From: Smithella sp. | GTDB taxonomy: Bacteria > Desulfobacterota > Syntrophia > Syntrophales > Smithellaceae | Assembly (NCBI GenBank): GCA_012510495.1 | Contig: JAAZHX010000297.1 | Span: forward strand, 1 to 40,353 | Length of the DNA: 40,353 bases | Direction of reading: 5' to 3' | Shown here: positions 1-40,353 of the stretch, piece by piece | Layout of the letters: each line of letters opens with the position of its first letter | How positions within the stretch are numbered: the stretch's first letter is position 1 | Program-made: the position numbers and the translations under genes | The notes under the pieces: generated by a model | Databases searched by the model: none | The model's input: the letters and a program-made list of their open reading frames with translations, nothing else | What the model was told of the DNA's origin: nothing

Positions 1-199
1 ATTTTATTAGCAAATTGGACCGCGTGGCGATCAGCGCCGCCATCTCCCCTTCCCGGATCTCCATCCGTCCGGCGATCCCCTTCCTGATTTCGGCGACGAG
101 TTTGCGCTTGTGGTCCGAAACCGGACCTTCATAGGGCTCACAAATTGCTGATGTGTTCGGATGACCTGCACAGGATGGTGAGCAGCTAAGAAATCGCTG
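1..199 (-). other. Open frame running off the left edge, unidentified
   Basis: On the minus strand the frame is open from about 199 to the window edge and includes the residues EPYEGPVSDHKRKLVAEIRK, which look like real protein with a charged, helical character. No ATG, GTG or TTG start is visible in frame, so it may be the remnant of a gene or use a start I cannot see. I do not recognise the family. It lies just downstream of the RelE relic on the same strand. Confidence 0.2.
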
Positions 200-222
200 T
201 TATTTTATTTAGCATCACAGGA

Positions 223-480
223 CTAATTTTTGCCAACAGGATCATCGTAAACGGTTTTTCTGTCCGCTATTCTCAATATCAGAATGATTACGGAATCTCT
301 GTTTATGGCGTAAATGATGCGGTATGATTCGTAGCGATAACGATCAAGACTCTTAAAGATTTCCTGGAGCGGCTGGACGGGTGGAACGGTTGAGTATGTG
401 ATCAGCGACTTGCCGAAGTAAAACGGATGGGCAAATTGGCAGACAAAATGATTCTGCTTGACGAAAATCCGTTTGTATTT
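223..480 (-). pseudogene. RelE/ParE-type toxin relic, no start codon
   Basis: The minus-strand frame ends with RYRYESYRIIYAINRD followed by VIILILRIADRKTVYDD, the signature C-terminal half of RelE/ParE toxins (strand-rich RYR..YRIIY.I and a closing hydrophobic R..R..VY). The frame is bounded upstream by a stop at 481-483 and contains no ATG, GTG or TTG before the conserved part. The N-terminal residues do not resemble the usual toxin start. No antitoxin gene is visible beside it. I read it as a decayed toxin; a rare start codon (ATT) cannot be excluded. Confidence 0.55.
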
Positions 481-501
481 TTAATAATTCGTGATTATAT
501 T
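473..501 (+). promoter_or_regulatory. Possible sigma-70 promoter of pdxS
   Basis: TTGTAT (473-478) and TATATT (496-501) are separated by 17 bp in an AT-rich stretch, giving a predicted start near 508 and a leader of about 55 nt before the pdxS start. The match is moderate in both boxes. Confidence 0.35.
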
Positions 502-562
502 ACACAAGATTTTCGTGAAACCATGAAGAGACGATTTTACAAAGTCAGGAGGCGTATAAAAA

Positions 563-1444
563 GTGGATGCAAAAAGGTATGAATTAAATGTTGAGCTGGC
601 GCGAACGCTTAAGGGTGGCGTCATTATGGACGTCACCAATGTAGAGCAGGCCAAAATCGCGGAAGAGGCGGGCGCGGTCGCCGTGATGGCGTTGGAGCGC
701 GTGCCGGCGGACATCCGCAAGGACGGCGGGGTGGCCCGTATGTCCGAACCGGCCATGATTGCCGAAATCAAGAAAGCCGTTGCCATTCCGGTCATGGCCA
801 AAGCCAGAATCGGCCACTTCGTGGAAGCACAGCTTCTGGAAGCCCTGCGCATCGACTACATTGATGAAAGCGAAGTCCTGACGCCGGCGGATGAAGAATG
901 CCATATCGACAAAACGAAATTCTCTGTTCCCTTTGTCTGCGGCGCCCGCAACCTGGGAGAAGCCTGCCGCCGCATTGCCGAAGGCGCGGCCATGATTCGC
1001 ACCAAGGGGGAAGCGGGCACGGGCAATGTCGTGGAAGCCGTCCGCCACATGAGGGCCATGAACCGCGAGATCCGTCAACTGGCGCAGATGCCGGTTGAAG
1101 AAGTGACCGGATTTGCCAAGGCCAACGGCATTCCCTATGAGCTTGCCCTGAAAGTCAGAACGCTGGGACGTCTGCCGGTGGTCAACTTTGCCGCGGGCGG
1201 CATTGCGACGCCCGCCGATGCGGCGCTGATGATGCAACTGGGCTGCGACGGGGTTTTTGTCGGCTCCGGCATTTTTAAATCCGCCGATCCGGCCCGCCGG
1301 GCGCGCGCCATTGTCAGAGCGACCGCCCATTTCAACGATCCGGAAAAAGTACTGGAAGCGTCGATGGATCTGGGCGGGGCCATGCCGGGCCTGGAAATCG
1401 GCCAGATTCCGCCCGAGCAGATTCTGTCCGGGCGGGGCTGGTAG
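563..1444 (+). CDS. pdxS: Pyridoxal 5'-phosphate synthase, synthase subunit PdxS
   Basis: PdxS builds pyridoxal 5'-phosphate from ribose 5-phosphate, glyceraldehyde 3-phosphate and ammonia in the DXP-independent pathway, in the cytoplasm. The 293-residue length equals the family norm and the (beta/alpha)8-barrel landmarks are present: Asp23 in VIMDV, the first catalytic lysine Lys80 in VMAKARIG, and the second, Lys148, in [13 protein letters not shown]. The start is GTG, supported by AGGAGG at 547-552, 10 bp upstream. The partner glutaminase pdxT, which usually sits next to pdxS, is not adjacent; the next gene is a GNAT acetyltransferase. Ammonia may therefore come from a distant pdxT or from free ammonium. 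The identification is very secure. Confidence 0.97.
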
Positions 1445-1508
1445 CAAAATTTTTTACCGGGAAGGCGAAAGCCGGACGAAACCGGCTCTGTATTGCCCCG
1501 TAACCCCC

Positions 1509-2288
1509 ATGTCTCTTGTCCGCGTCATTGAAGATACGTTTTTTTCCGTCTGCCGCTACTGGGGCGGCCTTCAAAACACTTTTGACTGTTTTGGCCCGGT
1601 CCGGGCGATGCAGACGGGGATCGGCTCGGCCGATCTGAACATGGTCTGGAGCGAAGCGCCCCTGACTCGGGAAGACGCGCCCTGGATCCGGCAGGTTGAA
1701 AAATATTATGAAAAGGCGTCCCTGCCCTACTGGTGGTGGGTGTTCCCCTGCGCGAAAACCGCGGAAACGATTCAACTGCTCAAAAACGGCGATTACACGT
1801 ATCTTTTAAGCACGCCGTGTATGCTGGCGGATTTAAGCGAGCTGTCTTTTGAAAAACCCCGCAAAATGTCGCTAACCATCAGACAGGCCGGCAGCAGGCA
1901 AGATCTGGCGCTGTGGAAAGAAGTGACCTTTGCCGGTTTTGATTTTCCGGAAAGCGACCGGGCTTCCTATGATCGTTTCATCGGCGCCTTCTCTCCCGAT
2001 CCCGGTTCTTGCCAAAAAGCCTTTCTGGCGTATGACGGCGGCAAACCGGTCGCCGCCTCCCTGCTTTTTCTGGCGGGCGATGCCGCCGGCCTCTACTTCA
2101 CCACGACACTTGGCGACTATCGCTGCCGGGGCATCGGCCGGGAGCTGGTGTTGGCAACGCTGCATCACGCCCGCGCGGCGGGTGCCCGCGTTGCCTCGCT
2201 TCAATCGTCGCCGGACGGCCTGAGCGTCTATAAAAAGACGGGATTTAAAGAATGCTGCCGCGTGGACATTTACGGCCGGAAGGAGTGA
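1509..2288 (+). CDS. GNAT-family N-acetyltransferase
   Basis: The 259-residue protein has a C-terminal GNAT domain: the acetyl-CoA binding motif A is YRCRGIGRELVLATL near residues 200-214 (R-x-x-G-x-G), followed by the beta-bulge region and YKKTGF, the classic motif B ending. The N-terminal 110 residues are aromatic-rich (LPYWWWVFPC) and have no family I can name. The substrate is unknown. The ATG at 1509 is chosen because the longer open frame overlaps pdxS; no strong ribosome-binding site precedes it. It follows pdxS by 64 bp and could be co-transcribed with it. Acetylation of a small molecule or peptide is all the sequence supports. Confidence 0.8.
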   Translation: MSLVRVIEDTFFSVCRYWGGLQNTFDCFGPVRAMQTGIGSADLNMVWSEAPLTREDAPWIRQVEKYYEKASLPYWWWVFPCAKTAETIQLLKNGDYTYLLSTPCMLADLSELSFEKPRKMSLTIRQAGSRQDLALWKEVTFAGFDFPESDRASYDRFIGAFSPDPGSCQKAFLAYDGGKPVAASLLFLAGDAAGLYFTTTLGDYRCRGIGRELVLATLHHARAAGARVASLQSSPDGLSVYKKTGFKECCRVDIYGRKE

Positions 2289-2306
2289 GAGGCCAAAGCG
2301 TTTTTT

Positions 2307-2471
2307 TCAGGCGCTGCTTCCCGCGGCGTCCGGACAGGATTTTGCTTCAGGAGCTTCCCGCCCCGGCTTTGTTTTTTTCTGAGAAAACCGGATCACTTTT
2401 CTTGCGGTCCAGACGCGGAGCAACAACACGAGCACAAGACAAACCACCGGCAGCAGGACGGCCAGAATCAA
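2307..2471 (-). CDS. Possible 54-residue single-span membrane protein
   Basis: A minus-strand frame starting at TTG (2469-2471) encodes a strongly hydrophobic helix, LILAVLLPVVCLVLVLLLRV, followed by a basic tail, the layout of a small membrane-anchored protein. It fills part of the 267-bp gap between the acetyltransferase and glutamine synthetase. The start codon directly follows an in-frame stop and the ribosome-binding site is poor, so this may be chance. No family is recognised. Confidence 0.25.
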   Translation of the reverse strand: MILAVLLPVVCLVLVLLLRVWTARKVIRFSQKKTKPGREAPEAKSCPDAAGSSA

Positions 2472-2555
2472 TCATCCGCAGGCGTTTCCGGACGCTTGCG
2501 CAAAATCCGCCTTTGGAGTAAAGAGAAGCATCTCTCGCAAAAGGATGACAAAGCC

Positions 2556-4727
<2,172 letters not shown>

Positions 4728-4847
4728 GAGGATCGGAGGCTCGGTCGGGCGTAAAGACCCGGCGCGCTATTGCCCCTCTTTGCTATTCTCCTTCTTTGGG
4801 ATGATTGCGTTCTGTTTAGCTTCCATACGCCAAAAGAACACATTTGT

Positions 4848-6005
4848 CTATCCGCGGCGTCGCTTTTTCTTTTGCAAGAGGCGCTCCAGGCGATCCAGCC
4901 CTTCCCGGATGTTTTCCAGGGACGTGGCGTAGGAGAAGCGCAGAAACCCTTCGCCCCCGCTGCCGAAGTCAATGCCGGGCGTCACACCGACCTTCGCTTT
5001 TTCCGTGATCCGGAAAGCCTCCTGATAGGAGTCGGAAAAAAATCTGCGACCGTCGGCAAATACGTAAAACGCACCGGTGGGTTCGACATGGATCACAAAA
5101 CCCATATCCGTCAGGCGTTCCAGCATGTAGCGGCGGCGTTCATCGTAGGTCCGGATCATGTTCCGGACGGCCGTCTTTGTTTTCGAAAGCGCCGCAATTC
5201 CCGCCCATTGAATGAATCCGCCCGCCGAAATCATGAAATTCTGATGGATGCGCTGCATGACCGCACTGAATTTTTTGGGAAAGATCAGGTAGCCCAGACG
5301 CCAGCCGGTCATTGCGTAGAGCTTGGAAAAGCCGTTGATGACAAAAGCCCGGTCGGTAAACTCCAGGATGGAGTGCGCCCGGTCCCGATAGACCAGCCCG
5401 TGGTAAATTTCGTCGGAAATAATGTACGGCGCGTCAAACCGGGCAATGTCCCGCAGCTGTTCTTTGTTCATGACAATGCCGGTCGGATTGCACGGAGAAT
5501 TGATCATGATGCCTTTGGTCCGCCGGGAAAGCTTTTTGGCGATGTCCTGATGCCGGTATTGAAATCCTTCTTCCGGGTAGGTTTGAATTTCCCTGAGTTT
5601 GCCGCCCGCTGCCAGAATGAAATTTTGATAGCAGGGATAGCGCGGGTTGGAAACAATGATTTCATCGCCGTGGTCCAGAAGCGCGAGCATGGCAAACAGC
5701 AGAACCGGCGACGTTCCGGTGGAGACAAGGACCTGGTCGGGCGAAATGGATACGCCGTACTCCTTCCGATAAAAATCGCAGATCGCCTGACGCAACTCAA
5801 GAAGCCCCAGCGCGTGTGTGTAACGGGTTTTGTTGCTTTTCAGGGCGGCGATGGCCGCGGCGCTGACCGCTTTCGGCGTCGGAAAATCCGGCTCGCCCAC
5901 TTCCATGTGGATGATGTGTTCGCCTTTTCGTTCCAGCTCTTCGGCTTTGGCCATGATGTCCATGACGATAAAAGGCGTGAATCCGGAAGCGCGTTTTGAA
6001 ATCAT
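4848..6005 (-). CDS. PLP-dependent aminotransferase, class I/II
   Basis: This 385-residue protein is a fold-type I aminotransferase of the aspartate/alanine aminotransferase group, moving amino groups between amino acids and 2-oxo acids. Seen directly: GEPDFPTP near the N-terminus (residues 37-44), NPTG at 173-176, DEIYHGL with the PLP-ring Asp198, and the Schiff-base lysine Lys228 in NGFSKLYAMTGWRLGY. The C-terminal FLRFSYAT carries the conserved carboxylate-binding arginine. The exact substrate cannot be read from sequence. It lies 7 bp after a 41-residue ORF on the same strand, with which it is probably translated, and converges with glnN. Confidence 0.9.
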   Translation of the reverse strand: MISKRASGFTPFIVMDIMAKAEELERKGEHIIHMEVGEPDFPTPKAVSAAAIAALKSNKTRYTHALGLLELRQAICDFYRKEYGVSISPDQVLVSTGTSPVLLFAMLALLDHGDEIIVSNPRYPCYQNFILAAGGKLREIQTYPEEGFQYRHQDIAKKLSRRTKGIMINSPCNPTGIVMNKEQLRDIARFDAPYIISDEIYHGLVYRDRAHSILEFTDRAFVINGFSKLYAMTGWRLGYLIFPKKFSAVMQRIHQNFMISAGGFIQWAGIAALSKTKTAVRNMIRTYDERRRYMLERLTDMGFVIHVEPTGAFYVFADGRRFFSDSYQEAFRITEKAKVGVTPGIDFGSGGEGFLRFSYATSLENIREGLDRLERLLQKKKRRRG

Positions 6006-6012
6006 ACAATCC

Positions 6013-6138
6013 TTAATTTATTTGCAGCAAACGGGCTTTTTCGTTCAGCCGCCACGGCGCTTTGCCTGTCGGTTTGGTTGTGCCGGCTGGAGCGGCCGGC
6101 TTTCTTGCGGCTTTTATTTTCGGGGAGGTTGTTTTCAT
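6013..6138 (-). CDS. 41-residue basic protein or leader peptide before the aminotransferase
   Basis: An ATG at 6136-6138 is preceded at ideal distance by AAGGAGGG (6145-6152), the best ribosome-binding site on this side of the window. It opens a 41-residue frame rich in Lys, Pro, Ala and Thr (start MKTTSPKIKAARKPAAPAGT, end KAPWRLNEKARLLQIN). The stop overlaps the leader of the aminotransferase, whose ATG begins 7 bp downstream. The N-terminal half looks disordered and basic, the last 16 residues could form an amphipathic helix. No family is recognised. It may be a real small protein or a translated leader that couples translation of the aminotransferase. Confidence 0.5.
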   Translation of the reverse strand: MKTTSPKIKAARKPAAPAGTTKPTGKAPWRLNEKARLLQIN

Positions 6139-6250
6139 TGGTTGCCCTCCTTGAGGCAGGAGAAGAGAATCTTGACACGACGCTTCGATTCATAATTACC
6201 TGAAAAAAAGGCTGGTGTAAAGGACGCAAAATTGTTGCCGACAGCCTTGT

Positions 6251-7231
6251 TCAGCGAACCTTCAGGACGATCTTGCCGATATGAGCGGCCGATTCCATGA
6301 GGGTATGAGCCTGCGCGGCTTCGGCAAGCTCAAAGACGGCGGAGATCAAAACCTGCAGCTTTCCCGCGTCAAAGAGCGGCCAGACGTTTTTGAAAAGGGC
6401 TCGAGCGATGGAGGCCTTTTCCTCCAAAGAGCGGGGACGGAGCATCGAGCCGGCGAAGGTCAGGTTCTTGGTCAAAATCGGCAGACAGTCCAACGTTGCT
6501 TTAGCGCCCTGCAGGAAGGCGATTTGCACAAGCCTTCCGTTTCGGGTCAGAAGACTCAGGTTCTTCTGAATGTAGGGGCCGCCCACGAAATCCAGAATAC
6601 AGTCGATACCCCGCTTTCCCGTCAGGCTTTCGATTTCCTTCGCCCAATCCTGTGTCGTGTAATCCAGCGCAACATCCACCCCCAGTTTTTTCACGGCCTC
6701 CACTTGAACGGCGCCGGCCACGGTTGTAAAGACGGAGGCGCCGAAGGCTTTGGCCAGTTGGATGGCGGTATGGCCGATGCCTCCCGCGCCGCCGTGAACC
6801 AGAAAATTTTCTCCGGGCTTCAGCGCCCCGCGCTCGAAGACATTGGACCAGACGGTGAAATAGTTTTCCGGAAGCGCAGACGCCTCCGCCAGGGAAAGAC
6901 CCCGCGGAACCGGCAGGCAATGGAGGACGGGCACGGCGCAATACTCGGCATATCCGCCGCCGGGAACAAGCGCGCAAACCGAATCTCCGCTGGTCCATTC
7001 CGTTACATCGTCCGCGACGGCCGCGATCCGGCCCGCGACTTCGAGGCCCAGAATGGGAGACGCATCAGGTGGCGGAGGATATGCTCCCATGCGCTGGAAG
7101 ATGTCCGGACGGTTAACGCCCGCGAAGGCGACTTCAATCAGCGCTTCGCCGGGTTTGATTTGCGGCACGGGTCCATCCTGCAGGGTCATGCAGGAAGCGG
7201 GGCCGCCTTTCCCGTGGTTGATATATTTCAT
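6251..7231 (-). CDS. NAD(P)H:quinone oxidoreductase, zinc-free MDR family
   Basis: A 326-residue medium-chain dehydrogenase/reductase of the quinone oxidoreductase / PIG3 branch, which passes electrons from NADPH to quinones or similar acceptors. The N-terminal GroES-like domain carries AFAGVNRPDIFQRMGAYPPP (residues 36-55), typical of PIG3-like proteins, and no catalytic zinc cysteines are seen. The Rossmann motif is HGGAGGIGHTAIQLAKAFGA (146-165). The start ATG at 7229-7231 follows GGAGGAG at close distance; the open frame extends further upstream but without family similarity. It diverges from the liv operon across a 336-bp gap. True substrate is unknown. Confidence 0.9.
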   Translation of the reverse strand: MKYINHGKGGPASCMTLQDGPVPQIKPGEALIEVAFAGVNRPDIFQRMGAYPPPPDASPILGLEVAGRIAAVADDVTEWTSGDSVCALVPGGGYAEYCAVPVLHCLPVPRGLSLAEASALPENYFTVWSNVFERGALKPGENFLVHGGAGGIGHTAIQLAKAFGASVFTTVAGAVQVEAVKKLGVDVALDYTTQDWAKEIESLTGKRGIDCILDFVGGPYIQKNLSLLTRNGRLVQIAFLQGAKATLDCLPILTKNLTFAGSMLRPRSLEEKASIARALFKNVWPLFDAGKLQVLISAVFELAEAAQAHTLMESAAHIGKIVLKVR

Positions 7232-7463
7232 AACTCCTCCGCCTTTTCCAAAATGCTCACGCCTGGACCACCGGTGATTAACGATTTTTCCTCCCGCCCG
7301 CGGGCGCAAGAAGATGTTTTCCCTGTCGTCCGGTCTGTTCAAAATGCCGTCTGATTCTAGCATGCCGGAAAGAAAAAAACACGGGGTCCGGCTGGTCCTG
7401 CCGGGTAAAAATCTTGGAATTTCTTTCGTTTCGACAATGTTATTTTCTGTTCATGAAATGTTC

Positions 7464-7492
7464 TTGACAGGCAATTTGTGTTTCTGTATGAT
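7464..7492 (+). promoter_or_regulatory. Sigma-70 promoter of the liv operon
   Basis: TTGACA (7464-7469, perfect) and TATGAT (7487-7492, five of six) are separated by 17 bp. The predicted start is near 7499, giving a leader of about 69 nt before livM. It lies in the 336-bp gap between the divergent quinone oxidoreductase and livM; apart from this promoter I see no gene or repeat in that gap. Confidence 0.7.
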
Positions 7493-7567
7493 TTGCTACT
7501 AGTTTACGTGAAATGAAGCAGATGCACCGGACCTCTTAGCGAGAACTAATAGTGGCGTGGTGATTCT

Positions 7568-8638
7568 ATGGACATGAAGCGCGATTATTATGAAGACATC
7601 GAGCTTTTCAAGAGCGGCACTGTTTTGGTTTGGACGATCCTTCTCCTGCTTTTCCTCTTTACGCTGCCTCTCTACCTGCCTTCATACAACATCTATCTGG
7701 CCAACATTATCCTGGTGAACGTCATCCTCGCGGTGGGCCTGAATATTCTGGTGGGTTACACCGGCCAGATATCCCTGGGGCATGCCGGTTTTTTCGCGGT
7801 GGGCGCCTACGGAACATCGATCATTATGATGCATTTGCATGTTCCTTTTTTGCCCGCCATCATTATGGCTGCGCTGATCGCGGCTTTTCTGGGATTTATC
7901 ATCGGTCTTCCGGCGCTGCGGCTCGAAGGGCCCTATCTGGCGATTGCCACACTGGGCTTCGGCCTTACCATCATGCATATCATCGGTCGATGGGAAGTTT
8001 TCGGCGGCAGAATGGGCATTACCGCGCCGCCTCTTGACCTCGGAATTCCCGGTTCCTCCTGGAGCCTGGTGCTCAAGGGAGACGTACAGATCTACTACCT
8101 CATCCTGGTAATCACGATCCTGCTCGTCATCGGGGCGCGCAATCTTATGAAGACAAGGGTGGGGCGCGCCTTCATGTCCATTCGCGACGACGATATCGCC
8201 GCCGAGGTCATGGGCGTGAATCTGACGATCTTCAAAACCATGTCTTTTGCCGTCAGCGCTTTTTACGCCGGTATTGCGGGCGGCCTTTACGGGTTTGTCG
8301 TTACTTTCTTCGATCCCTTTTCCTTTAATCTGATTCTTTCCATCATTTTTCTGGTGATGGTGGTGGTCGGCGGTCTGGGTTCCGTTCTGGGAGCGATCAT
8401 GGGCGCCGTCCTGATTACGTATCTGCAGTACGACCTTTTGAAAAATGTGGAAAACCTGCCCTATCTGGGCGGGCTGTTGGTGTCTATTTCCAAGCAGTGG
8501 TTTACCGTTATTGGACTGGCCAATTTTTCGGGGATTGCCCTGGGGCTCATCATGATCGTCATTGTGATTTTTGAGCCGTTGGGAATGTTCGGCATCTGGA
8601 TCCGGATCAAGAAATACTGGAAAACCTGGCCGTTTTAG
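7568..8638 (+). CDS. livM: Branched-chain amino acid-type ABC transporter permease LivM
   Basis: One of two inner-membrane permeases of a high-affinity uptake ABC system. The 356-residue protein is very hydrophobic with about nine to ten spans and shows the family marks NILVGYTGQISLGHAGFFAVGAYG as an early block and GRAFMSIRDDDIAAEVMGVN, the loop that contacts the ATPases. It is the first gene behind the promoter, ahead of livH, which is unusual because livH commonly precedes livM. A second ATG two codons in is an alternative start. Substrate may be branched-chain amino acids, an amide or an organic acid; the family covers all of these. Confidence 0.93.
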   Translation: MDMKRDYYEDIELFKSGTVLVWTILLLLFLFTLPLYLPSYNIYLANIILVNVILAVGLNILVGYTGQISLGHAGFFAVGAYGTSIIMMHLHVPFLPAIIMAALIAAFLGFIIGLPALRLEGPYLAIATLGFGLTIMHIIGRWEVFGGRMGITAPPLDLGIPGSSWSLVLKGDVQIYYLILVITILLVIGARNLMKTRVGRAFMSIRDDDIAAEVMGVNLTIFKTMSFAVSAFYAGIAGGLYGFVVTFFDPFSFNLILSIIFLVMVVVGGLGSVLGAIMGAVLITYLQYDLLKNVENLPYLGGLLVSISKQWFTVIGLANFSGIALGLIMIVIVIFEPLGMFGIWIRIKKYWKTWPF

Positions 8639-8659
8639 AAGTCAGCGGGGAGACGTTGC

Positions 8660-9532
8660 ATGTTTGAAATGCTCTTGATTGAAGGTCTGGCCATCGGAGC
8701 CTGCTACGGACTGTTCGGCGTCGCCGTGGCCATCATTTACAAAACATCGGATGTCGTGAACTTCGCCCAGGGGGAAATGGGCATGCTGGCCACGTTTGTC
8801 GCCTACCATATCCTGATCGCCTATGGATGGCCCTTCTACCTTGCCTTTCCCGCAACCCTTCTCTTTGCTATTCTGCTGGGCATGGCCATTGAATTTTGTT
8901 TTTTGCGGCCCGCCAAGGAGCCGACCGTTCTGGGCCTGCTGATTCTGACGCTGGGCGCGGAGATGCTGCTGATGGGTCTGGCCGGCTGGAAATGGGGCGC
9001 GGAGCAGAAGGACTTTCCGTTTCTTCTTTCCGTTCACAGGAATATCGAGATTTTTCCGGGCTTCTCCCTCAACGAATGGACAATCGGTGTTTTCGTGCTG
9101 ACGGCGGTGGTCATGGTGCTGCTGTTTTTGTTTTTCCGTTATTCCAAACTGGGCATCGCCATGCGCGCGACGCAGCAGAATGAAAACGCCGCCAAGATTA
9201 TGGGCATCAAGGTGGAGCGGGTATTCTCCATCACCTGGGGAATGAGCTCCCTCATCGGCGCGCTGGCCGCCATGTTTTTCGCGGCCCGCTCGGTGCTGGA
9301 TCCTAATTTCATGATGGAGCCCTTCATGCGCGCCTTCGCCGCCGCGGTGCTGGGCGGGCTCACCAGCATTCCGGGTGTTGTCATCGGCGGCCTGATCCTG
9401 GGCATCATCGAGAACTTTTTCGGCTATGCCTGGCCGGAGTGGAAGCCGATCGTGGCCTTTGTGGTCATCATCCTGGTGATTACCGTTCGGCCCAGCGGGC
9501 TGTTCACCAAGCATTATGTGAAAAAAGTCTAG
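8660..9532 (+). CDS. livH: Branched-chain amino acid-type ABC transporter permease LivH
   Basis: The second permease of the uptake system, 290 residues and about eight membrane spans. The family signature YKTSDVVNFAQGEMGMLATFVAY appears near residues 29-51, and SKLGIAMRATQQNENAAKIMGI near 165-186 is the ATPase-contact loop. GLTSIPGVVIGGLILGIIE close to the end is also conserved. It starts 21 bp after livM with GGGGAGA upstream, so it is in the same operon and would form the heteromeric channel with LivM. Confidence 0.93.
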   Translation: MFEMLLIEGLAIGACYGLFGVAVAIIYKTSDVVNFAQGEMGMLATFVAYHILIAYGWPFYLAFPATLLFAILLGMAIEFCFLRPAKEPTVLGLLILTLGAEMLLMGLAGWKWGAEQKDFPFLLSVHRNIEIFPGFSLNEWTIGVFVLTAVVMVLLFLFFRYSKLGIAMRATQQNENAAKIMGIKVERVFSITWGMSSLIGALAAMFFAARSVLDPNFMMEPFMRAFAAAVLGGLTSIPGVVIGGLILGIIENFFGYAWPEWKPIVAFVVIILVITVRPSGLFTKHYVKKV

Positions 9533-9590
9533 GACTTTTTTGCCGGCCGCTCCGCCAACAGGGATCGGCTGGGGCATCCGGGAGATTTTC

Positions 9591-10043
9591 ATGAGCGGAA
9601 AGAAAATATCCATCGTCCTTTGCGCCTGTGCGGTGGTGCTGGTCACCGCACTGCTGATTTGGGACACTCCTCGCAACCGGGCGCAGCTGCTTTTGGAAAA
9701 AGGGGCGATTGAAAGGACTGCTCACCGGTATTTCAAAGCGGAGCAGGAGGGCGACCGGAAGCAGACCTACGCCCTTCTGGCCCCTTCGTCCGCTTACCGG
9801 CAGACGCACTCCTACGAGTCATTTTTGAAGGACATCGCCCAGCACCCGTCGGTGAAGATCGATACCTACCAGATTGTCGGCATCCATCGCCTGCGGGACA
9901 ACGATCGCCGGGATGAGTATCCCGGAGTGGACAAGCTGGTTCAGGTGGAAGTGGATGTGACCTTTGTCAATGAGGGCAGGAATAATGTTTTTAATTACAG
10001 TCTCACTTTTCTCAAAGAAAAGGGAAGCTGGTATAAGGGATGA
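9591..10043 (+). CDS. Unknown protein with one N-terminal membrane anchor, in the liv operon
   Basis: A 150-residue protein with a single hydrophobic segment at about residues 6-24 (ISIVLCACAVVLVTALLIW) preceded by lysines, so it is likely anchored in the inner membrane with the rest outside the cytoplasm. The soluble part has a NTF2/DUF4878-like flavour (YFKAEQEGDRKQTYALLAPS, then a beta-rich half ending in SLTFLKEKGSWYKG), which is inference from pattern only. The ATG at 9591 is chosen for GGGAG just upstream. It sits between the permease and substrate-binding genes, suggesting an envelope role connected with transport; not a standard Liv component. Confidence 0.75.
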   Translation: MSGKKISIVLCACAVVLVTALLIWDTPRNRAQLLLEKGAIERTAHRYFKAEQEGDRKQTYALLAPSSAYRQTHSYESFLKDIAQHPSVKIDTYQIVGIHRLRDNDRRDEYPGVDKLVQVEVDVTFVNEGRNNVFNYSLTFLKEKGSWYKG

Positions 10044-10105
10044 ACCACACAAGGGTTTGAAGGGAAAAGCACCGTCAACACACAAAACGAGCAAAAGGAG
10101 GGATT

Positions 10106-11293
10106 ATGAAAAGGGTACTGGTTGCAGTAATGGTTTTATGCGCGGTCCTGATGATTCCGTTTGCGGCCGGCGCGGCCAAACCGGGATTTGACAACAAGGA
10201 AATCCGGATTGCCCAGTGGGGGCCTCAGACGGGTCCCGCCGCGGCCTGGGGTTCGGTTGCCAGAGGCAGCGACATTCTGTTTAAAATTATCAACGACGAA
10301 GGAGGCATTCACGGACGTAAAATCAAATACTTCGTCCGCGACGATCAGTACAATCCCGCCCAGACCAAGGCCGTGGTCAAGGAACTGGTCGAGCGTGAGG
10401 GAATTTTTGCCTTCGTGGGCGGAGTGAGCGCGGCGGCCGGCATGGCGGTCAAGGATTATCTGGCGGACAACAAAGTGATCTGGGTCGGTCCGGCCACGGC
10501 CATCAACGAGTATGTTTTCCCCGTGCAGTCCTATCTGTTCGGGATTTACCCCCTGTACGACGACGAGGCCAGCATTCTGACCAAATATGCGGTAGAGAAA
10601 CTCAAAGCCAAAAAAATCGCATTTTTCTATCAGAACGACGCCTACGGTAAAAGCGGTCTGGAAGGATGCAAGAATCGGATGAAAGCCCTCAAGACGCAGC
10701 TGGTGGAAGAAGTTTCCACGGAACCCGGCGAAAAAGACCTTTCCTCCCAGATCCTGCGCCTGAAAAAATCCGAGGCCGATGTGGTCATCATGTGGGTCAA
10801 TCCCACCTCGGCCGTGATCGCGCTCAAGACGGCCGCGACCGTCGGCTTCAAACCCCAGTGGATATCCTCCAATACGCTTTCCGACTATGTGCTGATGAAC
10901 AAGATCACCGGCGGACTCTGGGAAGGCGTGATCACCGGAGCGTTTGCCGAGGCGCCTGATTCCAATTCGCCGCTTCTGAAAAAATACCGGGAAGCCGCCA
11001 AGAAATACGCGCCGGAAGAACGCTGGGGGACTTTCTACATGGCGGGGATTCTTTTTGCGGAACCGTTGGTCGAAGCCATTAAAAAAGCCGGCCGGAACCT
11101 CAGCACGAAAGCGGTGTTGAAACAGCTCAACGCGACGAAAAATTTTCAGGGAATCGGCCCCCCGGTGACCTGGACGTCCAAGGTGCACCAGGGAACGGAT
11201 TCCATCATGATTCAGCAGTGCGGCCCCAATGCTTCCTACATCACGCTGCAGGACTGGACCGCCAACGAGTTGGCGACCTGGAAGAAGAAATAA
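10106..11293 (+). CDS. livK: ABC transporter substrate-binding protein, Leu/Ile/Val-binding family
   Basis: A 395-residue periplasmic binding protein of fold type I. It begins with a signal peptide (MKRVLVAVMVLCAVLMIPFA, cleavage likely after about residue 23). The mature part opens with IRIAQWGPQTGPAAAWG and contains KYFVRDDQYNPAQT and VKELVEREGIFAFVGG, the typical ligand-pocket blocks, then FFYQNDAYGKSG in the hinge region. An AAGGAGGGATT site precedes the ATG. The protein would capture the substrate and deliver it to LivHM. Sequence does not tell whether the ligand is an amino acid, an amide or an aromatic or acyl acid. Confidence 0.93.
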   Translation: MKRVLVAVMVLCAVLMIPFAAGAAKPGFDNKEIRIAQWGPQTGPAAAWGSVARGSDILFKIINDEGGIHGRKIKYFVRDDQYNPAQTKAVVKELVEREGIFAFVGGVSAAAGMAVKDYLADNKVIWVGPATAINEYVFPVQSYLFGIYPLYDDEASILTKYAVEKLKAKKIAFFYQNDAYGKSGLEGCKNRMKALKTQLVEEVSTEPGEKDLSSQILRLKKSEADVVIMWVNPTSAVIALKTAATVGFKPQWISSNTLSDYVLMNKITGGLWEGVITGAFAEAPDSNSPLLKKYREAAKKYAPEERWGTFYMAGILFAEPLVEAIKKAGRNLSTKAVLKQLNATKNFQGIGPPVTWTSKVHQGTDSIMIQQCGPNASYITLQDWTANELATWKKK

Positions 11294-11304
11294 TTCAAAA
11301 CGCG

Positions 11305-11334
11305 CGGGAGAGGCGGGGCAAATCGCCTCTCCCG
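11305..11334 (+). promoter_or_regulatory. Stable intercistronic hairpin between livK and livG
   Basis: CGGGAGAGGCG (11305-11315) pairs perfectly with CGCCTCTCCCG (11324-11334) around an 8-nt loop. There is no T-run after it, so it is probably not a full terminator. Such hairpins behind binding-protein genes protect the upstream mRNA from 3' decay or attenuate downstream expression, which would give more LivK than ATPase. Confidence 0.6.
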
Positions 11335-11375
11335 TGACGATAACCACAGGTTGAGACGGTACGGGTTAAAGGCTT

Positions 11376-12149
11376 ATGGCGCACTTTAAAGTGGAACACC
11401 TGAGCATCGCGTTCGGCGGCATCAAGGCAGTCAATGACGTCAGCTTTGAAGTCGAGCACAATAAAATTTTTTCGATCATCGGACCGAACGGCAGCGGCAA
11501 GACCACGATCTTCAACATGATCAGCGGTATTTACAAGCCCAATGCCGGAGAAGTATTGCTGGAAGACGAAAATCTGGTCGGCCTGCGTCCGGACACGATC
11601 GCCCGCAGGGGCGTGGCGCGGACGTTTCAGAATATCCAGCTGTTCGGCAACGCCACCGTCATGGATAATCTCATGCTGGGCCGGCACATCCACATGAAAA
11701 CGGGGATTCTCAGCGGCGCTTTCATGTGGGGAAGGCATTCCGCGAGCGCAAAGGAAGAAATCCGGCACCGGGAAATCATCGAACACATCGTTGATTTTCT
11801 GGACCTGCAGTCTCTGCGCGACCAGTTTGTGTCCAACCTGCCCTACGGCAAGCGCAAGCTGGTGGAGCTGGGCCGGGCGCTGGCGCTGGAGCCCAAAGTG
11901 CTCTTGCTGGATGAACCGTCCGCCGGCATGAACACGGAAGAGAAGGACGATTTGCGCATCTGGATCAAGGACATCCAGGAAGACTATCAAGTGACGATTT
12001 TGCTCATTGAGCATGACATGAATATGGTGATGGGCATCTCCGACCGAATTCTGGCCATTAACCAGGGCGTGAAAATTATCGAGGGAGTGCCCGCGGACGT
12101 GCAGAAACATCCGGATGTGATTGCCGCCTATCTGGGCGAGGAGGACTAA
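11376..12149 (+). CDS. livG: ABC transporter ATP-binding protein LivG
   Basis: One of the two ATPases of the uptake system, 257 residues, cytoplasmic and peripheral to the membrane. Walker A is GPNGSGKT at 36-43, the Q-loop region is ARTFQNIQLFGNATVMDN, the signature is the LivG-type LPYGKRKLVELGRAL (degenerate compared with LSGGQ), and Walker B is VLLLDEPSAGM. The C-terminal extension IIEGVPADVQKHPDVIAAYLGE is characteristic of LivG. The stop overlaps the livF start (TAATG), indicating translational coupling. Confidence 0.95.
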   Translation: MAHFKVEHLSIAFGGIKAVNDVSFEVEHNKIFSIIGPNGSGKTTIFNMISGIYKPNAGEVLLEDENLVGLRPDTIARRGVARTFQNIQLFGNATVMDNLMLGRHIHMKTGILSGAFMWGRHSASAKEEIRHREIIEHIVDFLDLQSLRDQFVSNLPYGKRKLVELGRALALEPKVLLLDEPSAGMNTEEKDDLRIWIKDIQEDYQVTILLIEHDMNMVMGISDRILAINQGVKIIEGVPADVQKHPDVIAAYLGEED

Positions 12150-12922
12150 TGCTCTCGATCAAAAATATTGAAACCTGGTACGATCTGATCCGGGCGCTGC
12201 ACGGCATCTCCTTTGAAATACAGGAAGGGCAAATCGTTGCGCTTCTGGGCAGCAACGGCGCCGGCAAAACCACGACGCTCAAGACGATCATGCGAATTCT
12301 GGAAGACGACGATCAGCCGGAAAAAGGCACGATCGAGTTTCTGGGCAAGCGCATCGACCGTATGGATACGGAGGAAATCGTCCGCCTGGGCATCAGCTAT
12401 GTGCCGGAGGGCCGCGAGGTGTTTCCCGAGCTGACGGTCATGGAAAACATCCAGATGGGCGCCTATACGCGCCGCGATCGCGAGGGCATTGCAAAAGACA
12501 TTGAAGGAGTTTTCAGGCAGTTCCCCATTTTGAGCGAGCGCAGAAACCAGCAGGCCGGGCATCTGAGCGGCGGGGAGCAGCAGATGCTGGCCATCGGCCG
12601 CGCGCTGATGAGCCGCCCCAAGCTGCTGATGCTCGACGAGCCGTCGCTGGGTCTGTCGCCGCTGTTGACCAAGGAAATCTTCAACATCATCCAGCGCATC
12701 AACCAGCAGGGCGTGACCATCCTGTTGGTCGAGCAGAACGTGAACATGGCGCTGAAATACTCGCATTACGCGTTTTTGATGGAAAACGGCCGGATCGTCC
12801 GGGCCGACAAGCCGGAAGTGCTGCGCGAGGATGACGACGTGAAAGAGTTTTATCTGGGCATTGCCACGGAAGCCTCCGTGAAAGGCTACAAACGCTACCG
12901 CCGGAAAGTGCGTTTCCGCTAA
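12149..12922 (+). CDS. livF: ABC transporter ATP-binding protein LivF
   Basis: The second ATPase, 257 residues. Walker A is GSNGAGKT at 34-41, the signature HLSGGEQQMLAIGRAL lies near 138-153, and Walker B is LLMLDEPSLGLSP. YVPEGREVFPELTVMENI is a LivF hallmark. The C-terminus is about 20 residues longer than in many LivF proteins and basic (KGYKRYRRKVRFR), which may be lineage specific. It overlaps livG by one base and is followed 10 bp later by an acyl-CoA synthetase. Confidence 0.95.
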   Translation: MLSIKNIETWYDLIRALHGISFEIQEGQIVALLGSNGAGKTTTLKTIMRILEDDDQPEKGTIEFLGKRIDRMDTEEIVRLGISYVPEGREVFPELTVMENIQMGAYTRRDREGIAKDIEGVFRQFPILSERRNQQAGHLSGGEQQMLAIGRALMSRPKLLMLDEPSLGLSPLLTKEIFNIIQRINQQGVTILLVEQNVNMALKYSHYAFLMENGRIVRADKPEVLREDDDVKEFYLGIATEASVKGYKRYRRKVRFR

Positions 12923-12932
12923 GGAAGAAATT

Positions 12933-14750
12933 ATGAAAAAAGAGGAGATTCAAACCCTGCCGCAGGGCCTCAAGTTTATGGTACAGGAGCAGCCGGACCG
13001 TGTCGCCATGCGCATGAAGGATTACGGGATCTGGCACGACGTTACTTGGGCCCAGTACCATGAAAACGCCAAAAAAGTCGCCATGGGGCTGCATGCCCTG
13101 GGCGTCGGACGCGGCGACCACGTGGCGATTGTCGGCGAGAACAAGCCCGAATGGCTTTTCTCGGCCATGGGCGTCATGTCGCTGGGAGGAATCTTCGTCG
13201 GCGTTTACACGACCAACCCGGCCGCGGAATGTGAATATGTCGTCGGCCATTCCGAGTCCGTCGTTTTCTTCTGCGAGGACGAGGAGCAGTTCGACAAGAC
13301 GCTGGTGTTCCGCTCCAGAACGCCGCATCTCAAAAAATGCATTGTCTGGGATATGGAAGGCCTGAAGCATTTCGACGATCCCATGCTGATGAGCTTTGAT
13401 GATCTGATGGCGCTGGGCGAGAAGACGGACCGGGAGAATCCCGGTCTGTACGAGAAAATCGTGGCGCAGGGGAAAACGGAAGAAACCGCCTCCATCATTT
13501 ACACATCCGGCACCACCGGCCCGCCGAAGGGCGCGATGATCGGTCATCAGAATTACCTGTGGATCGCGCAGGCGACGGAAAAAATCACCCGGATGGAAAC
13601 AAAGGACGAGACCATCTCCTTCCTGCCGCTCAACCATGTCTATGAACAGATCTTTGATATGATGATGCACATGTGGGCGGGCCATATTGTGAACTTCACG
13701 GAAAATACGGACACGGTGATGAACGATCTGCGCGACGTGTCGCCCACGCTTTTTCACGCCGTTCCCCGCATCTGGGAAAAATACCACTCCGCCATCGTGC
13801 TCAAAATGGCCGACGCGACCTGGCTGAAACGAACGGTCTTCAACCTCGCCTTCAAAATCGGTTCAAAGTACAACACCGTTAAACTGGCGAAAGCCCCTAT
13901 GCCCTGGTATCTGTACATCGGCTATCAAATCGCATATTTCTGCGTTTTCTGGAAGCTCAAGGAGCGTCTCGGTTTTGACCGCGTCCGTCTGGGATTTTCC
14001 GGCGCGGCGCCCATTTCGCATGAGATTCTGAAGTTTTTCCAGAGCATCGGCATTCCCATCCGCGAAGGCTACGGGCTGACCGAGACCACGGGCATCACAC
14101 ACATCTCGGACGCGCAGAACTTTAAGCTGGGGACGGTGGGGCGAAACCTGCCGGGCGCCAAGGTGAAAATTGCCGAAGACGGCGAGATTCTGGTTCAGCA
14201 CGGCGGCATTTTCCAGGGCTACTTCAAGGAGGAAGAGGCGACCGCCGCGGCGCTGGAAGGCGGCTGGTTCCACACCGGCGATGTCGGGGAAATCGACGAG
14301 GAAGGCTACCTCAAGATCACCGACCGCAAAAAAGACCTGATCATCACAGCGGGCGGGAAAAACATCGCGCCGCAGTACATCGAAAACCTGCTCAAATTTT
14401 CTCCGTATATAACGGACGCGGTGGTCATCGGCGACCGGCGCAAGTATGTCACGGCGATCATTGTCATTGACGAGGAAAACGTCGTGAAATTCGCTCAGGA
14501 CCATAAGGTGCAGTACACCACGTTTGCGAGCCTGACCAGGACGGAAGAGGTCATCAAACTGATTTCCGACGAAGTGGACAAGGTTAACAAGCAGGTCGCC
14601 CGCGTGGAAAACATCCGCAAATTCCGTCTGCTGGACAAGAAGCTTTACACGGAAGACGGAGAAGTCACTCCGACCATGAAGGTCAAACGCAAATCCATCG
14701 CCGAGCAGTACAAGGACGTCATCGAGTCCATGTACCAGGAAGGCGAATAA
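12933..14750 (+). CDS. AMP-forming long-chain-type acyl-CoA synthetase
   Basis: A 605-residue adenylate-forming enzyme that converts a carboxylic acid, ATP and CoA to acyl-CoA, AMP and pyrophosphate. The P-loop-like motif IIYTSGTTGPPKGAMIGH lies at about 187-204, the A5 motif is REGYGLTETTGITH, the A7/A8 block is GWFHTGDVGEIDEEGYLKI then DRKKDLIITAGGKNIAPQ. The sequence resembles the FAA1/FadD15 branch (long-chain group) more than acetyl-CoA synthetase. It is 10 bp behind livF with GGAAG before the ATG, so it belongs to the liv operon; import followed by CoA activation of the same acid is a reasonable inference. Confidence 0.93.
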   Translation: MKKEEIQTLPQGLKFMVQEQPDRVAMRMKDYGIWHDVTWAQYHENAKKVAMGLHALGVGRGDHVAIVGENKPEWLFSAMGVMSLGGIFVGVYTTNPAAECEYVVGHSESVVFFCEDEEQFDKTLVFRSRTPHLKKCIVWDMEGLKHFDDPMLMSFDDLMALGEKTDRENPGLYEKIVAQGKTEETASIIYTSGTTGPPKGAMIGHQNYLWIAQATEKITRMETKDETISFLPLNHVYEQIFDMMMHMWAGHIVNFTENTDTVMNDLRDVSPTLFHAVPRIWEKYHSAIVLKMADATWLKRTVFNLAFKIGSKYNTVKLAKAPMPWYLYIGYQIAYFCVFWKLKERLGFDRVRLGFSGAAPISHEILKFFQSIGIPIREGYGLTETTGITHISDAQNFKLGTVGRNLPGAKVKIAEDGEILVQHGGIFQGYFKEEEATAAALEGGWFHTGDVGEIDEEGYLKITDRKKDLIITAGGKNIAPQYIENLLKFSPYITDAVVIGDRRKYVTAIIVIDEENVVKFAQDHKVQYTTFASLTRTEEVIKLISDEVDKVNKQVARVENIRKFRLLDKKLYTEDGEVTPTMKVKRKSIAEQYKDVIESMYQEGE

Positions 14751-14761
14751 CCCTCCACGTT

Positions 14762-14796
14762 GCAGGAAAGCGGCGAACCGCCGCCCTTCCGCCTGC
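14762..14796. terminator. Hairpin between the convergent liv operon and LysE gene
   Basis: GCAGG (14762-14766) pairs with CCTGC (14792-14796) and enclosed in it GCGGCG (14770-14775) pairs with CGCCGC (14779-14784) around AAC. No T-run follows on either side, so termination ability is uncertain, but it is the only strong structure in the 98-bp gap between two converging genes. Confidence 0.4.
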
Positions 14797-14848
14797 CGCA
14801 ATTTCGAACCGCCCTGGAAAGCCGGAGAAGAAATATGTGCAGCGGCAG

Positions 14849-15496
14849 TTATGACAGAAGGTTCTGGAGTTTGACAAGGCCTGCGTAGGCAAAATAACCG
14901 GCAAAACCGATCAGGAAAACGGCGCAAAGGCCGATCAGCCAGCGGTAAAGCCGGTCGGTCAGCAGGTGTCTGCCCCTGTCCACCGCGCCGGAGATGAAAG
15001 AATACCAGGCCAGATCCGCCGAAATGTGACCGGCGAAGAAAAAGGAAATGCCCCACAAGCCGTACTGCCAGGCGTAAAAAATATATCCGATGCCGATCGT
15101 CGCCCACCAGATGATCCAGTAGGGATTGGAAACGCTCATCAGAATTCCGCTGACCACCGGATGATTCATTTTGCCTTGCCTGGGTTCCCATGAAAGCCGA
15201 AGGGTGGGCAAAGACCGCAGCATTCCCGCCGCCATCCAGACCAGAATGACCGCGCCCGCCAGCGCGCTTGCCACAAAAACAGCCGGCATCCGGAAAAACG
15301 GCGCCAACCCCAGGAAAAGAGCGATCACCAGCGTCAGTTCCAGAATGGCATGCCCGGCGATCAGAAGCGGCCCGGCCCAAAAACCCCGCCGGGAGCTTTC
15401 GCTGATCGTCGCGGTCAGAAGCGGCCCCGGCATCAGCGCGCCGGAAAGCGCGATGACAAACGAGGAGGCAAAAATGGTGAGCAGGGTAAACAGCAT
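14849..15496 (-). CDS. LysE/RhtB-family exporter
   Basis: A 215-residue inner-membrane protein with about six hydrophobic spans. The N-terminus FASSFVIALSGALMPGPLLT matches the LysE/RhtB family start (the G-x-x-x-P-G-P block), and NPYWIIWWATIGIGYI is the second conserved loop (usual N-P-x-x-x-x-W/F). These proteins export amino acids or similar metabolites. The start ATG at 15494-15496 is chosen because the longer frame runs into the upstream repeat; the ribosome-binding site is weak. The substrate is unknown. Confidence 0.88.
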   Translation of the reverse strand: MLFTLLTIFASSFVIALSGALMPGPLLTATISESSRRGFWAGPLLIAGHAILELTLVIALFLGLAPFFRMPAVFVASALAGAVILVWMAAGMLRSLPTLRLSWEPRQGKMNHPVVSGILMSVSNPYWIIWWATIGIGYIFYAWQYGLWGISFFFAGHISADLAWYSFISGAVDRGRHLLTDRLYRWLIGLCAVFLIGFAGYFAYAGLVKLQNLLS

Positions 15497-15606
15497 GGAT
15501 ATTGCTTTCTTTAAGCGGGACCGTTCCGCGCCGCTGACGGGCAAGTCCGGCCCGGCTGTTTTGGTTGGCCGGGCTTTGGATATGTACCACAAGTGAGATA
15601 AGAAGT

Positions 15607-15666
15607 CTTCTGGATAAAATTCGTCAGGGAACGCTCGTGATAACCTGAAGGTCGCGAGCCGTTCCC
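15607..15666 (+). repeat. Left copy of a 60-bp hairpin repeat flanking the defence block
   Basis: These 60 bp match 22767-22826 in the same orientation at 57 of 60 positions; the three differences are all C in the right copy and T here. The inner part forms a stem of GGGAACG...CTCG with CGAG...CGTTCCC around AACCTGAAG. In one frame it still reads LLDKIRQGTLVIT then stop, the last codons of the SWIM gene found at the right end. Confidence 0.8.
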
Positions 15667-15696
15667 TGCCATTGCGGCGACATTCATCAAGTCTTC

Positions 15697-15739
15697 TTTG
15701 ACAGGTCGGTTAATAAGTGCTATTGACTGACCTGTCAAA
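15697..15739 (+). promoter_or_regulatory. Operator/promoter region of the toxin-antitoxin operon
   Basis: TTTGACAGGTC (15697-15707) and GACCTGTCAAA (15729-15739) form a perfect 11-bp inverted repeat with a 21-bp spacer. The left arm also contains a TTGACA -35 box (15698-15703). This is the expected layout for autorepression by a Phd/RelE complex. A poor -10 (TATTGA) lies 17 bp downstream. Confidence 0.65.
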
Positions 15740-15759
15740 AAACTGATCGGGAGGATTCC

Positions 15760-16038
15760 ATGAAAACCAGCATTAAATACTCCGAAGATATTGTCCCTAT
15801 TACCGATTTGAAAGTCAATCCGGGCCGCATTGTCAATCAGGTCGAGAAAACCCGACGGCCGGTGCTTTTGACCAGCCGGGGGCGAGGGGTGGCCATTGTC
15901 GAGTCGGTCAAAGATTATGAGGAAAGAACGGAAGAACAAGCCTTCTTGCGCGGAGTAGTTCAGGGTCTTGTTGATATTGAGGAAGGTAGAGAAATCAGCC
16001 TTGCCGAAGCGAAAAAGCGCCTGGGATCGGGTAAATAA
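15760..16038 (+). CDS. Phd/YefM-family antitoxin
   Basis: A 92-residue protein starting MKTSIKYSEDIVPITDLKVN, with the Phd/YefM N-terminal DNA-binding fold (ITDLKVNPGRIVNQVEKTRRPVLLTSRGRGVAIV, residues 18-51 overall) and a charged C-terminal helix that would wrap the toxin. GGGAGG stands 5 bp upstream of the ATG. The toxin gene follows after 2 bp. It should neutralise the toxin and repress the operon through the inverted repeat upstream. Confidence 0.9.
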   Translation: MKTSIKYSEDIVPITDLKVNPGRIVNQVEKTRRPVLLTSRGRGVAIVESVKDYEERTEEQAFLRGVVQGLVDIEEGREISLAEAKKRLGSGK

Positions 16039-16040
16039 TC

Positions 16041-16343
16041 ATGCCGCAGAAAAAGCCGATCACTTTTGCGATTTCAGCCTTTGACGACCTGGAGACCATT
16101 CGCGCCTGGTATCAGGATCAGCAGGTGCCGGAGGTCGGCGGGCAATTGACTGAAGAAATTCTTGCGCAGATCGAGAGGCTGGCGGATTTTCCCGAGAGTG
16201 GCCGGGTGGTTCCGGAATTCGGCATTGCCAACCTGAGGGAAATCATTTATCTTCCTTTCCGGATCGTTTACCGCCTTGATGGAAACAAAGTAAAAATCGT
16301 GCGGATTTGGCGCAGCGAAAGACTGCTCACGATGCCTCTTTAA
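16041..16343 (+). CDS. RelE/ParE-family toxin
   Basis: A 100-residue member of the RelE/ParE superfamily. The conserved C-terminal half reads NLREIIYLPFRIVYRLDG then VKIVRIWRSERLL, with the usual R..YR and closing R residues; the N-terminal half is two helices (DLETIRAWYQDQ). It directly follows its antitoxin. Members either cleave mRNA on the ribosome (RelE) or block gyrase (ParE); the sequence does not decide, but FPESGRVVPEF is common in the ParE-like group. The pair precedes mod by 13 bp and may be transcribed into it. Confidence 0.9.
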   Translation: MPQKKPITFAISAFDDLETIRAWYQDQQVPEVGGQLTEEILAQIERLADFPESGRVVPEFGIANLREIIYLPFRIVYRLDGNKVKIVRIWRSERLLTMPL

Positions 16344-16356
16344 TAAGGGTGAATCT

Positions 16357-18237
16357 ATGGATGGAAAATCTTTGAACATATCGGATGAGAAGCTCAACCA
16401 ATTAAAAGAAATCCTGCCGGAAGCTTTTAGCGAAAATAAAATCGACTGGGAAAAACTCAAAGCCGCGCTGGGCGACAATATCGAATTTAAAAATGAGCGC
16501 TATGTGCTCAACTGGGCGGGAAAATCCGACGCCTTCCGCGCTTTGCAGGCGCCATCCACGGCGACGCTTGTGCCTGTCAAAGAAGAATCCGTAAATTTCG
16601 AGGAGACGGAAAATATATTTATCGAAGGCGAAAATCTGGAAGTTCTGAAAGTTTTGCAGAAAAGTTATTTCGGCAAGATCAAAATGATTTACATTGATCC
16701 GCCCTACAATACCGGAAACGATCATTTTATCTATCCCGACAGATTTACGGAGTCCAGAGAAGAATATCTGAGCCGAATCGGCAACAAGGACGAGGCGGGC
16801 TTGATGACGCGCGAAGGCTTGTTCCGCAAAAACAGCCAGGACAGCGGACATTATCATTCCAACTGGCTTTCCATGATGTACCCGCGCCTGTTTCTGGCGC
16901 GCAATCTCCTGCGCGACGACGGCGTAATTTTTGTTTCCATTGACGACAACGAGGTGCATAATCTCAGATTATTAATGAATGAAGTGTTTGGAGAGGAGAA
17001 TTTTGTTGCAGACATAATATGGGAAAAAAGATTTACGCGAAACAATGATGCTAAATTAATGTCTTCCGTATATGATCATACGCTGCTTTTCAGAAAAAGT
17101 GAATCGTGCGCAATTCTACGTGAGCCGAGAACAGAAAAATCTAATGCCATTTATTCAAACCCAGATAATGATCCTCGTGGTGATTGGACAAGCGTTTCTT
17201 ATATTAGCCAAAGAAGTTTAGAAGAACGTCGTAATCTTTCCTATCCAGTATTCAACCCAAAGAAAAAAAAGTACGTAAAGCATCCCACAAATGCCTGGAA
17301 ATACAGTAAGGAACAATACGAATTGCATCACAGTGAAAACAGACTATATTGGGGCAAAGAAGGTGATTACGAACTTCCACGATTAAAGCGATTCCTTTCT
17401 GAATTGAAAGAAGGAATTGTGCCTATCAATTTCTGGAATTATAAAGAGACTGGTACAATTGACGATGGAACAAAAATAGTCGACTTGCTGTTAGGTAAAG
17501 GCGTGTTTGATTATCCTAAACCAACGACTTTAATTAAGCGAATGCTAGCAATGACGACAACAAATAACGATATCATCCTCGACTTCTTTGCCGGTTCCTG
17601 CACCACTGCCCACGCCGTTCTTGCGCTCAACAAAGAAGACGCTTCGACAGGCTCTGCAAAGACCGGCAACCGTAAATTCATCTGCGTTCAATTGCCGGAA
17701 AAATGTGATGAAAGTTCTGAAGCTTTCAAAGCCGGTTACAAAACCATCGCCGAAATTGGCAAGGAGCGCATCCGCCGCGTTATAAAAAAAATCAAGGAAG
17801 AACAGGAAGGCAAACTCGATCTGGACGGCAACAGCGAAAGAGATTTGGGCTTCAAAGTATTCAAACTTCAGGAATCCAACTTCAAAATCTGGCGGACCAA
17901 TATCGAAACGGAAGAAGAACTGGTTGCGCAAATGCAGCGGCATCTGGAGCCGCTGGATGAAAACGCCAAGATTGAAGATGTGCTTTATGAACTGCTTCTC
18001 AAAGCCGGCGTATCATTGACGGCAAAGATTAAGAATGAAAAAGGGTTTGTTCTTGCCAATGATGACGAAGTTGCTCTGATGCTGGAAAAAGCCGATGAAA
18101 AGATTATCAAGCAAATCATCGCCGCAAAACCGAAGAAAATTTTCACGCTCGACAGACTATTCAAAAACAACGACAAACTCAAAACCAACACCGCCCTGCA
18201 AATGAAAGACGCAGGCATTGAATTTAAAGTCATTTAA
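16357..18237 (+). CDS. mod: Type III restriction-modification methyltransferase (Mod)
   Basis: A 626-residue adenine-N6 methyltransferase that recognises and methylates one strand of an asymmetric site and is also needed for cleavage by Res. The order is beta-class: catalytic DPPYNTG at 114-120 (motif IV), then a target-recognition region, then SAM-binding DFFAGSCTTAHAV near 408-420 (motif I). DNA for residues about 203-406, exactly the recognition region, is visibly richer in A+T than the flanks. Near residue 429 the stretch ASTGSAKTG breaks a normally continuous block (LNKED ... GNRKFICVQLPE) and looks like a small in-frame insert. AAGGGTG precedes the ATG. Confidence 0.93.
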   Translation: MDGKSLNISDEKLNQLKEILPEAFSENKIDWEKLKAALGDNIEFKNERYVLNWAGKSDAFRALQAPSTATLVPVKEESVNFEETENIFIEGENLEVLKVLQKSYFGKIKMIYIDPPYNTGNDHFIYPDRFTESREEYLSRIGNKDEAGLMTREGLFRKNSQDSGHYHSNWLSMMYPRLFLARNLLRDDGVIFVSIDDNEVHNLRLLMNEVFGEENFVADIIWEKRFTRNNDAKLMSSVYDHTLLFRKSESCAILREPRTEKSNAIYSNPDNDPRGDWTSVSYISQRSLEERRNLSYPVFNPKKKKYVKHPTNAWKYSKEQYELHHSENRLYWGKEGDYELPRLKRFLSELKEGIVPINFWNYKETGTIDDGTKIVDLLLGKGVFDYPKPTTLIKRMLAMTTTNNDIILDFFAGSCTTAHAVLALNKEDASTGSAKTGNRKFICVQLPEKCDESSEAFKAGYKTIAEIGKERIRRVIKKIKEEQEGKLDLDGNSERDLGFKVFKLQESNFKIWRTNIETEEELVAQMQRHLEPLDENAKIEDVLYELLLKAGVSLTAKIKNEKGFVLANDDEVALMLEKADEKIIKQIIAAKPKKIFTLDRLFKNNDKLKTNTALQMKDAGIEFKVI

Positions 18238-18255
18238 ACCCGGCATGAACCAAGC

Positions 18256-18420
18256 GGCGCGATTGGAGATCGCGCCCTGCAATGGTGGGTGTAGGGATTG
18301 TTCACCGAACAATCCGAAAAACAAACATGCGGCGCATTCAGGGAATGCGCCCTACATCTATTTCATGCGGGGACGGCTCTCCGAGCAGTCCGCAATAATT
18401 AACGGCGCGGAGATCGTGCC
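18256..18420 (+). repeat. Array of five short palindromes between mod and res
   Basis: Five hairpins lie in a row at 18256-18276, 18295-18315, 18331-18351, 18371-18391 and 18404-18420. The first four are each 21 bp with 9-bp arms and a 3-nt centre. Arms are GGCGCGATT/GATCGCGCC, GGATTGTTC/GAACAATCC, GGCGCATTC/GAATGCGCC, GGACGGCTC/GAGCAGTCC; the last is shorter (GGCGCG/CGTGCC). All begin GG and end CC, so sequence differs while pairing is mostly kept. Start-to-start spacing is 33-40 bp. The array fills the 203-bp gap between mod and res. Confidence 0.8.
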
Positions 18421-18440
18421 CTACCAAGGCTTAAAATAAA

Positions 18441-21059
18441 ATGAAATTCCATTTTGACCCTGATCAACAATTTCAGCACGATGCGATAAATTCTGTTGTC
18501 AGTGTTTTTGAAGGCCAGCCGTTGAACCAAGGCGGCTTCGATACTTTATTCGGCGACGCGCTTTTTCAGGACGCAGGCGTCGGGAATCGTCTTATTCTTG
18601 ACGAAGATCAAATTCTGGAAAACGTCAATGCCGTGCAAAAAGCAAACGGACTTACTGTTACAAATAGCCTGGACGGCATGAACTTTTCCGTGGAGATGGA
18701 AACAGGCACCGGAAAAACCTATGTTTATCTGCGCACAATCTACGAACTGAATAAAAAATACGGCTTTAAAAAGTTTGTGATTGTTGTGCCGTCCATCGCT
18801 ATCCGCGAAGGAGTGCTGAAGAATCTGGAAATTACATTCGATCATTTTCAAAATCTTTACGACAAAACGCCGGTAAATTATGTTGTCTATGATTCCAGGC
18901 GAGTCTCCGCTCTCAGAAACTTTTCCGACAACAACAATATTCAGATATTGGTCATCAATATTGATTCATTCGCCAAAGACGAAAATATCATCAATAAACC
19001 GAATGACCGGTTGACAGGGAAAAGGCCCGTGGAGTTTATTCAGGTGACCAGACCTATTGTCATAGTGGATGAACCGCAAAACATGGAAACGGAAATCAGA
19101 GCAAAAGCCATCGCCAATCTAAATCCGCTTTGCACCTTGCGCTATTCCGCAACGCATACAAACCGTTACAATATGGTTTACAGTCTTGATCCGGTGAAAG
19201 CCTATGATTTGGGTCTGGTCAAGCAGATAGAAGTTGATTCGGTCGTTACGGAAAATGATTTTAACGAGGCCTTTATTGCCTTGGAAAAAGTTACGGCGAC
19301 AAGAACAAGAACATCAGCGAAAATAAAAATAGATGTCAACACTGCCGATGGCGTCAAACGCAAAACTGTAACCGCTAAAGTCGGCGATGATTTATATGAG
19401 TTGTCCGGCAAACGCGAAATTTATAAAAGCGGCTGCATTATCAACGGCATTGATGTTGGCGATGGTTTTATGGAACTTTCCAACGGCGAAACGATTTATA
19501 CAGAGCAGGCAAGAGGCGGACTCACTGATGACGTCATGAAAGTGCAAATCAGAAAGACTCTCGATGAGCACTTTATAAAAGAAAGAAAGTACAAGGATAA
19601 AGATATAAAAGTGCTTTCTCTTTTCTTTATTGACCGTGTTGCCAATTATCGCAGTTACGATGCGAGCGGCAGCACCGTGAAAGGTAAGTTTGCCCGGTGG
19701 TTTGAAGAAATATACAAAGAGTTGTCTGAAAAAAGTCAGCATAAAGGGGTGATTCCTTATCATGCTGATGAAGTCCATAACGGTTATTTCTCGCAGGATA
19801 AAAAGGGCAATTGGAATGATACGAAGGGAAACACGCTGGCTGATAATGATACTTTCAAGCTGATTATGAAAGATAAGGAAAGGCTCCTGGATATTCATGA
19901 GCCTTTGCGTTTCATTTTCAGTCACTCCGCATTGCGCGAAGGTTGGGATAATCCCAATGTTTTTCAGATTTGCACGCTCAACGAAACGCATTCCGAACTG
20001 AAAAAAAGACAGGAAATCGGCCGGGGGTTAAGGCTTCCCGTCAATCAGGAAGGAATTCGCATTCAAGATTCCAACATCAATCGGCTGACAGTGATTGCCA
20101 ATGAGTCGTATGAGGAATTTGCCAGGAAGCTTCAGGCTGAAATTGAAGAAGATTGCGGCGTATCTTTTAAGGGAAGAGTTAAGAGAAAGCAGGATCGTGA
20201 AAAAGTGAAATATCGCAAGGGGTTTGAACTGGATGCGAAGTTCAAAGATATCTGGAACAAAATAAAATTTCAAACAACCTATAGGGTTGACTATGGTACA
20301 CCGGAGTTGATCAGACAGGCGGCCAAAGCAGTAAAAGACATGCCGGTCACCCGGAAAGCAGTCATCAAAACAACAAAAACAGCGGTTGAGTTTGATGAAT
20401 CCGGAATTGTGGCGGATGTTAAATCATCGTATAACATAGTTGTTGATGGAAGATTTCGCATACCGGATGTGTTGTTTTACATTCAGGAAAGAACGGAGTT
20501 GACGCGTTCTACCGTTTTGGACATTCTTTTGCAGTCAGAAAGAATCGGTGAAGCGCTCGTTAATCCGCAGCTTTTCCTGGATAATGCAGTGGCGGCCGTA
20601 AGCGGCGCATTAAACGAACTGATGATCGACGGCATCAAGTATGAAAAGATCGGCGACAAGGAATATGAAATGCGTTTGTTTGAAGACTACGATTTTCATA
20701 TCTCCGATCACACATTCAAAATCACGAGAAAAGACAAAACCATCTACAGCAATCTTTTTCCTCTCGATTCCGGCGTCGAATACGCTTTCGCCAAGGATTG
20801 CGAAGAACGCGAGGATATCGAATTTTATTTCAAGCTGCCCAACTGGTTTAAAATCAAAACGCCGATCGGCTCCTATAATCCCGACTGGGCGCTGATCAAG
20901 AAAAACGAAAAAACCGTTTATTTTGTGGCCGAAACCAAATCCGCAGGACAGGAACTGCGGATGTCCGAGAAACAGAAGGTCAAATGCGGACGGGCGCACT
21001 TCCGGGAATTTCCAGAAGTGAGTTTCAGGCAAGCGACCCATGTCAGTGATCTGGATTAA
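18441..21059 (+). CDS. res: Type III restriction enzyme, helicase/nuclease subunit (Res)
   Basis: An 872-residue superfamily 2 helicase-nuclease that works with Mod to translocate or slide and cut unmodified DNA. Walker A is METGTGKTYVYL (around residue 88), motif II is VDEPQNME (about 209), motif III-like RYSATHT follows, and motif VI lies in LKKRQEIGRGLRLP (near 527). HSALREGWDNPNVFQICTLN is a strong family mark. The C-terminal nuclease is YNPDWALIKKN with VAETKS (PD...ExK, about 813-832). There is no good ribosome-binding site before the ATG; the palindrome array lies just upstream. The enzyme looks intact. Confidence 0.93.
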   Translation: MKFHFDPDQQFQHDAINSVVSVFEGQPLNQGGFDTLFGDALFQDAGVGNRLILDEDQILENVNAVQKANGLTVTNSLDGMNFSVEMETGTGKTYVYLRTIYELNKKYGFKKFVIVVPSIAIREGVLKNLEITFDHFQNLYDKTPVNYVVYDSRRVSALRNFSDNNNIQILVINIDSFAKDENIINKPNDRLTGKRPVEFIQVTRPIVIVDEPQNMETEIRAKAIANLNPLCTLRYSATHTNRYNMVYSLDPVKAYDLGLVKQIEVDSVVTENDFNEAFIALEKVTATRTRTSAKIKIDVNTADGVKRKTVTAKVGDDLYELSGKREIYKSGCIINGIDVGDGFMELSNGETIYTEQARGGLTDDVMKVQIRKTLDEHFIKERKYKDKDIKVLSLFFIDRVANYRSYDASGSTVKGKFARWFEEIYKELSEKSQHKGVIPYHADEVHNGYFSQDKKGNWNDTKGNTLADNDTFKLIMKDKERLLDIHEPLRFIFSHSALREGWDNPNVFQICTLNETHSELKKRQEIGRGLRLPVNQEGIRIQDSNINRLTVIANESYEEFARKLQAEIEEDCGVSFKGRVKRKQDREKVKYRKGFELDAKFKDIWNKIKFQTTYRVDYGTPELIRQAAKAVKDMPVTRKAVIKTTKTAVEFDESGIVADVKSSYNIVVDGRFRIPDVLFYIQERTELTRSTVLDILLQSERIGEALVNPQLFLDNAVAAVSGALNELMIDGIKYEKIGDKEYEMRLFEDYDFHISDHTFKITRKDKTIYSNLFPLDSGVEYAFAKDCEEREDIEFYFKLPNWFKIKTPIGSYNPDWALIKKNEKTVYFVAETKSAGQELRMSEKQKVKCGRAHFREFPEVSFRQATHVSDLD

Positions 21060-21065
21060 TCGTTT

Positions 21066-22808
21066 ATGGCAATAAAGTTGGACATGGATATGGCGATGCA
21101 GCTTGCGCCGGGACGCGCGCGCGAGCGGGGCCGCGAGTATTTCGAGGACGGGCGTGTTACTGATCTTGCCGAACGCAAAGGGTTGCTTATTGCCAAGGTT
21201 GAAGGGAGCCGGACTTATACCGTCAGGATGAGCACAAAGGCGGATCAAAATTTTCGTTATTCATGCACCTGCCCGATGGGGGCAGAAGGCGAGTTTTGCA
21301 AACATTGCGTCGCCGCGGCGCTGGCCTGGATTGAGGGGCGGGTGATTAAACAAACGAAAAACGCCAGAGAGATTGGTCTTCAAGATATTGAAACCTATTT
21401 AAAAACACTGGATTTATCCATCCTTGTTGAGATGATGATGGAGCAGGCGCATCGGGATGAAGCGCTCCGGAGAAAGCTTTTTCTTAAAACGGCCAAGGTG
21501 CTTTCCTCCGGATTAGACTTTGCTTACTGGAAACGGGTGATCAAAGAAGCCTTTGCTGCACGAGACTTTGTCGATTACCATAAAGCGAGCAGTTTTGCCG
21601 ATGTCGCCTCACAAACGGTTGACGACATCGAGGAACTGCTGGAAGGCCCCTATTCATCGGAGATCATCACGCTTGCCGAATATGCTATAGAACGGGCGGG
21701 AAATGCGTTGGAGTCGATGGATGATTCCAACGGTGAAATGGGAGAGGTTTTGAATCGCCTGCAGGATATCCATTTCAAGGCTTGCCGGAAAGTGAAACCG
21801 GATCCCGCCCGGTTGGCTGAGCGTCTTTTTCATCTTGAATTGAACGGTCAGTTCGATGAATTCTATGGCGCGGTCAAAACCTATGCGCCCATTCTGGGCA
21901 AGGCGGGACTGGACACTTATCGGAACCTGGCTAATCGGGAGTGGGCAAAAATTCCTCCGCGCGTCAACCGGTGGAATGCCTGTGAGAAACAATCCCATAC
22001 GGTTTATCGTCTGTTTCATATCATGGAAACCCTGGCGGAGCTCTCCGGCGATGTCGAGCAATTGGTTGCGATCAAAAAACGAGATCTGTCTTCAGCATAC
22101 AATTACCTGACAATAGCTGAAGTATACAGGAAGGCCGGCAATAGGGATAAAGCTTTGGAATGGGCTGAAGCGGGAATCAAGGCGTTTCCCGAGCGCACGG
22201 ATGCCCGTTTGCGGGAATTTCTGGCTGATGAATACCACCGGCGTAAACGCCACGAAGAGGCGTTGAATCTCATAAGTTTGAATTTTGCGGATTACCTGTC
22301 GCTGGATCGCTATCAGCAGTTAAAACGGCATGCCGACAAGACCGATGCATGGCCTCTCTGGCGTGAAAAAGCGATGAAATTTATGCGAGCGCGCCTGACG
22401 AAACAGAAAAAGGAAATCAACCGCTGGAGTTATGATCCCGGTTACTCCGTGCTTGTGGAAATTTTCCTGTGGGAAAAAAATCCGGAAGCAGCTTGGGAAG
22501 CGGCCAATGCCGGGGGATGTTCACAAGCCATCTGGATGAAGCTTGCGGCCGTCCGCGGGCAGGACTATCCAATGGATTCCGTGGGTATTTACCGGAAATT
22601 TGTCGGCCCGACGATTGAGCAAACAAACAATCAGGCCTACGAAGACGCAATCCAACTGATCAAAAAAATTCAAGCGATCATGAACCGGCTCGGAAAGGAA
22701 AATATATTTTCCGGTTACGTGACCGAACTTCGAACCAAGTACAAAGCCAAAAGAAACTTCATCAAACTTCTGGACAAAATTCGTCAGGGAACGCTCGCGA
22801 CAACCTGA
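21066..22808 (+). CDS. SWIM zinc-finger protein with helical repeats, linked to type III RM
   Basis: A 580-residue protein with a SWIM zinc finger near the N-terminus: Cys67, Cys69, Cys78 and His80 in YSCTCPMGAEGEFCKHCVAA (CxCx8CxH). The remaining 450 residues are mostly helical, with TPR-like stretches such as YLTIAEVYRKAGNRDKALEW and WAEAGIKAFPERTDARLREF. SWIM fingers bind DNA or proteins and are common near SNF2 helicases. It starts 6 bp after res, so it is probably translated with it. Its last 14 codons lie within the right-hand 60-bp repeat. A function in restriction or regulation is inference; no direct family role is known to me. Confidence 0.85.
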   Translation: MAIKLDMDMAMQLAPGRARERGREYFEDGRVTDLAERKGLLIAKVEGSRTYTVRMSTKADQNFRYSCTCPMGAEGEFCKHCVAAALAWIEGRVIKQTKNAREIGLQDIETYLKTLDLSILVEMMMEQAHRDEALRRKLFLKTAKVLSSGLDFAYWKRVIKEAFAARDFVDYHKASSFADVASQTVDDIEELLEGPYSSEIITLAEYAIERAGNALESMDDSNGEMGEVLNRLQDIHFKACRKVKPDPARLAERLFHLELNGQFDEFYGAVKTYAPILGKAGLDTYRNLANREWAKIPPRVNRWNACEKQSHTVYRLFHIMETLAELSGDVEQLVAIKKRDLSSAYNYLTIAEVYRKAGNRDKALEWAEAGIKAFPERTDARLREFLADEYHRRKRHEEALNLISLNFADYLSLDRYQQLKRHADKTDAWPLWREKAMKFMRARLTKQKKEINRWSYDPGYSVLVEIFLWEKNPEAAWEAANAGGCSQAIWMKLAAVRGQDYPMDSVGIYRKFVGPTIEQTNNQAYEDAIQLIKKIQAIMNRLGKENIFSGYVTELRTKYKAKRNFIKLLDKIRQGTLATT

Positions 22809-22826
22809 AGGTCGCGAGCCGTTCCC
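22767..22826 (+). repeat. Right copy of the 60-bp hairpin repeat; likely terminator
   Basis: This is the partner of 15607-15666 in direct orientation. GGGAACGCTCGCGAC pairs with GTCGCGAGCCGTTCCC (one bulged G) around AACCTGAAG, giving a 15-bp stem. It overlaps the SWIM gene stop and lies 11 bp from the convergent thiolase stop, so it may act as a bidirectional terminator although no T-run follows. Confidence 0.8.
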
Positions 22827-22837
22827 CGGCGTATAAG

Positions 22838-24199
22838 TCATTTGTCCACGCGAATGAGCATGGCGTCGCCCTGGGCGTGGCCCGAGCAGATGCCGCAGAC
22901 GCCCCAGCCGCCGCCGCGCCTTTTCAGCTCATAGCCCAGCGTCATGGCGATGCGCGCTCCGGTTGCGCCGATAGGATGGCCGTAAGCCACCGCGCCGCCG
23001 TTGATGTTGACCTTTTTAAACATCTCTTCCTTCGTCATGCCCAGAATGGACCGGCAGCTCACGAGCGCCACCGCGGCAAAGGCTTCGTTGATTTCGATCA
23101 CGTCCATCTGGCCGAGCGTCATGTTGTTTTGTTCGAGGATCTTTTTGATGGCCAGCCCCGGTACGGTGGCGATGTCCTTCGTCGGCTGCGACACTTCGGC
23201 GTAATCCACGATGGTGAAGATGGGCTTGAGACCCAGTTCGTCGGCCTTCTCCCGGCTCATGAGCAGGCAGACGTCGCCGCCATCGTTGACGCCGGGGGCG
23301 TTGCCCGCCGTGACCGAGCCCGGCTTGCCGGTGACGGTGCTGGTGTGACCGAAAACCGGGGGCAGTTTGGCAAGCCCCTCCAGCGTCGTTTCCGGTCTCG
23401 GGCCTTCGTCTTTGTCCACGAGAAAGACTTTCCTGCCCTGTTTGACTTCCACCGGAAAGATCTCGTCGTCCAGTTTTCCTTCGTTCATCGCTTTCACGGC
23501 GTTTCGCTGGGAATTGAGCGCCCATTCGTCCTGCTCCTCCCTGCTGAAACCAAACTCATCGGCCACTTCGGAGCCGTGAATGGCCATGTGCCGGTTGTAG
23601 AAAGCGTCCCACAATCCATCGTACACCATGGTGTCCACCACGCGGCCGTTGGGCAGTCCCATGCGCATTCCCCAGCGCATGTCGGGCAGGGCGAAGGGGC
23701 AGTTGCTCATGCTCTCCTGGCCGCCGGCGATGCAGACTTCCGCGCGACCCAGTAAAATCATCTGAAAGGCGAGGTCAATGGTTTTGATTCCGGACGAGCA
23801 GACTTTGTTGACGGTGATGGAGGGAACGGATTCCGGCACACCCGCCAGAATCGTGGCCTGACGGCCCGGAATCTGGCCGCAGCCGGCGGGAACCACCTGG
23901 CCCATGAAAATGTAGTCCACGTCGGCGGGCTTGACTTTGCCTTCGGTCCTGCGCAGAACTTCCTGAATGGCCAGCGCGCCCAGCTCCATCGCTGAAAATT
24001 CTTTCAGGGCGCCGCCGGCCCGTCCGTAAGGCGTCCGGCAGGCTTCCACGCAGACCACTTCGCGGAATTTCCGGTGAGGGTTGCTGATTTTTCTGCCCAT
24101 AGTCGTGAAATCCGGTTTTCTTTCACCGAATCCGGCGATGGGCGCGTCTTTATAAATCTCAGATTTTTTTCGGGTCAGCTTTTGCGGCGTTTTTGACAT
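22838..24199 (-). CDS. Thiolase (acetyl-CoA acetyltransferase family)
   Basis: A 453-residue thiolase that condenses two acyl-CoA molecules or cleaves a 3-ketoacyl-CoA. The nucleophile is Cys134 in NKVCSSGIKTIDLA; the second block is INEAFAAVAL, the histidine block is NINGGAVAYGHPIGATGARI, and the last cysteine is in CSGHAQGDAM, which replaces the common CxGGGQG. About 45 residues precede the normal thiolase start (FREVVCVEACRTPYGR), an N-terminal extension of basic character. The ATG at 24197-24199 follows GGGAGGACAAC. It stands alone on its strand; acetoacetyl-CoA or longer ketoacyl-CoA are both possible substrates. Confidence 0.93.
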   Translation of the reverse strand: MSKTPQKLTRKKSEIYKDAPIAGFGERKPDFTTMGRKISNPHRKFREVVCVEACRTPYGRAGGALKEFSAMELGALAIQEVLRRTEGKVKPADVDYIFMGQVVPAGCGQIPGRQATILAGVPESVPSITVNKVCSSGIKTIDLAFQMILLGRAEVCIAGGQESMSNCPFALPDMRWGMRMGLPNGRVVDTMVYDGLWDAFYNRHMAIHGSEVADEFGFSREEQDEWALNSQRNAVKAMNEGKLDDEIFPVEVKQGRKVFLVDKDEGPRPETTLEGLAKLPPVFGHTSTVTGKPGSVTAGNAPGVNDGGDVCLLMSREKADELGLKPIFTIVDYAEVSQPTKDIATVPGLAIKKILEQNNMTLGQMDVIEINEAFAAVALVSCRSILGMTKEEMFKKVNINGGAVAYGHPIGATGARIAMTLGYELKRRGGGWGVCGICSGHAQGDAMLIRVDK

Positions 24200-24485
24200 G
24201 TTGTCCTCCCTGCTGATGGTTTGTCCGGTGCGTGGGAAAAACCGCGGATGTTTTTCAAGAACGCGTTTTTCTTGCACATCGTATTCATTTAGTCAACTGT
24301 TTTGAAGCGTGCGGGGCTGTTTAAGTGAACCCATTCGCCTGTCCGCCCGGCGCGCGGAAGGCAGTTGAAACCGTTTGACGAAAACCGATATTAATATTAT
24401 AAAAATTTCCAACACCGCCCGGCACACAGGGGTTTTGCAAGCTGCAAAAACGACTGCACGACAGATCGGAAATTTGAGATCCTCC

Positions 24486-25154
24486 ATGAACAGAAATTTG
24501 GCCTTCCGGATACTTTTGCTTCTCGTGCTGATCGCCCTGGTCGGCTATCTTTTTATCCACTTCGACCTTTATCTTTTTTTCAAAGACAAAAACAAAATTA
24601 TTTCCTTCATTCAAACTTCCCGCTACGATGAGCTGGCGTTTATCACGCTCCAGATTGTGCAGGTGGTGATAGCCGTCATTCCCGGAGAAATCAGCGGTTT
24701 CATCGGCGGCTATCTGTACGGTCCCCTGCTGGGAACGCTCTACTCCACGGTCGGACTGACGCTGGGCTCCTGGCTGGCTTTCATGCTGGCCCGGTTTTTC
24801 GGCGCGCCGATTCTGGAAATCATGGTCAAAAAAGAGGTCTTCGAAAAATTTGATCATTTTATGGAGCACAAGGGCCTGCTGGTTTCCTTTCTGCTGTTTT
24901 TGATTCCCGGCTTTCCCAAGGATTATCTGTGCTACATCATGGGCGTCAGTCGGATTCCGGCGCTGACTTTTATCGTGATCTCCACGGTCGGGAGGTTTTT
25001 CGGCACGGCCATGCTGTCGGTCAGCGGCAGCATGGCGCGCGACGAGCGGTACGCGATGCTGACGATTATTGTCGTTGCGGCTGCCGCGGTTTCGTTTCTG
25101 GCCTGGCGGTATCACGAGAAAATTATGGAGCTGCTCAAAAACCATAAGGGATAA
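24486..25154 (+). CDS. TVP38/TMEM64 (VTT-domain) family membrane protein
   Basis: A 222-residue inner-membrane protein with about five to six spans. The VTT-domain core is visible as GEISGFIGGYLYGPLLGTLYS followed by GLTLGSWLAFMLARFFG, and LLFLIPGFPKDYLCYIMGVS is the conserved second half (R/K-x-x-P-x-x-P-x-D/N type). Related DedA/TVP38 proteins act in envelope and lipid homeostasis, some as scramblases or flippases. ATG at 24486 is preferred over an upstream TTG since the extra residues have no family character. The next gene, a prenyltransferase, starts 50 bp later on the same strand. About 285 bp upstream to the thiolase start hold nothing I can name. Confidence 0.88.
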   Translation: MNRNLAFRILLLLVLIALVGYLFIHFDLYLFFKDKNKIISFIQTSRYDELAFITLQIVQVVIAVIPGEISGFIGGYLYGPLLGTLYSTVGLTLGSWLAFMLARFFGAPILEIMVKKEVFEKFDHFMEHKGLLVSFLLFLIPGFPKDYLCYIMGVSRIPALTFIVISTVGRFFGTAMLSVSGSMARDERYAMLTIIVVAAAAVSFLAWRYHEKIMELLKNHKG

Positions 25155-25204
25155 GAGCCGCCGCGCTTGCGGTTCGGCCCGTGCAGACGCGATGAAGGCC
25201 CGTC

Positions 25205-26182
25205 ATGAGAATTCAAAAACACCATCCCCGGGTTGAGAAGACAGGCCAGAGCGCCGCCCGGGTCTGGCTGCGGGCGCTGCGCCTCCATTTTGTTCTGCCC
25301 AGCATTCTGCCGGCGCTGCTGGGCGGGGTCATGGCCTGGGCCGGCGGCCATCCTCTGAACGGTCTTCATCTTGCCCTGGTCGTGATCGGCGTCACCGTCA
25401 ACCATTTCGGGCTCAACCTGGTGGATGATGTGCTGGATTACCGGCACACGGTTGACCTGCAGATCGGCGGCGAAAAGAATTTTTTCACCGGGGGCAGCGG
25501 CGTCCTGCCGGAAGGACTGCTGAAAGAAAGCCGGATGCTGACGGCGGCCGCGCTTTTTTTCGCGGCCACGGCCGGGATCGGCATTTATCTGGCGTGGACC
25601 TGCGGGTGGCCGGTGCTGGCGCTCGGAATTTTTGGCATGGCCTGCTCCATTTTTTACACCGCGCCGCCGATCCGCTTCGGTTACCGGGGGGCAGGCGAGC
25701 TGGGCCTGCTGGTCAATTTCGGCCCGGTGATCCTGCTGGGATCCTACTTTGTCCAGGCGCGCTCTCTGGCTTATGAGCCGCTGATCGCATCGCTCGTCCC
25801 GGGGCTGCTGATGGCGTCGATGATCCTCATCAACGAGATTCCCGATTATGAGGTGGACCGGCGCGCCGGAAAATGGAACCTCGTCGCCCGCTTCGGAAGA
25901 AAAGCGGGCGCGGTCCTTTACGGGATCGGCCTGGTGTCCGCCTACGGCATTCTGATCCTCTCGGCAGCGGCCGGGGTTTTGTCTCCTTTCGTGCTGCTGG
26001 GCCTCGCCAGCCTTCCTCTTGCCTTCAAGTCTCTTTTCATCCTGTGCCGTCATCTGAATGATCCGCTGGCGATGGCGCCGGCCAATCTGGCAATAATCAA
26101 AGTCCACGCCCTCACGGTAACCTCGATGGTCGCCGCGTATCTTATAGAAGTTTTGATTGCGGCGCAGGCTTTTATTTGTTAG
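25205..26182 (+). CDS. UbiA/MenA-type prenyltransferase
   Basis: A 325-residue integral membrane enzyme with about nine spans that attaches a polyprenyl chain to an aromatic acceptor. The first Asp-rich motif is NLVDDVLDY (71-79) and the second is NEIPDYEVDRRAGK, both needed to bind prenyl diphosphate with magnesium. YTAPPIRFGYRGAGELG is typical of the MenA-like and archaeal-type branch. It is likely part of quinone synthesis (1,4-dihydroxy-2-naphthoate prenylation) but no other men gene is near, so another acceptor cannot be excluded. It follows the TVP38 gene and precedes an MBL-fold hydrolase in what looks like one operon. Confidence 0.9.
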   Translation: MRIQKHHPRVEKTGQSAARVWLRALRLHFVLPSILPALLGGVMAWAGGHPLNGLHLALVVIGVTVNHFGLNLVDDVLDYRHTVDLQIGGEKNFFTGGSGVLPEGLLKESRMLTAAALFFAATAGIGIYLAWTCGWPVLALGIFGMACSIFYTAPPIRFGYRGAGELGLLVNFGPVILLGSYFVQARSLAYEPLIASLVPGLLMASMILINEIPDYEVDRRAGKWNLVARFGRKAGAVLYGIGLVSAYGILILSAAAGVLSPFVLLGLASLPLAFKSLFILCRHLNDPLAMAPANLAIIKVHALTVTSMVAAYLIEVLIAAQAFIC

Positions 26183-26215
26183 AGAACCGGAAAAATTTAA
26201 AGCCGTCTTTTCCCG

Positions 26216-27184
26216 ATGATCACGGAAATTTCTGAAAACTTTTATAGAATCACACTGCCCATGCCGTTTCGCCTGCGGCATGTCCACGCCTACGCGCTGG
26301 TGGAAGACGGGCAGGCGGCCCTCTTTGACGCGGGCATGCTCATGCCCGGAGCCGGTCAAAAACTCGAAGCCGATCTGGCCGGCATCGGCCTCTCCGTGGC
26401 AGACATCAGCGACATTTACCTGACCCACACGCACACCGATCACTGTGGTCTGGCGGGCTGGATCCAGGAGAAATCGAGCGCCCGCCTTCATCTGTCGGAT
26501 GAGGCCCGGCAGATGTATGACCATTTTCAGCAGGGGGAGGATCTGATTGCGCGGGCCCGCCTCTTTTACGCCCGTCGCGGCCTTCCCGTGCGCGACGTGG
26601 AAGCCATCGTGGAGGAAATTGAAGACCTGCGCGGACGGATTCCGCGCTTCGATGTCGCCACGCCTTTGCGGGACCGGGAAACGCGGCGCTTCGGCAGCCG
26701 GGCGTTTGAGGTGATCTTCACGCCGGGGCACGCGGCGGGGCATGTCTGCTTCTTTTTCCGCGACGAAGGGCTGCTGCTGGCCGGGGATCACATTCTGCCC
26801 TACATTGCGCCGAGCCTGAGCCCAACCATCGGCGACGAAGTTTTTCAGCCGCTGGCGAGTTACCTGGAATCGCTGGCAGCCGTTGAAAAGCTGCCGGTCA
26901 GCACCGTTTATCCGGGGCATGGAAATTCTTTCAACGGCGTCCACGAGCGGATTCACGAAATCCGGGATCACCACGCGCTGAAAAAGGACATGCTGCTCAA
27001 AAGGATCGGTGCCCGCCCCCAAACCACTTTCGGCATCTGCGAAGAAACAATCAGAGCGGTCGCGGATGACTGGGAAAAATTCATGGCGCTCAACGAAACC
27101 TATGTTTACCTTCAGCAGCTCAAACAAGAAGGCGTGATTCGGGAGGGCATGGCGGGAAAAACCGTTGTTTATTCAGTAGTTTGA
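26216..27184 (+). CDS. Metallo-beta-lactamase-fold hydrolase, LACTB2-like
   Basis: A 322-residue binuclear metal hydrolase. The metal site residues are His71, His73, Asp75 and His76 in THTHTDHCGLAG, the third histidine in FTPGHAAGHVCF, the bridging Asp in LAGDHILP and the last His in VYPGHGNSF. The C-terminal 80 residues contain a winged-helix-like region (QTTFGICEETIRAV then YVYLQQLKQEGVIR), as in LACTB2-type proteins, which include nucleases and thioester hydrolases. The stop is followed by a short stem (CGTCCT/AGGACG at 27185-27199) without a T-run. It begins 33 bp after the prenyltransferase. Confidence 0.9.
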   Translation: MITEISENFYRITLPMPFRLRHVHAYALVEDGQAALFDAGMLMPGAGQKLEADLAGIGLSVADISDIYLTHTHTDHCGLAGWIQEKSSARLHLSDEARQMYDHFQQGEDLIARARLFYARRGLPVRDVEAIVEEIEDLRGRIPRFDVATPLRDRETRRFGSRAFEVIFTPGHAAGHVCFFFRDEGLLLAGDHILPYIAPSLSPTIGDEVFQPLASYLESLAAVEKLPVSTVYPGHGNSFNGVHERIHEIRDHHALKKDMLLKRIGARPQTTFGICEETIRAVADDWEKFMALNETYVYLQQLKQEGVIREGMAGKTVVYSVV

Positions 27185-27452
27185 CGTCCTGCGAGGACGG
27201 ACCGTCTGTTTCCTGCACCGCTGCGCAATGGCTTTCAAAAACAAAACAATTGATGGATAATGAACAACCCAACGGCGAATCTGGGGTGGTTCAGCCCTTT
27301 GCCTTTGTGGATACTATCGATCCACTCAAGTATTCATTATGAATATTTTGGTTCCATTTTCTTTGCGCAATTTTCAACAAAACCATAACCGGGGCCGACA
27401 AACATTATAAAATAATTAATTATATCAAAGCCATACATTGTTTTTTTCTTCC

Positions 27453-27468
27453 TGGCACAGGATGTGCT
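27453..27468 (+). promoter_or_regulatory. Sigma-54-like promoter before a small exported protein
   Basis: TGGCAC (27453-27458) and GTGCT (27464-27468) place GG and GC exactly 10 bp apart, matching the -24/-12 layout of sigma-54 promoters (consensus TGGCAC-N5-TTGCW; four of five in the second box). Predicted start is near 27480, 17 nt before the ribosome-binding site. The remaining gap 27200-27450 is AT-rich and shows no gene. Confidence 0.5.
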
Positions 27469-27510
27469 GTAACTCCAAGTGACGCAGCACACGCGAAAGG
27501 AGGATAGAAA

Positions 27511-27804
27511 ATGAAAAAAATAACTATTTTTGTCGCAGTTACCCTGATGGTGGTCTTTGCCTTTTCCGCGCTGGCGGCGCAGGGGTGGCCCGGTGATCGG
27601 CGCTTTGACCGAAGCCGGCAGAACCGGATCCACGAAAGATGGGACCATCGGAATGTTTATGATCATCTCTCCGATCGGGGGTTTGATCGCGGTCAGCGAA
27701 TGATCGTGCAGGGAAGATACATCGTCCCGGCCGTTCGTTTCGACGGGCGGCACGCCCCGGCCTTCATCCTGCATTTGCCTAATTTTTGTATTCAAATTCG
27801 CTAG
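27511..27804 (+). CDS. Small exported basic protein, unknown
   Basis: A 97-residue protein with a clear signal peptide (MKKITIFVAVTLMVVFAFSA, likely cleaved after ALA at 22). The mature part of about 75 residues is rich in Arg, Asp and His (WPGDRRFDRSRQNRIHERWD), then has a hydrophobic closing segment. GAAAGGAGG stands 9 bp before the ATG, a strong site. It lies between a sigma-54-like promoter and a strong terminator, so it appears to be a single-gene transcript. I do not recognise a family; the Arg/His-rich pattern recalls small periplasmic stress or metal-response proteins, which is weak inference. Confidence 0.7.
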   Translation: MKKITIFVAVTLMVVFAFSALAAQGWPGDRRFDRSRQNRIHERWDHRNVYDHLSDRGFDRGQRMIVQGRYIVPAVRFDGRHAPAFILHLPNFCIQIR

Positions 27805-27899
27805 AAGTGACCAGCCGCGAGGTTGCCCGCTGTTTGTAAAGAAAATGGTTTTCGCTGTTTGGAATGTGGTTTCTCCGGGTACGGACAAGGGTGGGATAA

Positions 27900-27937
27900 C
27901 GCCGGGCCGCGCGTGAGCGCGCCTGCCCGGCGTTTTT
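27900..27937 (+). terminator. Rho-independent terminator
   Basis: GCCGGGC (27901-27907) pairs with GCCCGGC (27925-27931), an inner GCGCG/CGCGC pair extends the stem, and five T residues follow at 27933-27937. It ends the transcript of the small exported protein about 95 bp after its stop. The rest of 27940-28160 contains no gene I can support. Confidence 0.8.
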
Positions 27938-28161
27938 ATCAAAATGCCGTCTGCGGAGAAGCTGCTTTTCTTCCCTGTTCCCAGGCATTTTTCATTTTCG
28001 TCTGGTATCGAGCGTCTCTTCTGTGATCATCCGGATCACCGCTCTGGTTTCATCGTCCTGGACGTAAAAAAATTATAAAATCCTTATGACGCCTCTACTC
28101 AAACCCTGCAAAAACAAAACCCCAAACATCTTACCGGTGCATCAATATTGTTGGTTAAAGG

Positions 28162-28252
28162 ACTCTCACTCTCCCCCGGCCCCTCCCAGCAAGGGAGGGG
28201 AGGATACTCCGTTTTCCCTCTCCCTTTGGGGGGAGAGGGTCAGGGTGAGGGG
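28162..28252. repeat. C-rich/G-rich dispersed-type hairpin repeat
   Basis: Two adjacent hairpins: CCCCTCCC (28180-28187) with GGGAGGGG (28193-28200), and CCCTCTCCC (28216-28224) with GGGAGAGGG (28231-28239), flanked by CTCTCACTCTCC and GGGTGAGGGGG. This CTCTCCC/GGGTGAGGG composition resembles a non-coding repeat I recognise as common in environmental bacterial genomes. It lies just after the end of the FAD oxidoreductase gene. Confidence 0.6.
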
Positions 28253-28283
28253 GTTCCTGATGAGATTGCTTCAGTCGCCCTGA

Positions 28284-29915
28284 TTAATCGATGTCTTCCC
28301 GATCCAGAATGAGGCGCGCCGCCCGCCAGCCGTTGACCTGGCCGGAGCCCACGCCATGCCAGGCCTGCGTCCAGTTGCTGGTGATGAATACATTTTTAAT
28401 CGGTGTATCGTTGGGGATTTTCTGCCACTGTTCCGGCGACAAATAAAAGCCGTAAACCACGCCGCCTTTGTTCAGCGTGTAGCGCTCGATGGTTTTCGGC
28501 GTGTAGCTTTCCTTGACGATGATGTTTTTGGGGTCCTTGATCTCCGGAATGACTTTAGCGGCCAGAGCGATGAGTTCGTCAACCTTCTGTTCCTTCAGTT
28601 TGGCATACTCCGCCCGGTCCGCAGGCCAGACGGAGGCGTCGGAATAGGCGTCCAGTTTGACCACGGATTTGCCTTTCGGCGCATAGACCGGATCGCCCAT
28701 GTTCGTATAGATCGTGATGGCCACCGCTCCTTTTTTGAAGTCGCCCTTCATCATGGCCTCATAATTTTTCGAGCTGTCCCGGTAGGTGTTGTAGAAGATT
28801 TCCGTATCGTTGTAGCCCAGCGCTTTCAGATCGATATTCAGACCGATATACACGCCGAACAGGGAATTGGCGGGCTTCATCGCGTCGATCTTCTCCAGAT
28901 ATTTGACCGGAAGATTTTCCCGGCCGATCAGCTTGTTGGCCAGTTGATAGGGATCCGTGTTGGCGACAATGTAGCGGGCCGTGTAGGTTTTGCCGTTCGC
29001 GGTCCGCACGCCGGTGGCCCGGCCGTTTTCCAACAGTATCTTTGTGACCAGCGCGCCGGTTTGGACGGTTCCACCCAGTTCGCGGATGCGGGCCGCATAG
29101 CCGTCGGCCAGCGCCTGGGAGGTGCCCTTGATATGCCAGGCGCCGTCGCTCAAGTAGCTTTCCGTTGCCGCCATAAAGATCAACGCCGATTCTTTGTCCA
29201 CCGGGGCGCCGTAGAAAACCCATAACTGGGAAACTACCGCCTTGATGTCTTCGTCTTTAAAGCATTGATCCAGCAGGTCTTTCACGGTGCGGTCTTTCCA
29301 TTTAAAAAAAGCCCGCTGACGGAGCGGAACCAGAATCTGCGTGAGTGTGCCGCCGACGCTGCCCTTGCGGAAGAGATCCCGCAGTTCCATGATATCTCCA
29401 TACACGCTGGAGCAGAGCATATGAAATTTTTCTATGCCTTCCGATTCCTCCGGCCATTTCTTTTTCAGTTCGCTTTTGAACCCCGGCCAGTTTGGAGGAA
29501 GCGTGATGTCCACGCCGGGGAAAACCGATCGGTAGAAATGCGGGACTTCATAGAGCTCCACTTTTTTGTCCACGCCGGTGGTTTTTAGCAACTGGTACAG
29601 GCCGCGGTCCATCTTTCCGGGGCCGCCGCCGGCCATTTCATGAAGCGACGCGTCAAAGGTAAATTCCCCGCGGGTGAATTTGGTTGTGCTGCCGCCCACC
29701 ACAAAGTGCTTTTCCAGGACCAGCACTTTCTGTCCTTTGACGGCCAGATGCGCCGCCGCGGAGAGTCCGCCCATCCCGGCGCCGATGACGATGACGTCAT
29801 AGTCGGGTTTCTGCGCCGCGGGATTTTCAGCAGCGTGAAGACCGGCACTGAAGATCAGAATGATCGGTAGAATCATCAACAAAAAAACTTTGCGGATAAA
29901 ATTTTGTCTCTTCAT
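28284..29915 (-). CDS. Exported CrtI/retinol-saturase-like FAD oxidoreductase
   Basis: A 543-residue FAD-dependent oxidoreductase of the phytoene desaturase / all-trans-retinol saturase group. The dinucleotide motif is DVIVIGAGMGGLSAAAHLA at 40-58, followed by GQKVLVLEKHFVVGGST with the ribose-binding Glu. The C-terminal FAD block is the VFITSNWTQAWHGVGSGQVNG stretch. Unusually, a hydrophobic signal-like segment (FLLMILPIILIFSAGLHAA, residues 11-29) precedes the domain, which predicts export or membrane anchoring; no twin-arginine motif is visible. ATG at 29913-29915 follows GGAGGATACC. The substrate is unknown; saturation or desaturation of an isoprenoid or lipid is likely. Confidence 0.88.
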   Translation of the reverse strand: MKRQNFIRKVFLLMILPIILIFSAGLHAAENPAAQKPDYDVIVIGAGMGGLSAAAHLAVKGQKVLVLEKHFVVGGSTTKFTRGEFTFDASLHEMAGGGPGKMDRGLYQLLKTTGVDKKVELYEVPHFYRSVFPGVDITLPPNWPGFKSELKKKWPEESEGIEKFHMLCSSVYGDIMELRDLFRKGSVGGTLTQILVPLRQRAFFKWKDRTVKDLLDQCFKDEDIKAVVSQLWVFYGAPVDKESALIFMAATESYLSDGAWHIKGTSQALADGYAARIRELGGTVQTGALVTKILLENGRATGVRTANGKTYTARYIVANTDPYQLANKLIGRENLPVKYLEKIDAMKPANSLFGVYIGLNIDLKALGYNDTEIFYNTYRDSSKNYEAMMKGDFKKGAVAITIYTNMGDPVYAPKGKSVVKLDAYSDASVWPADRAEYAKLKEQKVDELIALAAKVIPEIKDPKNIIVKESYTPKTIERYTLNKGGVVYGFYLSPEQWQKIPNDTPIKNVFITSNWTQAWHGVGSGQVNGWRAARLILDREDID

Positions 29916-30080
29916 CGGTATCCTCCATGAAAGGTGTTTGGGTCGAATTCTCTCATTAAATGAATTTCTTGTCAAGGTTGGAGGGTTGTGGAAAGAAGCT
30001 GATCACTCAAAATCTCATAGCTCGCAGCTCATCAAAAAATGAGGCAGGGACGTTTGCCCAACTACATAAAACCAATAGTT

Positions 30081-30132
30081 TTGTTATTCCTCGCGAAGCA
30101 TGCCCTCGAGAAGTCGGAGGGCGGGAATCCAG
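30081..30132. repeat. Palindromic dispersed repeat
   Basis: ATTCCTCGC (30086-30094) opposes GCGGGAAT (30121-30128), and inside it GCCCTC pairs with GAGGGC. The motif CGCGAAGCATGCCCTCGA followed by GGCGGGAATCCAG is a form I recognise as a repeated intergenic element in deltaproteobacterial genomes. It sits in the 246-bp gap between the amidase stop and the FAD oxidoreductase start, which has no other clear content. Confidence 0.6.
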
Positions 30133-30161
30133 TTATTTCAAAGGGACGGACAGCCCTGGTC

Positions 30162-31577
30162 TTACGCGCAAACAGGCGGACGCCGATCCTTCCACGGTCT
30201 GGCCTTTTCGATCTGGCCGGCAAGCCGGAACAGCGAAGCTTCATCGCCGAACCGTCCGATGAAATGGGCGCCCACCGGCAGTCCTTCGCTGTTCCAGAAA
30301 AGCGGAACCGACATGGCTGGCTGTCCGGTCGCGTTGCAAAGCGGCGTAAAAACGGCATAGCGGGCCGATTCGGCAAATCCCGCGAGCGGGTCGTCCGGCT
30401 TCGGGTCGAACGAGCCCAGCGGCGGCGGCGGTTTGGCCAACGTCGGCGTCAGCAGAATGTTATACTTCTCAAAGAACGAGGCGACATCGCGGGCGAAGCG
30501 CTGGATGGTCTGGACGGCGATCAGGTAGTCCGCGGCGCTGGCGGTCTGGCCCTGTTCGTAGATGGCCCAGGTCAGGGGCTCGACCTGTTTTTTTGATACT
30601 CCCAGCATCTTGACGGTGGAGGCGATGCCCGCGAACCAAAGGACGACGAAGGCGCTGGTCAGGGTTTTCCCGTCGATGACGGGGGCGGCCTCCTCGACCG
30701 AATGGCCGAGTGCTTCGCACAGCCGGGCCGCGTCCTGCACTGCATGGACACAGTCTTCGTGCACCGGCTGCTCGGTCGGGGCCTTCGCGGTAAAGGCGAT
30801 GCGCAGCCTCCCCGGATCCGTATTCGCTTCCTGTGCGAAAGAGCGCTCCACGGGGGGCGCCCAGTAGGGATCGCCCCTCAGGCAGCCCGCAGTCGCGTCC
30901 AAAAGCGCCGCGCTGTCCCGGACGGAAATCGTCAACGCGTGTTCATTCACCAGCCCGCCGATCATGTCGCCGAAATCGGGCCCCAGGGTGATTCGGCCCC
31001 GGGTCGGCTTCAGGCCGAAAACGCCGCAGCAGGAAGCGGGGATTCGAATCGATCCACCGCCGTCGTTCCCGTGCGCCATGGGGACGATGCGCGCCGCGAC
31101 GGCCGCTGCCGATCCGCCGCTCGATCCGCCGGTTGAACAGTTGGTGTTCCAGGGATTACGGGCCGGACCGAAAAGTTCCGGCTCCGTGGTCGGAAGGATG
31201 CCGAATTCAGGCGTGTTGGTCTTGCCGGCCACAATCAGGCCCGCCTTTTTGTGGCGTCGGACCAGCTCGCTGTCATGATCCGGAACCAGGTCTTTCAAGG
31301 CTCTGGCGCCGAACGTCATTCGCACGCCGCCGTAGGAGGCCAGAATGTCCTTGAGAAGAAACGGCACGCCGGTAAAGGGCCCGTCGGGCAGTTTTGATTT
31401 TGCGGCGTCCCGCGCCAGGTCGTACATCGGCGTAACCACCGCGTTGAGCGTCGGGTTCAGCTTTTCGATCCGTTCGATTACGGATTCGGTAAGTTCAAGA
31501 GGCGTAATTTCTTTTTTCCGGATCAGACCGGCCAGTTCTGTGGCATCACAATATTTCAGTTCCTCCGACAGGGACAT
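30162..31577 (-). CDS. Amidase-signature family amidohydrolase
   Basis: A 471-residue amidase that hydrolyses a carboxamide using a Ser-cisSer-Lys triad. Lys76 is in FLLKDI, Ser152 in [15 protein letters not shown], and the nucleophile Ser176 in [12 protein letters not shown], with the expected 24-residue spacing. The C-terminal half contains [15 protein letters not shown] and [15 protein letters not shown], typical of 6-aminohexanoate-cyclic-dimer-hydrolase-like and fatty-amide amidases rather than GatA. ATG at 31575-31577 follows AAAGGAGG. A strong promoter lies 44 bp upstream. Natural substrate is unknown; no gatB or gatC is near, which argues against a tRNA amidotransferase role. Confidence 0.92.
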
Positions 31578-31620
31578 AAAACCTCCTTTACCCGGAGATA
31601 TTTTGTGTTTGACACCGCGA

Positions 31621-31649
31621 AGTATAAAAGGACTATTTTTGCCCGTCAA
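31621..31649 (-). promoter_or_regulatory. Sigma-70 promoter of the amidase
   Basis: On the minus strand TTGACG (31649-31644) and TATACT (31626-31621) are 17 bp apart, both five-of-six matches. The predicted start is near 31614, about 37 nt before the amidase ATG. Confidence 0.65.
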
Positions 31650-31673
31650 GCAGTATTTGGTCCCTGGATTTGC

Positions 31674-31702
31674 TTGACAGCGGCCGGTGTGTTTTTTATA
31701 CT
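31674..31702 (+). promoter_or_regulatory. Sigma-70 promoter diverging from the amidase
   Basis: TTGACA (31674-31679, perfect) and TATACT (31697-31702) are separated by 17 bp on the plus strand. It would transcribe the hydrolase fossil and the Isf-like gene. It stands back-to-back with the amidase promoter, with 24 bp between their -35 boxes. Confidence 0.6.
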
Positions 31703-31712
31703 CTCACGTGCG

Positions 31713-31982
31713 GTCAACCGCCATCACCGCGTCAGCCTCATGAAAGGTTCGCTCGATCCGATGGATGTGGCGGTGGATCTGAAGAATCTTCCTCAGCGCC
31801 ACTTTGTCGGTTCGCAGGACACGGTCATCTAAGCCGGGATTGCCGAATCTTTTTTGAGGCGAGCGGAGAAACCTGATTTCAACGGGATTACCATTGTCGA
31901 AGGCGCCACCCACAACAGGGGGTGGCGCGAAACAGGGAAAGAGCTGCTCGCTTTGCCTGCCGTTGGAAAGGAGGCAAGGGTT
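31713..31982 (+). pseudogene. C-terminal fossil of an alpha/beta hydrolase with an in-frame stop
   Basis: One plus-strand frame reads SLDPMDVAVDLKNLPQRHFV then GSQDTVI, a TAA stop at 31830-31832, then AGIAESFLRRAEKP and ITIVEGATHNRGWRE. This order matches the end of alpha/beta hydrolases: the acid residue in VGSQD.V and the catalytic His in GATHNRGW. The nucleophile half is missing and no usable start exists, so it is a truncated relic. The frame then runs directly into the Isf-like gene, which begins at a well-placed TTG. Confidence 0.55.
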
Positions 31983-32813
31983 TTGGGATTATCGCTTTTG
32001 ATCATTGCCGGTTCACACCGGCGTCTGGGAAACTGTGAAATGTTTGCGAAAGACGTCGCGCTGCGCGCCGGAGCGGATTCCATTTCTTTGCTGCGCCTGA
32101 CGGATTTTACTTTGAAGCCTTGCACCGGCTGCTACCGTTGCCTCCAGCCGGAGCGCCGTTGCCGCGTTCAGGACGATCTGTACTTTATTCTTGAAAAAAT
32201 GAAAGGGTTCGACGGAATCCTCTTTTCCATACCGACCTATGTGCTGGGGCCGGTCGGTCAGTTCAAGCTGTTTGCCGACCGTCTGTCCTCCATGGCCGTC
32301 TTTCATCCGGACTTCCGGAATATCCGGGCGGTCAGCGCGATTTTCGGCGGCATTGAAAGCTGGCGGGGCGTGACGCAGTCTCTGGTCAATGCCGTTATCC
32401 GGATGATGGGCTTCGACTTCAGGGGAAGCGCTTTTGTGGAAGCCGCCCTGCCCGGCGAAAGTCTGGATGCCAAATACCAGCCCGTGGCCCAGGGGCTGGC
32501 CGATGTGTTGAGCGAACGTGTCGAAACGTATTTTCCCTGCAAAACGCTGTGTTGTCCTTCGTGCGGCGCCGATCTGTTTTTTCTGGAGCAGAAGCGCCGG
32601 GTTTGCGCTCTTTGCGGAAGTTCCGGTGAAGAGCAAGACGGTGTTTGGCTGCATGTTGAAGATTCAGGACGGTTTACGACGAAAGGATTTGTCGAGCACT
32701 TTGAAGGCTGGCTCAAGCCCAAGGTGCTGGAATACGCCGCCCAACGGGAGCATCACCGCGCGCTGCGCGAAACCTATAAAAATATCGGCACGTGGATCAG
32801 AAAGGAAGAGTAG
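31983..32813 (+). CDS. Iron-sulfur-flavoprotein-like NADPH-dependent FMN reductase with C-terminal zinc ribbon
   Basis: A 276-residue flavodoxin-fold protein. The first strand is LSLLIIAGSHRRLGN, the FMN phosphate loop. Cys47, Cys50, Cys53 and Cys60 (CTGCYRCLQPERRC, CX2CX2CX6C) form the compact cluster motif of iron-sulfur flavoproteins (Isf), which carry FMN and a [4Fe-4S] cluster in anaerobes. FSIPTYVLGPVGQFKLFADR is the second family block. Near residue 195 a pair of CxxC motifs (CPSCGADL, CALCGSS) suggests an added zinc ribbon. The TTG at 31983 is chosen because AAAGGAGG stands 8-9 bp upstream; the frame extends further but into a pseudogene. Likely an electron carrier or oxygen/quinone reductase. 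Confidence 0.8.
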   Translation: MGLSLLIIAGSHRRLGNCEMFAKDVALRAGADSISLLRLTDFTLKPCTGCYRCLQPERRCRVQDDLYFILEKMKGFDGILFSIPTYVLGPVGQFKLFADRLSSMAVFHPDFRNIRAVSAIFGGIESWRGVTQSLVNAVIRMMGFDFRGSAFVEAALPGESLDAKYQPVAQGLADVLSERVETYFPCKTLCCPSCGADLFFLEQKRRVCALCGSSGEEQDGVWLHVEDSGRFTTKGFVEHFEGWLKPKVLEYAAQREHHRALRETYKNIGTWIRKEE

Positions 32814-32855
32814 GCTGATCCTGCAAAAGACAATCGTGACCGGTTCGGGATGGCA

Positions 32856-33377
32856 TTACAGGATTCCGTCCAGCGCGTCCGCCACATCCGCCTTGCAGGC
32901 CCGGCAGCGCTTTGCCCCTCTGAAGAGAGGGTTGCCGCAGGTCGGGCAGTGATACCGTTCCAGTTCCGCTCTTGCCCATTCCACGGACCCTTGCTCATCA
33001 CCAAGGGCGGCTGCTTTCTCGCGCCAAAGAGGAATCGTCCTTTTCATGACGCGCCTCCCGGTGGCCAGACCGAAGTTTTCGATCAGGCCGCACGGCCACC
33101 GGTCGCACTGGTGACAGGAATAAAATCCCTTTTCGCGGACGCAGTTTCGGATGGAGCAATTCATGCAATAGCCGTAAAGTTTTTCGGGCGGATCTTTTTG
33201 CATGCAGCCCAGGCACTGTGTGTCTTCTGGTTTTGTGCCGTAAAGGTTTCCCATGACCTCTTTGAATTTTTGATTGTGATTCCGAGTGGCGATGTAAACG
33301 CCGCAGGCGCCGCAGTAAAGGCCGCAGGGGGCCATCAGCCGCCGGTCTCTTATTTCTTCCTCTGTCCAGCCTTCCAT
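32856..33377 (-). CDS. DUF3795-family cysteine-rich protein
   Basis: A 173-residue protein with the DUF3795 start APCGLYCGACGVYIATRN, followed by CLGCMQ, CMNCSIRNCV and CHQCDRWPC, altogether many CxxC pairs that probably bind zinc or an iron-sulfur cluster. A C-terminal zinc ribbon is added (YHCPTCGNPLFRGAKRCRAC). Function is unknown in this family, which is widespread in anaerobes. ATG at 33375-33377 follows CAGGAGGC at 10 bp. It converges with the Isf-like gene 42 bp away. Confidence 0.85.
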   Translation of the reverse strand: MEGWTEEEIRDRRLMAPCGLYCGACGVYIATRNHNQKFKEVMGNLYGTKPEDTQCLGCMQKDPPEKLYGYCMNCSIRNCVREKGFYSCHQCDRWPCGLIENFGLATGRRVMKRTIPLWREKAAALGDEQGSVEWARAELERYHCPTCGNPLFRGAKRCRACKADVADALDGIL

Positions 33378-33469
33378 TGCCGCTTTGCCTCCTGTTCAGA
33401 ATAAAGCCTTCCCCCCAGTGAAAAAATAAGCGTCAGGACTAAAAAAATTTTCCTTCCATGGCTTTTCAT
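33350..33469 (-). CDS. Possible 39-residue hydrophobic small protein upstream of DUF3795
   Basis: An ATG at 33467-33469, with AGAGGG about 6 bp upstream, opens a frame with a signal-like hydrophobic segment (KIFLVLTLIFSLGGRLYS) after a basic start MKSHGR, and a basic tail ending at 33350. It overlaps the start of the DUF3795 gene by 28 bp, consistent with translational coupling. No family is recognised and chance is possible. Confidence 0.3.
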   Translation of the reverse strand: MKSHGRKIFLVLTLIFSLGGRLYSEQEAKRQWKAGQRKK

Positions 33470-33590
33470 AAGACCCTCTATTTTAATGAACGATGGTCTG
33501 CAATCTCGCATATTTCCAAGAATCCGTCAATTTCATAGTATCGGTCCATGCGATCGGTAAAATTTGCGCGATGACGCGATGTTGACGGGA

Positions 33591-35669
33591 TCACTCGCGG
33601 ATGACGCCCCGGAACCGGGCGTATTCCACCATGCGGCTGAAGGCGAAGATGGCCCGCTCCGGCGTGGGGTAGCAGGGAACCCCCAGCGCGGCAAAGCCCT
33701 CATGGATGTGGGCGATTTCCCGCGCCGTGCCGCCGTAATAGCTGGCGAAGACCGGCTTTTGCTGATGGCGCCGGAAAATGTCGGCGAAGGCTTCGGAAAT
33801 ATCAAACATGCTTTCCGGCATGAGCACGAAGGTGATCAGCAGGGCGTCCACATCGGATTGCTCCATCAGGCAGCGGGCAATGTGGCTGGTAGCCTTCTTC
33901 GATCCGTGCTGCTCGATGGCGGACCAGGTGTCGATGGGATTGCGCACCGGCGCCCACGCCGGCATGACTTCGCGAAGTTTCCTGAGCGTGTCCGGTTGCA
34001 GCGCGGGCAGATCGATGCCGCATTCCTCGACGGCGTCCGTTGCCGCGACGCAGCCCATGCCCGTGATGGACAGAGCGCCCATGCGGTTGCCGCGCGGCAG
34101 AGGGAGCTTTTCAAACGCCGCGAGAGCGTCAAAAAAGGCCTCGGAGTTTTGCGTCCGCACCAGACCCGTTTTCCGGCAAACCGCGTCAAAGACCGCGTCC
34201 GATCCGGCCAGCGACCCGGTATGCGAGGCCACGGCGGCCGCCCCGGCTTCGCTGCGCCCGGCTTTCATCACCACCACGGGCTTGGTTTTGCATGCCGCGG
34301 CCGCGGCGCGGATGAATCGTTTTCCCTCCACCACGCCTTCCAGATACATGCCGACGGTGCGGGTTGCCGAATCCCCTGTCAGGTACTCCAGCAGATCGCT
34401 TTCGTTGATGTCTCCCTTGTTGCCGATGCAGGCCACCTTGGCCAGAGCGAAGGGCTTGGTATCCGCGATCCAGCGGGCCCATCCGGACGAGAAGACGCCG
34501 GACTGACCGATTATGGAAACGCCGCCCGGCCGGATCGGATCGAGGCCGACAATGGAGGTGGACATGCCGGCGGACGGGTTGATCGTGCCGATGCTGTTGG
34601 GTCCCATGATCCGGATGCCTGCCCGGCGGGCCGTTTCAATGATGGTTCTTTGTTCCCTGGCCCCCTCCTCTCCCGCGTCCGAATAGCCGCCCGTGCTCAG
34701 AATGATGTTGGTGACGCCTTTGGCGGCGCAGTCTTCCAGGGCGTCGGGCACGGCCGTTTTGGGAATCACGACCATCGCAGTTTCCACCGGTCCCGGCACG
34801 TCGCTTACCCGGGCATAGGAGGGGAGCCCCAGGATTTCTTTGACGGTCGGGTTGATGGGATAAAGGGCGCCTTTGAAACCGGCCTTTTGCAGGTTCCGCA
34901 AAATGATGTTGCCGCCTTTGCCCGGACTGCGCGAGGCGCCGATCACGGCCATCGAGGAAGGCTGAAAAAACGGCGCGACGGTAGCCGGACTGGGTCGCCT
35001 GCGCGGCGTGGCGGCGGAGACGCCGTCCAGTCGCACCAGGGCGTCAACGGCCACGGCCCCCTGAGGATAGGCGATGAAGGGATTAATATCGATTTCGACA
35101 ATGTCCGGACGTTCGGCGATCAGACGGGAAAGCGCGGACAGAGATTTGGCAATGGCGGCGACATCGAGAGGCTCGCGGGAACGGTACCCTTCCAGCAGGG
35201 CGACGCCTTTGAGCCGCCGGAGCATGGCCGGCGCATCTTTTTCCTCCACGGGGGCGAGCTCGATGACCGAATCGCGGAAAATTTCGGTAAAAATACCGCC
35301 GATGCCCGCCAGGACAATCGGTCCGAAGACGGGATCGCGCCTGCACCCCAGAATGAGTTCGGTTCCCGGACGGGCCATCTTTTGCACCAGCAGTGCGAAG
35401 GGAATATCGGCAAACCTTTTTTTCATTTCACGGACGGCCCGCTTCAGCGCGGACGCGTCCTTAATGTTTAAGGAGACGCCTCCCCTTTCAGTCTTGTGCG
35501 GGACGGCCCCGGAACAGATTTTCAACGCAACCGGAAATCCAAGCCGTCCGGCTGCCGCTGCTGCCTCCGCATCGGTATGGGCCAGAATGCTGTCGATGAC
35601 GGGAATTCCCGCTTTTCTGAGCAGAGACGCTCCTTCAAATTCGTTCAGGATGATTAGATTCTTCTTCAA
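33591..35669 (-). CDS. Fused ADP-forming acyl-CoA synthetase (ATP-grasp plus CoA-binding)
   Basis: A 692-residue NDP-forming acyl-CoA synthetase, which interconverts acyl-CoA, ADP and phosphate with acid, ATP and CoA; in anaerobes it often makes ATP from acyl-CoA. Residues 1-225 are the beta-type ATP-grasp part (GFPVALKICSGAVPHKTERG, DINPFIAYPQG). Residues 235-692 are the alpha part: CoA-binding SMAVIGASRSPGKGGNIILRN, then IIGQSGVFSSGW and the phosphohistidine His483 in SHTGSLAGSD. Domain order is beta-alpha, reversed relative to the alpha-beta fusions of archaeal ACD and Pat. Start is TTG at 35667-35669 with AAGGAGG 10 bp upstream. Acid substrate is unknown. Confidence 0.9.
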   Translation of the reverse strand: MKKNLIILNEFEGASLLRKAGIPVIDSILAHTDAEAAAAAGRLGFPVALKICSGAVPHKTERGGVSLNIKDASALKRAVREMKKRFADIPFALLVQKMARPGTELILGCRRDPVFGPIVLAGIGGIFTEIFRDSVIELAPVEEKDAPAMLRRLKGVALLEGYRSREPLDVAAIAKSLSALSRLIAERPDIVEIDINPFIAYPQGAVAVDALVRLDGVSAATPRRRPSPATVAPFFQPSSMAVIGASRSPGKGGNIILRNLQKAGFKGALYPINPTVKEILGLPSYARVSDVPGPVETAMVVIPKTAVPDALEDCAAKGVTNIILSTGGYSDAGEEGAREQRTIIETARRAGIRIMGPNSIGTINPSAGMSTSIVGLDPIRPGGVSIIGQSGVFSSGWARWIADTKPFALAKVACIGNKGDINESDLLEYLTGDSATRTVGMYLEGVVEGKRFIRAAAAACKTKPVVVMKAGRSEAGAAAVASHTGSLAGSDAVFDAVCRKTGLVRTQNSEAFFDALAAFEKLPLPRGNRMGALSITGMGCVAATDAVEECGIDLPALQPDTLRKLREVMPAWAPVRNPIDTWSAIEQHGSKKATSHIARCLMEQSDVDALLITFVLMPESMFDISEAFADIFRRHQQKPVFASYYGGTAREIAHIHEGFAALGVPCYPTPERAIFAFSRMVEYARFRGVIRE

Positions 35670-35783
35670 AATGAAAAGACCTCCTTGCAGGGCGCGCGTT
35701 ACCGAATTTCGTGCCGTGACCCTATCATGATTTTTTTAAATAATTCAACTTGCATATTGCGGCCGGGGCGCGGCGGATGACTT

Positions 35784-36218
35784 TCAACAAGCAACCTCAC
35801 GGTCAATCCAGCCGTAAGCGATGCTCAAAATCGCGCCTGCCGTGTAGTCGCCGCTGCCGGGAAGCGTTTGGATGTCTTCGTGCGTATCGGGAATCCGGCC
35901 GCCGAACCTGCCGGTAATGATTTTTGCCGCCTCGCGCAGATGGCGGGCGCGCGAATAGTAGCCCAGATTCTCCCAAGCCTTGAGCACATCCTGCAGCGGG
36001 GCGCGGGCGAGCGCGAAGACGTCGGGAAATCTTTTTAAAAAACGTTCACAGTAAGGAATGACCGCGCCCACCTGGGTTTGCTGAAGCATGATTTCGGAAA
36101 TCCAGATGCGGTAGGGATCGGTTGTCTCCCGCCAGGGAAGCGCCCGTCCATGGCGCCGGTACCAGGAGAGCAGCCGGCGACGCAAAAGGCTCTTGATTTC
36201 AGATTGACTTTTCGACAT
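35784..36218 (-). pseudogene. mutY: Truncated A/G-specific adenine glycosylase (MutY)
   Basis: The 144-residue frame has the MutY N-terminal half: LLSWYRRHGRALPWRETTDPYRIWISEIMLQQTQVGAVIPYCERFLKRFP with the catalytic Glu in SEIMLQQTQV, and the helix-hairpin-helix LPGSGDYTAGAILSIAYG. It then stops after GWIDREVAC. Normal MutY continues with the catalytic Asp (V/L-D-G-N-V), the four-cysteine iron-sulfur loop and a NUDIX-like domain, about 350 residues in total. None is found downstream in any frame to 35690. ATG at 36216-36218 follows GGGAACC and lies 11 bp after lepB. Probably inactive; either a true deletion or a sequence error. Confidence 0.75.
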
Positions 36219-36229
36219 GGTTCCCGGCG

Positions 36230-36862
36230 CTATTGAATCAGCTGGGCCAGGCGGTTCCAGCGGACGGTTTTGCCTTCCGCATTCCACGACCAGTAAAGAA
36301 TAAAGGCTTTTCCCTGCACGTCCTTCAAATCGACAAATCCCCAGAAGCGGCTGTCCAGACTGTGGTCGCGGTTGTCACCCATCACAAAAAGCGATTTTTC
36401 CGGAATTACCACCGGGCCGAAATTGTCGCGCGGCTGGACGTCGGAAGGAAGCACAGTGTAATCGTCATAAACGCCGTAAGGATCCGCGTAAGGCTGACTA
36501 TTGATGAAGAGTTTCTTGTTTTTTATTTCGATCGTGTCCCCCGCGACGCCGATGACGCGCTTGATGAAGTCCTTGGATCGGTCTTCCGGGTAAATGAACA
36601 CAACGACGTCTTCCCGTTTCGGATCCGTGACGGGGATGATGGTGGTGCGAAAATACGGGAGCTTGACGCCGTAAATGAATTTGTTCACGAACAAATGATC
36701 GCCTACCAACAACGTCGGAATCATGGAGCCGGACGGAATTTTAAACGCCTGGACAATGAACGAGATGATAAATGCGGCGATCAGGAGCGCGGTCAGAATC
36801 GCCTCGATAAATTCCTTGATTTTTGATTTGGCTGGCGCCGGTTTTGATGTGTTTTCTTTCAT
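36230..36862 (-). CDS. lepB: Signal peptidase I
   Basis: A 210-residue membrane serine protease that removes signal peptides at the outer face of the inner membrane. One N-terminal span (EAILTALLIAAFIISFIVQAF, written here as residues 20-40) is followed by the catalytic Ser46 in IPSGSMIPTL, the general base Lys101 in DFIKRVIGVAGD, and box E GDNRDHSLDSRFWG. Length and single anchor are typical for the short Gram-positive-like or deltaproteobacterial form. ATG at 36860-36862 follows AGGGAGAACC. It lies between tonB-like and mutY genes on one strand. Confidence 0.95.
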   Translation of the reverse strand: MKENTSKPAPAKSKIKEFIEAILTALLIAAFIISFIVQAFKIPSGSMIPTLLVGDHLFVNKFIYGVKLPYFRTTIIPVTDPKREDVVVFIYPEDRSKDFIKRVIGVAGDTIEIKNKKLFINSQPYADPYGVYDDYTVLPSDVQPRDNFGPVVIPEKSLFVMGDNRDHSLDSRFWGFVDLKDVQGKAFILYWSWNAEGKTVRWNRLAQLIQ

Positions 36863-36914
36863 GGTTCTCCCTGAAATGCCCTGCGGAACATTTTCCGCAA
36901 GATTTTGATATTGC

Positions 36915-37475
36915 CTACTTTTCCATGCGGTACTTGAAAGAGGCGATAATATGCAGGCGCGACAGGCCATATTGCCGGGGCAGCGGCTGGAAAGGCGCAG
37001 CCGCCCGGACAACGTTCAGCGTGCCCGCATCAAGGTGGATAAAGCCGGAAGAATGCATCAGGGCCGCCTGTGCAAGCCTGCCGTCGGCGTCAATCGACAT
37101 TTTAACCACCACCACTCCTTCTTCTTCCATTTTATACGCGGCTTCGGGATATTTCCAAATCCGCAGGATCTTTTGCTTTACGCCCGACAGGTAAGCCGCA
37201 TATTTGACATCGGAAGAGCCGAGGTCCACCGTCTTCTCCCTGTCGCCCGCCTGGACCGGTTGCGCGTCCCGGCTGCCTTCCGATACTTTTTCGCCTGCCG
37301 GATTCCCGCCCTTTTCCTGGTTGACGGGCATTGACAAGCCGGCAATATGAACGGTGAAGGGTTGCGCGGTATTTTCCCGGTCGCGCAAATCCACCATGCC
37401 GCTGACCGTAATCAGCGCGGCATGTCCGATCAGGGATATAATTACCGGCAAAAGGAAAAGTTTTTTGGCGTCCAT
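36915..37475 (-). CDS. TonB-like energy-transducing protein
   Basis: A 186-residue protein with an N-terminal membrane span (LFLLPVIISLIGHAALITVSG, about residues 5-25), a polar linker rich in Gly, Glu and Lys, and a C-terminal TonB domain: YLSGVKQKILRIWKYPEAAYKMEEEGVVVV then DADGRLAQAALMHSSGF. These proteins pass proton-motive energy to outer-membrane receptors, though solitary copies may serve other envelope tasks. No exbB, exbD or receptor gene lies nearby. ATG at 37473-37475 is used because the promoter's predicted start (about 37490) excludes the upstream TTG at 37496. GGGAG is 5 bp before it. A 7-bp hairpin (36882-36899) separates it from lepB. Confidence 0.85.
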   Translation of the reverse strand: MDAKKLFLLPVIISLIGHAALITVSGMVDLRDRENTAQPFTVHIAGLSMPVNQEKGGNPAGEKVSEGSRDAQPVQAGDREKTVDLGSSDVKYAAYLSGVKQKILRIWKYPEAAYKMEEEGVVVVKMSIDADGRLAQAALMHSSGFIHLDAGTLNVVRAAAPFQPLPRQYGLSRLHIIASFKYRMEK

Positions 37476-37495
37476 GTTCTCCCGTTCGCCAGACA

Positions 37496-37524
37496 ATCAT
37501 ATATGGCATTTGCCTCAAAATCAA
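37496..37524 (-). promoter_or_regulatory. Sigma-70 promoter of the tonB-lepB operon
   Basis: On the minus strand TTGATT (37524-37519) and TATGAT (37501-37496) are 17 bp apart. Predicted start near 37490, about 15 nt before the tonB ATG. Confidence 0.55.
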
Positions 37525-37566
37525 CAATATGATAACCAAAAAAAGATTTTAGACACGGCAGGGCTG

Positions 37567-38040
37567 ATGCTGACGGATGAAGACTACATGAAAATGGCGC
37601 TCGACGAGGCCCGGAAGGCCTTTGCGCAAAACGAAGTGCCGGTGGGCGCGGTGCTGGCGCAGGATGACCGCATTCTGGCTATGGCGCACAACGCGCCGAT
37701 TTCCGGGGTTGACGCCACCGCGCACGCGGAGATGACCGCGATTCGCGAGGCCTGCCGAGTATCAAACAACTACCGCCTGACGGGCGCGCGGCTTTATGTG
37801 ACACTGGAGCCCTGCCTGATGTGCGCGGGCGCGATTCTGCAGGCGCGGCTGGCACGGGTGGTGTTCGGCGCGCGCGATCCCAAGGCCGGCGCGGTACTTT
37901 CCCTGTTTCGGGTGTTGCAGGACAGTCGCCTGAATCACCGGGTGGAGGTGACGGAGGGAATCCTCCGGGAAGAATGCGGAGAAATTTTGAGTAGATTTTT
38001 TAAGGAAAAGAGGGTAGAAACCGGCTCGGTGAGTCCATGA
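37567..38040 (+). CDS. tadA: tRNA adenosine(34) deaminase TadA
   Basis: A 157-residue zinc deaminase that converts A34 of tRNA-Arg(ACG) to inosine. Zinc ligands are His53 with the proton-shuttle Glu55 in HAEM, and Cys83 and Cys86 in EPCLMCAGA. FGARDPKAGAVLSLF is the TadA-specific block. The ATG at 37567 starts at the usual family position (MLTDEDYMKMALDEA). Two serine tRNA genes follow 36 and 203 bp downstream. Confidence 0.94.
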   Translation: MLTDEDYMKMALDEARKAFAQNEVPVGAVLAQDDRILAMAHNAPISGVDATAHAEMTAIREACRVSNNYRLTGARLYVTLEPCLMCAGAILQARLARVVFGARDPKAGAVLSLFRVLQDSRLNHRVEVTEGILREECGEILSRFFKEKRVETGSVSP

Positions 38041-38076
38041 GGTGCGAAGAAAGGGTTTTATAATAAAATAAAATGC

Positions 38077-38170
38077 GGAGAGATGTCTGAGAGGCCGAAG
38101 GAGCACGACTGGAAATCGTGTGTACGCCCACAAAGGTGTACCGCGGGTTCGAATCCCGCTCTCTCCGCCA
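38077..38170 (+). tRNA. tRNA-Ser (GGA)
   Basis: A 94-nt class II tRNA with acceptor GGAGAGA/TCTCTCC, anticodon loop CTGGAAA in stem CACGA/TCGTG, a long variable arm, TTCGAAT in the T arm and an encoded CCA. Anticodon GGA reads UCC and UCU. A TATAAT box lies at 38059-38064, the only promoter part seen. Confidence 0.95.
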
Positions 38171-38243
38171 TTTTAAATCGCTGTATTTGACGATTTCATA
38201 AAAAATCCTTTTTGCATAAGCACAAGAGGGCATCATATTGCAC

Positions 38244-38337
38244 GGAGAGTTACCGAAGTGGTCGTAACGGGATCGACTCGAAATCGATTTAGGGGCCACA
38301 AGCTCCTACGGGGGTTCGAATCCCCCACTCTCCGCCA
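38244..38337 (+). tRNA. tRNA-Ser (CGA)
   Basis: A 94-nt class II tRNA with acceptor GGAGAGT/ACTCTCC, anticodon loop CTCGAAA, long variable arm, TTCGAAT and encoded CCA. Anticodon CGA reads UCG. It lies 73 bp after tRNA-Ser(GGA) in the same direction. Confidence 0.95.
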
Positions 38338-38395
38338 GTTGATCATCCGAAGACATTCCCGGTCATCAAAAACCCGGCTTGACCCATTATGCATC

Positions 38396-38448
38396 TTGAC
38401 AAAGGACGCCTTCTTCCTTACACTACGAGTAAGGAAAATGATCCTTAC
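38396..38448 (+). promoter_or_regulatory. Promoter and operator of the AbrB/PIN pair
   Basis: TTGACA (38396-38401) and TACACT (38419-38424) are 17 bp apart. TTCCTTAC (38414-38421) and GTAAGGAA (38429-38436) form a perfect inverted repeat over the -10 box, and a third CCTTAC half-site stands at 38443-38448. Binding by the AbrB-type antitoxin would block RNA polymerase, the expected autoregulation. Confidence 0.65.
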
Positions 38449-38461
38449 AGGGAGGTGCGGT

Positions 38462-38701
38462 ATGATTACTGCCAGAGTGACATCCAAAGGGCAGGTGACC
38501 ATCCCGAAAGCGGTTCGGGAAAGTCTGGGGATCCATGCAGGGGAAGATATCCGCTTTGAGGAAAGAGAGGGGCTGTTTGTCGTCAAAAAAGTCGTCACCG
38601 AATCCCCTTTCGACAAGTGGGCAGGCAAGCTGAAGCATTTGAAGGGACGTAGAAGCGACGATCTGGTCAGGGAGGCCCGCGGCCATGATCACAGCCGTTG
38701 A
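38462..38701 (+). CDS. AbrB/VapB-type antitoxin (SpoVT-AbrB domain)
   Basis: A 79-residue protein with a swapped-hairpin SpoVT/AbrB DNA-binding domain: MITARVTSKGQVTIPKAVRE then LGIHAGEDIRFEEREGLFVV. The rest (KWAGKLKHLKGRRSDDLVRE) is the toxin-binding tail usual for VapB. CAGGGAGG lies 5 bp upstream of the ATG. Its end overlaps the PIN gene start by 17 bp, so the two are co-translated. Confidence 0.9.
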   Translation: MITARVTSKGQVTIPKAVRESLGIHAGEDIRFEEREGLFVVKKVVTESPFDKWAGKLKHLKGRRSDDLVREARGHDHSR

Positions 38702-39164
38702 CACGAACATCATTCTCGATGTCCTGATTCCGGGAGAACCATTCGGCGATTCTTCCAAGGCACTTCTTAATGTCCACTGGGCCAAGGGGAAACTCATTCT
38801 CTGCGAGGTCGTCGTTGCAGAGCTGGCAGCCCGATTTTCTTCGGAATCGGAGCTGACTTCGTTTCTCGCCGATACGAGAATGAGCCTCGTCCATTCCAGC
38901 GACAAATCGCTCTTTCTGGCGGGTTCGAGGTGGGCGGAATACGCAAGAAAGAACGCAAAGAGCCGGTTTTCCTGCGGCCAGTGCGGCCATGCCTTTGAGC
39001 CGACCTGCCCTGAGTGCCAGTCTCCCCTGACCAGGCGTCTCCATGTTCTGGCCGATTTCCTCATCGGGGCCCATGCCCTGGTCCAGGCCGACTGCATCCT
39101 TTCCCGGGACCTTGGCGTGTACAAGACCTATTTCAGAGATCTGAAGGTTGTCGATTCTCTGTGA
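38685..39164 (+). CDS. PIN-domain ribonuclease toxin with a zinc-finger-like insert
   Basis: A 159-residue VapC-type PIN nuclease. The acidic site is Asp6 in AVDTNIILDVL, Glu46 in VVAELAARF, Asp124 in LADFLIGAHAL and Asp142 in LSRDLGVYKTYF. Between helix 4 and the third motif there is an insert of about 25 residues with Cys97, Cys100, Cys108 and Cys111 (CGQCGHAFEPTCPEC), a CxxC-x7-CxxC ribbon not found in short VapC proteins. It likely binds zinc and may help choose the target RNA. Expressed from the AbrB-family antitoxin promoter. Confidence 0.88.
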   Translation: MITAVDTNIILDVLIPGEPFGDSSKALLNVHWAKGKLILCEVVVAELAARFSSESELTSFLADTRMSLVHSSDKSLFLAGSRWAEYARKNAKSRFSCGQCGHAFEPTCPECQSPLTRRLHVLADFLIGAHALVQADCILSRDLGVYKTYFRDLKVVDSL

Positions 39165-39245
39165 GGAAGAGGGGAACCGCCTTAAGCTTTTGAATAACGC
39201 CGCTCCCGGTACTTCAATTACTGCTGTTTCTGCCAGTAGAGATTC

Positions 39246-39376
39246 AATTTTGACGGCCTCGTAAAAAGTCTGTTTTGCTCCTTTTTTGTCATGCCCGAAG
39301 TGTTTTGTCGGGCATCCATGTGGATTCCCGCCTGCGCGGGAGTGACAGGAATAATGACTACGAGGCCGCCAATTTT
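39246..39376. mobile_element. MITE-like element with terminal inverted repeats
   Basis: AATTTTGACGGCCTCGTA (39246-39263) and TACGAGGCCGCCAATTTT (39359-39376) are near-perfect terminal inverted repeats of 18 bp around 95 bp. Inside are the hairpins TGCCCGA/TCGGGCA and CCCGC/GCGGG, with GGATTCCCGCCTGCGCGGGA. There is no coding frame. The wording resembles non-autonomous repeats I know from deltaproteobacterial genomes. The rest of the 374-bp gap from 39165 to 39538 shows no gene. Confidence 0.7.
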
Positions 39377-39538
39377 GGTTTATGCGTAATGGAATCGTGT
39401 TTGGTGATATATAAATCATCTTGTGCATAATCTGTTTACGGCAAGAAAAATCCGCCTCCGCCACCCCCTCTTAAAATTTGGTTGATTCCTGACGATTTAT
39501 CCATTAAGAGTCTGGTCAGGGAAGAATTGTTTTTATAT

Positions 39539-39633
39539 GGCCGGGTCCCGTACAACGAAGGCTTGTGAACCCCGTCAGGTCCGGAAGGAAGCAGCGGCAG
39601 CAAATCCCTTCGTGTGTTGCGGCAAACCCGGTC
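39539..39633 (+). ncRNA. ffs: Signal recognition particle RNA, small bacterial type (4.5S)
   Basis: The conserved tetraloop hairpin region GTCAGGTCCGGAAGGAAGCA with CAGC pairing is present at 39574-39593, flanked by GGCCGGGT (39539-39546) and ACCCGGTC (39626-39633), which close the long stem. Total about 95 nt, a small-type SRP RNA that binds Ffh to target membrane proteins. It lies 43 bp before dnaX, a common arrangement. The exact ends are estimated. Confidence 0.9.
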
Positions 39634-39676
39634 ACCTTATATCCTGTCTTGGTAAAAACCACGCAATGAGGTTCAT

Positions 39677-40353
39677 TTGGAATACCAGGTTTTAGCCCGA
39701 AAATTTCGCCCACAGACGTTTGAGGAAGTCAAGGGCCAGGAGCCGGTGGTCCGGACGCTGGTGAATGCCATCGCCCAGGGGAGGATCGGCCACGCCTTTC
39801 TTTTTGCCGGCCCCCGGGGCGTCGGCAAGACGTCCGTGGCGCGGATTCTGGCCAAGTCGCTCAACTGTGAAAAAGGGCCCACGGCCACCCCCTGCAACAA
39901 ATGTCCGAACTGCAAAGAAATTACCGATGGGAGATCCATGGACGTGCGTGAAATCGACGGCGCGTCCAACCGCGGGATCGACGAAATCCGCGAGCTGCGC
40001 GAGAATGTCAAATTCGCGCCGGCCGCATCCAAATACAAAGTTTACATCATCGACGAAGTCCACATGCTGACGCGCGAAGCCTTCAACGCGCTTTTGAAAA
40101 CGCTGGAAGAACCGCCGGGGCATGTCATCTTTATTTTTGCCACAACGGAAAACCACAAGGTGCCGGCCACCATCCTGTCGCGCTGCCAGTGCTATGATTT
40201 CCGGCGCATCTCGCTTTCGCAGATTGCGGCCAATCTGGGCGGGGTTGCCGCAAAGGAAAACATCGCCATCAGCGCCACGGCCCTTTCCTGGATCGCCGAG
40301 GCGGGAGACGGCTCCATGCGCGACGCCCAGAGTATTTTTGACCAGATCATCTC
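39677..40353 (+). CDS. dnaX: DNA polymerase III subunits gamma/tau, 5' part
   Basis: The window contains 225 codons of the clamp-loader ATPase, cut by the right edge. It begins at TTG (39677) with GAGG upstream and MEYQVLARKFRPQTFEEVKG as start. Walker A is GPRGVGKTSVARILA, the zinc site is CNKCPNC, Walker B region is YIIDEVHMLTREAFNALLKT, and LEEPPGHVIFIFATTE with the SRC motif LSRCQCYDF (sensor/arginine finger) follow. It loads the sliding clamp during replication. There is no doubt about the identity; the tau-specific C-terminus lies outside the window. Confidence 0.94.
   Translation, partial: MEYQVLARKFRPQTFEEVKGQEPVVRTLVNAIAQGRIGHAFLFAGPRGVGKTSVARILAKSLNCEKGPTATPCNKCPNCKEITDGRSMDVREIDGASNRGIDEIRELRENVKFAPAASKYKVYIIDEVHMLTREAFNALLKTLEEPPGHVIFIFATTENHKVPATILSRCQCYDFRRISLSQIAANLGGVAAKENIAISATALSWIAEAGDGSMRDAQSIFDQII

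Follow-up and report, generated by a model that had tools for sequence, protein, structure and literature searches.

Integrative elements of the icd/e14 type lie at the 3' ends of genes. The Helicobacter pylori study of restriction-modification (RM) genes in Nucleic Acids Res. 38:2428 is attributed to Furuta et al. In two further papers, RM genes are described as inserting with long, variable target duplications, as suggested by the comparison of related genomes (PMC3031569, PMC1643837); both papers cite Nobusato et al. 2000, and PMC3031569 also cites the Helicobacter pylori study. Titles and abstract openings in the literature yielded no description of the Smithella repeats reported here. How defence genes without a recombinase move is an open question.

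The window, a stretch of 40,353 nucleotides from the Smithella sp. assembly GCA_012510495.1 (contig JAAZHX010000297.1), contains a 60-bp direct repeat with copies at 15607–15666 and 22767–22826 that lie on the same strand and are identical at 57 of 60 positions. This pair is the sole direct repeat of the window (E 4e-20) within the limits of our survey, i.e., a length of 45–400 bp, at least 80% identity, and copies 300–15,000 bp apart. A sequence-only reading of the window had proposed this repeat and, as the enclosed genes, Phd/RelE, mod, res, and SWIM; sequence comparison agrees with the former and Pfam and PADLOC matches agree with the latter. The features of the locus are as follows.

14849–15508, reverse strand: LysE-type translocator gene, which anchors the variable site on its left (PF01810, E 3.6e-36; homologues begin near 15508)
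15529–15606, no strand: left spacer, which begins a 109-bp block common to relative G011 (15529–15637, 86% over 109 bp)
15607–15666, forward strand: left repeat copy, putative fossil SWIM 3' tail (15607–15625) and palindrome (about 15626–15666), from comparison with relatives and folding
15760–16038, forward strand: Phd/YefM antitoxin (PF02604, E 1.1e-15)
16041–16343, forward strand: ParE/RelE-superfamily toxin (PF05016, E 2.5e-15)
16357–18237, forward strand: type III modification methyltransferase, mod (PF01555; PADLOC MTase_III, E 1.2e-200)
18441–21059, forward strand: type III restriction subunit, res (PF04851, PF19778; PADLOC REase_III, E 5.8e-299)
21066–22808, forward strand: SWIM zinc finger/DUF6880 protein, PADLOC candidate PDC-S62 (Pfam, PADLOC)
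22767–22826, forward strand: right repeat copy, SWIM 3' tail and palindrome, from comparison with relatives and folding
22838–24277, reverse strand: acetyl-CoA acyltransferase (thiolase) gene, right anchor of the variable site (PF00108, PF02803; synteny)

Adjacent mod and res genes of type III families, as predicted from the models, mark this pair as a putative type III RM system. The SWIM gene starts 6 nt after res both here and in relative G012. Relatives G014 and G015 have SWIM without a detected mod of this kind and G013 has mod-res without a detected SWIM, which argues that SWIM is not an obligate RM subunit. The spacer between mod and res is variable; it measures 203 bp and holds short palindromes in the window (18238–18440), and contains extra ORFs, one of them DinD-like by eye, in G012 (L126:570-1960) and G013 (L125). 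The G+C content of the cassette is 45.8%, that of the flanks 55.2% and 56.6%, a difference in line with an inserted block. No recombinase or transposase was found among the Pfam, PADLOC, and NCBIfam matches of the five enclosed genes, and an insertion sequence or composite transposon was rejected for lack of a transposase among them. Tyrosine recombinase (PF00589) has six matches in the genome and none on contig C95, for which reason an integrase-driven island was likewise rejected.

The whole-genome search for the 60-bp unit that the sequence-only reading had suggested returned two full-length matches across the 2.8-Mb assembly, namely both window copies, while a third place (C308) matches unit positions 19–60 only, which correspond to the palindrome. 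The unit is composite: some 19 nt belong to the 3' end of the SWIM gene and some 41 nt to an intergenic palindrome of dispersed occurrence. In the right copy, the SWIM gene ends with its stop codon at 22806–22808, and 18 nt follow. Each of the three differences between the copies had been described as a T of the left copy in place of C, which holds for the letters but not for the direction of change: polarised by relatives, two (GAT/GAC and GATAACC/GACAACC) are changes of the right copy and one is derived in the left, a polarity on which few sites bear in a tail of 19 nt.

The palindrome is imperfect and has a strong predicted fold (z −3.3 in the left copy, −5.4 in the right). Two origins had been offered for the repeat, a boundary sequence carried by the element itself or the fossil that recombination had left of an earlier SWIM gene. 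The first is not supported: the palindrome belongs to a genus-wide intergenic family, and in a pattern search of the collected genus sequence 63 of 66 unique palindrome places were without the tail at 3 mismatches, two of these showing 5 mismatches. The three places with the tail beside the palindrome (at most 3 mismatches in 18) are both window copies and the SWIM end of G014, all SWIM-derived. These 3 of 66 places support the second origin, together with a left junction that is common to G011, in which no SWIM match was found. A palindrome that is itself mobile, with the 19-nt tail as its own end, would agree with its dispersal, i.e., 16 matches in this genome and an occurrence in 19 of the 20 genomes of the genus, itself included, at E 0.05, counts that are upper bounds because the query was a hand-typed consensus and some matches cover the inner loop only. 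We consider this exceedingly unlikely, as the 63 tail-less places stand against it, the tail codes for SWIM in G012, G014, and, in part, G015, and a clear link to a Y1 transposase is missing: Y1 matches occur in 14 of 20 genomes, and a RAYT link was set aside as doubtful because palindromes are also present where there is no Y1 match at 1e-5 (G008 with 11 palindrome matches, G005 with 14). An intrinsic terminator was rejected as well, since the hairpins fold well, yet by eye have no T run behind them. Members of the family (L027, L029, L030, L006) have one outer stem whose tip carries differing inner palindromes or none, and it looks as if palindromes nest inside palindromes.

LysE and thiolase genes were found on one stretch in nine of the 20 genomes (this one, G008, G010, G011, G014, G015, G017, G018, and G019); in the 11 others, the two genes are split between contigs, or one or both are below the cut-offs. 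The gap between them is a variable site in Smithella. It is nearly empty in G017 and G018, where the palindrome was not seen, holds one small ORF in G010 and G019, and amounts to about 2.9 kb in G008 and about 7.6 kb in G011. In G014 it contains a SWIM pseudogene and another cassette, in G015 an AAA/DUF4143 gene and a SWIM gene (58%) without, by eye, a palindrome of this family. Part of res (86%) and SWIM (91%) were also recovered from G012, on a small contig that ends soon after SWIM. A mod start (77% over 43 aa) and a nucleotidyltransferase-like gene (by eye) lie divergent from a broken LysE-like gene in G004 (G004:C242:1-4000, L086), suggesting that RM recurs beside LysE.

The 109 bp of 15529–15637, which span the left spacer and half of the left copy (its first), match G011 at 86% identity, and in G011 too this block lies between LysE and thiolase. 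It is present in two of the 20 genomes, this one and G011, whereas G014 matches the SWIM-tail part only. G011 has no SWIM match at 1e-5; its left block stands without a detected SWIM or mod of this kind, with other genes between LysE and thiolase. The sequence ahead of the tail is similar here and in G011 and the tail begins at the same place in both, which implies that the junction predates the split of the two genomes or was transferred. The left copy is best read as the putative fossil tail of an older SWIM gene. A further SWIM fossil ahead of the left copy was rejected, the 98-bp spacer scoring no better than shuffles (170 of 200 reach its score), and so were thiolase remains to its right (score reached by 89 of 200 shuffles). 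The recurrence of the left block in G011 between LysE and thiolase also argues against an assembly artefact in which contigs were misjoined at the palindromic repeat, as does that of the LysE–relE fossil–SWIM–palindrome–thiolase tail arrangement in G014. Such a misjoin would be in line with the 6.6% contamination of the assembly, the capacity of hairpin repeats to break assemblies, the end of the G012 contig, which falls into another repeat-like stretch 85 bp after SWIM, and that of the G004 thiolase contig about 60 bp past its palindrome; on balance it seems very unlikely.

The body of the SWIM gene is 93% identical to that of G012 (1582 of 1701 positions), and its stretch at 22650–22749 is identical at 99 of 100. 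From the repeat boundary on, identity falls to 13 of 19 in the tail (binomial P 0.0014); in the body, 1 of 1683 windows of 19 nt reaches six differences. Like the G011 fossil, both window copies read CTT and, in place of a lost TAG stop codon, CAG; the corresponding letters of G012 and G014 are CTG and TAG. A CGT is common to both window copies and does not occur in G011, G012, or G014; the tail of G015 permits no gap-free alignment at this position. Without this TAG stop, which G012 and G014 retain, the SWIM protein is read on into the palindrome, from which its C-terminal QGTLATT derives. The mosaic tail and the lost stop indicate that the tail was taken from, or converted by, the fossil; judged by these letters, the SWIM end recombined with the fossil, the protein thereby gaining QGTLATT. 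Compared with G012 in 100-nt windows, res has an identity of 69–76% in 20050–20649 and of 93–97% in 20650–21049. This step near 20650 probably reflects a recombination breakpoint inside res, and shows that the RM-SWIM block is in itself a mosaic.

We favour, by a modest degree, a homologous insertion of the RM-SWIM block at the fossil, which would have duplicated the fossil without a recombinase. An older SWIM gene with the palindrome behind it would once have stood in the LysE–thiolase gap. In the lineage common to this genome and G011, which share the block described above, this gene would have been deleted to its last ~19 nt and the palindrome, the order of events being our reconstruction. 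A phd-relE-mod-res-SWIM block with a G012-like SWIM body would later have entered and recombined with the stump via SWIM-tail homology, leaving one stump copy on each side and a SWIM 3' end rebuilt from the fossil, presumably in a single step; the mosaic tail itself is observed. SWIM would thereby have lost its TAG stop and come to read into the palindrome. Such an insertion, with duplication of a 60-bp target, would require no recombinase, and the repeats could let RecA delete or exchange the block again. The sequence-only reading had called the enclosed genes a movable defence cassette, which is plausible as a reading of the locus; the interval has no recombinase match, and at this site the relatives show exchange and no clear-cut alternation between occupied and empty states.

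Fossil and SWIM block may instead have become adjacent for other reasons, for instance as tandem SWIM genes of which one was deleted, with the 57 of 60 identities due to later gene conversion and the RM genes entering separately between relE and SWIM. We think this rather unlikely, though several observations would suit it. A relE fossil (80% over 107 bp; L070:2565-2670) precedes the SWIM pseudogene in G014, behind LysE, without RM genes; the left copy is absent from this site. A toxin-antitoxin–SWIM arrangement thus stood at the G014 site earlier or independently, and one-step insertion of the whole block is not forced. The internal breakpoint in res near 20650 also suits gene conversion, and conversion between two older copies would give the same shared letters. 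More events are required, however, than for homologous insertion at the fossil, and conversion alone does not account for the displaced tails that accompany unrelated cassettes elsewhere, at more than one locus.

Such tails were found at the same gap in two relatives. In G014, the palindrome and thiolase 3' end are repeated with 95 of 100 positions identical (L070:4088-4187, 6089-6188) around two ORFs that resemble an HTH/AbiEii-like nucleotidyltransferase pair by eye and have no Pfam or PADLOC match. In G011, 77 bp of thiolase tail are repeated at 84% around an AMP-binding gene (L073:2015-2090, 4431-4507). The thiolase stumps of G011 and G014 share sequence beyond thiolase and may therefore stem from one event. 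Elsewhere in this genome, the tail of an Eco57I-type RM gene occurs three more times on C55 (G000:C55:32763-39684; L178:12763-19684), surrounding a SEC-C gene, an unmatched ORF of 156 aa, and genes of PDC-S05-like and Fic type. C116 (G000:C116:32532-40211; L187:12532-20000, L188:1-211) carries two additional partial copies of the tail of a different Eco57I-type gene, one behind an unmatched ORF of 273 aa, the other behind a gene for a Dsr2-like SIR2 protein (1220 of 1245 aa scanned). The SCADC locus (L133), homologous to C55 (RM 58%, Fic 88%), has its RM tail twice more, a different SEC-C gene, and no PDC-S05-like gene that we could see; the difference between the two loci is consistent with a putative exchange of cassettes between tails. 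The tails of the SCADC locus all have CGCAG at their variable end, and on C55 AAAAG is found at the RM end and in two of the three tails that are displaced, as in concerted evolution, a pattern that suits gene conversion.

The survey for direct repeats covered 1,628,428 bases from six relatives (G006, G007, G008, G009, G011, G014) and this genome including the window, a small and non-random sample made up entirely of long contigs named by earlier searches. Twenty-seven pairs were within the limits. Gene-tail pairs, in which one copy reaches the 3' end of an ORF of at least 450 aa or comes within 74 nt of it and the other is outside genes (at most under a short, spurious-looking ORF), numbered eight at five loci, namely C55 and C116, which were new to the survey, and G011:C60, G014:C69, and the window, which were known before it. 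Two pairs on G007:C57 (71734-71943 vs 80512-80832) were near misses that take up roughly the 3' half of an ORF of 220 aa, and a further pair on this contig (63373) touches the end of a spurious-looking 134-aa ORF. No gene-tail pair was detected in G008:C5 (400 kb), G006:C35 (200 kb), G009:C69 (20 kb), C4, C74, and C42 of this genome (220 kb), G011:C37, C84, and C70 (140 kb), or G014:C42, C89, and C47 (140 kb). The other pairs consisted of paralogues, repeats located between genes or within a single gene, displaced-tail pairs in C55, and a duplicated gene 5' end on G011:C37. The latter (L202:590-731, 1785-1926) stands before a Fic-like gene (by eye) and is a mirror-image case. The survey suggests an enrichment of gene-tail repeats at defence loci in this small, non-random sample, in which two of the five gene-tail loci involve thiolase, not a defence gene.

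These loci also bear on a site-specific element (integrative mobilizable element (IME), integron-like, or composite transposon) with the 60-bp repeats as its att sites and a recombinase that was lost or acts in trans. Att sites are comparable in length and in their placement at a gene 3' end, and the six tyrosine recombinase matches elsewhere in the genome could provide the enzyme. We nevertheless judge such an element quite improbable: the interval is without a recombinase match, and repeat length and target vary among the analogous loci (SWIM, thiolase, two RM tails) with no common core by eye, the attC consensus having been sought by eye only. Homologous insertion at the fossil, our preferred reading of the window, may extend to the other loci. 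Tentatively, and as a possibility that we would not yet rely on, defence loci in Smithella may grow and turn over recombinase-free, with cassettes docking by homology on the 3' tails of resident or fossil genes and leaving a tail each time. The stacks of RM tails (C55, C116, SCADC), the thiolase tails (G011, G014), and the SWIM stump would then be successive scars, and the palindromes at some tails possible points of breakage or exchange. Tail duplications surround SEC-C, Fic, PDC-S05-like, Dsr2-like, and nucleotidyltransferase-like (by eye) genes. In the window, the scars are readable as a stump common to a relative and a mosaic tail with a lost stop codon, so that a homology-driven route is directly testable by strain comparison.

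Among known systems, the enclosed genes resemble type III RM systems with toxin-antitoxin and SWIM/DUF6880 genes (PADLOC PDC-S62) in that mod and res match type III models and SWIM follows res. As with integrative elements of the icd/e14 type, the gene remains intact in the thiolase and RM-tail cases and a displaced tail is present as well; unlike them, no integrase was seen in the intervals, and the stump of the window lies upstream of the intact gene, on the opposite side. For its repeats and RM genes, the window fits the description of long target duplication in Helicobacter as given in the papers that cite it: in both, RM genes with no known recombinase are bounded by long direct repeats of the target. 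It differs from the Helicobacter case, as far as those papers describe it, in that a gene fossil with homology to the final gene of the cassette itself appears to have served as target, a dispersed palindrome forms part of the repeat, and the letters of the fossil are found at the end of the incoming gene.
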